A stretch of 64,000 nt of DNA, from NCBI GenBank assembly GCA_036172665.1, contig CM069874.1, positions 49,334,707 through 49,398,706 on the forward strand. The letters are read 5' to 3'. Positions within the stretch are counted from its first letter, which is position 1. Each line of letters opens with the position of its first letter. The stretch is from Prosopocoilus inquinatus. Its lineage: Eukaryota > Arthropoda > Insecta > Coleoptera > Lucanidae. Both the position numbers and the translations under genes were made by a program. Shown here piece by piece: positions 1-64,000 of the stretch. The notes under the pieces were generated by a model, which was given only the letters and a program-made list of their open reading frames with translations, made no database searches and was not told the DNA's origin.

Positions 1-113
1 TGCCAACTGTCAATGATTAAAGCAGAAACTACACGACCAAGGCGAGCATACGTAACGAAGAAAGATTAGGATTAAAACCTTACAATTGTCATCGGACAAG
101 AGTCAACTGCTAT

Positions 114-228
114 TATAAAACCGGTGTTGCTAACGCCAAGCCTGTTTCCTCTCGGGGGTGGAGTTACTAAACCGCTTTAGTAAAAGCCGCGAGACAACAA
201 GCGTGGCGTTAGTAACATCGGTTTTATA
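114..228. repeat. Short palindromic MITE
   Basis: A 25-bp arm beginning TATAAAACCGG at 114-138 is repeated inverted at 204-228 with about two mismatches, around a 65-bp GC-rich spacer. No coding potential. The size and structure fit a small inverted-repeat (MITE-like) element. The superfamily is unknown because no target duplication is convincing. Confidence 0.6.
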
Positions 229-269
229 GTTTGTGTAAACACTTTACGCCCGTAGTTAACGTTGTTACC

Positions 270-375
270 AACGAATAGCGACATCCTATCGCATTTTGAC
301 CTGACATTTTTTGATAGAGGCTGCACGAGGGTTTCACTGCAATCAAAAACGATTTGCTACAAAAAAGTTTTGTTG
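270..375 (-). repeat. Diverged fragment of the 312-bp hammerhead element family
   Basis: The stretch with ATAGCGACATCCTATCGC near 275 and TTTCACTGCAATCAAAAACG near 330 matches two separate parts of the monomer at 20590-21450 and 52231-52943. The segment that would carry the ribozyme core is deleted, so this is an old, inactive remnant. Confidence 0.6.
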
Positions 376-540
376 TTAGGAACCTTGGCTGTTCAAATGA
401 TCCTAACCTTGTTTGTTGCGTATACTCGTTATGGTTGTGTACTTTCTATTTTATCTGTACTTTCTGTTCTTTTTGCTGACAGTTGGCAATGGCTATTATA
501 AAAAAGGTCTGTCAAGTAATGCTGTAATGGAAGTTCACAA

Positions 541-1468
541 ACTGGCATTACTTTAAATCTCGCAAAATGCAAAGTCATATCTTTCACTAAGAAAAAAAAA
601 ACCTTTTTACTTTAATTATTGTCTTGGTAAAGAAGTTGTAGTTAGGGTTAATTCTCATACTGATCTTGGTGTTCTTTTCGATTCTCATTTAACTTTTAAT
701 GAACACATTTCCGCCATCATTTCCTCTTCTCATAGAAAATTAGGATTCATATATCGAGAAACAAAATTTTTCTCAAATCCTCTCTTTTTGTTAAGACTTT
801 ATGAATCATTAGTTCGATCAAAACTTGAATATGCATCACCTGCTTGTCCCTACTATAATATTCATATTAATGCGCTCGAAAACATCCAAAGAAAATTTCT
901 TAAATACTTGTGTTGGAAGTTGGATGGTTCCTTTCCTCCTCAATGTATTAACCATAATGTTCTCTTGCAACGATTTCATCTTCATACACTTGAATTCCGA
1001 TGTAATATTGCCAACCTTAAATTTATTTATAAATTGCTAAACAATCAAATTAATTGTCCTAACCTCCTCAACTGCCTGGACATTTAATTCTCTAGGTCTT
1101 CTATTTGTTTGTATCTTTTATTTGCCTAATCCATGCACTAATTTATTAATTAAATCTCCAATATACAGGATGTGTTCTCTAATTAACAGTATTAGCCCAT
1201 TAATTGATTTTTGTCATGATCCTTTAGATGCTATTATTAAAGTCATGGTTAGTTCCTAGTTAGTTAATGTGTTTTTTATGATAATTTTAAATATTTTTAG
1301 TTTTTTGTTTATCTTCCTTCTTTGTTATTATCAAGTATTCTTGTATACACACTTATATTAGGTTTATTTACCTTTTTTATATGTTACTAGTGGTTAAGTC
1401 ATTTTTTATATTGTGTCCTTCTGGGTCTTTTCCTATTGGACAATCAAGACTATTATTATTATTACTAA
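541..1468 (+). mobile_element. 5'-truncated non-LTR retrotransposon (LINE), 3' end
   Basis: The forward frames encode the end of a LINE ORF2: LNLAKCKVISFTKKK (541-600), then, after a frame change at an A-run near 590-615, VNSHTDLGVLFDSHLTFNEH and, to 1087, LYESLVRSKLEYASP and LENIQRKFLKYL. These are typical of the thumb and post-RT region of jockey/CR1-type elements. A 3' UTR of about 380 bp ends in an (ATT)n run at 1446-1467, the usual tail of such elements. The palm with YADD is absent, so only the last quarter is left. Inactive. Confidence 0.85.
614..1087 (+). pseudogene. LINE reverse transcriptase C-terminal remnant
   Basis: An open frame of about 158 codons with no 5' start of its own covers the RT thumb and following region. 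Recognisable segments are DLGVLFDSHLTF, KLGFIYRETKFFSNP, LVRSKLEYASPACPYYN and QRFHLHTLEFRCNIANLKFIY. It is part of the truncated LINE of 541-1468 and has lost all catalytic residues. The internal ATG at 788 is not a real start. Frame loss upstream at the A-run near 590-601 confirms decay. Confidence 0.8.
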
Positions 1469-1561
1469 CAACCGACGCGTCTTTATTAAAACCAGTCTTA
1501 GAAATTCGTGTAAACGTATTCAATGGAAAGCGAATTAAGCAGTTTATTCGTTAAAAAACGT

Positions 1562-1657
1562 CGGTTTCTCAGATACTGTTTAACTTTAATCTTCGGTTGA
1601 TTTCCATCTGTTCTTATGGAAATTAATTGAAGATTAAAGTTAAACTGTGACTGAGAA
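1562..1657. repeat. Hairpin MITE, CAGTTTAACTTTAATCTTC family
   Basis: Arms of about 45 bp (cggtttctcag...gatttccat and its inverse) with almost no spacer form a near-perfect hairpin. Related copies with the same TTTAACTTTAA core and CAGTCACAG-type ends lie at 24928-25051 and 53342-53423, so this is a dispersed non-autonomous family. Confidence 0.75.
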
Positions 1658-2348
1658 ACCGGATCAAAGTCCTCCGATCGGCGGCGATCTTAGTTTTAGA
1701 AGTAATATTCCGTCGTGCTTGTGCAAATCAATTGAATTTTCGGAGGAATTGTGGGTTACGATTATTTAAATTTGCCGGATGGCAGAATTTCGAAATGCAG
1801 TGCATGTTTCCGTCAGCCGGCGGACGTTTACCACACCGATCATTAAAATAAAACGAAAAAAGAAACGATTAGAAAGAGACACGTCCATATAACGTATATA
1901 ACAACATGAGACGAAAACTAGCCAGTACGCAATTAAAAGAAACAAATTACAGCCAACTAGACAAAACATTAATATAATTACATTTAATGTTTGTATCCAT
2001 GCCGGTAATTACTGTCATTAACAGAAATGCACAATGAATATTACAGTGTCCAGTAATTTAGCAATTAAACTTTTTTTTCTCGTGGGTAAGAAAAACTGGT
2101 CTGGCGGTTGTTGAATAAAATTAACAAAATATGTATTAGAAAGTTACCGGCGTGTAAAAATTGGTACGAGACTACAAATCTCTCATTATTTGCTAGCCCA
2201 TATAAGGAGAGGCTGTCGAGCTTAATGTGACAGGCTCCAACCGTAACATGAAATTAGTTGCGCCTGCAGTTAAAGAAACAACGAACGAGGACGGACGGAC
2301 GGACAGAACAAAGAAAAAACAAGAACAATGTGAGACGTTATTACTTAC
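1658..2348. other. Intronic sequence, nothing recognised
   Basis: No coding frame, RNA gene or clear repeat is visible. On the minus strand it follows the splice donor of the exon at 2349-2444, so it is read as the beginning of the next intron of that gene. Confidence 0.4.
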
Positions 2349-2444
2349 ATTAGGTACAGTGTAGCTGTTATAGTCTTTTGGATTGATGGACTCGGCCTGT
2401 TTATTTTTAAATGCCCTATAGTTTTCACGAAGCTGCTTGCCATA
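2349..2444 (-). CDS. Internal exon of a Grb7/10/14-like PH-domain adapter (end of PH domain)
   Basis: A 96-bp, phase 0-0 exon encoding 32 residues that begin YGKQLRENYRAF and end YTVPN. It has a polypyrimidine tract ending TTTTGCAG (acceptor) and the donor GTAAGT. It joins in frame to the exon at 47980-48207, giving CWLTAMRLAK-YGKQLRENYR, the last PH helix and following segment of Grb7/Grb10/Grb14 proteins (consensus CWxTAxRLxKYGxxLYxNYR). Such adapters bind phosphoinositides through PH, Ras-type GTPases through RA and activated receptor tyrosine kinases through SH2, at the inner face of the plasma membrane. The RA and SH2 exons are not in the window. MIG-10/RIAM proteins have a related PH domain, but the CW..A.RL.KYG spacing favours Grb. 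The exon is small, but its splice sites and phase make it convincing. Confidence 0.82.
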
Positions 2445-2840
2445 CTGCAAAAGAAAAAAAAATCATTATTAAAACTTGAAAACACAGGATTATGCAGGAT
2501 GTGTAATTTAAACTTTGTTGTTGGAAAGCGTTTTGTGTCAGGCACAATAACTGACTGATAATAATCATCCACGTAATTTCCAATGAAAATAACGAAGCCA
2601 AAATTATTACAAACATCGGTGCTCGCGCTGTTTTAATTTTCTCCAGCTGCTAGTAAAAATCGTGCGCCAGAAATAAAACGACGTCTTCGCCGGTTTCGTA
2701 AACGTCCCACGTCTAAATATTATTCTATGCCCGTTGCTCCATCGACTGAAATGAATGGAGCTGAAATGCCGCCTTTCGAACGAAAATAACGCTGGAGCTA
2801 CTCGCGGTAGTATCTCAAATATTTCTTGAAGGTATAAATA
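2445..2840. other. Giant intron, 3' end; nothing else recognised
   Basis: This is the 3' end of the 45.5-kb intron on the minus strand. The pyrimidine-rich tract lies at 2449-2462. No repeat or gene is seen in the rest. Confidence 0.4.
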
Positions 2841-2863
2841 CAGTTGAACTTCGATAACTCGAA
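2841..2863. repeat. Possible pogo/Tigger-type terminal repeat remnant
   Basis: CAGTTGAACTTCGATAACTC resembles the terminal repeats known for Tigger/pogo elements. A weak inverse with TCGAGTTATT follows at 2886-2896. Too short to be sure. Confidence 0.3.
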
Positions 2864-2988
2864 CCATAACTTGCCACAAGAAAAGATCGAGTTATTAAGA
2901 CTTCAGATTATTAAATAAATTAACTCCTAACTAAATTCTGGACGTTTTCACAAATGTGATTCATAGTATGGTGTATGACAGAAATATA

Positions 2989-4831
2989 CAGGTGTCCCAG
3001 AGCTCCGTAAAAGTTCCATAACTTTCTTGCTATTCCAGGTACCGACTCAATTTTTTTTGTATCACATCACATCACATCCATTGTACATTTTAAAATTATT
3101 TTCTTTTATATACAGGGTGTTCAAGTATTATAAAAATACTAAAGTTATGTTTTTTTTAAGTTGAAATGCCCCATTTTGACTTCATTTCTGGATTGTACAC
3201 TAAATTTTCGTTAAATTTATTTAAGTCATTTTTACGTATCAATCATACTTTTTGATATGAGTCAATTTTTTCTTGAAAATTCCCGGATGCAAGGTTCCAT
3301 TCAAAAATTCGTAACTTCTAAACCGCTAAAGATAAGGCAACCGATTTTTTTTCAGTCAATGTCAAGGATGTGACCAATCATTCGAGATCAAACAAAATCG
3401 TGAAGGGATGTTCCAAGGCTCACTACGATTTTTTGAAGATGAATAATTATAAATAACAAAAACTCCATTTTGTCAAATCGAACACCCTGTATATTTCCAC
3501 ACCATTCCATAGCGTTTTTGATAAGCTTTTCATGATATACAGTTTGTAGGGTCCAATTCTGATATTCGACGAGTTATTGAGAAAATAGTAATTTTTAGAT
3601 GTAAATATTTAATAAACAACTGAAAGTTTCTAGTAGATCGGTGCCAAAATGAAAAGCAATTCATATTTTAAAACAAGTCGCATTCGTTACGGATATATTG
3701 CGTCAAAAAGTGTGAATTTCATTGATTTAATATTTTATTCGCTGTGCATGATTATCCGCGATCGATCAGTAGGACTGCGGCTTTAATTCAAAAATTAACC
3801 TCCCAGTTCGCGTGAATTAGAAGTTCTATTGATGATTCATGAAAATTCTAACTTGAGTACTCAGGAAATCTCACGAGAAACTGATTTGTATGTCACTTTC
3901 AAATTTTAACTAGAGTAACTCGTGAAATCTTAAAAGAAACTGACTTGTATATCAGTTTCTCTCGTAAGTTAGAATTTTCATGAATCATGAAGAGACTTCT
4001 AATTCACGCGAACTGGAAGGATAAATGTGAAATTAGAGCCGTCCTACTGATTGATCGCGGATAATCATGCACAGCGAATAAAATATTGAACCAATGAAAT
4101 TCGCACTTTTTGACACAGTATATCCGTAACTGGTGCGACGTTGGTTGAAAATTTTAATGGCTTTTCATTTTGGTACCAAACTATTAAAAACTTTCAGTTG
4201 TTTATTAAATACGTACATCTAAAAATTACTATTTTCTCAATAAGTCGAATATCAGTACTGGACCCTACAAACTGTATATCATTAAAAAGCTTATCAAAAA
4301 CGCTATGAAATTGTGTTAGGTATATAGGGTGTTCTATTTGAAAAAATGGAGTTTTTGTTATTTATAATTATTCATATTCAAAAAATCGTAGTAAGGCTTG
4401 AAACATCCCTTCACGACTCGGCTTGATCTCGAAAGATTGGCCACAGCCTTAGCATTGATTGAAAAAAAAAATCGGTTGCGTTATCTTTAGTGGTTTAGAA
4501 GTTACGAACTTTTGAATGGAACCTTGCATCCGGGAATTTTCAAGAAAAAATTGACTCACATCAAAAAGTATGATTGATACGTAAAAATGACTCAAATAAA
4601 TTTTACGCAGAATTTAGTGTAGAATCCAAAAATGAAGTCAAAATGGGGTGTTTCAATTAAAAAAAAAACGTAACTTTCATATTTTTATAATACTTACGAC
4701 ACCCTGTATACAAAAGAAAATAATTTTAAAATGTGCAATGGAAGCGCTTCTATCATACACAAAAAAAACTGAGTCGATACCTGGAATAGCAAGAAAGTTA
4801 TGGAATTTTTACGGAGCTCTGCGACACCCTG
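2989..4831. mobile_element. Long palindromic DNA element, nested, TA target duplication
   Basis: The two halves (about 2989-3880 and 3950-4831) are inverted copies, centred near 3910. The ends are CAGGTGTCCCAGAGCTCCG and its inverse CGGAGCTCTGCGACACCCTG, flanked by TA on both sides as in Tc1/mariner insertions. A second pair of ends (CAGGGTGTTCAAG / CTTACGACACCCTG) lies inside at 3113-4706, and a third CACCCTG-like pair near 3480 and 4330. No transposase frame survives. Best read as successive insertions or a foldback derivative of mariner-like elements whose ends match the DD41D mariner at 56052-57810. Confidence 0.8.
3113..4706. repeat. Inner inverted repeat of the nested palindrome
   Basis: CAGGGTGTTCAAGTATTATA at 3113 is mirrored by TATAATACTTACGACACCCTG ending at 4706, both next to TA. 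The arms run through the same internal sequence (TTGACTTCATTT / GAAGTCAAAATGG). This shows that the outer element was built around, or invaded by, a second one. An (ATCAC)n microsatellite at about 3060-3078 lies just outside it. Confidence 0.75.
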
Positions 4832-4970
4832 TATAAATATAATAATACATCCAAATATTGTCATGATAAGATTTCTATGAAACCTTTTAAAATGTACAGA
4901 AATAATTAACACATTTAAGGGTTATGTGCAATCAGCACATAATAGCGTTCCGCTAGTGCTAATTCGCGAC

Positions 4971-5440
4971 TGTGTTAAGTAGGCAGATTTTTGTAAACAA
5001 ACAAACACGTATAAATAGGGGCCGAGCCGAATTAGAAACTTCAGTCGTTAACCAAATTTTAGTTCGATTCACATCGAGTGACGTGCCGCCTCCACCCCTG
5101 ATGGACGCCGCCGTCATTTCCCCTGGTGTGAACTGTCGTCGCCGCTAGATGTAATCGCCGCTTCCGGATGCTACATTTGCTCCGTCGAAGCCGAAGCCGT
5201 CGCCAGCAATCCAAGTAATCGTCAGGCCCGATCCATCGTCCATTTCGAAGCAACGCAGAAGTTTTCATCGCGACATTCCCAGTAACCCGGACTGACAGAG
5301 AACACCACTCAAAACCCCCAGAAATCAATTTAACTCTAATCTAAATCAAATATATTTAGGTATATTTTTGTAATTAAATTGTTGTAAACTCTGTTGTGCT
5401 CTACCAACGCCCTTACAAACCGAAAGTCTCGTCGTGACAT
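4971..5440 (+). other. Possible solo LTR or promoter-bearing fragment
   Basis: The block starts TGTGTTAAGTAGG, has TATAAATA at 5010-5017 and an initiator-like TCAGTC at 5041 about 31-33 bp further on, a GC-rich middle, an AATTAAA near the 3' part, and ends near GTCGTGACA at about 5440. This order (TG start, TATA, initiator, polyA-like signal, CA end) resembles an insect LTR. No second copy and no clean target duplication was found, so this remains a suggestion. Confidence 0.35.
5010..5043 (+). promoter_or_regulatory. TATA box plus initiator-like pair
   Basis: TATAAATA is followed at the correct spacing by TCAGTC, matching arthropod core promoters. No gene follows; it may belong to the LTR-like block 4971-5440. 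Confidence 0.35.
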
Positions 5441-5561
5441 GTTAACACCATGCGTGACCTGGTGGAGGCCTTACTGACTATACAAGATTACTGAACACAA
5501 ACAGTTCCAATTTTGGTTTCCAATAAAAAGAAAATTTGTTTTCTTTTTTCCTAGGCATATA

Positions 5562-6971
5562 CAGTGTGCCCCAGATTGAGTGAGTAGGCTACCATGGGTA
5601 ACTTTCTTACTACTGAAGATAGAGATATGGTTAAATGGGCAAAGTTTTGCAGTTTTATGCGCTTCTTTAGATAACGTAGAGAAAATTTAAAAAATCTTAA
5701 TAGTTCCGATTTGCTTGCAGAAAAACTGAAAATTGCTGTTTTCTTTAATGTCTAGTAACTTCGTAATTATAAGAAATATGAAAAAAAAGTTTGATATAAA
5801 AGTGACTAGGTTTGATAAAATACATCTGAAGCTTAAATCAAAATAAAATTCAAGACGGCGGCTTTCAAGGTATTGATACCAACTTTCTTATTTTAAATGG
5901 ACGCCATTAAATAGCATTTTCTTTTCTCGTTTCAACCGTGTGAAGAAAATCATATTTTAATTTTAAATCAAGCAAGCCAGGAAAAATAAAAGTTGCTTTT
6001 ACTTAAAAAACAAAGGAAAGTTATAATGAATGCTCAGAACGCCAGGATATTAATTCTTAAACACAATTGATCCTGATTTGCGACACTCCTGGTTACACTT
6101 TGCAGGGTATTTCGATTAATACTATGAAATGCCTGTACTACTGTTTCACGTAATTTTTCATTGTTGTTATTGTTGAAACTATTCCCATATTTTTTATTTA
6201 CTAATATGCCCCAGAAGCAAATGTCAACGAGTTGTTAAATATTATTAAAACATTGATATAAACGATAATTTAGTTGCAGGCATAATATAAAATAAAAAAT
6301 GAGTAGCTTCAACTATAGCAACAACAAAGAATTATGCGAAGTAGTGGGGCAGGCATTTCATAGTATTATAATCGCAATATCCTCCAGTGTGTAACCTGAT
6401 GTGACACAAATCGGGGTCAATTGCGTTTAAGAATTAATATCCAGGCACTTTGAGCACTCATTATAACTTTGCTTTGTTCTATTTTTGTTTTTTTTTAGTA
6501 AAAACAACATTTATTTTTCTCGCTTGTTTGATTTAAAATTAAAATACAAGTCTTTTTTGATATTTTTTTATTTCGATGTAGGTTGTGACACACGGTTGGA
6601 AAGAGAAAAGAAAATGCTATTTAATCGTATAAAAATCCAATATGGCACCTAATTAAAATAAAAAAAGTTGCTATCAATACCTTGAAATCTGCCATCTTGA
6701 ATTTCATTTTGACTTAACTTTCAGCTGTACTTTATCAAAACTAGTAACTTTTAACTTTTTTCCACATTTCTTATAATTACGAAGTTATTAGACATTAAAG
6801 AAAACAGGAATTTTCAGTTTTTCTGCGATAATATCGGAACTATTCAGAATTTTCAAATTTTCTCTGTGTCATCTAAATAAGCGCCTGCAAAACTTTACCT
6901 ATTTAACCTAATCTCTACCTTCACTAATAAGAAAGTTACCCATGATAGTCTACTCAATCTGGGACACACTG
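5562..6971. mobile_element. Second long palindromic DNA element, TA target duplication
   Basis: The ends CAGTGTGCCCCAGATTGAG and CTCAATCTGGGACACACTG are flanked by TA. The arms (about 700 bp each, centred near 6265) remain alignable over almost their whole length, for instance GAATGCTCAGAACGCCAGG near 6028 against CCAGGCACTTTGAGCACTC near 6440. No transposase frame. A foldback-type non-autonomous Tc1/mariner-like element, distinct in sequence from the one at 2989-4831. Confidence 0.8.
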
Positions 6972-7865
6972 TATAAATCTGCATAAAAACGAAGCAAAAT
7001 CCAAATCCAAAAATGTTTCTTTCAAACAAAAGTTGCACGATTTGAAGCAAGATGTACTCAACCTTGAGATGACCGAGTTTATTTTTACTTTTTAAATAAC
7101 TGTATTTAAAATTCAATATTAGCTCAATTATTCAAGGCCAAATCTCTGAAAAATTTCACAAACGCTTAAAAATGTACGAACATTACATGAGATCTACTTC
7201 TTGGGTCATTCGACCTTGAAAGATCTTGAAAAAGACAACAATCTCACAATCATACAATTTCCTTGAAATCCTGCAACTTTAGTTGTGTAGTGTAAAGTTA
7301 CTTCGAATTTTGTTTTACTTTTTGTACCTCCGTCTGAAAATTTAATGTAAAAGCATTTAAAAATCGTTTAGCAACGCAACATTGTCTTCCTGGAAACATG
7401 CCTAATGTCTGCCGTAGATTGTTCAATAAAATCTAAAAGTCTGAATTTTCAGGGCGAGCATTCCTCCAGCTTTTGTCGAAAGGCAAGAGTTATGGGCAGA
7501 TAATTAATCAGTGAAAATAGTATAGGGCCTTATTTATACTATCTGTTTGAAATGTTTGACCACCAAGTATATACAAGGTGATCATAAGCACTGTACTTAT
7601 TTTCAGCTCTCGTTAAGTTCTTTTTCAGAACCGCCACAACCGAAGATCACACACAATAGCTAGCCGTCCGCAAAAATTTGTTGCTACAGGCCCGAAATTG
7701 ATCCTAAATCCGGCTCTGACAACAAATTTCATTAATTTTTTTTTTGGGACCGATTTCTTTCTAAGTACCTGAATCAGATTCTACAAGTGCCCTAAATTTT
7801 GTTGAAAGAATTTTAAGCCTCATTTCAACGGATTCCATGAGATGTATTTACGAAATAATCTTTTT
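6972..7865. other. No gene or repeat recognised
   Basis: AT-rich intronic sequence without a credible reading frame or internal repeat. Confidence 0.4.
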
Positions 7866-7873
7866 TCTGCGAC

Positions 7874-8887
7874 TAGTGATGTAAGTTCCTTAAATGACAT
7901 TGGTCACAACAAAAATGACGATCACGTCACAATGATTGGTCATTTTAAAATGAACCTGTGAACGATATATGACAATCATTTTAATAAATGACAGTCACAG
8001 ATACGTGCAAATAGGCGTATGTGCGTGTACTGCTGTTGGAAAAATACTTCACGTAAAATAAAAATATAAGGTCCTTTAGTGCTTATGGCTATTCTCACAA
8101 AAAACAAGAAACAAGTTAACTGTAAAACGTGAAGAGGTCCAACCAAGTTCAGATACAGACACTGATGAAGAAATGAGCTAATGGAGAATGATAAAGAAAT
8201 AAGTGACGAAGATGCAGTTAAAATATTATAATATTCAAATATGTAATGTGATATAGTAAATAGCAATTTTTATTTTGAAATTTCTTCAGATTCAAATAAG
8301 TGTGTATTATTCAATTTTTATTGTTCTTTACGTTTATAGTTACTTGTTTATAGATTTCTTTTAAATCTATAATAGATAACCAACGGGGTGTTAAGTCATC
8401 AGCTTGGTATCGAATTGTATCCGAAGCACTGAAGGAGTACCTGAAGTGAATACCGACCATTTCCGAGAATTAATTCGAGGGTCGTTCGAACCAAGGACCT
8501 TGCGATTGTAAGGCTGGTCCCCTTACCACTTGGACCGTTCTGGCTTTGATAAATTTTAATGACTGTTTAGATAAAAGATTTTAATTTCAGTTGCGAGTAT
8601 GCTATTCGTTGTATGCCTTATCTGTAAACTGTAAGAATTTATGAAACTGTTTAAAGAGCAGTTTTTCAATTGGAATTCAACTTTAAGCTCCGTTTTAGTC
8701 CTATGGAAACAATTTTCTTCGGGCCTAAGGGTTATTACCTTTGTTGTTTCGATATAAATTTCGTTTCGTAAAAATTTGTATTTATTTCATTAATATGCGA
8801 TTATGACGACAAAATGACCGTCATTTATACTTAAATAACTGAAGAGACGTCACGATTTTTTTAAATGACCGTCATTTTACATCACTC
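7874..8887. mobile_element. Non-autonomous hAT element with 8-bp target duplication
   Basis: The ends TAGTGATGTAA and TTACATCACTC are inverted, and both sides are flanked by the identical octamer TCTGCGAC (7866-7873 and 8888-8895), the hallmark of hAT insertion. Subterminal AAATGAC/GTCATTT motifs recur many times near both ends, as in other hAT elements where they bind transposase. The 1014-bp interior has no transposase. It holds a tRNA-like SINE segment at about 8380-8548. Confidence 0.85.
8380..8548 (-). mobile_element. tRNA-derived SINE-like segment
   Basis: On the minus strand the sequence has a Pol III A-box-like TGGTAAGGGG (8519-8528) and a B-box-like GGTTCGAACGA (8482-8492) at tRNA spacing, followed by an unrelated body. 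The acceptor stem does not close, so it is not a tRNA gene. It lies inside the hAT element. Confidence 0.5.
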
Positions 8888-8895
8888 TCTGCGAC

Positions 8896-9274
8896 CCTTT
8901 ATGAAAAGACATTCTATTGTCACTGAATACTTCCAGTGAAAGTTTGATTTCTGTAACTAGTGAGGAAAAATTTAACAACGTTAGTTTTCTTAAACTAAAT
9001 CTTACTCTGTCTGTCGCTGTATCGCGTCATTATTAAAGGTCAGAGTGTACTGTTCGTCGGACCTTTATCATGAATTCTGATTCAGATAGTGATTTAGATC
9101 TTCCTAATACTCCACTAGAAATAGTAAGTCGGGTCGTAGAAATAGTACGTTTTCTTAGGCTCGCGAACATTACTCGCTCGAACTGTTCTCTCGCTCTAAA
9201 AATGTCACTTTCGTCACTCGTTCAACAATATACTATTTTTGAGGATTATATGCTACACCGACCACCTTGATTCC
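8896..9274 (+). other. Short stretch with a possible first-exon-like frame
   Basis: An open frame from 9070 begins MNSDSDSDLDLPNTPLEI and reaches a good donor-like GTAAGT at 9125, so it could be a short first exon of an unknown gene or of a transposase. No homology is recognised. The serine/aspartate run is low complexity. Confidence 0.2.
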
Positions 9275-9282
9275 GGTGCAAC

Positions 9283-9809
9283 CAGGGCCCCCGCGAGGCC
9301 AAAAGCCGCCCGCGTGCCAATCCATATTTTGGCGCCTTCTGACAGATGAGTTGGGGCAAACAAAAACGGTCAATTATTAAAATTATTAGAAATTAAAAGA
9401 AAAGAAATGGAAGAAACAGAAAAATCTTTAAACATTGTCCTTCACATTTTTTAAACATTCTCCTTCACTTTTTCTAAACATTCTCCTTCATTTCTTTTAA
9501 ACATTCTGCTTCGCTTTATTTAAGCATTCTCCTTCACTTTTATTTAAACATTTTCCTTCATTTTTTTAAGTTCCTAGCTGCTGCAAGCCCCCAAAACGAG
9601 GGGAAGGGCTTTCTTCTCATCTGACCGAGAAGAACTCTGTTTAGACGCCCCCCCCCCCCCATAATAATAATGTTTCCCATTATTATTTTCTTTTCTTGGG
9701 CGAAAAAAAATGACAAAATATGTCCAGTGACCAAGAAGCTAATTGCCGCCCCTTGAACACGGCGCCCGCGCGCACTGCACGCTTTGCACACATGGTTACG
9801 GGGGCCCTG
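9283..9809. mobile_element. Non-autonomous hAT element (CAGGGCCCCCG ends)
   Basis: The ends CAGGGCCCCCG and CGGGGGCCCTG are perfect 11-bp inverted repeats, flanked on both sides by GGTGCAAC (9275-9282 and 9810-9817). The 8-bp duplication and CAGGG-type ends fit hAT, close to the Tip100 group. The 527-bp interior carries a minisatellite, a C12 run at about 9649-9660 and no transposase. Confidence 0.88.
9427..9567. repeat. Minisatellite inside the hAT element
   Basis: About five head-to-tail units of 26-30 bp built on AAACATTCTCCTTCACTTTT, diverged by a few bases each. Such internal tandem arrays are common in non-autonomous elements. Confidence 0.8.
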
Positions 9810-9817
9810 GGTGCAAC

Positions 9818-10495
9818 CAACTTAATTTTGGATTTCGGCATATATAAGTAACCATTTCCTACATTTTTAATTCCGGAAGGGTGCAAAGCAAACTTCCTCC
9901 GTGAGGTGAGGCTTCATGTAGAGAGTTTGGTTTGTATGGCCACCTGCTTTGTCAAGTTAGTACGCAGTATTCGGCTATTGTTTGAAAAGGTTGCGCTGAT
10001 TGAAGTGTTTATTTTTTTTACTTCGAAAGTGTACAGTCCAATTTGTCTAATTTTGTGGATTGTTTTGCATGTCAATTGTTCTCTTTTTCTTGGTACTTAG
10101 ATTCAGGTGTTCGTACGTATGTAGACAAGTTCTGTTTACCCTAAACGGTGTATAATTTTGAATGCTCTCTCGTCGTTCGATTACGGACAGTTGACAGTTG
10201 CCAGTCAAAAATTGAATGAGTTTTTGGACAATTCACCGCTCCGCCTCATCAGTAGCCCTGAGGTTTATCCTGTTCGTAAGGAATATCCAAATACAGGCAT
10301 AGCATTCCTCCAGGCCTGAGAAATGCCTTGGGTGAAACTTCTCAAAAGACGATGCCTAATAACTAATTCGTGGATGGTCTGGTGCTTCACAGCGCTGCTA
10401 TAATGTTAGTCTGTTTCGCAAAACCAGTGCGCTTTTTATGAAATATTTTTTAATTGATAGTACTATGAGTACAGTAAGGAATAAAAGAAAAACAA
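9818..10495. other. No gene or repeat recognised
   Basis: Short open frames only. Nothing in it resembles a known protein, RNA or repeat. Confidence 0.35.
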
Positions 10496-11153
10496 AAGGC
10501 GATCGGTGACGAAGATAAGACGATAAATATAAAAATCCTATAAAATATTTCAAAACGTTAAATGATGAATACACAATTTAAAACGTAAAACAAATTAAAC
10601 TCTAATAGAATAAGGAAGAAGAAAAAGAACAAGACCATCAATTTGAAATTTTAAACAATCAAATAAAAGAAAAAACAAAAAATGATATTACATTGATAGT
10701 TAAAAAATAAAAACTAAACTAAACGAAATCGAATAAAAAAATAAAAACCAAACAAAAAAGGTGGATCAATTGAATTAAGTGAAGTCAAATAAGGAATTTA
10801 AAAAAACAAAAACAAAAAACGGTGACGAAGATAAGAAGAAAAAAAATTCATAAAATATTTCGAAACATTAATGAACACAAAATTAAATTAAATGCAAATC
10901 GAGTAAAAGAAGAAAAAAAAACAATACCATCAATTTGACAATTAAAAAATAAAATTCAATAAAAGAAAAAATAAAAGAAGATATAGGATTTGTTACTTAG
11001 AAAATAAAAACTAAACCAAACGAGATCAAGCGAAAGAAGAAAAAAAAAAACAAACAAAAAAACAGTCGGCTCAATTGACTGTTTTGAAAATTGAATTAAA
11101 TAAAGTCAAATAAGGAATTAAGAAAACAAAAGACGATCGGTGACGAAAATAAG
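10496..11153 (+). repeat. A-rich satellite array, first block
   Basis: Two units of about 320 bp marked by CGGTGACGAAGATAAG at about 10503 and 10820, with a third beginning at about 11140. Each unit holds TATTTCAAAACGTTAAA, a run related to AAATCGAATAAAAGAAGAAAA and GTCAAATAAGGAATT. The plus strand is almost pure purine in long stretches. The 650-bp block is repeated nearly unchanged at 15278-15925. Confidence 0.85.
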
Positions 11154-11439
11154 TACAGTGAGGTCCATTTTTGATGGTTTTACAGGGTTTCTCACTTATT
11201 TATAGGAATAGAAGAACACTGTTTTCACGACCCAATCCTACTTTTTCGAGAAAAACTCAGTGGAGAAAACCAAAGTTAGCTATCTCGATTCGTTCGGGAA
11301 ATATCGGCGGAAAACGAATTTTTCCGAAAAATTATGTTTCACAATATCTCAGTTGTTTGATAAGATATTTTGAAAATTCAAAAACTATTTTATTCAGCAA
11401 TTAATGTAGATTTCAATGGCGTTATTACCTCTTGTAGAA
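11154..11439. other. Start of sequence interrupting the satellite
   Basis: The satellite stops abruptly at TACAGTGAGGTCCATTTTTG, which looks like a Tc1-type terminus next to TA, but no matching opposite end was found. No credible gene. Confidence 0.35.
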
Positions 11440-12015
11440 ATTGTGTCAGTTCTGCGAAACTAAATTAAATTCTACTGGGACTACGTATATAATAAAACTA
11501 ATAATGTAGAAGGTGTCTATAAAATAATTGCTATTTAATTTATTTTATTTTTGAATTTTAGAAATAGAAAACTTGAATGATTCTTTTATACCAAGAGATG
11601 TGAATCAAAACATGTTTGCGTAAAAAAAATTGAAGATGCTTTGAATATGTTTTACGTTAAATTTTTAGTCATTTTTTAAAATGCAATTTTTCCGAAATAT
11701 TTTTCGTTTCGAGTTAAAAAGTTAATTTTTAGGAAACATGTAAATCGATTTAATATGTTAATGGTAAAATTTTATTTAATGTTATTTTATTTAAAACCAA
11801 ACCTTCCTTTATTTTTTGTGTATCCGACGCTCAATTGTTTGTTGTGAGTATCTGTAGCAGTACTGAAAAAATTCTACAACTTTTTTATACTTTTTTCTTT
11901 CTAAAATAAAAAATAAAAAAATTAAGCAGGAATTATTTTATAGACATCTTCTAAATTATTAGTTCTATTATACATACAGTCCCATTAGAATTTTATTTCG
12001 AATCGAAAAACGTTA
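11440..12015. repeat. Inverted-repeat element within the satellite gap
   Basis: AAATTCTACTGGGACTACG...GTAGAAGGTGTCTATAAAATAATT near 11465-11530 is mirrored by AATTATTTTATAGACATCTTC...CAGTCCCATTAGAATTT near 11930-11990. The arms are roughly 100 bp or more around an AT-rich loop. Non-coding foldback-type repeat. Confidence 0.65.
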
Positions 12016-12022
12016 TAAAATA

Positions 12023-12209
12023 CAGGGTGTTCCATTAAAAAAAAAACTTAAGTTTAGTTTACATCTCTTTTCTCCGACTATCAATTGTTTTTCTGTGACC
12101 ACTCAGGGAAACTTTGAATTAGTCCCTTTAAGTTTTGTATTAAGCATTTTTTCCTAAAATCAAAAATAAAAGATTTAAAGGGGGTAGGATTTCTCGCGTA
12201 GTCACCTTG
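12023..12209. repeat. Short CAGGGTG-ended MITE
   Basis: Begins CAGGGTGTTCCATTAAAAAA after TA and ends GTAGTCACCTTG before TA; 187 bp. It resembles the MITEs at 14109-14291 and 48383-48566 in length and left end. Confidence 0.6.
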
Positions 12210-13140
12210 TACACCACCGTACTGACGCGGCCAAAAAAAAGTGGATACTTTTTTGACGCAAAGTTAACACTACTAAAAATTTATTTTGCTGGGTGGCTGT
12301 AATTATGAACTGAGACTTACGGACGATTGATAAATTAAATTTTTGAAATATATACCTTTTTGCCCCATCTGTACGGTTAATCCATTTTTTTGGTAATGAC
12401 TGTACGTTGTAGTTATTATAATTAAACCATGCTCTTGTCCATTCTTATCACCATAACAAATAGTGGTCAAGTAAACGTGGACAAGAATTCGATGCGTGCC
12501 ATGTTTGCCTACTTGTTTTAAGGCTGTTTTACATTAACTAATTTATGTTACTAGAAAAAAGTACCAAAAAAAATAGAGCAAAGAAATGTTACGAAATGGA
12601 CATAAATACATCTGTTTCTGTGCGATTTTACTGTACCATAATTTGTTTTACTGTTTTATCTACCCTAAAACTTGATATACCTTTTTCAGGTATCATTTTA
12701 TATGGTAATGTAAAACAGGTGTTAGGCCTAAGAATTTGCAGTTTCACTTTTTACTGACAAGACATTACATTTAATTCTGATTTTACATTGAAACGACCGC
12801 TAAAAAAAAATTTAGTGACCTGAATTCTCTGCTCAGTCAAGTGGATCCCAAAAGAAAAATCCGAACCGTTTAATAAATAAATGCTGTCATTGCGCAAGGC
12901 GCTTAAATAAGTGCGCCGCTGTCCTTATTTCTCTGTCGTTTAAGGCGTCCATAATTTAAACTCGGTTGGTTAACCAGGGTCATGTTAATAGAACTCCGCA
13001 TTAAAATGTAATCTGAGACAATGTGCTCGGTCGAGGCCGATTTCATGACGCGAATGTGCAATGCCGCACCACATTTCAGTTCATTTTTGTTTAGTAATAA
13101 TATAAATAGTATAGGAGACAATAGTTTAGACGTAAATAAA
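12210..13140. other. No gene recognised
   Basis: AT-rich interval with short open frames (for example 12545-12757) that show no family resemblance. Confidence 0.35.
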
Positions 13141-13170
13141 ATGAAAAGTCTCTTACCGCAATAAATTCAT

Positions 13171-13220
13171 ACCTCTAGATACGTATTTCGACAGGTAAGC
13201 TGCCATCTTCAGTAAACTCA
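13171..13220 (-). ncRNA. Minimal hammerhead ribozyme motif (UACGUA type)
   Basis: Read on the minus strand: CTGAAGA, stem II with GGCAG/CUGUC pairing around CUUAC, GAAA, the palindrome AUACGUAU, then C as cleavage nucleotide (AUC). The 4-bp stem I pairs UUUA before the core with UAGA after it. One unpaired base precedes stem II. It shares core and palindrome with the pair at 51470-51520 and 51992-52040. The very short stem III is the dimeric form described for Penelope-like retroelements. Confidence 0.72.
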
Positions 13221-13284
13221 CAAGTTAATCGTTCATGAGCTAAAAACACACTTTATGGAATCTTTGATTGGAAAGAACCAAATC

Positions 13285-13480
13285 TCCAGTGGAAGTGCGT
13301 TCAACTATCTCTAACATCTACTTATTTATACTAGTAATAGTCACGCTCTAGAGGAGCTAGTCAATACCAAACTACGCTCCAATAAAGGACTATTGGAGCG
13401 TAACTCGGTTTTAACCCAAAGTGGAAGTGCGTTCAATTATCCCTAACATCCATTTATTTATTATACTGGTAATAGTGAAT
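13285..13480 (+). repeat. Direct repeat, about 136-bp period
   Basis: TGGAAGTGCGTTCAACTATC...ACTAGTAATAGTCAC at 13282-13345 recurs at 13421-13476 with about 85-90% identity. It lies just beyond the hammerhead at 13171-13220 and may be part of the same element. Confidence 0.6.
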
Positions 13481-13544
13481 CTCAAAGATTAAATCGGCTT
13501 GAGTTAATTGATTTCATAAAGAGTTTAAACGAGAGAGATTAAAG

Positions 13545-14055
13545 AGTTTTACTTAATTATTTTGAAAAAAAAAATTTTTTTTCTTGGAATTCTTTAAAAA
13601 TTTGAAAACTTTGAACGTATGTTTCTGACTACGAAGAAAACACAGACCTGCGAAAATATAACACAATATTCTTAAGGCTTTCGCCTCTATCTTTTAGTAT
13701 TGTACAGAGCGATCAGTACTTGCGCATCACTTGGTATCTCATTTTTCTTTTAATGGAATAACCTATTTTTTAATTTAGTAATGGATAGTACTTAAATTTA
13801 GCTTAAAAAAATATTCTTATTATTGTGAGATTTAGCGTTTTTTAGTGTACCAAATTTATGGCAATAATTTATACACAAAAAAATGTTAAAACATCAAAAA
13901 GTTCAAACAAAAACGTTCTAAGAATACTGTGTTATATTTTCGTGGTTCTGTGTTTTCTTCGTAGTCAGAAACATACGTTCAAAGTTTTTAAATTTTTAAA
14001 GAATTTTCCAAGAAAATAATTTTTTCCCACAATAATTAAGTAAAACTAAAATATG
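13545..14055. repeat. Inverted-repeat element
   Basis: AAGAGTTTTACTTAATTATT...GACTACGAAGAAAACACAG (13548-13650) is mirrored by CTGTGTTTTCTTCGTAGTC...AATAATTAAGTAAAACT (13950-14048). The loop of about 260 bp includes TTTTAATGGAATAACC at about 13750, a motif also seen at 48850-48870. Confidence 0.7.
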
Positions 14056-14108
14056 TTTATGATTTAGTAATCAGGTCTACCCAGGACATTTAAATTTGCA
14101 AAAATATA

Positions 14109-14291
14109 CAGGCTGTTCCATTAAAAAAAATCGCTACCTACATCATTACATCAATACATTATTTTCTGAATAGTTGAAAATAATTTTAAAATATGATGCG
14201 TGATGTCTAGTATAATTTCCATAACTTGTTTTTTCCTTCGTGCTATTCCTGTAGACCGCACAGAAGAAATACACACCGTTGGGACACCTTG
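14109..14291 (+). repeat. Short MITE, CAGGCTGTTCC ends
   Basis: Starts CAGGCTGTTCCATTAAAAAA after TA and ends CCGTTGGGACACCTTG before TA; 183 bp. The inverse-oriented copy at 48383-48566 shares CCCAACG.TG.GTATTTCTTC and the TTTTTTTAATGGA terminus. Confidence 0.7.
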
Positions 14292-14389
14292 TATAGTAAT
14301 GGACACAGAAAACGGGACGCTATTTTTTTCCCCAGATAATATCCAGCTTTAACGACAGTTCTACGCGCTTAAGTTAAAAGTCAACTCCA

Positions 14390-16735
14390 ATAAAAGCAAA
14401 GAAAAAAGACGAACAATTGATTATCAAAATAAATAACAATAATATAGTGATCGTCAAATAAGAAAAAAAAAACAATAGACGGTCGTCGATGAAGGACGAA
14501 AATGAAAATCGTGTTATACCAACCGTAAGTGGTCAAATCGATATAAAAACCGACGAATTTTATCACAACCATTTCTTTTTGCAAATGCTAAAGAAATAAA
14601 ATACCATCGGTTAATAATTAAAAAAAATAATAAGATAAAATCAAATCTGTCAAAAGAGAAAACAAAACAACCGCAGTCAATCGACGGGATTAAATTGTAA
14701 AAGAAATTAAACTCAAATCGAATACAAAAAGAAGAAAAAACAAGACGATCAATTCGACAATTAAAAAATAAAATCAAATAAAAGAAAGAAAAACAAAGTT
14801 GCTGATATAAAAAAATCAAAAATCAAAACTAAACCAAACAAAATCGAATAAAAGGAAAAAAAAACACAAACAAATAGGTCGATCATTTGATTGATGATGA
14901 AAATTGAATTAAGTAAGGTCAAATAAGAAATTAAAAACAAAAGATGATCAGTGACGAAAGATAGGACGGCAAAAATTAAAATTCTATAAAAAATTTCAAA
15001 ACGTTAAACAAAAATTAAAATGTAAAACAAATTGAACGTAGACGTAGTTGTAAAAAAAAAAAATTTCCACTATATTGGAAATTGTAAGTAAAAAAGATCA
15101 GTTTTTTTACAACTACGTGTACGTTTAAATGGATTTCCACCACGTATCGACGAAATCAGTCAAAACAAATTAAACTCAAATCGAATAAAATACGGGAAAA
15201 AACAAAGGAAAAGGTCGATCAATGACTGCCCTGAAAATTGCATTAAATAAAGTCAAGTAAGGAATAAAAAAAAACAAAAGACGATCGGTGACGAAGATAA
15301 GACGATAAAAATAAAAATCCTATAAAATATTTCAAAACGTTAAATGATGAATACACAATTTATAACGTAAAACAAATTAAACTCTAATAGAATAAAGGCA
15401 GAAGAAAAAGAACAAGACCATCAATTTGAAATTGTAAAAAATAAAATAAAAGAAAAAACAAAAAATGATATTACATTGATAGTTAAAAAATAAAAACTAA
15501 ACTAAACGAAATCGAATAAAAAAATAAAAACCAAACAAAAAAGGTGGATCAATTGAATTAAGTGAAGTCAAATAAGGAATTTAAAAAACAAAAACAAAAA
15601 ACGGTGACGAAGATAAGAAGAAAAAAATTTCATAAAATATTTCGAAACATTAATGAACACAAAATTAAATTAAATGCAAATCGAGTAAAAGAAGAAAAAA
15701 AAAACAATACCATCAATTTGACAATTAAAAAATAAAATCCAATAAAAGAAAAAATAAAAGAAGATATAGGATTTGTTACTTAGAAAATAAAAACTAAACC
15801 AAACGAGATCAAGCGAAAGAAGAAAAAAAAAACAAACAAAAAAATAGTCGGCTCAATTGACTGTTTTGAAAATTGAATTAAATAAAGTCAAATAAGGAAT
15901 TAAGAAAACAAAAGACGATCGGTGACGAAAATAAGACGAAAATGAAAATTCCATAAAATATTTCCAAACGTTAAATAATGAACACAAAATTAAAATGTAA
16001 AACAAATTAAACGTAAATCGTATAGAAAATGAAAAAAAAGACAAGATCATTAATTTAACAATTAAAAAATAAAATCAAATAAAAGAAAAAACAAAAGATA
16101 ATGTAGGAATTGATAGTCAAAAAACAAAAACTAAACCAAACAAAATCGAATGAAAGAAAAAAAAACTAACAAAAAAATAAAATCGATCAATTGATTCACT
16201 TGAAAATTGAATTAAATAAAGTCAAGCAAGGAATTACAAAAACAACGGAAAACAAAAGAAGTTCGGTGACGAAGATAAGACGAAATTAAAAATTCTATAA
16301 AATATTTGAAAACGTTAAACAATGAATACAAAATTAAAATGTAAAACAAATAAAACTTACATCGAACAAAAGAAGAAAAAAACGTAACTAAGTCAAATCG
16401 AATCAAGAGCACTGACGAATTTTGAAAGTTATTTGGCAAAAAGAGAGAAAAGAAGAGAATCAAACTGTAAAGTGAAATAGAGCCAAGAACAAACAAAAGA
16501 CGATTAGTTTGTAAATTAAAAAAATTAAATAAAGACAAATAGAATCACAGACTGCAATTTGACAAAATTTATCTACTAGAGCTGTTTTAGAAATGCTGAC
16601 AATTAAAAAATAAAAAAAAGCAAGTAAAAGAAAAAACAAAAGGCGATATATTGAAAGTTAAAAAAATAATAAGTAAACCAAATGAAATCGAATAAAAGAG
16701 AAAAACAAAAAAAAGGTCGATCAGTTGACTGTCTT
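14390..16735 (+). repeat. A-rich satellite array, second block
   Basis: Further units of about 320 bp; the CGGTGACGAAGATAAG-like marker occurs at about 14951, 15283, 15601, 15921 and 16265. Units at 15278-15925 are almost identical to those at 10498-11150. Others have diverged and carry small insertions, such as the short hairpin at about 15043-15115 (GTAGTTGTAAAAAAA / TTTTTTTACAACTAC). Minus-strand open frames here are products of the purine strand bias, not genes. Confidence 0.85.
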
Positions 16736-17930
16736 CCACAATGTTAGCTTTTCTTCTGTTTCATTTTAAAGGCAGAAGCCAAACCATTCTGAACATATAG
16801 CGTTTCTGTAAATTCATTAAACTGATTTCATCAGTTGAACAAAGAGAAAGGGGTGAATTTTAATTTCCCGTTAAAGCGAAATACCAACGTACAAGAACGA
16901 AATGTTTATCGAGAAGCAATAAAAACGACGCCCGTTCCTTCCTTATCAGGCGACGGAATCTTCGGAATAAATTACTAAAAGTCAGGCGAAACATGAGTCA
17001 GAAGAATAAAATTTTATTTACAGCATACGCGTACGTCGATACACACTTCGGGGGTTTCGTTTCGTTTCCACCCTAGATTGCTTGAGATCTTTAATATCCG
17101 GTAGTAATCCTCCTCGAATAACTGAGGGAGCTTTTACAGTATTCCCGCAATCACGGCGTTGCCGACGACGAAAAGCTCGCGCTGAATGCATACATTAAAA
17201 GTGGAAATTATTTAAGGATTTTCCTACTTTCGCAGCAAATTCGCTGGAATACGCAAAAATACGAGACGATTCATTAAAATAAAACGTCGGAATTATGTTG
17301 ATGGCATCGGCACAGTATTGGCCTCCTTAAAATCTAAAGGACGGGTGGGTCGCTTTAAGTTTAATTTTGCCATTGTTTGCAAACAGAAACTGTGGAATTT
17401 CAATCGTGAATGATTTGATTTAATCTGAAGGAAAAAAAATAATAAGTGATTTGCATATACAGTGACTTGCGTTATTTCATGTCGACAGTCAGGAATTAAC
17501 GCTTTCGATTCTTGATTTACGTTCGCGAATGCTAAATGTTTTATTAATTTATTCTGAAGCCAGATTCTTCCGCCTCCTTTTTTTCGATGCGGCATTACAT
17601 TTCCCTACGTAATGCTTGGAGTGTTATAAACGGACCCCGGCGAAATTAGGTTGAAGGTCTCGTTAAATATGAGACGTATATATGGAAAACGCGACAGGTC
17701 ACAAAAAATCCAAAATTGAGTTATATCATTGTACTTGTCGACTTTTTCTGCATGGTTGCTCTGTATATTTAGCTGCAAAATCCGACAAATTAATAGAAAT
17801 TTCGTAGGTTAAAATCTCTGATGCGATGCAAAGTGCGACATTTGCCTGTTCCGTTCATTTGCAAAAACAGACATGTTCACCGCAGCCAATAGAAATAAAG
17901 AATTATTCTCATGTGATCTTGTTATGGCTG
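16736..17930. other. Intronic sequence of higher complexity, nothing recognised
   Basis: Less A-rich than its surroundings, with no repeat structure visible. The open frame at 17293-17595 (minus) has no recognisable domain. It could hold conserved non-coding sequence. Confidence 0.35.
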
Positions 17931-18490
17931 ATTGCGGTTGTTATTAGATTATAAAACGGGATGTTCCAGAATAATGGAGGGCAAAGAAACTCGAGCAAAA
18001 AAAAGACATTGCCAGGAAGCGGACAGAAGCAAAACGTGCAAGGTAAGCATAACGGTAGGGCTGGCTATGAATGTAATTTACAATGAATCTGTTTTATTAT
18101 TTGAAGCCATGCCTTTAAATCTTTACCCACTTTTCCTCAATGCGCCCGTACAGGAAAATCATACGAGCCTTATCAACGCACTTCACACTAGGGATGGAAC
18201 ATCGATCGACAAACATCGATGTTATACATCAATGTTAACATAGATGTCTAAAAAACATCGACGGCCAAATATCGATGTTTGCTAACATCGATGTTGAAAT
18301 AACAAATAAATATATGTGGAAACGACGTCATATTTTATTAATTTTACACGTAACACAAACCTTACTAACAAATAGTGTATATTAAATTAAGTAAATTAAA
18401 TAAAAATTTAAGTTCAATTTTTAATGTAAAATAAAAATACTGTCAAGTTATCTAAGTTATTATTTATACAGTCAATTTAATAGTATTAAG

Positions 18491-18781
18491 CTATATTTCC
18501 CATTTTTTTTTTATTAATTTAAGGCGATTTCTTTGTTCTGTAAGCGTTTGCCCTGCTTTAGAAAACAGCCGTTCAGCGGGCACTGAGGTTGCCACAACAG
18601 TTAAATATTTATCGGCAATTTTCGATAATTTAGGATAGATTTCCTTGTTTTTTTTCCAAAATTCCAAAGGATTATCCTTGAGTGGAACAACAGGTTGTTT
18701 TAAATACAAAGAAATTTCGCAAAGATCGGTTTCCTGTACTTGCAAGCTGCTACCTATAAGTTGTTGGTGATTTGCCCACAA
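18491..18781 (-). pseudogene. hAT transposase C-terminal dimerisation domain
   Basis: A 96-codon frame with PLEFWKKNKEIYPKLSKIA, then KYLTVVATSVPAERLFSKAG and LTEQRNRL. This is the hAT dimerisation (Dimer_Tnp_hAT) signature: FW..N...YP.L...A..YL...ATSVP.ERLFS.AG. The frame ends KKWEI, near the natural C-terminus. It belongs to the element at 18189-20239. The catalytic RNase-H-like region that should precede it is missing, so this is a remnant. Confidence 0.9.
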
Positions 18782-18892
18782 ATTAAAAGTCTCTTCTGCA
18801 AAACGATTCAGTTTATTTTCAGAATAATATCAGGAAACATAAATTTATCTGATGCAGACCTAATTTCAACTTGCTTAATTGGTTGAATTTTT

Positions 18893-19243
18893 TCAACATA
18901 TGAAGACTCTTCCAATAAATCTAGTGTTTGGACTATTCGTTTCGAGCTGTGAGTGAGTATTAAACGATATAATTGTTTTAGTCTTTTCTTTCATGGTTGG
19001 CTGCTCCGGGTCCGTAAGTTTTATTACATTAGGATGTCTGCTGTTAATATGACATCTTAAATTTGTTGTATTTCCGCTTGTTTTCAATTTCTTTGAACAA
19101 AGTTTACAGATAACAAATCCCGCACTCCTTTCACATTTTTGAAAATACTGCCACATCGAATTTTTTGGTGGCATTTTTTCTTTTCTGCTGAAATAATACT
19201 TAAGTTGTAAATACACACTATCTCGGACTCGATTCAGATTCAC
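18893..19243 (-). pseudogene. hAT transposase N-terminal BED zinc finger
   Basis: The frame reads MPPKNSMWQYFQK after an internal start, then ERSAGFVICKLCSKKLKTSG and NTTNLRCHINSRHPNVIK. The aromatic W.YF and CxxC...HxxxxH spacing are those of a BED-type DNA-binding finger, the usual N-terminus of Ac-like hAT transposases. After about residue 100 the sequence no longer resembles transposase and the catalytic core is absent. Part of the element at 18189-20239. Confidence 0.88.
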
Positions 19244-20642
19244 AATAGTAAAATTTTTTTATTCTTATTGGTTATAAAAGATTCTGATTGCCCTAAGAAC
19301 CCCAAAAACTTAGAACATGGTAAATAGTGTTTTTGATAGTCTAAAATAAAGTGAAAATTATTCATTAAGGTTTGCAAAATATGGCAGTTTTTCCTTGCAA
19401 AATCACGTTAGTTGGCATTTCCTACATCTTGACATAAAATGTTTTTTTACATAATAACATATTTTTAAATTAAGAATGTCATATTTGCATGATCTGCTGT
19501 CTTACAATAACATATTACAGTAAAAATGAAATGACATGAATAAAGTATTATTATTATTTTTATTATTAAGAAAAACTATATATATATAAATTGAACTAAA
19601 AGTAAAAATATAATGGTGCTTGTTTCGAGGTCATCTCCATCATAAAAAATATTTTTTTTATTTCTATCTTGCACTTGCACCATTGCATTGAGTTATTCGC
19701 TGTTATTATGTTGATCTCCGTATTAATTTATTAAATAAAAGTTAATATATTTTTCAATTGTGGTAAAAAAAATACATAAACGTGTTATCAATAAAAATTG
19801 TGCAGGAAAAAATGCGTATTATCATCTCGTACGATTACGATTCCAAACTGATGCTGTTTTAAAAATATTAATAAAAATGTACCTGTTTTAAATCACAGCA
19901 CAGTGATGAGTGAAACGCCATTTAATGCATTGAACAAATATAACCAATAATATAACGGATCTCCGGGGAACTTTTACTGCTTTTTGGTCTAAAATCAAAT
20001 TAGGTTTCTGTAATATAGTTGTAGTATCTGATATTTATTAATATAGGGCACTAGCAATTCTTGATTGCAAAATGATAACTAATGAATCTAAATTCTAAAC
20101 TAAAAGTAGTTCGATGTTTACTTTGAACATCGATGTCCTGTCGATGATCATAAATCGTAAACATCGATGGCAAAAACATCGAACATCGACGATAAAACAT
20201 CGATGTTGAATCAACATCGATGTATATCGCCCATCCCTACTTCACACTTGAACATAACCGATGTAAAAATGTTCCACGAGTTATTCTATAGTAGAAAAGA
20301 CACAGCCGCTCAAGACACATTCATTCTTACATTTTGCACTGGAGCTCCTCCTAAAAAAAGAGGCCTAGGGTTAACAAACAAGCAAAATCTAAGGCCCATA
20401 GCATCTCCATTGCATATTCAATTAAAACTATAGAGGAACTAAAAATTACAGTTTTCGAAAGGCACTTTTGGGTGCATTAGATATAAAAAAAAGCCGAATT
20501 ATACGATTGGTAAATAAACTTGGGCAAACTCGAGGAGAAGGTAGAGTAAAAAATCAAGATGATGCAAAAAAAGAAACCATAAAAAAATATTTTAGAAAAA
20601 TTTTGTGCAAATCGTTTTTGATTGCAGTGAGAACCTCGAGCA

Positions 20643-20694
20643 GCCTCTGGACAGCTGTTTCAGCCCTGCTTGGGGCTTCTTCAGCAGAAACGTA
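20643..20694 (-). ncRNA. Hammerhead ribozyme motif
   Basis: Minus strand: CTGAAGA, stem II AGCCC/GGGCU with loop CAAGCA, GAAA, palindrome ACAGCUGU, then C (cleavage triplet GUC). Stem I pairs UUCUG before the core with CAGAG after the cleavage site. All conserved core bases are present, and A10.1-U11.1 closes stem II. Confidence 0.82.
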
Positions 20695-20906
20695 GCTCGA
20701 CATTCCCACTTTGACAGCAAGCATGGCCGCCTTGAATGGGGGACTCATTAGGAGCATATCCCGCTTCAATTTGTCTATCCTACTGCAATGTTAGGTCAAA
20801 AAGCGATAGTAAGATGTCTCTATTTTATTGTTCATCATTCTTACATCGCATTTGCGAATAAATTGGGCAAGTCGTTTTTGGTCTGCAGTGGGAATGTCGA
20901 GCTACG

Positions 20907-20954
20907 TTTTTGCTGAAGAAGCCCCAAGCAGGGCTGAAACAGCTGTCCAGAGGC
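20907..20954 (+). ncRNA. Hammerhead ribozyme motif
   Basis: Core CTGAAGA 20913-20919, stem II 20920-20935, GAAA 20936-20939, palindrome ACAGCUGU 20939-20946 and predicted cleavage after C20947. Stem I has one C-to-T change (UUUUG with CAGAG), which leaves a wobble pair. Confidence 0.8.
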
Positions 20955-21213
20955 TGCTCGAGGTTCTCACTGCAATCAAAAACGATTTGCACAAAAATTT
21001 TTTTATTATTATTAACATATAAAATAGCGGCATCTTACTATCGCTTTTTGACCTAACATTGCAGTAGGATAGACAAATTGAAGCGGGATTTGCTCCTAAT
21101 GAGTCCCCCATGCAAGGCGGCCATGCTTGCTGTCAAGGCATAATGAAAGATTTTAGAAAAATTTTGTGCAAATCGTTTTTGATTGCAGTGAGAACCTCGA
21201 GCAGCCTCTGGAC

Positions 21214-21260
21214 AGCTGCTGAAGAAGCCCCAAGCAGGTCTGAAACAGCTGTCCAGAGGC
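21214..21260 (+). ncRNA. Hammerhead ribozyme motif at an inversion joint
   Basis: Core CTGAAGA 21219-21225, stem II AGCCC/GGUCU (one mismatch), GAAA 21242-21245, ACAGCUGU and cleavage after C21253. Its 5' stem-I strand is supplied by the inverted unit, because the orientation switches at GGACAGCTG/CTGAAG just upstream. Confidence 0.75.
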
Positions 21261-22480
21261 TGCTCGAGGTTCTCACTGCAATCAAAAACGATTTGCACAA
21301 AATTTTTCTAAAATCTTTCATTATGCTTTGACAGCAAGCATGGCCGCCTTGCATGGGGGACTCATTAGGAGCAAATCCCGCTTCAGTTTGTCTATCCTAC
21401 TGCAATGTTAGGTCAAAAAGCGATAGTAAGATGTCGCTATTTTATATGTTCATAAAAAAATAGTATCGAAAGCCTTTTTTGCTGTAGTGATGCTCCTCCT
21501 CATTGAGGAATTGAATGTGAAGAAACTTTGGTTTATGTGTAATCTGCAGACCGAAAACAGCCTGAAGGTGAAGCGTAGTTACTTCAGAAGTTTTTTCAAC
21601 AGACATTGTAATGAGGGTTTTCGGACTTCTCAAACACATCAGTGTTCCAAATGCTTACAGTTTAAAGAAGAAAAATAAACACTGTACCGATCCCACTGCA
21701 AGAAACGAGTTAATTGCAAACTGCAGGTTAAAAGTTTCTATTATGACATGTGAAAAAAAGATGAACCTCAGATTGCCATTTTCTCTTTTGACTGCGAGAG
21801 GAATACGCTATTACCTAAATTGCCAGACCAACAATATGCAGATTAATTTCTATAATTTCTGTGTAGTAGCTGGAAATTCAAAATCAAAGCTTTCTGATAA
21901 CAATGTTTGGAGTTTTGTTTGGACAGAAGCAGACAGACCGAAAATTTCGAACGAGATTGCCTCTGCGGTTCATCGTTCATCATTTATCAAATGTTGAATA
22001 TTCTGGTGGCATAATTACAGTTCGCTTATTTTGTGATGGGTGCGATGCACAATATAAGAACTCCACACTTATGGAAATGCTTTGAAACTGGCTGTACTGT
22101 TCTGCTCGACCTCGCATTCAACAATGCGAAGTTATTTTTCCGGTGGTAGGCCACTCGTTCCTACCACCTGACAGTGTGTTCGGCAATTTAAAAAAAGTTG
22201 TGAGAAAACAGTCTGATATACTAAACCCAGAACAGTTACATAAATATAGTATCTTGAGCTAAAGTTTTAAAGATGCAGCAAGACTTTGTAGTTTTTGACT
22301 GAAAAAAAAAGAAATTCAAAGGATCCTTAAAAAAAATCCATCCAAATTTAAGACTTGCAAGCGATTTATTCTTAAAAGGAGCAAGGACACTGTCTTAATA
22401 ATGGAGCAAGGTAAAGGAATTTGTAAGAGAGGACTGAAAATTATAGGCATGAAGCCCAAAAGAACTAAATGTACAGGTAC

Positions 22481-23104
22481 CACTTAAACCAGATAAGATA
22501 AATAAGTATTGAAAGTTTATTAAGTAACCATTATGATGAGAACTTCAGAGTAAATCCAGGTTTCTAGTGTGTTATTCAACTTTTTGAACGAAATAAAGAA
22601 ATCGTTGCAGATTCAAATTACAACTTAACTTTATTATTGCTAATTATTGTATACTCTTTTGATCAATTTAATGAGTGGAGTTTGTTTTTTTAGAATTTGA
22701 ATTACGTTCAGTGGACATTTAACTCTGAATTATGTTTTCTTTTCATGTCCAGAGCATGGCGTATTATTACGTTCAATAAACACATCTCCAAATTATAATT
22801 ATTAATATTATAGTACTTGTTCTTTTATATTTTTAAATTCAAATATCGATAAGTCCAATATTTAAATGCAAAACTGGACATGTCAGTCTTTTTTTTTTCT
22901 AATTTTTGTTTTGTTTCAATAAACCGTATTAAAAGCCATATTAAAAGAATAACTGTAATCAATTTACTTAAAAAAAAGAAAACCGGGCTATTACTATATC
23001 ACTATAAAGACACTTGTAACAATTTTTTTGCTGTTTTCTTAAAATTCCTATAAGAAGACATGTCGCATTTTGCGTATACCGTGAGTTTTCTTTAACTCTG
23101 AACA
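22481..23104. other. AT-rich interval, nothing recognised
   Basis: Probably the 3' flank of the decayed transposase-like element. No termini could be defined. Confidence 0.35.
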
Positions 23105-23106
23105 TA

Positions 23107-24503
23107 CAATGATAATAAAAAGTCTAGGGATAATTGTAAAAAAAAAACATAAAAATAAGTTGTGTGGTTTACATTGAACATTTAATGTATTTATATATTA
23201 AAATGTTCCAAGTCCAACATTTTTGAAAGCATGTGTAAGAAATAACAGCATGTTTAAATTGATAAACACAATATTTAAAAAAATGAATTTTTGTGCTTCA
23301 TTAATTTGTTCAATTTCTATGACGCATTGCTTAGTAACATTGTTTTTGTTAATAAATATATGAGTAATTAAGTTTTACTATGGAAAGACAACATTTTATC
23401 ATTAGCTGATGTGAATAGTAGCAGTAGGTCTTCTTCAAGCTGGAATGAGACAAGTTGAAGTTGCTGAGCGAATAGGTGTTTCCCAAAGTGTCATCAGTCG
23501 ATTATGGAGGCGTTTTAGGGAAAGTGGCACTCCAGCCGGACAACATCTAGGACGTGGACGCTCTACGATAGCAGCTCAGGAGAGATTTTTGGTTCTAACT
23601 GCTAGAAGGCAACCCACAATTACAGCACCTAAATTGGTTACGGAGTTACAGAGGATGCACAACTTAACCATTAGTCGTGATACTGAAAGAAGTTGTCTTC
23701 ATGAAGATAATCTCCGCTCTCGGCGACCACTCAGATGCCCACCTTTGTCTAGAGGCAATCGCGGAGCAAGATTAACTGCAGTCAAGATTTTCAAAAATGG
23801 GATCAAAATGATTGGGTTACAGTCTTGTTCACTGATGAGTTCAGATTTGGATATCATCCAGATGGTGATCGAACAAGAGTGTGGAGACGATCCGGACATG
23901 TGGAACGTTTGAGGCACGTTCAGGATGTACACACTTACAGAAGTGGGACTGTAATGGTTTGGACCGGAATAATTACTGGCGGTAGAACGAAGCTCGAACG
24001 GTTTTCTGAGAACTCAGCAGTATTTGGATAATATTCTTCAGCCTATTGTGCGACCATTTACTGGTTCTGTTGGTCAAAATTTTCATCTTATGGGTGACAA
24101 TGCTCGTCCACATGTCGCAGGAATTGTGACGAATTGGTTAAAAAATGAAAGAATTGAATCATTTCCATAGCCAACACAATCTCTGGATCTAAATCCAATT
24201 GAGCATCTACGAGACCTGCTGTTATTTTGTCCATAAACAACTGGCGTCGAGCTGTAATTAACCAACGTGGAGGCCCATACTCCCTATTAAAATTTGTTTT
24301 TCTTTGTTTTTAATGAAAATTATCTGTGTAAGTTAGAATTCTTATTGTTTTTTGAAATTTGGTCATTTTTTCCCTTATTTGAAAAATGTTTACGTTATTT
24401 TGTTTCTACCTAGACAATCATTAATATATTAAAATATTTTGAAAAACTTATTTTTTTAAGCGAAATACGTAAAATCAAAAAGTAACCCTAGACTTTTCCG
24501 ATG
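23107..24503 (+). mobile_element. Tc1-like element with TA target duplication
   Basis: The ends CAATGATAATAAAAAGTCTAG and its partner (inverse CATCGGAAAAGTCTAGGG) are imperfect inverted repeats next to TA at both sides; 1397 bp. The interior encodes a broken Tc1 transposase. The AAAAAGTCTAGGG block is the most conserved part of the ends. Confidence 0.85.
23420..24295 (+). pseudogene. Tc1 transposase, frameshifted
   Basis: An N-terminal paired-like helix-turn-helix (VGLLQAGMRQVEVAERIGVS, VISRLWRRFRESG) is followed by GRGRSTIAAQERFLVLTARR, a second HTH. A frameshift near 23790 leads into VLFTDEFRFGYHPDGDRTRV (first catalytic D), TVMVWTGIITGGRT, then after another shift FHLMGDNARPHVA (second D) and SLDLNPIEHL (catalytic E region), with an in-frame stop TAG just before it. 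This order is the DD34E layout of Tc1 transposases, which cut and paste at TA. The ATG at 23445 is internal; the natural start probably lies near 23380. Non-functional. Confidence 0.88.
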
Positions 24504-24505
24504 TA

Positions 24506-24927
24506 TGTACTTATATTCAGTTCAAAATATGTCAATGCATTGCAGTATTTACTAGCTATCTTTGATGAAACAGATAATGTTGCCAATGTCAATCAAAAGC
24601 GACCATTAACAAACGTAAGGTTTAATTTAAAAGGTTCCTACTGGAGTTCTTAATAATTGTAAAATACATAATTATGTTTTCTAAAGAAGAAAACATAAAT
24701 ATATTACAATGGTATTGATTTATGGTGGTGGCTTATTTTCTGTTCATTATCCCGACAGGCCAATACCATCTATTCATAATATCGTTAAAAGATTTAACAG
24801 TGAAGTCTGTATTATAAATTTCCACAAAAAAAAAGGTAAAGTCTCACCATTAGAATTAGAGTTAAAAAAAATTCAGAGTATATCCCTCATATACGAGGAA
24901 CTGCTAACATACGAAAGTTGTCTTAGA
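24506..24927. other. Nothing recognised
   Basis: AT-rich. The open frame 24709-24951 has no recognisable family and runs into the MITE at 24928. Confidence 0.3.
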
Positions 24928-25051
24928 CCCGGTTTCACCATCACAGTTTAACTTTAAGCTCCGTTTTATTCCTATAGAAACAATTATCCCTGCAATTGTT
25001 ACCATGGGAATAAAACGAAGTTTAAAGTTAATCTGTGATGGTGAAATCGGG
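24928..25051. repeat. Hairpin MITE, second copy of the TTTAACTTTAA family
   Basis: CCCGGTTTCACCATCACAG...CTCCGTTTTATTCC and its inverse GGAATAAAACGAAG...CTGTGATGGTGAAATCGGG form a 124-bp hairpin. The CAGTTTAACTTTAA segment relates it to 1562-1657 and 53342-53423. A single-arm relative (AACTTTAAGCTCCGTTTTAG) lies near 8680. Confidence 0.8.
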
Positions 25052-25303
25052 CCTTGGTCGTAAAAAGTACGAATCTTTAACGCGTCTCTGCTCTAAAAGC
25101 AAAAAAATAAACCAGTCGAAGCTTGATAAGTCTATGCGACCACGCAATAATCACTGCAGTTCTGGTCAACTAGATATAATAAGTTGTTTATGTAATCGAA
25201 AACATTCCACATACGCACGCGTTTTTATTACAGGGACGGCGCCGGCGCGGCAATATAATTTAAATGAATTAAATGTATTATACCAGTCTTTTTCTCAAGA
25301 GGG

Positions 25304-25555
25304 GTGACACAAATACCACGTGATTTCACGTACACCGAAATCGTCAAGAGATTTAATTTCAACAAACGAACACAAAGAAAAAGTGTATCCATTTCAGATT
25401 TTGTAGCAGACCTTCGTAAACTTAGTTGCGCACTGGAATTACTTATTGCAGCCGAAAGGGCACGGAAAAATGTGAGAGACGTCAAAACTTTGACAGGGAA
25501 CTCAATGTTAATGATTAATAAGCAAGAAACTGGGCAAAAAAGTCAAGAACATTAA
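25304..25555 (+). pseudogene. Ty3/gypsy gag fragment
   Basis: An 83-codon frame reading RFNFNKRTQRKSVSISDFV, ADLRKLSCALE and AAERARKNVRDVKTL. The F..R....ESI..FVA.LRKL pattern and the AAERA.KNV...Q tail before the zinc knuckle are the C-terminal capsid and linker of gypsy-type gag. The knuckle follows in another frame. Deletion between ELL and IAAERA has removed the middle of the capsid domain. Confidence 0.75.
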
Positions 25556-25788
25556 AGCTCTATTATCATAGTGACAAATTACTGCAACAAGAAAGGTCAT
25601 ATACAAAAAGCTTGTTTCAAAAATAAATACGAAATCAGAGAATGAATAAATCAAAGAACTGCAATTGACGAATGAAAAAATTATGGCGAATGTCAAGCTG
25701 AATGGAATGTCAATTCCACATACTAGTCAGTTTTGATGGAGCTGAATTGTGGAGCAGTACGTGCTATTACCGATAAAAAAGAAAAGAT

Positions 25789-26043
25789 TTGAATGAAATC
25801 AAGGAAGTTACAAACAGTGATTTGGAATTTACAGACATGGACTCAACAAAAATTAACATTTTGGGTGAGATTGTTGTTAAAGGTAAAGGTAAAAAAATAA
25901 ACAAAATATTGAAAGTTGTTGTTTCGGATAGTGGAGGTTATAATCTGCTAGGAAGAAATTGGTTTGGAGAATTGGGTATCAAAATAAACGGTGGATGCAG
26001 CATCAATAAGGACTCGCGCACTTTACTTTACCACCACTGCTAA
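25789..26043 (+). pseudogene. Ty3/gypsy protease fragment
   Basis: An 84-codon frame ending in VVSDSGGYNLLGRNWFGELG, the flap-to-C-terminal part of a retropepsin (usual LLGRDWL). The catalytic DSG region upstream is not recognisable. It continues, after a stop, into GKFFGDPIKLELKEDASPVF, the spacer before RT in gypsy pol. Confidence 0.75.
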
Positions 26044-26049
26044 TTTTAA

Positions 26050-26740
26050 CAATATCCTACAGTTTCCGGAGAGAAATTAGGCAAATTTTTCGGCGATCCA
26101 ATTAAGCTGGAGTTAAAGGAAGATGCATCACCTGTTTTCCTGAAAAGCAGAGAAGTTACTTTCGCCCTTAAGCCGGCAGTATAAGAAGAACTGGACACGT
26201 TAGTTCAACAGGGAATTCTGGAAGCAATTAATTATTCGGAATAGGCCAGACTGTTGGTCATTTCAAAAAAGTACCAACCACACAGCATAAAATAGCACCA
26301 ATCACAGCCTCCTCTAATTATGAATTGCATTATTCACCCGGTATTAGATAGCAAACCATGGCGATGGACCGAAATACATGAGAAAGCTTTTTACAAATTG
26401 AAAGATATATTGAGATCAGATTTAATTTCAAGGCACATTAAGATAAAAACAAGGAACTAGTCGTCAATTGCGATGCGTCTCCATATGGAATTGGCGTAGT
26501 ACATTTTCACCAATATGTCGCTGGAATTACAATATTACAATTACAATCAGTGACCTCTTCTAGGACTATTAAAACTAAGGAAGCCAGTTCCGATGGTTTT
26601 GTCGCCAAGAACGTTAAAATGGTGTTTGACTTTGAGTGGTTATAACTACATTCCGGAATACAGAATACAGGAAAGGGAAACAAATGCTAACGCTGATTGC
26701 CTTAATCGAATTGCCGCAACTTTTAGATGATGACGAAGTG
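26050..26740 (+). pseudogene. Ty3/gypsy RT-RNase H remnants
   Basis: Stop-interrupted pol: RT start, the first RNase H block (WTEIHEKAFYKLKDILRSD) and VNCDASPYGIGVV, then the RNase H tail LTLSGYNY..EYR and NANADCLNRI. The RT catalytic YxDD segment has been deleted between IHPVLD and SKPWRW. No function remains. Confidence 0.8.
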
Positions 26741-26960
26741 GTACCACCTGAGGCATGCTACTGTTGGAAACTCAGAATAAGCTTATTCCAGTCAAGGAGA
26801 TTCCGGAATATACTCTGAAAGATGAAGTTTTGAAGTAAGTTCTTTATTGGACTTGGCAACGCAGAATTTTCTGAAGAACATAAACTATTTCATTGCAAAA
26901 AAAATGAAATTTCAGTACAAAGATTGCTTACTTTGGGGAAATCGATTAATATCATCTGAA

Positions 26961-29076
26961 GTTACATGGACAAAATTCTTGGAATTATTACGCTATGTGT
27001 AATTATGATCGTTTTTCTTAAAAAAAATATTATTTATTTTTAGTTTAAAAATGTGTACCTTTAGTAATCATTTTATAACCCTACAATGAAAATCTCTTAC
27101 TACCAGGGCCTACCAAATTTAATTCTGCTTACACTGGCATGACATGGGCGGAGGAGTTCCACGGTCAACGAGTGCTGCATATCCCGTCAGTCTAAGTGCA
27201 CGGCGCTGAATCGCGGTGAGTGGGAGGCATTTACGCGTTCTGGAATAATTTGTGATAGGCTCTGTTTATTAAATTTTCCAAAACTTCCTCAGTAGCAACT
27301 ACTTGGTCTCTACGTTTTTTTGGCTACTCCTCTGAACTGTATCCGTAAAAAACGTTCTCGAAGAAGTTACCAAAGTTTTTATTTAGCAGAGTAAAATCTA
27401 CAGATAGTTTATGGTTGAAACTCTCTCATACAATCTTTCTCGAATAAACCCAAATATCATCAACACAATAAACACATTAGGTGCTTTCTTTCGCTCCCAA
27501 AATCGTGATCCAAACGTGTTTTGATTCAAAAACAGACATTCTTTTCTTCGGATCTCTCTATTTTTAAAACTTGTTTGGATTGAATTATGATGATTTCCAA
27601 ATGAACTGTCAATCAAAAAGTCAAGTCAGGTATTTTGCTGCAACAACTACGAAATTCAGGTCTAAACTATTCGAAACACGACTCAAACTGTTAAGTGAAA
27701 GAAAGCACCTATTAAGCTTATATGCAAAACACTACAACTTGACAACCTCTATCTGTCAAACTTCAATCAGTTTATGAAGTCGTGCCTTTTTCACCAACCT
27801 TTATCTCCTTTCACCAAAAAATAAAAAACTACTACATGAATTTTCAATTGTACAGTCGTTACTTTTAATACATGTATTGAAGTTTTAATCGATGTACTTA
27901 TTCCTGACTCGTGAACTATAAGTGATACATTTTGATGTTCCTCTGCTATCTCTTCCGCGTCGAAGATAAATAATGGCAATATCGTACTGAGCCATTTCGG
28001 GAACGATGGTGCCATGAGCAAAAGCCGCTCATCACCGAACTAATACAATTCGACGGTGGTATCGCAAACGTAAATCTTCATGATTTATCGCGTCCGAAGT
28101 TCGCATTATTTGTCATCATCGTATATTTAAATTACTTGCGCTTTATCAACGTTGCATCTATCAGTCCAACGACCAAATTATTTACTACAGTTCTCACGTA
28201 GCATCGAATTCCGTGGAAAAATGAGTAACGTTAGATAAATCGTCGTCGAGTGAATTTTGAGCCGCAGAAAAATACATACGGATATTCCCTTTCACCCTTA
28301 TATTAACTTGGTCTGGAAATGAAATTTGTTACATTTTTCTTTAGATTTATTGCTAACGAGGGATGCCTTTAACTGAACCCTACGGTCATCTTCGAGGTAA
28401 ACTAACCTATGGAATAGCCGTGTTGTTTAAAACGAGCACGTTATTTATATTGTTCCCTTAAATTTCCTTCTTTTTGCCACAGATGTTGCATTTTGCACTC
28501 ACTCACTTAAACATTCTTCCGGACATCGGTATATCTTTTTGAATACTTAGTTTTTATAACTTTTCTCCCGTTGAAGGTCAATATCACAGCAATATTTACA
28601 CACTCGTATCAACCTTTCACATTAGAAGAAGCCTTTTTTAGCTTTGTCACAGTTTTCAATAAATAGTAACATCATTAATGTAACCAGAGCTTTTTTTCCT
28701 AGATAAAACCATAATACGTTACATAATACTTAATACGTTTTTACTTTTCGATTTACACAAAATTCAACACGCGGATTTAAGCAAAAATCGTTTAGTTGCA
28801 TTTTACAGGTGCGATTATCGACACCGTTCTAGCATGAATCACCGAGTAACGTCTGCTTACGTAGCAGATTAAAGACTGTACAAGGAACGCACGCAAATTC
28901 ACATTGTCATAAAGGGAATTCCTCGCAGTGCTGTACCAGCGCAACTTATTTCATTAAAAAGCAATTAACACGGCCGCTCTTTAATTGTGTTTTCGCCGAG
29001 ACGCTGACTATTTTGATTTTCAACCTTTTGACTCAAAGTTTTAGAAAATGCACTTTGTGGCATCCGGTACGGGTGG
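26961..29076. other. Intronic interval, nothing recognised
   Basis: No domain-bearing frame, repeat or TIR was recognised. The sequence is less AT-rich and more complex at 27100-27250 and 28900-29070 than elsewhere. Confidence 0.35.
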
Positions 29077-29116
29077 TATAAAAGAGGAACTTTGTAAATC
29101 GATGGCAGCCGTCAGT
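29077..29116 (+). promoter_or_regulatory. TATA-like box with a downstream TCAGT
   Basis: TATAAAAG at 29077-29084 is followed by GTCAGTAAT at 29111. The TATA-to-start distance (about 37 bp) is longer than usual, and no reading frame of note follows. Only a weak candidate promoter. Confidence 0.22.
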
Positions 29117-29269
29117 AATTCACGATTGGATTATTATTACCATAATCATTAAGAATTCATTGAGTCAGTTAGTAGTGATTAGGCTGTTGATAGTCAGTTG
29201 TGAATTAGTTATAATATTCATTAATATAATTAATTTGTTTAATGTATTGGTTAATTTTATTTTTGACTT

Positions 29270-30700
29270 CAAGGCTAAACAACCCCCTTCAATGATCCCA
29301 TTTGTCCTCGAAAAGCAGCTTTTCACTATCCACAGATTTCGCTTCTTAATATATCCACGACTGGGTTGGACGAAATTCGAGGGCTAAGTGAGTGAGTGGT
29401 TATCTCTTTCTCTCGTTTAAAGCAATGCATCACTTCTTTACTATTTTTAAAACTTTAATACACAATTTCAATATGAAAATGACAAACACGTGAGGGGATC
29501 ATTATTACATAGAGGAAGAAAAAATTGAAGGCTATGTAAAATTGGGAGCTATGCAAACTTCAAAACAATTCTAGGCAACACAACCCCCTTCGATATCCCC
29601 CTTTGTCCTTGAAAGGCAGTTTTCCAATATCATCAACATTTCAAAAAATACATTTTGCTTTAAATATATCCACGACTGGGGCGGACGAAATTCGGGGGCT
29701 AAGTGACGTCGGCGGGGTCATCCCTTATCTCATTTACGTAAATCATCATTTCATCGCCCCTTGCATACTTTCATCTCACAATAACACATAAATAAGGATG
29801 AATGAAGCCACTAATGCGTAAGGTGATAGAGCTTCACAGAATTGGGGGCTAACTCCTCTCTTTACCTGCACACATTTTTTTTTTTACTTCCATTAAGTGC
29901 ACTGAATCTTTCTTTTAATCACATGCATTGCGTCATTTTCTGCGGCAGAAAAATTCGGGAGCTAAATAGCCCTTCGATATTCCCTTTATCTTCAAGCCGT
30001 TTTTCAATACCAACAACATGAAGTGAAATGGATTTCGCTTTTTAACATACAGGGCATAAGAAATTGGGACTGAGCCTCTTGAAACTCGTTATCCTCCTTT
30101 ATCCTCGAGCAGTTTTTCAATGCGAACGTCGTAAAATGTAATGGATTTCGCTTTTTAATATATGGCACATTTGAAATTGGTGGTCTTTTTCTCGTTTCCA
30201 TTAGTTGAGACATTTAAGGGCTAAATACCTCCCCATCCCCTTTCAATTTCTTTTTGTACTTCCATTAAATGTGCTATTGATCTTTCTCTTTAATTACCTG
30301 CATAACGTTAATTTCTACGACAGAGAAATTCGGGGGCTAAATAGCAAATATACATTTGGGGGTTAAGTACCTCCTCGCCTCTCCCAATTTATTTCATTTC
30401 GTAAAAGCCAAACTACGACAATAGTGATCTTTTTCATATTATCTTCCTTGATTCGATAAATGAATAAAAAGATGCTTCTTAACATCGCTTAGCCCCCAAC
30501 TTCGACTGCCTCTTCAATATCCTTCGCGTATTTAATTAACCTTCCCATGACTTTTCAATTTTGCCAACATCCGAATTGGATCCCGCTCTTTAATATCTGC
30601 GGCATAGCAAAAATTAGGGGCTATGCGAATGTCGATTGAGGGCTAAGTACCCCCTCCCCCCTACCTACATTCTTCCAATTTCAATTTTTAATTGGTTTAA
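29270..30700 (+). repeat. Diverged tandem field with GGGGGCTAA motif
   Basis: At least nine copies of ATTCGGGGGCTAA(GT/AT) occur (about 29368, 29688, 29841, 29950, 30210, 30328, 30353, 30612, 30636). Between them are recurring blocks such as CCCCTTCGATATTCCC, AGTTTTTCAATRCSAAC, TGGATTTCGCTTTTTAATAT and CACGACTGGG. Spacing is irregular (about 110-320 bp), so this is an old, decayed tandem array rather than a clean satellite. Confidence 0.75.
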
Positions 30701-33700
30701 ATATCTGATCTTAATGCAACCTGTGCCTTGATGATTGGTCCCCGTGTTTACTCATTTTTGACTAGGCAGACGAAACTTTACCGTTCAACAGGTATCACAT
30801 CTAGTCTGCAACGTCTTGAATTACGTAATTGTTTCGACATATTTTTTTGTTTTGATGTTTTATTTGTATGTCCGTGGTTCCACTTAAAGCATTGAGGAAA
30901 CACTTTCTACCAAAATTAGTCAAAGCTGATACATAGAAAATTGTTTTTGCTTCATCAGTGTGAGAGAAAGAAAGAAAGCATAAAAACCACCGCACGCTTT
31001 ATTTTCTCGTAATTTACTTCAAAACAGAGAAGAGCGTGGGGGAAATACCGTTCGGTAACTTTTTGGAGCGCAGGACGGACAAATAAATGCCTCTGAAATA
31101 TGTGGGTCATCTATTTTTGTGATAAAAGATTTGCACACTTATCGCGGCCAAGGCTGCAGAACATGCGAACATACGAGAAGTATCAACAAATAAAGACAAC
31201 AAACTGCCAAATAGGTCGACCGTTTATCGCACAGGCGAACCGTTTAATTTGCCTGAAATTGCAACAGCGATAAGGTAGCCGGAGTGAACCTGAAAGAATG
31301 TGACAATTTACGATTACGTTCGCGGCGAAGTATTTTAATGAGCTCTTAATTAGTCAATAGTTCGCTTCTAATCTATGCATAACTTTGATTACTGCACAAT
31401 TTTCTATTTCCGCTATTTTACATTTTTGCAGGTTTTTTTAGGATAAGAGAGAATACAAAAAAAAAAGAAATAACAGGTGCCAGTCACGAATCGTTAAAAC
31501 TGAATATATGAAATGATAAACACCGTAAGTTTCTATTCAGTTTAAAACAATTAAAGATCTCGAAAATTTGATAGTCACTTGTCTGATAGTACCATAGAAT
31601 CGAACTGGAGAGATGTTGAAACTTTCCTAATTTAAATTATATTAATATAAATACAAATAAAGAAGTTAGCCATTGTAATAATTTTTACATCGAGGTGATA
31701 CCGCGGTATCGAACGAAACATCGAAGGTGAACAGCAAGGCATCTTCGGCATGTTCGTACCCTTACCCTATGCATCTACCAAACTGAATATTAAAAACATT
31801 CAGCCAGACTGCGCACTACATTAGGACCATGCAGGTAGATCGCATATTAAAGTAACACCGAAATACTATTTTGTTAAAGGGTTAGCTGAGAACGACTAGA
31901 TTGTACAATTCAGAAATTGGTTTCCAAGAAGAAATAAAAAATAACAAATCCAAATGCACATAAAGGAGGAAATTCAAGTAATGTAGATTGTTGCGTAACG
32001 TAATGCACATAGAGATGAAAAGATAAATAACTTTAAGGTGTCACAAGTATGTGAGAAGTTTTCCGTTTTCCCTTTTCCTAGGTAATAATGTAAGTGTGTC
32101 GACATTCCAGCTAAATTTGTTTCGAGCTCCTGCTCCTTCAACTTCAAACCGACCAGAGTGAAAATTTAATTAAAAACAGCAGTTGGAATGTGAAATATGC
32201 GAGAATTGCGTCTTGACTGAAATTTGTGAACTTATTGTACGAATGTGAACGTATTACACATGAAAATAACTACAATTATGTTTCTTTACGCAATATTTTG
32301 TTCCTTAAAAGAATTTCCTCTTAGTTATATGATCATTGAGGATGGAACGGGCATATGTTCACGCCATCATTTCAGTAGCGCCGTAAAATTGCAACGAACA
32401 GGCACATCATATAGTGGGATTATTAAAATAATTTACGGTGTTGCTGCTGTACGACGCAATAGGGCCTATTCTGTAACAACCAATCCTAAAGCTTTGTGAT
32501 TGGTTTTTGTCCTAAAAACAGACCTTTAAATTTAACGTACTCGATACCAGAATATGCCCTAATGTGACGAAATATTCCGGAGGTCGAAATACAACTGGTC
32601 AACTAATTACTCTGAAAATCTTATATATTGAAACAAGAGGAGTTGATAGCACAACTGCAATTTTTTATTGCCGTAATATTGCTCTGTTTTTTGTTATACT
32701 GAATAACGCAATAAGTTGCTATTGTTCCGGTAATTTCGAATAAGGGATGAACTGACATGCTGGACAGCCACATTCACACTAATTTAAATTAAAGTCTCAC
32801 ACGGTCTACCAATATTACTTATGACTGTTACCATTTTTGAAAACGCAAGGTTTATTTTATATTAGTTGAGGAACAAAGAGAGGCGACGAATGACCAGGGA
32901 AAATGCAGTATCTCAGCAAACAATGTACCACAATGTTTAAAGTACATCGAGAGGATTAGAAATAATCCGCGACATTGGTTATCTAAACTTAGTATTGCGG
33001 TCAAGTGGTTCTAACATCCGGTGCACTTAAGCCTTACTCCTTTACATGTTTATTTTAACCTGATAAAATCTGTAAATAATTTCCTGAATATTTTCCTCGT
33101 CACACTATCCAACACGTAAAAGAAATACGCGTTCAATTTTATTTCAAGCGTTACATTTATATTTATTTACCTATTTGCTGGTTTACTTGCTTGTCTACCT
33201 GTTAAAATGTCCGGAAAGCATCAGGCCGCAATTTAAAATTTGTAGACATTATTAAAAAATATGACTGTACATCGATACCAATTTGGGTAGGTGATTGATG
33301 GAGTATGTTTGATCCATCGTACCAGCTACGGGTTAATATTCGACGTTACAATACATGTGTCGTAGCCTATAAGACTTTTGGGAAACACGCTAAAAAATAA
33401 AATGTATAGCGTTCGCAACTTAAATGATACAATTACTTGACATTTCTCTGAACCTTGAAGCAAAAGGTCTTAAGTGTGAGGTTTACGTGCAAGAGGTGCA
33501 TTTTAGTTGCGGATGACCATAGTGCAATAAATACAAGGTAAGATATTGCGCAGATGTGACTTTACGTTGGAAGTAAATGTGACCCTTATTCTCGAAATGG
33601 ATTTTGCTAATCCATGTAATTTACTTTCAGCGTGACGTCAATATTGTCAATGAGCGAACTATTCACATTTTCATGCGCTAAGTATCTTACTTTGAGACTG

Positions 33701-34483
33701 TTGTATCATGGTGAACGACTGTAGGTGTGACAATGACGCGTGGTCAGTAGCTACTGTGGCAGATGGCTTAATCTGTGGTTACAGTGGTTGCGTACTCCGA
33801 CAAAACATACAGATGCGTGTTTAAATACATTTTAACTAAATGGAAGCGCTTACATACAGTTAAATAAATCGTTCATCCGACCACCTGTATGTCCCACCTA
33901 GGCATAAAGTTATGCGACCTGTTAATTATTGTTTTCAGACTCTAGTAATGAAGATGCTCTGACTTTTGTGCAACTTGCCAATATTTAACAACGGAGATAA
34001 TGTTACACCAAGTCTTCGTTAGATGTCCGCGCAACGTCCTCTCTGTGTACATTGCACCTCATACATGCGGTTAAACGCTACTGTTTCACACCATCCATGA
34101 AAGAAGATAGAAAACAAAATTTACGTGCGGCCAAACAGCTTTATTGTTTTATGTTTTTCATATAGCAAAGATAGTCGGTGTGCTCATGAATACCCTGTAT
34201 ACACATTAGAGAATATAGTGTAAATCTAATTTTATTATTATCTTTAATTGAATGTTGTGCATCTGACACAAAAAAATGTACTAAGTTACAGATGTTTAAC
34301 TCTAAGAAGTACATATCTAATGTGTAAAGACGAGTTTTCGTCTGATGAGTCTACATACAAAATATAGGTGAGTGCAGCAGCGCAGATACACGCAGTTATA
34401 GTTGTTATCCAGTTTTATCGTTAATAATGGCTAGATTTCTTGTGTTTGGGACTGTTTATTTGTTGTCAGTACCCAGGGAAATA
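30701..34483. other. Long intronic stretch without recognised features
   Basis: About 3.8 kb of non-repetitive sequence. Short frames such as 30801-30995 and 32245-32499 lack domain signatures. An ACCCTGTATAC near 34190 may be the end of a lost MITE. Confidence 0.4.
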
Positions 34484-35378
34484 CAGGCTGTTCTTTTACT
34501 GTGTGCAAATATTTAAACTTGTAATGCATCATCATAAATGGCAACGATTGAACTCGTATGTCCTTAACGGAAAGTTCATAATTTTCGAGAAAAATGCATT
34601 GGCAGATTCTCGTCACACCGTTTGAGAACTGCTGGCATAACTAAGGAGTGTAGGTGGCACGGCTGCCTGTTTGAACGACGACACGAAAATAGGTCAGTCG
34701 GCCATAGCTTAACGTGGTATAACCTTGTGCATGAACCCTGTGTTGAACGAAAATATGTTTGATTCGTATGATGCGTATTAACAGATCGTAATGGTTCTCG
34801 CAGACAGATAAAAAGACCTGCCGGAAGTCTCACAGCCATTTTGCAAATTTCTACATGCGGAAGGAAACGAATTTCGAAACCTTTCGGTTTACGTGAATTT
34901 ATATTCATCTTCGCGAAGTTTTAAAAAGAATCGATCTTACAAATTACAGATTCAATTAATTCGATTACGAAATCTTCCGGTCAATCAATATTTTAAACCC
35001 GCCTGGATTTATTAAAACAATGTAACCTCACTGCAAGTAAGTAATTACATTTTTAAGTATTTTCAAATTATAGGCCAACGATTATAATTATATTAATTAA
35101 TTAATTACTAAACGATATCAGTGATTATTGATTATTATTACGAAACGCTACGAAATGGGTTTGAATGCGGAACTGAGCGCGGCGTCGGTGTCGACTATCG
35201 GAAGGCGTTGCGAGCGTGCTTGTATTTCTTTCTCGCACATTTCAACAGTTCCAAACAAGTGGTCCCTCCGAAATTTTTTGGCTATAGTACGGTAACCACC
35301 GGAAAATACGCACAAAAGGTAGCGCTTCATGTACTTATACCGAGGTTTTTTTATTTGCACACAGTAAAAGAACAGCCT
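34484..35378. mobile_element. TIR element with 29-bp ends
   Basis: CAGGCTGTTCTTTTACTGTG(TGCAAAT) at 34484 is mirrored by (ATTTGCA)CACAGTAAAAGAACAGCC ending near 35377, next to TA on both sides. About 895 bp. The interior has a 110-codon minus frame (34576-34908, MAVRLPAGLFICLREPLRSV) without recognised homology, possibly a captured or decayed reading frame. Probably Tc1/mariner-like by target and end type. Confidence 0.7.
34576..34908 (-). CDS. Unrecognised 110-codon frame inside a TIR element
   Basis: This is the longest frame of the element at 34484-35378. It begins MNINSRKPKGFEIRFLPHVE and contains several cysteines and histidines. No domain, catalytic motif or membrane segment is recognised. 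It could be a transposase exon, captured host sequence or chance. Confidence 0.2.
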   Translation of the reverse strand: MNINSRKPKGFEIRFLPHVEICKMAVRLPAGLFICLREPLRSVNTHHTNQTYFRSTQGSCTRLYHVKLWPTDLFSCRRSNRQPCHLHSLVMPAVLKRCDENLPMHFSRKL

Positions 35379-36371
35379 ATATAATTCACAATCGAAGCGT
35401 TTTAACTTTTTGCAAGAAAGTAATAAAAATTTTTTTGGATGACTGTTCTTTGGTGTTTAGGTACCCACAAACTGACGATATTTCTAACAGCGGATATTAT
35501 CAACATTTTAAACGGAGCTCTATGTCATGTTTAGAATATGACATATCACGTACGTTCAACAAAATTTCAATCACTTTCTAATTCACACTTAAATTGCAGT
35601 TTTCATGTCTTATGTAACTATTCTTTAGTGTCTTTATTTTTCAGAGAATATCAGGTAGGTGACGGCTGTGCAATATATGTAAAAAATAATTATGGTATGA
35701 GTAAGATTATCCTGAATATTGAACCGCTGGAAAAGGACATTGAGTTCTGCTGCTCGATGATGGAAGCAAAAGATTTGGTCCCCGAATGCGAATTTAAATA
35801 ATTTTATCAGCACTTTAGAATAGATGATATTCTGAATTCTGTATGTAATAAATATGATTATATCTTATATCTATAATTTCAATGAGCATTTGATGTCCTG
35901 GATATCTTTTCTTCCTATTCATTACAGCATCTTGTTACGATAAACAGTAGAATAACTCCAGCCAGTGCCTTACTACTTGAAAATATATTCACTAATTATC
36001 CGAATGAATATGCTCATTTCAAAGTAGAACCCTCTAATTTTTCTCTGACCATTCATATATTTTAATGTCTAATGATTTGTTGTTGATAGGAATAGCGTCG
36101 ATGCATTTCTTTACAAAAGAGTATTTAATTCTGCAAATATAAACGACTTCATAAAAAATATTAAGACCGCGACTTGGGATAATGTTCTTGAAGAATAAGA
36201 CATTGATTCAAAATATGAAATACTCCTATTTTTTAATATATTATTTTATTTTTATTTCAATAGGTCATTTCCGTTAGTAAAATTTGAAACGTCAAATTTT
36301 AAGAAGCAAACCTGGATTTCACGAGAAATTAATCGCAATCTGTCTGAAATTAATGATCTACATTTATTATA

Positions 36372-37122
36372 CAGGGTGTTCCAAAATTTTATACGTAAAT
36401 TTTGTGAGTGAGTAAAAGACGTCAAAATAATTGATTCTTGTTAATGAACTTATGTCCCACAATGCCAACTTACTGAGATGCGGTACAATAACCGATGAAA
36501 ATATGCAAGGAAAAGAAAATTAATAATTGCGTTCAAAACGATATTGGTAGTTATTTATGATAATGTTATTTTTATATGAATTGTTTCAAAGTTAAAGCCC
36601 CTTGCCGCAATGCAAGCAGGTCAGGTAAAACCTCTTCAAGTAAATGAAGACAAACTTCGCTAGTGAGACGTGGAGAAAATATGTACGGACCTATCAGATT
36701 ATTTCCAACAATGCCTGTCCACAAGTTAACTGAAAATCTGATTTGGTGACATCGAATACGGTAACCATTGAGGATTTTCATTAGCCAATTGAAATGCACG
36801 AAAAACTTATTGGCTAGATATATGCAACAATTCAATTTGTAGGTGCGCAGCCTGGAATATTTCACAGCATTCAGCAATTAATGACGGCGGCAAAAGGGCA
36901 CAACTTTGAACAATTTTTATAAAAATAACATTATAATAAATAACTACCAACATCGTTTTGAACACAATTATTAATTTTCTTTTCCTTGCATATTTTCATC
37001 GGTTATTGTACTGCATCTCAGTAAGTTGGCATTTTGGAACATAAGTTGATTAACAAAATTTTATTATTTTGACGTCCTTTACGCACTCATAAAATTTGCG
37101 TAGTGAATTTTGGAACACCCTG
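36372..37122 (-). mobile_element. Mariner deletion derivative with about 215-bp TIRs
   Basis: Ends CAGGGTGTTCCAAAATTTTA and TAAAATTTGCG..AATTTTGGAACACCCTG, flanked by TA. The inverted arms run about 215 bp on each side. The middle holds part of a mariner transposase on the minus strand. Inserted into the LINE of 35640-37700. Confidence 0.85.
36572..36877 (-). pseudogene. Mariner transposase fragment
   Basis: A 101-codon frame containing IRFSVNLWTGIVGNNLIGPY and LTSEVCLHLLEEVLPDLL. This is the stretch between the first and second catalytic Asp of insect mariner transposases (usual FSVNVWAGIVG..LIGP...). It is related to VNVWAGIIGDRIVGPVFLEG in the element at 56052-57810. Both catalytic Asp regions are deleted. 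Confidence 0.82.
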
Positions 37123-37924
37123 TATAAGCAGTTTAACAACGATATGTTGTGGAATTAATTTGTAATATTTAATTCCACAATATATCGTTATATTAAAATC
37201 ATATCTAGTATCTAGAATACAGTACTGTGCGCTAGTAGCGTAATACTCATAGGAAAATAAAGTGGCTCAAGGCGTGCCACAGGGTACAATATAGGCACCT
37301 TTGCTCTTCTTGATTTACGTGAATAACTTGTATCTTTACTTAAATACGCAGTCGTTATATCAATCAATCAAGAAATAATTTTCCTGATCTTTCACTTGCA
37401 GCTGCTTGAACAATTACTGAAATGGCAGCCTGGTGCGACATGAACTCGTTAGTTTTAAACCGGAAGAAAACTAAAATCATTCTATTTACTAACAAACCCA
37501 GACATGAATCCCTATACATATATAAATTTTTATGGTAAATCACTCTGTCAACAATATTTTATCAAAAATTCCTGGGTGTAAATATAGATATTTTCAAATT
37601 TGACGACCAAATTAACAACCTTTATAGTAAGTTAAATAGGGCATTTTACGTGGTATATAACTTCGTCGTTCTTTCAATTGAAACAAGAAAATGACAATAA
37701 ATCAGGAGTATATTATTATTCTTCTTCTTATAATGTTGACTAGAATATTACTGACAATTTTGTTGAATTTACATCAAATTTCACATTCTAAACACTGATT
37801 TAAAGCAAAATAATAATTATTTTCAGCACTTTGAATTAACGAGAAGTTGATGTATAAGAACCCAGGGATAAACTAACTAAATTAATGAACAGATTGTCAA
37901 TAGTTATATGTTCCAAACATTATC

Positions 37925-38270
37925 TTCGTCGAACAGTTTAAACAGTGATATACTACGATCGCTTTTTTGACCTAATATTGCATTGGGATTGACAAATGGA
38001 AGCCAGATTGCTACATAATAAGTGATCTCATGCAAATCAGCCGTAGTAGCTGTCAAAAAAGCGATCGTAGGATGTCGCTGTTTAAACTGTTCGTTACTAT
38101 CAAATCGCAATTGCCATTATCCTTGGTCGAAACGTTTTGGTTTGGAGTGAAATTCCCGAGTTACGCTTCTGCGGAAGAAGCTCAAAATAGGGTTGAAACA
38201 GCTGTACAGATGCTGCTCGAGGGTTTCACTGCAATCAAAAACGATTTGCAACAAAATATTGTTATTTTCG
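37925..38270 (+). repeat. Diverged copy of the 312-bp hammerhead element family
   Basis: TACTACGATCGCTTTTTTG...GACAAATGGAAGC and GTAGCTGTCAAAAAAGCG...TAGGATGTCGC are inverted partners. They are followed by the ribozyme region at about 38160-38225, where the core reads CGGAAGA instead of CTGAAGA (U4 lost), while stem II, GAAA and the CAGCTG palindrome persist. Presumably catalytically dead. A parallel 50-codon frame stays open relative to the younger copies. Confidence 0.72.
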
Positions 38271-39471
38271 TCGTTCCGGTTCCAACCGTTCGTTCACCCT
38301 TGATGAATCGCATAGGCCCGGGTTCGCAAGAACGCTTATCCATCATGGTCAGATTCAAATCCGCAGTCGAAGTTGCAGTTACTTGCAAAAGTAAGGCACT
38401 GAGCTAGGTTTAGACGAAATTAATTGAGAACTCATTTAATTTTTGTTCCATGCTTGCATGTTAAGAAATATCGAAGCTTTAAAACGTGCATACCTATACA
38501 TACCGAACTAGTTTAATCCAAGCAACACGCAATAGTTGAATAAACGTATAAATTTTGCCCACATCAGTTTGCATAAAAGATAAAATGTCCGCGATATCTA
38601 CCGTAATCAAACACATGTAATGTTATGAAGGTCAATCAATTTGCAACATTTTGTGACTGACTGATGTAACACAGCACGAATAAACATTAATCCTGTATAA
38701 GTACATGAAAAATAACAAAATTTGCACTCATCACTCTGTATCAAAATAGTAAACTACTGAAGCAACACGCTGTAGTTTAATATACGTGCATTCAACCATA
38801 TTTTGGTTTTGGTAAACGCTTACGGTCGACGTACATGTTTTATACTGTGTAATAAACGTGTACGGTTGTACCAGCTTGATACAGAAATATCGTATGTAGT
38901 ATATGAGACTCGTTTTTTCAACAACTATCACGCGGATATTTTATCCTTTATTAAATGTGTATGGATAATGAATTTATCCGAAAAATTACCAAAATATGGT
39001 TGTACAAAGGTATATCAAACTGCACTTTGGCGTGTTTCTTCGGAAGTTCTTTCACAACCGGCTATATTATCGGTGTCGGTCCCGTATTTGCAGCATTCGT
39101 GTCCGGATCCGAAAGTAGAACTAACCGTAGTGCATTTCGGAACGACAACGGTTTTTTTCCGATTATAGAAAAACTTCATTTCTATCGGTTCGTTCGCAAA
39201 TAACACATCTCTAATTGACAAGGCGAATATTAAGAAAAAAAACTCCATGTGATAGGACGTGACTCCAAACTCCAAACCTAAAAATAAAATATCACGGCTT
39301 GCTGCGTATTTAAATCAGTCGTGAACGAAGTAGGTCTAATTAGTGAGTAATGCACACCTCAGACTCTTTCAAGCTTTTCGACTAAAGTTTGGCATGTCAA
39401 GCTAGTCCAGCGTCAAATTTGTCGATACACCCGCTAGCGTAGCTTTGGGTATGGGTAGCTTTCTCCAAATA
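38271..39471. other. Intronic interval, nothing recognised
   Basis: Overlapping open frames at 38803-39203 have no family resemblance. Codon use and the overlap of several frames do not single out one as real. Confidence 0.35.
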
Positions 39472-40378
39472 CAGGATGTAATCAAATTAGTTTGACATAT
39501 TAATACCGCAAGTTCTTAATCATGTAAGAGAATTGATGCTGCAACTACAAAAAATAAAAAAAATACCTAGTGGAGGAATATTAACTCTTTTGTTTGAGAA
39601 CCTCTGGTCGGCCGTGCACAAAAACAACGTTATAAAACAAAATTCCAACAAAATTCAAGGTCAATTGCTTGATCGCATTCTAAAAGCTTTATGGGAACAC
39701 AATAAAATAGAATCACCGATCGATTAAAGGCGATAGTTCAAATTCACAACCTCTCGGTCGTGGCCCGTGTGTGCATTATGATTAAAGAACAACAATTTAA
39801 ATCTGCTTGCATTGATCAGAATTAAATGTTTCATTCATCATTGACATCCTGGTCTTTGTAAACCAACAATACACATGATTTACAGTCTAATTTCGCGTAT
39901 TAAAATGAAAAATTATTAGTCGCTTTGATTCATTGTCGTTTTTTAATTATTTCCACTAACGAATAGGTTTCTTCGTATCTCGACTTGGATGACGCTTTAT
40001 TGTTTTTGTGCCACAAAATAATAACAGCAATGACTGCATTCAATAACGATTTTCCGAAATGCAGAAAGAAAAGACATTCTTAAACATTTTGCGCAATAAA
40101 GAAATAACAATGCAGTTTAGTGACGACCAGCAAATAAAATACACGATGAATACGTATGAAATAGTAAAATAATTTTAGAAAATGGAATTTGTAATTTTTA
40201 TTTAATTTTATAGTTTTGTGAACAGAAGACTATTAACAATTACGTGAAAATTGAGAAAAATTGATTAACTTAATAAGCAACGCGATGGATATTTATATTT
40301 ATAATTCTTTTCCGTTATGGAATTACATAAGCGAAGATTTTAAGTTTTAATATTTGAAACTTATTTAATTACACGCTG
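39472..40378 (+). mobile_element. Non-autonomous TA-target element, copy A
   Basis: Ends CAGGATGTAATCAAATTAGTT and AACTTATTTAATTACACGCTG, next to TA; 907 bp. The interior (GGTCGGCCGTGCACAAAAAC, ATGACGCTTTATTG, ATTTGCTGGTCG-like motifs) is shared, in inverse orientation, with 59835-60957. A short frame (39533-39727) has no recognised domain. Confidence 0.85.
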
Positions 40379-41338
40379 TATATCCAGAAATTTAAATGCC
40401 ATCATCTCCAGTATAATTTGTAGTTTCTTATTTAAATTCTTGTTGCCAAACAATTGGATTAGTAAGTTTAAAAAGTTGTTTAATTTAATTTTTTCTCTTA
40501 AATGGAAAATGCGTTGTTCTTCGTGTAATCTAGGCAGCGCGTTTTTCGGCAAGGAGAGAATGCTTACCTGCTTTGGATGAAATAAAATACAACTGAGACA
40601 GAAGCACATACTGAAAAAAAAAACGCAGAAAGAAACGTTGGCGTAATTTAAGGCCGTAAAAGTTCCCTTACGGTAGAACACTCATAATCATAAGATTCAA
40701 GTTCGCCAATAAAATAACAAACATAAAATAATTCACCGCATTTAAGGTGATCCTACTAGCTTAATTATTTTATACGTAATTTGACGTACAGGTTAAAAAT
40801 TCTGGTATTATATAATTTGTACTTTATCAAATTGCAGTTTCACATTGAAATTGGGTGTGTTAATGTGTGAAGTATAGTTAGTTATTTCTGATTATTTCTG
40901 TTTTGGCCATCATGATTTTGGCGGAAAATCATCGCAACGTCTTCGTTCAGCCGCTGTTCCCACAAAGTGAAGCGCTTTGTTGCAGCGAATTTCAGCGAAT
41001 AGATATTAGCAGAGCTCTAATGAAACGCGCGACGACGTGTTAAATTGCAAACAAAACAAAAATCGAAAATAAGCAAACACAAGTTAATCTAAAATTTAAA
41101 ACAAAAAAAACAGAGAAAATGATCAATCGTCATGTCACTAACTGAGTTTCACTGAAACGAGCGCATCGACATTGTGTACAAAAAGAGGTTATATTTTCCT
41201 TTTTTTGGGCTATCGTTTTCCTTTGTAAGGCGCGAAATTGTGACTCGACAATATATATATATATGTATACCATTTGCGTTGCTCTCACAGCGAGTACTCA
41301 TTTGCGTAAAAAATATCAATTTTATTCTTTTCCGTGCC
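40379..41338. other. Nothing recognised
   Basis: AT-rich; a short (AT)n run lies just beyond, at about 41262-41274 inside 41339's left flank. The minus frame 40361-40681 is low complexity and not credible. Confidence 0.35.
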
Positions 41339-41933
41339 TTAACCCTCGCCGCCCGTCTGGGGCCTTTTTTGACCCCACGTAAACTAGAATCTATTTTTTT
41401 ATGTTTATTCCGGGTGTATTGTCTTACACCCCTAGATATGCTGCTATCTAACATCATAGAACATCGTCACAATTGTTTTCTTGTTTTTGTTGTAGTAAAA
41501 CATATTTATGCCACAAAATATGCGTTTGGGGTTAATTTTGACCCCAGGTGGGTAATACGTAATAAATTCTTAGCTACGTTTTTATGAAGTTTGGAATGAT
41601 GTTTAGCATAAATTTGCGGTTTTCCATGTTTTTACAAGTTGGGGTTTGTTAGTTGGTTGTTGAAATTTATTCTTTTATAATTGGAAATAAGATTCGGTAT
41701 AAATTTATAGTTATTCCTGTTTCTGCAAGTTGTGATTTGTTCGTTGTGACTGTTCGTTGTGTGTCGCAGTAAGTTTCGTAATTTTGTGTAATATTATGCA
41801 CAAACATGTAATAATTCATGTTTCTGCAAGTTATAACATGAAACATGCCAAAAGTAATACTTATAAATGTAGCTCCATGGGAAGCGTTCTCATTCAAAGT
41901 TTTACTGAGTGATAAGTGAAATGAAAATTTATT

Positions 41934-44192
41934 ATGGCGGATTATAATATAAACTTTGCAAGAGGCTACAGTGAAGAACAAGCTTTTATGGATGTATACA
42001 ATTCTGATTTTGAGATCATTGATAACGAGAGCGATGGTAGTGATGCAGACGATGATTTCACTGAACTGCAGATAGTCGAAGCAAATGATACTGATACTGA
42101 TAATGAAGACGGGAATGAAGAAGTTTGGATTAGCAAGGATGGAATAATACAGTGGAGTAGTATGGAGCCAGGACGTAAAAAAACACAGTCAAGGAATATT
42201 ATAAAACAAATTCCTGGTATATCAAAACATTTAAATTTGTCCACCCGCACAGACTGCTTTTGTGTATTTATGACGAACGAAATCATAGACAAAATATGAT
42301 TGCACACCAATGAAAGGGCAAATGAACAAAAGGAAAAGAAGTCAAGCTTAAAAAATTGGAAGGAATTACAACGTAGTGAGCTTTTGGCATTTTTGGGTCT
42401 AAGCTTGCTTTATGGTATTCAGAAGGGTCACGGGAAAGATCTAAAAGAATTTTGGTCAGAAAAGTACGGTTATCCAATTTTTAGAGCTACAATGTCCAGA
42501 CATCGTTTCACGAACATACTTAGCTGTCTACGATTTGATGACAGAGGTACACGAGAAATTAGAAAAGAAGCAACTAAGAACAAGATTGAACCTATAGCTG
42601 AAATAACTAATATGTTCGTTAGTCAATGCAAGAATGCTTATATACCAAATATTTCTGTGGACGAACACCTGTGTACTTTTAGAGGAAGATGTGGTTTCAA
42701 GGTTTATATTCCTTCAAAGCCGGGAAAATATGGTATAAAAATATGGATGGCTGTAGACTGTGACTCTCGATACATTACAAACCTGCAAATATATTCTGTC
42801 AAAATAGGAAACACAAAGGAACAGGAACAAGGAAAGCGGGTGGTGTTAGATTTGGTAACGCACCTAAACGGCTCTGGTCGCAATATTACTACTGATAACT
42901 TCTTTACTAGCTACAGTATTGGGCAGGAATTATTGAAACAAAAATTAACTCTTGTCGGAACTGTCCGTAAACACCGTAAAGAGCTTCCTTCCTGTATGCT
43001 GCCGCCAAAATTTCGTGAAGAGAAATCATCTGTTTTTGCTTATGCCAACAATACATTATTAGTTTCTTACGTTCCTAAAAAAGGAAAGGCTGTAGTTTTG
43101 TTGTCTACTCAACATAATAGATTTGACGTATCCGACGAAGAGCACAGAAAACCGGAAGTAATACTAAATTACAATTCCACTAAATTCGTTGTTGATACTA
43201 TAGATCAAATGGCTAGGACCTATTCAACAAAAAGATCGATAAGAAGATGGCCACTTGCAGTATTTTTTGATCTTGCGGATTTTGCTGGAATTAATGCTTA
43301 CGTATTATTTTCTGAGCTTGACAATACATACGAAAATAAAACTGGAAGACGCCGCATCTTACTAGAACTAGGCGACGAATTAGTAAAACAAGAAATAGAA
43401 AATAGAATTCAATATTCCCAATCCAAGGCAAGGAAAATTCATAAGGCCATTGAAAATGCAGGGTTTGGAAACTTACTTCAACAATACAAACACCCGGACC
43501 TACCACAAAATAAACGAGGAAGATGCAGCATTTATCCACGGCAAGCAGACAGAAAAACAAATATTTTATGTGATATGTGCAGTAAATTCGTTTGTAAGGA
43601 GCACCTTGAAATGCGCAAATTATGTTTTACATGTACTAGTTTAACGTTAGATGACAGTGAAGAGCACAGAAAACCGGAAGTAATACTAAATTACAATTCC
43701 ACTAAATTCGTTGTTGATACTATAGATCAAATGGCTAGGACCTATTCAACAAAAAGATCGATAAGAAGATGGCCACTTGCAGTATTTTTTGATCTTGCGG
43801 ATTTTGCTGGAATTAATGCTTACGTATTATTTTCTGAGCTTGACAATACATACGAAAATAAAACTGGAAGACGCCGCATCTTACTAGAACTAGGCGACGA
43901 ATTAGTAAAACAAGAAATAGAAAATAGAATTCAATATTCCCAATCCAAGGCAAGGAAAATTCATAAGGCCATTGAAAATGCAGGGTTTGGAAACTTACTT
44001 CAACAATACAAACACCCGGACCTACCACAAAATAAACGAGGAAGATGCAGCATTTATCCACGGCAAGCAGACAGAAAAACAAATATTTTATGTGATATGT
44101 GCAGTAAATTCGTTTGTAAGGAGCACCTTGAAATGCGCAAATTATGTTTTACATGTACTAGTTTAACGTTAGATGACAGTGGCTCAGACTAA
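41934..44192 (+). pseudogene. piggyBac transposase with one stop and a duplicated C-terminus
   Basis: The ATG at 41934 opens an acidic N-terminus (IDNESDGSDADDDFTELQ), but a TGA at 42297-42299 interrupts the frame after codon 121. The same frame then runs 630 codons. The DDD catalytic residues are visible in SVDEHLCTFRGR (first), NITTDNFFTS (second) and VVDTIDQMARTYS (third). The C-terminal cysteine-rich domain reads CDMCSKFVCKEH...LCFTC. From EEHRKPEVIL to LTLDDS, 174 codons are present twice without a difference, so the protein would carry two third-Asp regions and two cysteine-rich domains. Activity would need readthrough or an internal start, and the duplication is likely to disturb folding. 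Two changes in an otherwise clean gene suggest recent inactivation or an assembly error. Confidence 0.92.
43137..44180 (+). repeat. Exact tandem duplication, 2 x 522 bp
   Basis: 43137-43658 and 43659-44180 read the same throughout. The period is 174 codons, so the frame is kept. The junction is ATGACAGT/GAAGAGCAC, while the first copy is entered from TCCGAC/GAAGAGCAC. No divergence is visible, so it is either very recent or artefactual. Confidence 0.95.
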
Positions 44193-44469
44193 TATATTTA
44201 CTACAGCAAAGTATTCACCTCATAAATAAATTTGGTTTAAAATTCATTTTGTTTATATAGTTTAGCTTGTATATATAGTTTATATACATTTAGTTTATTA
44301 AAGTTTATTAATAACTATCGCATACAGACTAATCAATATACATCTTTAAACATTAACATGAAAAATACGTTTTTTTTTATAGCAAACCAACGCAATTTTA
44401 GGTTTGGGGTCAAAAGTGACCCCAGACAGGCAGTATGTAATTTTAAGGTATACGGGTGGTGAGGGTTAA

Positions 44470-46376
44470 CATGATAATTTCAAGTTCATTTCAGTTTCAT
44501 TTAGTTCGGATATTCAATTATCTGTGACATGGATATTCTAGGTGGTTTTATTTTATCGAAAACTAAATTCAACTCTGTATACATACCAATCGCGATTTTC
44601 TCAAATTTGGCCTAACATTTTAGTTGGCATTATTGCTGTTTGTCGTCAAAAAAATATTTAGGGGTATAAATGATGATTCTGGTATTCACCAAAATACCTG
44701 TTGATGCACGTTTGTAAGGAAAAAAGAAATTTCTTTACGCATTTTGAATTGGCAAGAAGTTAAAGGATCGCCAGGAGTAAATTAACTGAATTGATGACTG
44801 AACAGACAATTATTAAAAGGCGCCATAATGACAGGATGAGATATCAAAAGAATAAAAAACAATCATGGCCTTCTGTGTGCTTAAAACAATCGTGAACGGA
44901 TTATAGTTACCATTGACAAGTGATGATTTTTAGAATTGTATTCGACCTTTCTTTTCGCAAACAAAAATCTGTAGTTTATTTTATTTAGTTTTATTACATC
45001 TTACTAGAAAATTATATTTTACTAAGAACGCTATTAATTTATTTTGTTCGGACACGTGGCTACCACCTAAATACAATTACGTTACCTTCTGATTGTTTAC
45101 CGAAATATGGTGACATGTTAGCGCTGAGAGTCACTTAGCTGTTCCGAGCTAGTACTCTGATTACAAATATTAAGGGCCCCAGGGAGAGAACCCGAGCTGA
45201 TCTGTCTCTGCGCACTGTGATACCGACTCCCACGGGTTCACAGCCTGCACCAATATTCGAAATCAAGAGAAATTTAATACTCGGGCACTTAAAGGATCTA
45301 ATCGACGCAGTAAAAATACTAAAAACGTACTTAAAAGATCTGTAGATACACGAGTAGGTTAAATGTGCAACAATATACAATAGCCTGACGGTCTTAAAAT
45401 GATATACCTACACTCCCGGAAAGTAATATTAATATAATCAGCTTAAATATGTAGTAAGCGAGGTTCAATTAGGTCCAATACTGGCCTACACAAAATGCGA
45501 AGCGCTAATCCACATTACCTAAACTAAACTTAAATTGCACTAGACCAGACTATTGCTCAAGCATGTGTTGGAATTTTTACAGATGGGTAGGTTACGATTT
45601 TGGAGTCTAAATGGGCAGTTGTCATCCGGCTAACAAACACAAACAAACATCACGGGGCAGTGCCGTCACTTGTGGAAACATCGAACTTCAGTTACGTCGC
45701 TTGTACCTACTGCCGCACGCTGATGGCCTTGGCAGGAAGGATAGTCGTTAAAGAAAGTGGTGAAACGATAAAGCGGGAAAAAGAAGCTGATCCCTCTCTG
45801 TTCAATGCAGAAACAGGTTAATTACTGGAAATAATTTGCTTACAACAAAAGAGACGTTAGTCAAGGCTTAAAGAATTCCAGCAACACTGTATTTTTAAAA
45901 TTTTGCGTCACATTTATGCACCAATTCTCGGAAGACCACACACACGTGTGTACCTTGAAGTCTCGAGACGAACAATGAACTTGAGGATACCAGACGCGAA
46001 TGCAAGCCTGGCCAAAATGACGGCCAATCAGAACACAGAAAGTAGATAGCGTAACCATCCGAAACCAATGAAAGCCTTGATATCAATCGGCGTCAGAACA
46101 GGGCACGCAATGTTACCTCCTTACAGCTTTATTACAAATTTTTCTTCACTAAATCAGTCTGATACAGATAAAAATCAAATATATACCAGACGTAGTTGCT
46201 GAAAATAACCAGGAATTAAACAGGTAACAACATGTCAATTATTTAACTATAAATATCATTCTGATTTATCAAACATCTTAAGAAAGGAATTTCATTTGAA
46301 GTTTCAAAACCTTCTAAGTAGTACGACGAGACTTTCTGATTCTTGATTCGCATATTATCAATTACCGATAGTGTCA
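44470..46376. other. Intronic interval, nothing recognised
   Basis: Non-repetitive. The frame at 45600-45821 ends at a donor-like CAG/GTTAAT but shows no known domain; 45135-45380 (minus) is also unrecognised. Confidence 0.35.
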
Positions 46377-46539
46377 TTGGACCGTATTCTCATCTCATGA
46401 TTAAAACCGTCTCTAACTAAAGCCGTGATTAAAATAAACATAAACGATACAGCTTTATGCGAATTTCATGAGTAAGAGAGTGAGAGAGAATTGAATCACG
46501 GCGTTGCTAAATAATAGACCAGGTGAGAATACGGGCCAA
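46377..46539. repeat. MITE, TTGGACCGTATTCTCA ends
   Basis: TTGGACCGTATTCTCATCTC...AAGCCGTGATT is mirrored by AATCACGGCGTTGC...GGTGAGAATACGGGCCAA, giving 163 bp of almost entirely inverted repeat. GTCA occurs on both sides and may be the target duplication. Confidence 0.78.
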
Positions 46540-47157
46540 AGTCACTAAATAAAAGACAAGTGCTGTGTGACATACCATTATTGAATACTTTATGGATTAA
46601 TATAAATTAACATTAACTTAGCGCCGTGGCATAAAAGTTATAAAAAAATAAGCAACGAATTAGATTGTCTACTTTAAGCGTCCACGCTACTTTACCAATA
46701 AAATACTTTTAATGACACAACAATGTTTACGAAGAACAAGTAAAAGTGTATTCCAGTGACTGAAACGTTATGAAATCAGCCTCAGCTGCGATAATCGTAA
46801 GTAAACCAAATAAACCAACTGTAATATTTAATTTCAGTAAAACAGCGGAAAATGACAACGCCAACGAAATCTAATGCTCAGCGCATAAGCCAAGGATATT
46901 ATAGGAGTTTGCGTTGAGGATTTTACCCTGAGCGAAAAATATTAAATGCTGTCTTTTGTGTGGAATACCTTGGAAGTTAAGTAACTGGAGCGAGCAGAAA
47001 ACGAACAGATTTTCGGACACGTACTCTCCTTTCTTGTATGGAAAAATAAAAAATCAAAGTGCGCGATACTTTACTACACTCCGTTCGTTTTGCCATACTA
47101 AAGGCCCGCGGCCGCAAAGGTTTTCGGTTATACGGCATGGCGTCTCCTAAAGCGGAA
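46540..47157. other. Nothing recognised
   Basis: No repeat or domain-bearing frame recognised. Confidence 0.3.
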
Positions 47158-47942
47158 GGGACGATTCGCCGTCGCTGACTCACCGTGACCGATTTACCGT
47201 CGCCAATTCGTCGTACAACTAATTCGCCGTGGACCCAATTTACCGTCCACCCAATTTGCCGTCGCATGTTTATGTCTGCTTTATTCAGCTTGAGGAGCTT
47301 TAAAACACTTTTTGATTATTTTTGATATCCAAGTTATGCCTACGAATTGAATGAAAATAACTATAATTTCCGAATGTTTCAAGTAAATTAAAATGGACTG
47401 CACTATTATTTTTTCTATTTTAAACCAAAATAAATTCTCAATTACAATACGACCATCGTAAGACACAAAATTACGAACAAATTGGTGTTGTTAGCACATG
47501 ATCATAATAATAATATTTTTTCTAATGGAACCCCAACTTTTTTTATAATTTTAAATGACGAGTTTTCATGAATCATTATCTAAAAACAGTCGACTTTTGA
47601 TGTGATTTTATATACGAAAATGAATATATTTTTGAGCAGAATCTGAAAAAAATTTAAAAAATTAAGGGATTTTGCAAACACCCTGCGGAATAAGAAATAG
47701 TTTCTGGAATAGTAAAAAAATTATCTACTTCTTTATCTATGCATCATATTTATGACAAATTATTTTATTTTCCATTAAATATGTTAGCCTTTTTATTTTA
47801 TTTATGTATAATAATCGTATATTATTATCTGGATACGTGCCATCATTTAAAACTTTAATTGCTAACAGCGAGTTGTACCTACGACAAATCGGCGACGGTG
47901 AATTAGCTATAGCAAATCGGCGACGGCGAATTGTCCTAGACC
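47158..47942. mobile_element. Non-autonomous element with GATTCGCCGTCGC ends
   Basis: The left end GGGACGATTCGCCGTCGC, followed by CACCGTGACCGATTTACCGTCG and two more CGCCGT/ACCGTC blocks, is mirrored on the right by ATCGGCGACGGTGAATTAGC and ATCGGCGACGGCGAATTGTCC. The repeated CCGTCGCC motif at each end is unusual. The superfamily is undecided because no target duplication is clear. It lies 15-40 bp from the donor site of the PH exon. Confidence 0.65.
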
Positions 47943-47979
47943 CTCCCCCATATACTTAACCTCGATGGGAAAAACTCAC

Positions 47980-48207
47980 CTTCGCGAGTCTCATGGCTGT
48001 GAGCCAGCAGCTTCGAGCGCGCTCGGAGTCGCAGGCTATGCAGAGGAGTCCTGGCCCGTCTTCTTCCGTGTCGATTCCTGAAGGACGCAAGCACAGGCCC
48101 CACTCGGTGGGAGCTCGGAACTGATTCTTCGCGTTTAGCGTCGTGTAGATGTGATAATCGGAGAGGCGGGCGAACTCCTTTAGGCTACCTATATCTCCGT
48201 CCGAAAT
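47980..48207 (-). CDS. Internal exon of a Grb7/10/14-like PH-domain adapter (PH core)
   Basis: A 228-bp phase 0-0 exon on the minus strand, acceptor TTCTTTGCAG, donor GTGAGT. It encodes ISDGDIGSLKEFARLSDYHI, YTTLNAKNQFRAPTEWGLCL and CIACDSERARSCWLTAMRLA. These match the second half of the Grb7/10/14 PH domain: the IY..L strand, the APT..GLC..P turn, and CW.TA.RL.K at the start of the C-terminal helix. The helix continues in the exon at 2349-2444. GC content is much higher than in the surrounding intron. The protein would be a cytoplasmic adapter recruited to receptor tyrosine kinases. RIAM/lamellipodin PH domains share APT but read W..GIRIAKYG, so Grb is preferred. The upstream RA and PH N-terminal exons must lie beyond 64000 or be hidden in the upstream interval. 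Confidence 0.87.
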
Positions 48208-48382
48208 CTGCAAAGAACAATTTTAATTACATGGGGTTCAAAAATAAAAGCAATTTATGTTATCAATCGTTCCATTTCTATATTATGCGCATTTTGCGTT
48301 GAAACATCAAAATAATTCATTTTATATTTGTTATGAAATATTATAGTGGAAATAAGTATGAAGTCTAGATTTTCTTTATGTA
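48208..48382. other. Intron next to the PH exon, nothing recognised
   Basis: Contains the polypyrimidine tract and acceptor of the exon at 47980-48207. No other feature. Confidence 0.4.
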
Positions 48383-48566
48383 CAGGGTGGCCCAACGATG
48401 CGTATTTCTTCTATGAGGCCTATAGAAAAAAAAATTAGGAAAAAAATCGATAAAGAATTTTGTACTAGACAATACGCGGCATATTGTAAAATTATTTTGA
48501 AGTATATAGAGTGATCAAAAAAAATGGTGGTTCGGGGAAACTATTTTTTTTTAATGGAGCACCCTG
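48383..48566 (-). repeat. Short MITE, CAGGGTGGCCC ends
   Basis: CAGGGTGGCCCAACGATGCG at the left and TTTTTTTTAATGGAGCACCCTG at the right, next to TA; 184 bp. Inverse-oriented relative of 14109-14291. Confidence 0.72.
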
Positions 48567-49004
48567 TATATTTTTAGATATTCGGGTGCGCCGCAATGAG
48601 CAGATCACAACGGTATAAAGATATATTGATTTCATTGAAGTACTTTCGTAAAATAAATTTTGTTCTTGAAGAATTCTTCAAAAATTCAGTCAATTTGAAT
48701 TTGAATTTCTGATTAATGAGATTAATACAGACGAACGAAAATCTAACACGATATTTTTGGGACTTTGGCCTTTATGTAAATGTGAACAAAGTTAAGATAG
48801 CTTTTTGCATTATAACGACCGATCGATACTTACGAAACATTCGGTATCTTATTTTTTTTTAATGGAACGGCCTACTTTTTATTTCAGAAATGGATAGCAC
48901 TTTAAAGGTAGCTTTCTGCTGATATAAGGTTATATGTCTTTATTTTTGATAATTTCGTCACTAAAAATTTTCTTTTTACAAGTATTTCAATATTCAATTT
49001 TTAA
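48567..49004. other. Dispersed-repeat fragment
   Basis: ATCGATACTTACG..TTCGGTATCTTATTTTTTTTTAATGGAACGGCC and GAAATGGATAGCACTTTAAAG (48825-48920) match 13705-13800. The rest is unassigned. Confidence 0.5.
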
Positions 49005-49007
49005 TAC

Positions 49008-49056
49008 AAACTAGTACTTTCGAACCAGACCTCGTTCATCGTCAGTGCAGCTACAA
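49008..49056 (-). ncRNA. Hammerhead-like motif (degenerate)
   Basis: Minus strand: CTGACGA (49039-49045), stem II GAAC/GUUC around GAGGUCUG, GAAA (49018-49021), then GUACUAGU and U. Stem I pairs UGCA before the core with UGUA after the site, using one wobble. The stem III region is not a clean palindrome, so activity is doubtful. Confidence 0.5.
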
Positions 49057-49639
49057 ACTTAATAATTCTAAAAAGCGAATACGTCGAAAGAGTTATAACA
49101 TTTCAAATATTTAACATAATTTAATCTAAAAATATTTTTTGAACAGGTTAACTGTAAGTTTAAAAAGACATTTCTGAATTGTCAACTTTTATTGTTAAAT
49201 ATTTGAAATGATATAACTAGAGCCTGGATTTTCTCATAGCAAGTACTTAAAAAGGTTCAATAAAATTAAATAAAACATTAAAATTAAAGGCAACATACAG
49301 AGTTCTGTATAAAATTAAATTGCGCAAATTATGTTGACTGTGTGTAACGCCGGAAGAAAGCCCTCTTAACATTTTGAGTGTGGCGAGTATTTCGATCATG
49401 AAACCGTCTTTAATACCAAAATAAGTTCATTGTAAACACAAAGTAACAAAATAATATTATTCGGATATAAAATTTAATATTTTGATCAGCTAATTTATTG
49501 ACTTGTCACAAACACTGCAGAACTGTAATTACCATTTAAATGGAATACATTTAGTCGCTTTTTGATTCGGCTATAGAGAAAACGTTTCTTTCACAGATTT
49601 TAATTATTAGCTAATTTTTCTTTTTTGACACGATTTTAG

Positions 49640-50290
49640 GGCCTTTGTGTTAGTCACATTCAGGGTAATGATAGTAAATGAACTTTGTAACTATATTATT
49701 GATACCTACAAAAGAGCTTTGACTAATGTCACGCACACCCATTTCAAAGCAAGGGTAAATAATAACAGATTGGGTGGATGGATAACACAAAAAATATTGG
49801 TGGAAATGTGCTTCAGAGAGAAAGATTCAAACTTCAGAAAGAACTTACTACGATCAAATATTGGAAACGTAAGAGGTACCTGGAAAATCATAAACCAAAT
49901 TCTAGGCAAAAAGAAAGCTTTATCAATAGATGACGTCATTAAAAACCACCTACCATTACCTGCAAACACAACAGTTAATAGTTTCAGTGAAAATTTTGCC
50001 CAACAAATAGAAAATGTCTTGCACTTTTGCGATGAAAAAGTTATGTACAAAGATGGAAATTTCGCTGAAATGGCTCAAAACCATCAATATATATTGAAGA
50101 TGCTGAGGATGATGACGTACGTCGAGTCTTATTATTGCTGAATTTAAAAAAAAGGTACCTGGTGTTGACGGTGTCCAACTGAATTTCTGGATATTTTGAG
50201 TCCAGTTGCAACAGACGAGAAAAATTGAGAAAAAGGTATGTAATTCAGATGAAATAAATTTGGTCAAATAATTCTATTTCTGATGAAAGG
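49640..50290 (+). pseudogene. LINE ORF2 fragment (linker between endonuclease and RT)
   Basis: A frame of 164 codons contains YKRALTNVTHTHFKARVNNN, FRKNLLRSNIGNVRGTWKII and NSFSENFAQQIENV. After a frameshift near 50141 comes LKKKVPGVDGVQ, the start of RT. The RGTWKIIN..LG pattern is typical of the jockey/CR1 linker that precedes K..G.DG. Both endonuclease and RT bodies are absent. The ATG at 49647 is not a natural start. Confidence 0.7.
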
Positions 50291-50795
50291 AAATGCAAAA
50301 GTATCTTTAAAACATTAAAAACTGAAGAAAGGCATTTTACCTAAAATCCGGTCCTTATTAAATAGTTCCGGTACATAATTTTAAATAAAAACAAAAAACA
50401 AATTTATGATATCTATAGAAGGTATACAATTTGATACAAAAGAATCCTAAAATATGTATACAAGCCAAATTCAAGGATACCCATTGGGATCTCAGAGACA
50501 GTAAGATATTTGAAGACGGTCAAATCCCTTTGGTGCTAAACTATCTACTATCTATCTCAAAAATCTGTAGACGCTCATGACCGGCAAAATATACGATGAA
50601 CACTGAGCCACAACTTACATGTCTGGATTAAATAAACCCCAAAATTTCTTGTTTCTAGAATAATTTGAATATTTAAACAAAAATTATTAAAATACGAGGT
50701 ACACAGGACACAGGAGTCTATGTAGATTATAAGACTTTGAGACACAGGTTATAATCCGTTTCGAAAAATCTTCTACACCTGGCTCACAACTGGAT
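50291..50795. other. Nothing recognised
   Basis: AT-rich; no repeat structure or gene recognised. Confidence 0.3.
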
Positions 50796-50809
50796 TTTAT
50801 TAGGCTTTA

Positions 50810-50965
50810 GTTGAATTCTTGGCTTCCGGTTGGAACCGACGTTTCGTTCATCTTCTGCAACGAAGAACGAAACGTCGGCAGTAGAAGAAATCCGAGATAC
50901 GCGGTTCCAACCGGAAGCCAAGAATTCAACCATGGATGAAGACCACGGAAGCCCTCAAGTTAAAC
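50810..50965 (-). mobile_element. Short hammerhead-derived inverted-repeat element
   Basis: The ends TTGAATTCTTGGCTTCCGG(TTGGAACC) and (GGTTCCAA)CCGGAAGCCAAGAATTCAA enclose CGAAACGTC blocks. On the minus strand it starts GTTTAACTTGAGGGC. A 14-bp direct repeat with one mismatch (TTTATTAGGCTTTA at 50796-50809, TTTATTGGGCTTTA at 50966-50979) brackets it. The core reads CAGAAGA rather than CTGAAGA, so the ribozyme is broken. Same family as 61146-61354. Confidence 0.75.
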
Positions 50966-50979
50966 TTTATTGGGCTTTA

Positions 50980-51434
50980 TTAGAATATTCAAAATTCCAC
51001 TGCAATACGTAGAAGCGCGTAGAAAATCATCACTTATTGACTTGGTTTAAGAGGGACCAGAACTTTTTTTCACGATCACATTGATCCAGCCTAGCATTAA
51101 TAATTGTACACCCGCAGAAAGTGTAGTAGTGTAGTAGTCCGTTTGATGGAAAACCAGCATTCAAAGAACTTGTTTTCTCGCAACTAAACCAACAAAATAC
51201 AAATAACGGAATCGAATATCTCAAAGATGTCAACAAAACCTTTGACAGTTGACACAGTTGACAGCCCACAGTTAGGTATTCAAGGTTGCAACAATACGTA
51301 TGGTAAAATGGTGGCCAATAAAATCCATGCAGTAATTTGACACTTCTTGCTGATTTACCACAAACTTGGATAAATCAGGCTCGTTGTCAAAAGGAAGAAA
51401 CTAAAATAGTAAAGGAGACTGTGGTTTAAAAGAT
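50980..51434. other. Nothing recognised
   Basis: No domain-bearing frame or repeat recognised. Confidence 0.3.
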
Positions 51435-51469
51435 AATTGAAATTAACCTCCGCCCACAATAATTTTTAT

Positions 51470-51520
51470 ATCCGTAGATACGTATTTCGGCAGCTAAGCT
51501 GCCATCTTCAGTACGCTACC
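51470..51520 (-). ncRNA. Hammerhead ribozyme motif (UACGUA type)
   Basis: Minus strand: GCGUA, CTGAAGA, stem II GGCAGC/GCUGCC with loop UUA, GAAA, palindrome AUACGUAU, C (cleavage triplet AUC), then UACG pairing CGUA as stem I. All core bases intact; one unpaired U before stem II. Confidence 0.78.
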
Positions 51521-51991
51521 AAATTAGAAGCACTAAGAAAGATTTAAAACTACCTAATCACACTGATAAAATCATAAAAATATTAAAGCTAACAACAATC
51601 CAATCATCATAAAAGATATATATGTCCAAATGCAAGTAAATACAAATTAATATGTAAAAATTTTAAATAAACTATATATGTTAATGTATAAATCGGGGGG
51701 AAAAAAAATATATGAACACCCAAAATTAACCGTCAGAAAACCTTACAAAAACTTAATTAATTAAATTAAATTAATTAATTAATTAATTTTGGATGTTCAT
51801 ATATATTTTTTTCCCCCGATTGATACATTAACATATATAGTTTATTTAAAATGTTTACATATTAATTTGTATTTACTTGCATTTGGACATATATATCTTT
51901 TAGGATGATTGGATTGTTGTTAGCTGTAATATTTTTATGATTTTATCAGTGTGATTAGGTAGTTTTAAATCTTTCTTAGTGCTTTTAAGTT

Positions 51992-52040
51992 GGTAGCGTA
52001 CTGAAGATGGCAGCTTAGCTGCCGAAATACGTATCTGCGG
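51992..52040 (+). ncRNA. Hammerhead ribozyme motif (UACGUA type)
   Basis: Mirror copy of 51470-51520: core 52001-52007, stem II 52009-52023, GAAA 52024-52027, palindrome 52027-52034, cleavage predicted after C52035. In stem I one A has become G (UGCG), which is still compatible by wobble. Confidence 0.78.
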
Positions 52041-52281
52041 ATATAAAAATTATTGTGGGCGGAGGTTAATTTCAATTAAAACGAAGAAAGGTCAAAAATT
52101 GAAATCTCCCAGTTACTTCTATCCAAACTTGTCCTGGTAAAATTAACGTTCTTATTTTTAAGTGGAAGTTAAATGCGTAATTTTGCTAAAACACAAGATA
52201 AGCACGACTATTAATAGTAAATTTTATATTTTACAAAAATTTTTTGCAAATCGTTTCTGATTGCAGTGAGAACCTCGAGCA

Positions 52282-52333
52282 GCCTCTGGACAGCTGTTTC
52301 AGCCCTGCTTGGGGCTTCTTCAGCAGAAACGTA
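52282..52333 (-). ncRNA. Hammerhead ribozyme motif
   Basis: Same structure as the motif at 52708-52757, in the opposite orientation. All core bases, AGCCC/GGGCU stem II, the ACAGCUGU palindrome and the 5-bp stem I are intact. Confidence 0.83.
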
Positions 52334-52707
52334 GCTCGACATTCCCACTGCAGACCAAAAACGACTTGCCCAATTTATTCGCAATTGCGATGTAAGAATG
52401 ATGAACATATAAAATAGCGACATCTTACTATCGCTTTTTGACCTAACATTGCAATAGGATAGACAAATTGAAGCGGGATTTGCTCCTAATGAGTCCCCCA
52501 TGCAAGGCGGCCATGCTTGCTGTCAAAGCATAATGAAAGATTTTAGAAAAATTTTTTGCAAATCGTTTCTGATTGCAGTGAGAACCTCGAGCAGCCTCTG
52601 GACAGCGATAGTAAGATGTCGCTATTTTATATGTTCATCATTCTTACATCGCAATTGCGAATAAATTGGGCAAGTCGTTTTTGGTCTGCAGTGGGAATGT
52701 CGAGCTA

Positions 52708-52757
52708 CGTTTCTGCTGAAGAAGCCCCAAGCAGGGCTGAAACAGCTGTCCAGAGGC
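52708..52757 (+). ncRNA. Hammerhead ribozyme motif
   Basis: Stem I strand UUCUG (52711-52715), CTGAAGA 52716-52722, stem II 52723-52738, GAAA 52739-52742, ACAGCUGU 52742-52749, cleavage after C52750, then CAGAG pairing back to UUCUG. A dimer would form stem III through the 8-nt palindrome. Confidence 0.83.
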
Positions 52758-53137
52758 TGCTCGAGGTTCTCACTGCAATCAGAAACGATTTGCAAAAATT
52801 TTTTCTAAAATCTTTCATTATGCTTTGACAGCAAGCATGGCCGCCTTGCATGGGGGACTCATTAGGAGCAAATCCCGCTTCAATTTGTCTATCCTACTGC
52901 AATGTTAGGTCAAAAAGCGATAGTAAGATGTCGCTATTTTATAAGTAAATTTTATATTAAACATCAGAATTACTAGTGACATTTTGTGTACGTACCAAAC
53001 GTCAGAAATATTAAAGTCACGTTTACGTTATCAAAATGACCCGGATTTTATTGTCCGCTACTGTACGGTGCATTTTTTCAAAAAATAACATATTTTCACG
53101 TTTGAACAACTTTATTCTAAATTCATTTTTTACCTTT

Positions 53138-53327
53138 AGGGCCAGTTAAACAAAGGTGGTTTAAACCCAAGTTTAACTGAACCAGATTCAAGGTAAACAA
53201 ACTCGCATAGAATCTTAAGGACATACGGCAATTAATGCATTCAGAAATAAAACTTGATGCGATTTTGTTCACACTGAACCTGGTTCAGTTGAACGTCAAT
53301 TTAAACCTCCTTTGTACAACTGACCCT
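53138..53327. repeat. Palindromic MITE, AGGGCCAGTTAAACAAAGG ends
   Basis: AGGGCCAGTTAAACAAAGG..GGTTTAAACC..AGTTTAACTGAACCAG and CTGGTTCAGTTGAAC..CCTTTGTACAACTGACCCT form imperfect 50-bp arms around a 90-bp middle. 190 bp. Superfamily unknown. Confidence 0.75.
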
Positions 53328-53341
53328 TAGAGGGTTGGTTG

Positions 53342-53423
53342 CTCAGTCACAGTTTAACGTTAATCTTCAGTTAACGTCCTACGTAAAAAAAAAACTGAAG
53401 ATTAAAGTTAAACTGTGACTGAG
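53342..53423. repeat. Hairpin MITE, third copy of the TTTAACTTTAA family
   Basis: CTCAGTCACAGTTTAACGTT.AATCTTCAGTT and AACTGAAGATTAAAGTTAAAC.TGTGACTGAG are inverted around an A-run. Closest relative of 1562-1657. Confidence 0.8.
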
Positions 53424-54794
53424 ATACCGGGCCAGAGTGATACAAAATTTAACACGCATATTTTTCAAGTTTAATTGAAAAAATTGTTTGGTTAGCAACT
53501 TAAATTAGTTAGTATTCAGATTAAGAGACAGTAACACTTAATTAAGCAGTGATTGTTCATTATTCATTCGGGGAGTTAGCCAGTGATTAGCAGAAATGAA
53601 TTCGGTTCAGTACGTTGTTGCAATGAGTTAGTGAATTCGTGATTTTTGGTCTTGGATAAAGAGCCAAAGTACGTTAATGGTAATATAAAACAATTGATTA
53701 TTTTATGTTCGGTTATGTCGAGTGCCTCTACAGTTTAATACGTAATTAATTATGTTTCCGGATTTAACATGTTGGACATAAAAAAAAACGATCAGCTCAA
53801 TTTAAACAATAATGGACCAATTTGCTCGATTAGTATAAGGAACTATTAATCTAATATTACTTTAATCTAATTCATACACAGTCTTAAACCAATACTAATT
53901 TAAATTATAATTTTAATTCAATTTTACGTAAATACGTGTTTTAATAAAACCCCGTAAATGAACAGAACATTTTTCTTCTTTTCCGCGGGCGCATAAACAT
54001 TTAATCCCCTTTCACGTTTGTGACAATACTTAAGATGTTCTGAATTTTAATCCACAATGTATAAAACTGCTTCATGATTTTTATATTCTTATTTAGATTT
54101 CATTAAACTCATTAAGCTCAATGAACTCAAAAAGCTTTCTCTCTGATCATTGCCCATCTGTGTAAAATACGAAAATCATTACATTTTATTGGTGAAATTC
54201 GAAAAGAAAAACTTGGAGCGGGGCGAAAGTAAATCCTCCATGTCGAAGTAGTCGTTTTAGAGAGCTGATAAAGAAATAAAAGGCAAGGACTTACTTAAAT
54301 CGATTTATTTCGGTTCGAAGCTACACGCACCGAGGAAGCAGGAGATAAGAAGGCGACCAGGCTTCCGATAAAGTTCGTCCCAAATTAAATCAAGTGTGCG
54401 GGGATACTCCTTAATAGAAAGTAGCGTTTAGTTATACAAAGTCGTAGTGGTTCTTGCTCCCCGAGTTAAATAACTTTTAATACTGTGCACAAAGGGGACT
54501 CGGTAATCCTCCATCCAGAAAGCGGGATCCTCTCCGGAGTTCGCCTCTTGGAATTCGGAGTTAGGATGAGGACGCTTCTGCGCGCTTTATCCCGAATTGC
54601 TTCGTACACAATGTCGAGGCCGTTTATGAGCGAGCAACCAACCGGAATTTTTAGGATAGCTACGTGACTTTTGTGGAATCAGCTTCTTTCTGAACAAAAT
54701 TTGAAGTATCTCAATAGATGAGATAGGTCGTGAGGAGCTCTGAACTTAAGTGAAAGTTTGAAAATTTTATTCACTATTTTTTTTTTTTTTTGGA
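53424..54794. other. Nothing recognised
   Basis: No repeat or domain-bearing frame. A GC-richer segment at 54480-54670 carries a short open frame without homology. A T15 run directly precedes the LINE at about 54795. Confidence 0.35.
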
Positions 54795-56009
54795 GGAATT
54801 ATAGCTTCTCAAGTCACGTCTTTTTTAAATCAACATAATTTAATTCCTTCTTGTCAATCGGGTTTCAGATCGGGTTATGGTACAACTACTGCTTTATTAA
54901 AAGTCACAGATTCCAGTCAAGAGACATGGGAAAGTTGACAGTCCTTACGTTGCTTGATTATAGTAAGGCGTTCGATATGCTACATCACGAAATTTTACTT
55001 TTGAAATTAAAGTATTATGGATTTGATCCTACAGTTGTCAACTTCCTTAATAGCTTTTTGACTGATCGACAGCAAAGAGTGCCGCAATGCTCAATCTTAG
55101 GCCCCCTATTATTTTTAATATATACATCCGATTTTCACAGTTTCATTCAACATTGCGACATTCATCAGTATGCCGACGATACGCAATTGTACAAATCTTT
55201 TTATTTTACTGAAACACTTGAGGCAATTGAAAAAATCAATGCTGACATTCGTCAACTAATTAAAGTTTCTCAGGTTTATGGCTTGCATTTAAATTCCAAA
55301 AAATCATTTATCCTGGTATTTGGTCCTGATAAAATGAAACAACGGATTTCGAACAGCGTAAAAATTACAATTAATGGTGACGCTTTGCAATTGGTATCAG
55401 AATCCAAAAACTTAGGTCTAATAATTTGTACAAATCTAAGATTTAGAAAACACGTTAGCTCATTAATGCAGGGCTCGTACTGGACCCTGAAAAAACTATT
55501 TATGAATAAAGACTTTTTAGATACGAAATTAAGGTTATTATTAGCTGACGCGTTAATATTATCTAAATTCAGTTATTGCGATATGGTTTACGGGCCAGCA
55601 TTAACTTCTCGTGATGCAAACCGATTACAAGTCATCCAAAATAATTGCATTCGATTTGCTTACGGTCTAAGGCGATGGGATCATGTGTCAAAAAAGTTGG
55701 AAGAGGCTGGCTGGTTGACTTTAAAAAAAACGTTGGCGTTTGCACTTAGTAAATCTAACCCATAAACTGTTACTAACCAAATCTCCACCGTATTTACACC
55801 AAAAGTTATTATGCTTTCAAGATATTAATACAGTCAATACGCGCAATAAGGATATGTTATCATTGCCTAAACATTCCACTTCAATGTTCGAACGGTCGTT
55901 TTCCTACAATTCTGCAAAATTATATAACACTCTTCCTGATCATCTTAAATTATTGAGCTCTGAGCAATTCAAAATAACGGTAAAACATTTCTTTTATGCT
56001 AAATACTGA
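54795..56009 (+). pseudogene. LINE reverse transcriptase
   Basis: The fingers motif lies in one frame. After a frameshift near 54905, the main frame reads LLDYSKAFDMLHHEILLLKL (RT motif A with catalytic Asp), CSILGPLLFLIYTSDFHSF (motif B; the usual GVPQG is altered to RVPQC) and YADDTQLYKS (motif C, catalytic pair). The thumb follows (SKNLGLIICTNLRFRKHVSS, LRLLLADALILSKFSYCDMV, LQVIQNNCIRFAYGLRRWDH). A frameshift near 55745 leads into SMFERSFSYNSAKLYNTLP at the C-terminus. YADDTQLY and the C-terminal FERSFSY..A..YN.LP block are characteristic of insect CR1/L2-like elements. Truncated and frameshifted, so inactive. Confidence 0.9.
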
Positions 56010-56051
56010 ATAAAGTTTTCTTGTTTATTCGCACTGAACTTGTTCTCTATA

Positions 56052-57810
56052 CAGGGTGTGGATAAAGTATGGAACAAAATTCATATTTGTGTTATCTTGG
56101 GTTTGATGAAAAAATCCTGAAACAGCTCGATTTTAGTTTTGTCCCGTGCATTTTATGACATAGTGAATTTCATTCTGTAGCCATCTGATTGCATTCAGGT
56201 GTGACGTCATCAGTTTTTTCAAATGGTAACATCCGACTTTTATTATCCCTTGTCGTTAAGTATTCCATTGTGCATACAACGGTATAAAAAGTTTGGTATC
56301 TTACATAACAACTTTTTGGAGAAAAACACTTTCGAATTTAAAAAAGCTAAAATTTTATTCCTATGATAAACTAATCAAAAATTATCAACAAATTAGATAA
56401 AATATCAACGGAGGTGTTCAAACTGTCCACCGTTGGCCATTTGACATTGGCCAAGACGGACGTACACACTTTCTACGGAACGTCGTATTGTCTCTGGGTC
56501 AATATTGCGAATTTCCTCGTAAATGCGAGTTTTCAGGTCATCCAAGTCATGTGGCTTATTTGTGTACACCTTTGATTTCACATGACCCCATAGAAAAAAT
56601 CAAGTGGGGTGAGATCTGGCGAGCGGGCAGGCCAGTCAATTGTTCCCCTTCGTCCTATCCATCTCCCTGGGAAAATTTCGTCGAGATACCTGCGAACATG
56701 CTGGCCAAAATGTGGAGGTGCTCCATCTTGTTGGAACCAGATTCTGGGATGAGGCGCATCAGGATTGGCTTCGTCCGGAAACAGTACTACCAATGCTGGC
56801 ACGAGGTCAAATCTTAGAAAATCTGAATATCTTTCAGCGTTTAAATTTCCCTCGAGAAAGACAGGTCCAACAATGCGATCTCCTATTATTCCCGCCCACA
56901 CATTAACTTTTTGTAGGGTTTGGGTGTGACCCTCCCGAACCCATCGAGGATTTTCGCCCGACCAATATCTACAATTATGGCGATTCACCTGACCGTTTAT
57001 TTTAAAAGTTGCTTCGTCGGTAAAAAGCACATTACTGAGAAATTCGGGATTCTCATCGCATCGTAGCATCAATTGTTCACAGAACTCGTTTCGACGGTCG
57101 AAGTCATCTTCATTCAGTTCCTGAACGAGATTGACTTTATATGGATGAAGTTTTTCCTTCTTCAAGTACTTTGCGACTGTGGAAAAGTCGACTGCATTAT
57201 CTCTGGCAATGTTTCTTGTTGAAGTGTGGGGGTTGTTTTGAACTTCCAAGAGAATGTGCAGCCTAGTACCTTCTTCAGTTCTTGGACGACCTTGTTTGGG
57301 TCTGTCTTTCACACTGCCAGTTTCTGCGAATGTTGCCACAATTTTGCTCACTGTTGATCGCGAAATCGGTGTTCGGTTTGCATTTTCTGCATTGAACAAT
57401 TGACAGGCTTCTTCATGGCTACGTATTTTATCACCAAAGCCAACCATAATAAGAATTTGAATTCTGTCTTGTTCGCTCAAATAAGCCATTTTCGTGATTC
57501 ACTTTCAACACTACCAAATTCCCGTTCTAGTCAAAACGAATACTCAGGTGCAGTACTTGATATACGGTTATAAGCTAATTGACAGTACTTTGACATTACT
57601 TTCGTCTACGCCATAGTTACTTGCGTTTTTCAATTGTAAAAAACATCATCAACCGGAAATTTAAAAAATCATTCGGTTCTAGGAACAAACGGTAAGGCTT
57701 GCATAGGGTTTTTTTGTTGACAAAACTAAAATCGACCTGTTTCAGGATTTTTTCATCAAACCCAAGATAACAGAAATATGAATTTTGTTCCATACTTTAT
57801 CCACACCCTG
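56052..57810 (-). mobile_element. Mariner-like element, nearly complete, TA target duplication
   Basis: Terminal inverted repeats of about 90 bp start CAGGGTGTGGATAAAGTATG and end CATACTTTATCCACACCCTG, bordered by TA. 1759 bp. Inserted in the 3' UTR of the LINE at 54795-57962. The transposase lies on the minus strand. The CAGGGTG ends recur in many non-autonomous elements of the window, which this lineage may once have mobilised. Confidence 0.93.
56405..57489 (-). pseudogene. Mariner transposase (spacing DD41D), one frameshift
   Basis: The frame starts MAYLSEQDRIQILIMVGFGD and has a helix-turn-helix (SRSTVSKIVATFAETGSVKD), GRPRTEEG, a second HTH (STRNIARDNAVDFSTVAKYL), then VLFTDEATFKING (first Asp), VNVWAGIIGDRIVGPVFLEG, WFQQDGAPPHFG (second Asp) and WPARSPDLTPLDFF. 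If the third Asp is the one in PLD, as in Mos1, the spacing is 41, which suits the DD41D (rosa) group. A one-base loss near 56590 ends the frame at FFYGVM. The normal C-terminus remains readable in another frame to a TGA at 56405, giving about 360 residues. A single lesion in an otherwise clean gene indicates recent decay. Confidence 0.92.
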
Positions 57811-57962
57811 TATATTATTTATACTTATTTTTAGTTACTTTGCTAGAGGTTAAGTGTAAGAACAGCGCTTAGCTGAACTTCGGCTCTGTCATCTTATTAC
57901 ATATATGTGTTTTTTCTGTATTCATTCGCTCAAACAAAGACCTTATTATTATTATTATTATT

Positions 57963-58313
57963 TAATAAGGATTATTAGCACACAAAACATTACTGGAATT
58001 GTCGCTTTAATTTTCTCGAAAGATTCATCTGAAACGATCGATCGGTATTAGTCAGATGTTACAAAACTTCATAAGAAAAAAGAAATAATTTTTTCTGAAA
58101 AATCGAGTTGAAATAACCGCTTACTTACAGGTTAACATTTACGGTTAACGAAAACAACAGTTGCAAGTCACCGTCTACTCGTCTACTCAATGTTCTTCTT
58201 CAAACAACCTATATTAGCAACAGGTGATGATGATTCTTACTGTATTTTGCATTTGACTAATTTATTTCGAGGTATTCAATTGACTTACTTTTAGAATTCA
58301 AGTAATTCGCCGC
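57963..58313. other. Nothing recognised
   Basis: Short AT-rich spacer between the LINE tail and the next MITE. Confidence 0.3.
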
Positions 58314-58638
58314 AGGGTTGCGTTCAGATTTATAAGGTACAATATAATCTGGGCGTGCAATCAACCTTCGTCATTCATGATTATTGATATATCTTCCGTC
58401 TCGTTCATCCACTTCACGAAATCTCGTGTTTACACCATTGCCATGGCAACGACTGAACTTTTCATATCCCAATTTTTGAGCAGGGTATGAAAAGTTCGCC
58501 CGCTGCTGTGACAATGACGTAAGCACGAGACTTCTTGAAACCGTTGAACGAGACGCAAGATATGACAATAATCATGAGTGAGAAAGATAGGATTGCACTC
58601 CCAGATTACACCCTACCTTATAAACCTGAACGCAACCT
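58314..58638. repeat. MITE, AGGTTGCGTTCAG ends
   Basis: AGGGTTGCGTTCAGATTTAT..TCTGGGCGTGCAATC is mirrored by GATTGCACTCCCAGATTAC..TAAACCTGAACGCAACCT. Further inner inverted segments (ATGATTATTGATAT / ACAATAATCATGAG) make almost the whole 325 bp a hairpin. The next element abuts it directly. Confidence 0.8.
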
Positions 58639-58639
58639 A

Positions 58640-59207
58640 GGGTGCGTTTAGAAAAGTGGTAAAGTATAATCGGTGTGTACACTAATCGTTTAGAAAATGA
58701 ACTTAACAATTACCGGTTACATTTGTTCCACATTTCTAAACATCGGAGCGTGCACATTATATAAACCCAAGTTCCCCTGATATGAGACCACGGGAAAAGT
58801 TACCTTTTGAGGTTAGATTTATCAAGGTAGTGTTTACGGCTGTGGTTTACTCTGTTTATTTAAATTAAAATGTGCAGTGAAGACAATATTATTGTAAATA
58901 CGTGTAGTCATGATTTAGTAACCGATGAAAGTGGAGAAATTGTAATAAATCACAACCAAATACTTTTGTGTGATAGAAAAAGTAAAATTGAGACTCATCA
59001 GTTTTTTTTAAGATTTATCTAATGAAAGTAATTAATATTTTAGCACAAGCTTGCACAGTGTATGTTTATGTCATATTTTCACAAATTTTATGTTTAAAAT
59101 TAACTTTCTCTTAACGCCAACGTTAACCGTTTAAAAACTCTATAGGAAGGTAATCGTCACGTGATCTCCCTTCACGCTCCCTTAGCCGACTTTTTTTAAA
59201 CGCACCC
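58640..59207. mobile_element. Non-autonomous element with 3-bp CTA duplication, PIF/Harbinger-like
   Basis: GGGTGCGTTTAGAAAAGT and ACTTTTTTTAAACGCACCC are inverted ends, each next to CTA (58637-58639 and 59208-59210). A 3-bp duplication and GGG-start ends fit PIF/Harbinger. The interior (568 bp) has no transposase. A short frame after ATG at 58869 is acidic and unrecognised. Confidence 0.65.
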
Positions 59208-59210
59208 CTA

Positions 59211-59439
59211 GAGTAGGAGAGGAAGGGAGGCATCTATCAGAACATACGCAATTGCATTAAAAGATGACGCGCGTACGAGAACTCCAACGCACGTGTACAA
59301 CTTATCCGCTGTAATTTATAACAATAACCTCACCCAGATACAAGTTCGTTCAAATCTAGAAAAAATTCTAACCTAGAAAGATTCTGCGAAGTAATACAGT
59401 AATAAATGTATAAAGTACAAATGCTCTGACAGTATACTA
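59211..59439. other. Spacer, nothing recognised
   Basis: Intronic or intergenic sequence between the Harbinger-like element and the 3' end of the minus-strand LINE. Confidence 0.3.
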
Positions 59440-59834
59440 TTGTTATTGTTAGTTATTTATTTTGCTCAGAAGCAGCACATTGTCTATTGAACAATATAGA
59501 ACGAAGTTTTCCTTTAAAGACAGGTATCGAAAAAGATTTAAGTTCTGGAGAAAGTTCATTATATTTATGATAAATTTGGTAAGAAAATGACCTTTCAAAA
59601 AGTGAAGAGACATGTTTAGGGGGTGAAATGAGACCTCTGATGAATCTTGTAATATTATTATAATATTATTATATCAGACCGGAATCTGATTTTATTATAT
59701 AAGTAAGGAGCAGAACGAAACATTAAGATCTTGTGATACAGACAAGTGTTTGTAATTCGCTCCTTGGTACATGGTTAGCCAACCAGCATCGATAAGTTTA
59801 TGTGATATATGCTGGAATTTTCTTATTTCATATA

Positions 59835-60957
59835 CAGCCTGTAATCAAATAAGTTTCTGTAAGTTCTTTATCACTTAAGGAAGTGGTTTCTGCAAATATG
59901 AATTTTATTGGTGAAAAATTAAAGAAATTAAAACCCCCCCAGAGCCCTGAAACTTTTTGTTTGAAAACCTCTGACTGGCCGTGTATCAGTTTCTACAAGC
60001 GCATCATAAAACGGCGTAAAACAATAAAGCGTCATCGAACTGAAGGGCACTGGGTTAAAATCTTCGCTTTTGTGATTCCATAACGGAATAGAATTATAAA
60101 TATCCATCGCGTTGCTTATTAAATTAATCAATTTTCTCAATTTTCACATAATTGTTAATAGTTTTCTGCTTACAAAACTGTAAAAATAAATAAAAATTAG
60201 AAATTCCATTTTCTAAAATTATTTTACTAATTCATACGTATTCATCGTGTACTTTATTTGCTGGTCGTCAATAAACTGCGTTGTTATTTCTTTATTGCGC
60301 AAAACGTTTAAGAATGTCTTTTCTTTCTGCATTTCGGAAAATCATTATTGAACGCAGTCATCGCTTTTATTATTTTGTGGAACCAAAACAATAAAGCGTC
60401 ATCGAACTCGAACTACGAAGAAACGTATTCGTTGGTGGAAATAATTAACAAAGCGACAATCAATCAAAGCGACTAATATTTTTTTTTTAATTATTTTAAT
60501 AAGCGAAATTAGCACTGTAAATCATGTGTACTATTGGTCTACAAAGACCAGGATATCTAATTATTGTCGATTATCTAATGAAACAGATTTAATTCTGATC
60601 AATCCAAGCAGATTTAAATTGTTCTCCTTTAATAATATTGCATACACGGGCTACGACCCAGAGGTTGTCAATTTGAACTGTCGTCTTTAATGGGTCGGTA
60701 ATTTTATTTTATTGTGTTCCCATAAAGCTTTTAAAATGCGATCAAGCAATTGACCTTGAATTTTGCTGGAATTTTGTTTTATAACATTGTTTTTGTGCAC
60801 GGCCGACCAAAAGTTCTCAAACAAAAAAGAGTCAATACTCCTCCACTAAGTCACTTTTTAATTTTTGAGCTAGACTTTTCGTAGTTGCAGCATTAATTCT
60901 CTTACATGAGGAGGAACTTACGGTATTAATATGTGAAACTAATTTGATTACACCCTG
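59835..60957 (-). mobile_element. Non-autonomous TA-target element, copy B
   Basis: CAGCCTGTAATCAAATAAGT at the left and ACTAATTTGATTACACCCTG at the right, next to TA; 1123 bp. Its interior is the inverse of copy A (39472-40378), with an extra segment at 59870-60050 that repeats AAAACAATAAAGCGTCATCG (also at 60386). Inserted at a TA in the LINE at 59440-62640. Confidence 0.85.
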
Positions 60958-61145
60958 TATAAACCTCAGACAGGAGTTTTGAATTTTTTGAATACGGTAA
61001 GTAGTTATTTTATCAATAGGAGCACAATATAGCACAAAATGTAAGTTGAGACATAACCAAAGCTTCACAGAGTTTTTCTTTATGTCTACATTTATGCTCT
61101 ATGAGGAAACAGAATCTTTAGATAGGCACAAGCTTTACTGATACA

Positions 61146-61354
61146 GTTTAACTTGAGGCTTCCGAGGCCGTCGTTCATCGTTGAATTCCTGGCTTCCGGT
61201 TGGAACCGCGTCTCTACTCGGATTACTTACAGTCTCAACGACTTACGAGAGGCAGCAGCCCTGAGGAAGTTCTTCTGCAATGGAGAACGAAACGTCGCCA
61301 GTAGAAGAAATCCGAGGAGAGACGCGGTTACAACCGGAAGCCAAGAATTTAACG
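61146..61354 (+). mobile_element. Hammerhead-bearing inverted-repeat element inside a LINE
   Basis: An exact 11-bp direct repeat, TTACTGATACA (61135-61145 and 61355-61365), brackets it; the LINE reading resumes on both sides. Arms TTGAATTCCTGGCTTCCGG...CTACTCGGATT and AATCCGAGGAGAGACGCGG...CCGGAAGCCAAGAATTTAA surround one hammerhead motif. It shares its starting block GTTTAACTTGAGG with the element at 50810-50965. 209 bp. Confidence 0.85.
61249..61306 (+). ncRNA. Hammerhead ribozyme motif with long stem II
   Basis: CTGAGGA 61261-61267, stem II GUUCU/AGAAC with a 10-nt loop, GAAA 61289-61292, palindrome ACGU, C61296 (cleavage triplet GUC). One unpaired A before stem II. Stem I is weak (two of four pairs), so efficiency is uncertain. 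Confidence 0.68.
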
Positions 61355-62721
61355 TTACTGATACATTTAGAAATATATTCCCTGTACCTAAAAGAATTAT
61401 CTAATATCAGTCCAAGACTTCGAACCTTGTTAACTACCGGAATTTTAAAGCCATTAATTTTTGCGTCAAGAAGATTAACTAAATTATTGCAATTGGCATT
61501 ATTACCGCAAAGTAATACCGCAGATTTATCAGGATTTATTATTAAAGAATGTTCACCAAAAACATCCGCTATGTACCTTAAATCAGCATTCATATTTAAT
61601 ACCGCCTGCTGCCAACTTGATGATTGAAAACTGATATATAGCTGGGTATCATCTGCAAACATTTGCGCTTTACAGTACTTAAGACCATCAGTAAAGATTG
61701 ACGTGTAAATGGAGAAGAGAGTGGGACCAAGTACCGAACCCTGAGGTACTCCTCTCGTAACGGGCAATGAACTTGATATAAAAACATCTAATTTAACAGC
61801 TTGAGTCCGACCCAACTGCGAATCAAAGTAACTGCCTCACACGAGAGACCAATATATGACAGTAATGAAACGAGCATATCGTGATTAACAGTATCGAAGG
61901 CTTTGCTTTAGTCGAGTAACATCAGAACAAAGTTTTATCATTCTAACGTCAATTCCACCGCTAGCTGCAGCGTTAGATTTGAAGTCATTTAATATCTTTG
62001 TTATCGTTGAACAGCCTACGACATTAAAATTAAAAACAATGTTAGGTTTTCTCTTTATGTTGTTGTACCGGATCACGTTATGTTGCAGGTTAGTATTGGG
62101 AATACTATTTACATAAAAATCGCATTCATTAGGTAATCCGGTATCAATGGCACTTTTATTGCGCTTTGTACTTATGCGATTAAGCTCTTTCCATAAGCTT
62201 TTGCTATTAGAATATTTAGATATAAATTCAAAGTAGGCTTTGCGCTCATTCTTGAATGTAAATGTGGTCAAATTCCTAAGAGATTTATAATAATTCCAAT
62301 GTCGCTGAAGCTTTGTTTTTCTATATTTAGCCTTAGCCCTATCCCTCAGAGTCATGAGAAGTTTCAGGTTGTCATGGCGTGTATGGCTTGTTGAATTTGC
62401 ATAGTTTTAAGGGGGAATGTATGTTAAATAAATCTACGATGCAGTTATTCAAAAAATCAACTTTCTTTCCTATGTTTGCATGTTCGAAAAATCACGACAC
62501 CACCTACCTACCGGATTCAATTTGTTTGATTCAGTTATGATATTTCCAAAAATACAGTCATGATCCGAAAATGAACAGGAAATGACTCCAGAATCTTCAA
62601 TAAGGCCATAATCAGAGATAATAAATCAATCAATCAATGATAGTTTAGTAGATCAGTAGAACTCAATAAATATAAGTACAAAGTTTTTTTAATCTCAAAC
62701 AGGACAGAAAAATGAAGGGAA

Positions 62722-62765
62722 CACACTCAACGTTTCGCTATAGATTTATAGCTTCGTCAGGAGTG
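62722..62765 (-). ncRNA. Hammerhead ribozyme motif next to the Penelope-like element
   Basis: Minus strand: CACUC, CTGACGA (62754-62760), unpaired A, stem II GCUAUA/UAUAGC with loop AAUC, GAAA (62733-62736), palindrome AACGUU giving cleavage triplet GUU, then GAGUG, which pairs CACUC perfectly as stem I. Its place at the 3' side of the RT on the same strand matches the ribozymes known in Penelope-like flanking repeats. Confidence 0.85.
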
Positions 62766-62849
62766 AAAAAAAGTAAATAAACAAGTTCTCAAGAGAAACA
62801 AGTCGTCAAGAGAAACGAAAAGGTAACATGATTTTAAACTAAAATACGA

Positions 62850-63990
62850 GTTGTCCGGAATAAAGCTAAATCTTTAGGAATGTTAGTAAATAAAGAAATA
62901 ACATCTAAAAAAATTATAATGCAATTATTTGGTACAGTTTTCTACGAGTTCAAAAGAATTTTTTATAAAATATTCTGATTTACTAGTAACCTAAGTAATG
63001 ATTTTTTAAATAAATTTAGATAAGAAATATGGAGAAGAACCAATAGTGGATACTATAGGACGAAGAGGTGTATTAGGTTTATGAATTTTTGGGAATGCAG
63101 TATAATTTAGGAAATATGTGATGTTGTACTTTAAGAGATTTAGCAACAATATTACTAATTTCAACGGATTTCTCTATCTTATTAATAATTAATAATTAAT
63201 AATACTGAAAGTTTTACGTTGATAAGATTCGGTGGGATCGTTAGCTAATTCTACATACATATGTATTATTATCAGACAGCATAGTTTGAACTTTTTAAAA
63301 ATAATCAGTTTTATCAATTAAAACAGTTACATTGCTTTTATCAGCTATAGTAACAATAATATTAGGGTTATCTTTAAGAATTTTTTTACAAGACAAGATA
63401 TCTCTAATAAGAATCTTATACTTTGATTTTTCAAAATTTTATGAATATTTCTAATATAATTTCAAAAATTAGAACAAAATTTATTTCTTATTTGTATTTT
63501 TGAAGGTGAATCTAAAGATTTAATACCAAACTCTAAGCTACTTAATACTTTTAAGAAATCTACTTATTGTTTATGAAAATAAGGTAATAAAATTTTTTTA
63601 CCTAAAGCGAAAATGTATTTTAAATTTGACGGAATCTCAGTTTTTGTATAATTTACAAGCCACTTATTTATTATATTTTGATCAAATTTAATCTAAAAAT
63701 TTTTATCTCTAATAGAAATAAGATTATCTAACTTTTTAATCTGTATCAATCGAATTTTATTAAAATACCTTTCATTTTTTTGATTTTCAAAATTTAGAAA
63801 ATTAGTCAATGTGATATTATCAAGAAAATTATTTAACTGACCTAAGGTATAATCTAATTTCCAAGTTAATTTGGTAAGAACTTTGAAAGTTATCTCTATT
63901 TGATATGAAAGAATTTTATTAGCAAAATCTGATACGTGTCTGTCAATTTTGTGACATGACATATCGTACGCTCTTTTTAAAGGTTCAATT
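62850..63990 (-). pseudogene. Penelope-like reverse transcriptase, N-terminal half
   Basis: Clear blocks: MSCHKIDRHVSDFANKILSY and LTKLTWKLDYTLGQLNNFLD (63962-63693), IIVTIADKSNVTVLIDKTDY (about 63340), LYCIPKIHKPNTPLRPIVST and GSSPYFLSKF (about 63110-63020), KSEYFIKNSFELVENC (about 62980) and LDVISLFTNIPKDLALF (about 62905-62855). The order ADKS..V.V.., PKIHK....RPIVS and DV.SLFTN.P is the signature of Penelope-like, telomerase-related reverse transcriptases. Several stops and frameshifts. Since LDV carries the first catalytic Asp but the YADD block is gone, it is inactive. Confidence 0.87.
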
Positions 63991-64000
63991 ATATGACGAG

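Follow-up and report, generated by a model that had tools for sequence, protein, structure and literature searches.

Inverted insertions of a 312-nt hammerhead-bearing unit, probably a retrozyme, with two preferred outer ends in the genome of Prosopocoilus inquinatus

Inverted copies and their target duplications

The window, the whole 64-kb stretch of the Prosopocoilus inquinatus genome (contig CM069874.1) that was analysed, contains open reading frames with the Pfam domains HTH_Tnp_Tc3_2, DDE_Tnp_1_7 and RVT_1, which we take to be a Tc1-like gene, a piggyBac-like gene and LINE genes, respectively. It also harbours four insertions of a ribozyme-bearing unit, located in BLAST searches with the doubled monomer at 52231-52943, 20590-21450, 37932-38261 and 273-371. 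These insertions, numbered 1 to 4 in this order, constitute our sample of four copies from one 64-kb window; copies 3 and 4 were absent from the first-pass annotation of the region. In copy 1, an insertion of 713 bp, an inverted arm is followed by a direct arm, both derived from a 312-nt monomer whose reference sequence was taken from the direct arm (52604-52915) and whose positions are denoted as mono. The features of copy 1 include the two zones, termed E1 and E2, in which the outer ends of the copies are found:

52216..52230, no strand: left target duplication of copy 1, AGTAAATTTTATATT
52231..52603, minus strand: inverted arm of copy 1 (373 nt), antisense, from mono 205 (E1) once around the unit and on to mono 145
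52604..52943, plus strand: direct arm of copy 1, sense mono 1-312 and on to mono 28 (E2), 340 nt
52944..52958, no strand: right target duplication of copy 1, 15/15 identical
52804..52811, plus strand: E1 zone, mono 201-208, putative reverse-transcription start site, in 4/4 copies
52626..52638, plus strand: E2 zone, mono 23-35, putative reverse-transcription start site, in 4/4 copies

The boundaries at 52231 and 52943 proposed in the first-pass annotation proved to be exact, and the 15-bp repeat enclosing them is perfect, compared to chance repeats of at most 9 bp without mismatch among 1500 pairs of random positions. The change to the inverted monomer, also described in that annotation, is placed at 52603/52604. 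Its head-to-tail period of 312 bp is real, as manifested in a 67-nt repeat at 52228/52540 and a 31-nt repeat at 52604/52916, but covers just 1.1-1.2 units per arm without forming a full dimer. The period arises because the arms, of 373 and 340 nt, each exceed the length of a unit; both contain an intact core of the type I hammerhead.

Copy 2, a close relative of copy 1 in sequence, had previously been recognized together with its 12-bp duplication, and both are confirmed here. Its organization is composite:

20578..20589, no strand: left target duplication of copy 2, CATAAAAAAATA
20590..21450, no strand: copy 2, part 1, antisense mono 207 to 89, sense mono 220 to 201, then AT-rich filler
20590..21450, no strand: copy 2, part 2, after the filler antisense from about mono 38 to 143, sense mono 110 to 32
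21451..21462, no strand: right target duplication of copy 2, 12/12 identical

The last arm of this copy extends to mono 35 if three bases in common with the duplication are counted. A nested insertion was considered and rejected, as inspection by eye revealed no separate duplication around the inner units; since the outer 12-bp duplication brackets the entire copy and none is found inside, we read copy 2 as one composite event. At its middle joint (about 21003-21016), AT-rich filler separates an E1 end from an E2 end. By eye, this filler resembles both the target duplication of the copy and E1, as though priming at E1 had occurred a second time from a primer that had been copied back.

Copies 3 and 4 are shorter and are arranged as follows:

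37920..37931, no strand: left target duplication of copy 3, TTATCTTCGTCG
37932..38055, minus strand: inverted arm of copy 3, 75% identical, E2 (mono 32) to mono 223
38056..38261, plus strand: direct arm of copy 3, 78% identical, mono 309 to E1 (about 202, last bases by eye)
38262..38273, no strand: right target duplication of copy 3, 11/12 identical
261..272, no strand: left target duplication of copy 4, GTTGTTACCAAC
273..371, no strand: copy 4 (99 bp), antisense from mono 23 (E2) to about 298, some unassigned bases, sense 149 to E1
372..383, no strand: right target duplication of copy 4, 10/12 identical

All target duplications are longer than 4 bp, with perfect repeats of 15 and 12 bp in copies 1 and 2 and 12-bp repeats containing one and two mismatches in copies 3 and 4. 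In 1500 random position pairs sampled with the same wobble, perfect repeats of at least 12 bp were found in none, whereas repeats of at least this length occurred in six pairs with one mismatch and in 21 with two, so that, taken singly, the duplications flanking copies 3 and 4 are just fair. A fixed duplication length, which the first-pass annotation had associated with a DNA transposase family, is not observed, as both 15 and 12 bp are found. Immediately to the left of copy 4, at about 113-230 of the window (ends by eye), we noticed a possible further inverted-repeat element.

Predicted hammerhead ribozyme, RNA fold and coding capacity

Candidate ribozymes were identified with a strict pattern for a type I hammerhead, which comprises a CUGANGA core, stem II with 4 or more pairs, GAA, a stem III that opens with A-U and one further pair, A, C or U at the cut and 4 pairs of stem I. 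The pattern has four matches in the 64-kb window, all within this family (two each in copies 1 and 2), and none in 300 first-order Markov random 64-kb sequences:

52285..52323, minus strand: type I hammerhead in the inverted arm of copy 1, strict pattern
52710..52756, plus strand: type I hammerhead in the direct arm of copy 1, Rfam RF00163 at 23.8 bits, strict pattern at 52716-52754
20646..20684, minus strand: hammerhead in the first arm of copy 2, strict pattern
20913..20951, plus strand: hammerhead in the second arm of copy 2, strict pattern

Judged by its sequence, the predicted ribozyme of the unit is a type I hammerhead. The presence of cores on both strands of copy 1, noted in the first-pass annotation, is borne out by the strict matches at 52716-52754 (plus) and 52285-52323 (minus), and the cut in the direct arm is predicted to follow mono 147 (window 52750). 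The alignment of Rfam Hammerhead_1 to 52710-52756 shows the expected structure and scores 23.8 bits, which is below the 34-bit cut-off, and this match appeared only with a chosen 131-base stretch as query and in neither of the whole-window Rfam lists. In the entire window, six arm segments bear a core, four of which are intact with respect to the strict pattern, which is at odds with core mutations in nearly all copies, an outcome that the annotation had named as a refutation of its reading. In the remaining two, a pair of stem II is broken (copy 2, 21217-21250) or the core has mutated from CTGAAGA to CGGAAGA (direct arm of copy 3), and copy 4 begins beside the cut and contains no core. Stem III, ACAGCTGT, can form 2 pairs and a palindromic 4-nt loop, an arrangement which, in the available text of PMC7229834, is also described for a second axolotl type with weak cleavage on its own and better cleavage as a dimer. 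In the minimum-energy fold, a competing helix takes the place of the hammerhead. With the sense arm of copy 4 starting at mono 149, next to the predicted cut (147/148), ribozyme cleavage was considered as a 5' stop; we rejected such a rule because in copies 1, 2 and 3 arms continue across that site.

Two predicted structural elements of the RNA lie next to the end zones:

52670..52793, plus strand: long predicted hairpin that extends hammerhead stem I, with E1 a few bases 3'
52604..52623, plus strand: small predicted stem-loop AGCGA...TCGCT, stable when folded alone (z -5.0), with E2 immediately 3'

When the whole circle is folded, a larger hairpin spanning mono 2-49, whose loop contains E2, forms instead of the small stem-loop, and the stem-loop on the E1 side is unstable alone (z -0.54). 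Both zones are predicted to be largely unpaired, with values of 0.65 for E1 and 0.78 for E2 compared to a mean of 0.33 over the circle, and equally open stretches make up 11% of 8-nt windows in case of E1 and 2% of 13-nt windows in case of E2. Covariation in the long hairpin is suggestive at most, with two pairs changed on both sides, a result matched in 37 of 500 shuffles and also obtained with the structure slid by -1 column. Immediately before E1, a 23-nt block, CACTGCAATCANAAACGATTTGC, is unchanged in 9/9 arm segments if one N is allowed, in a pattern derived from the same copies. The block is located at 335-357, 20607-20629, 38227-38249, 52246-52268 and five more positions, and its preservation even in diverged copies of about 78% identity suggests that it possibly serves as a recognition site. 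MicroRNA-type Rfam matches to the inverted arms, which are all below the cut-offs, were discarded; they result from the self-complementarity of these arms.

The circle of 312 nt is divisible by three and contains an open frame of 103 residues. Over 66 codons, this frame is uninterrupted in copy 3 and the two arms of copy 1, but a frameshift breaks it in copy 2. A comparison of copies 1 and 3 over these codons yields a dN/dS of 1.06 (1.16 and 0.49 in the other two sense frames, which contain stops), and the chance of the frame staying open under neutrality is 0.21. A length-limited search found no protein of similar length sharing three words with the translated frame, and Pfam returned no family above its cut-off, the match to Yos1 (E 0.051) being below it. 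A dN/dS of 1.06, the neutral chance of 0.21 and the lack of a homologue in the length-limited search together argue against a protein-coding monomer. Searches for relatives of the monomer gave no matches in the collections viral_contigs and genome_contigs, which says little, as neither is a collection of insect genomes and the search may leave out records of the genome from which the window originates.

Outer ends, inner junctions and the proposed mode of insertion

The composition of each copy was described by a path model, which assigns antisense and sense stretches over the circular monomer. For copy 1, it runs antisense from 208 to 145 (one turn and more) and sense from 1 to 31; for copy 2, antisense from 223 to 89, sense from 220 to 201 and, after the filler, antisense from 38 to 143 and sense from 110 to 35; for copy 3, antisense from 33 to 223 and sense from 309 to 195; and for copy 4, antisense from 23 to 298 and sense from 149 to 190. 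The model is permissive, and short stretches of flanking DNA that it assigned by chance were ignored. It overran into the duplications of copies 1-3 and ended too early in copies 3 and 4, whose last bases are AT-rich, and the ends reported here were thus trimmed at the duplications, with the last bases placed by eye.

All four copies are inverted, with the sense 3' ends pointing outward, and each has one outer end in E1 and one in E2. The E1 ends are located at mono 205, 207, about 202 and, placed by eye, about 204 in copies 1 to 4, and one inner end of copy 2, at mono 201, falls into the same zone. The corresponding E2 ends are at 28, 32, 32 and 23, and reach up to 35 if bases in common with the duplications are counted. 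A match between the ends of copies 1 and 2 had already been remarked upon in the first-pass annotation. Among 200000 draws of eight uniformly distributed ends, none produced two groups of four inside zones of 13 nt, and the pairing of one E1 with one E2 end in all four copies would have, by simple arithmetic, a 1-in-16 chance if the choice were random. Neither outer end of the four copies carries a poly(A) or simple-repeat tail.

The five inverted junctions (145|1, 89|220, 143|110, 223|309 and about 298|149) are all different. Four of the five were scored by a script and display microhomologies of 3, 2, 3 and 2 nt, compared to a mean of 0.70 nt and about 17% of cases with 2 or more in the null distribution. 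By eye, the microhomology at the junction of copy 3 extends to 6 nt if its own A-run is used, and the junction of copy 4 may share 3 nt. As junctions differ and outer ends are common, each insertion event most likely generated the inversion independently, which agrees with the suggestion of the first-pass annotation that concatemer and inversion of a non-autonomous ribozyme element originate during reverse transcription.

The data suggest twin priming on one RNA or dual priming on two RNAs, in either case with a tandem or circular template, since arms exceeding one unit require a multimeric or circular RNA. We consider it probable that the element is a non-autonomous, non-coding animal retrozyme, inserted by two-strand priming via a partner that is most likely of the Penelope type. 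For this route, we infer the cleavage and circularity of the RNA, the identity of the enzyme and the participation of one or two RNA molecules from the structure of the copies. A tandem or circular RNA of the 312-nt unit would serve as template, with processing by the type I hammerhead that it contains, and the reverse transcriptase/endonuclease of the partner would introduce a staggered break with two 3' overhangs of 12-15 nt. Both overhangs would prime reverse transcription, with one start at E1, which directly follows the long ribozyme hairpin on its 3' side, and a second at E2, within the smaller hairpin or directly 3' of it. The two antisense cDNAs would then converge, sometimes after more than one passage around the unit, and be joined at short microhomologies, giving rise to inverted arms with outer ends in common and variable inner joints. 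A structure with putative internal start sites and inverted units, as expected for Penelope-type integration with priming on both strands, is seen in all four copies, and the pattern fits several enzymes. We tentatively extend the proposal to a possible, if doubtful, scheme where two-strand priming would be the standard route of insertion: the circle would carry two start modules, both held by a dimeric Penelope-type enzyme, so that each cut strand would start on a different module and conventional second-strand synthesis would be unneeded. The copies contain no open reading frame for a reverse transcriptase or endonuclease, and no GIY-YIG domain was found in the 10 scanned of the 15 window frames of at least 130 residues.

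Relationship to known retroelements and alternative origins

Among described systems, the element best fits the animal non-LTR retrozymes. According to the portions of PMC7229834 available, these have a type I hammerhead, are non-autonomous, give rise to highly self-paired RNA and are flanked by target duplications longer than 4 bp, all as found or predicted here, with units of 170-400 nt and a G+C content below 50% (312 nt and 0.43 in our case). Animal retrozymes are further characterized by head-to-tail units of about 150-450 bp and by a non-coding sequence devoid of LTR, PBS and PPT; our copies appear to be non-coding, and their head-to-tail period spans 1.1-1.2 units in each arm of copy 1. 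As they are likewise non-autonomous, the lack of a protein, which the first-pass annotation had counted as a difference from retrozymes, does not distinguish the element. The inverted layout, the second difference claimed, does set it apart from the retrozymes described in that paper, whose main text is free of the words 'inverted', 'opposite' and 'head-to-head', although Penelope elements frequently contain inverted repeats (PMC3846280, as far as its text was accessible). In contrast to animal retrozymes, 4/4 copies are inverted, there are two preferred outer ends and no two full head-to-tail units are present. The literature searched, which excludes most subscription papers, contains no account of inverted or twin-primed retrozymes; within this coverage, a constant inversion with two start zones is undescribed for retrozymes but resembles Penelope-like elements. 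The LTR retrozymes of plants share a non-coding unit delimited by ribozymes but have, as described in the accessible parts of PMC4918200, a type III hammerhead, LTRs, PBS and PPT and duplications of 4 bp, unlike the type I hammerhead and 12-15 bp duplications observed here.

In a somewhat unlikely alternative, the retrozyme RNA would have been inserted by a LINE, with unusually frequent twin priming of the L1 style, which preserves the two-strand priming of the Penelope-type reading and replaces the enzyme. Two frames with RVT_1 domains are present in the window and duplications of 12-15 bp fit LINE enzymes, whereas the two preferred internal start zones and the absence of a poly(A) or simple-repeat tail at either end do not favour such a scenario; to our knowledge, preferred internal start zones of this kind are not a feature of L1. 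Hammerhead repeats of Nematostella with LINE-like duplications of 15 bp are mentioned in the available text of PMC4918200. The accessible portion of PMC2837659 defines twin priming (one RNA) and dual priming (two RNAs) for L1 and describes how the former, by two-strand priming, generates inverted fragments of one RNA between duplications. Our copies equally contain inverted halves between duplications, with microhomology at the joints (4/5 inverted junctions scored). However, in the same account twin priming is a variant outcome of L1 insertion with an internal deletion, whereas here 4/4 copies are inverted, start zones are preferred and arms can overlap or exceed one unit.

The Penelope-like elements, in the parts of PMC3846280 and PMC11167929 at hand, offer a mechanistic parallel, with tandem and inverted units, a hammerhead, AT-rich targets and short duplications, and with reverse transcription that starts internally, 3' of the ribozyme, at two sites while both strands are cut and extended. 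In the accessible text of PMC11167929, the enzyme of the Anolis Poseidon element PAc cuts and extends both strands from two adjacent internal RNA starts 3' of the hammerhead and favours AT-rich ATT sites. Hammerhead mutants had no effect on insertion in vitro in this system, and an enzyme of this kind therefore does not necessarily depend on ribozyme cutting. The Penelopes of A. vaga contain tandem and inverted pseudo-LTRs, several with duplications of 8-10 bp and some without, and the authors favoured self-priming over twin priming for the inverted junctions (PMC3846280, available text). Our copies differ from Penelope-like elements in the absence of a reverse transcriptase or endonuclease gene and in the spacing of the start zones, which are about 135-140 nt apart on the circle compared to 30-40 in the elements of the sources available, with one of each used per insertion. 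Penelope-like elements were proposed as strong candidate movers of animal retrozymes by Cervera and de la Pena 2020 (PMC7229834, as available), and the four copies fit this proposal. They provide indirect, structural evidence for a partner of the Penelope type.

The same parallels could indicate that the copies are pseudo-LTR remnants, internally deleted versions of an autonomous Penelope-like element, which we hold to be unlikely and whose mechanism overlaps with the one preferred here. Both tandem and inverted copies are described for the pseudo-LTRs of Penelope, which measure about 200 bp (PMC3846280), and type I hammerheads are found in Penelope-like elements (PMC11167929; PMC7761336), both according to the portions available. 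Against this origin stand the lack of Penelope coding sequence in the copies and of any sign of a protein in the monomer frame (dN/dS 1.06, no homologue in the length-limited search), and the minimal Penelope hammerheads that, in the accessible text of PMC7761336, are without helix III or loop contacts, whereas in our unit 2 pairs and a 4-nt loop can form. A further explanation assumes a single master locus with inverted arms, whose transcript would be inserted by ordinary single priming so that the inversion is inherited. The recurrence of the E1 and E2 pair in 4/4 copies would be accounted for, but the inverted junctions are found at different positions of the monomer, which is not predicted by inheritance from one master and renders this origin highly improbable. 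Transposase-driven mobilization, with the copies representing a fold-back element or a miniature inverted-repeat DNA transposon, is extremely improbable, as long inverted repeats between target duplications and transposase-like frames in the window are opposed by outer ends that differ (E1 and E2) and are not inverted repeats of each other, a varying internal order, duplications of 15 and 12 bp and arms of copy 1 that exceed one monomer.

With the preferred reading of two-strand priming by a Penelope-type partner, the copies would record both priming events at two positions of the RNA and permit a direct test of the Penelope-mover proposal, namely whether a Penelope-like enzyme of the host starts at E1 and E2. 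Such copies might further account for the frequent inverted orientation of Penelope pseudo-LTRs.

Several observations concern other repeats of the window. At 15667-16382, a two-copy A-rich tandem repeat of 337 bp with 81% match between its units does not match the retrozyme monomer. The Tc1-like protein has 3170 matches; among the 120 listed, three are given with an organism, all of them insects (Anoplophora twice, Macrosteles). Finally, as seen in its translation, the last part of the piggyBac-like transposase frame (DDE_Tnp_1_7, 42300-44192, plus strand) is tandemly repeated in frame, and this duplication is marked by chance Rfam matches at 43407 and 43929, which are 522 bp apart.
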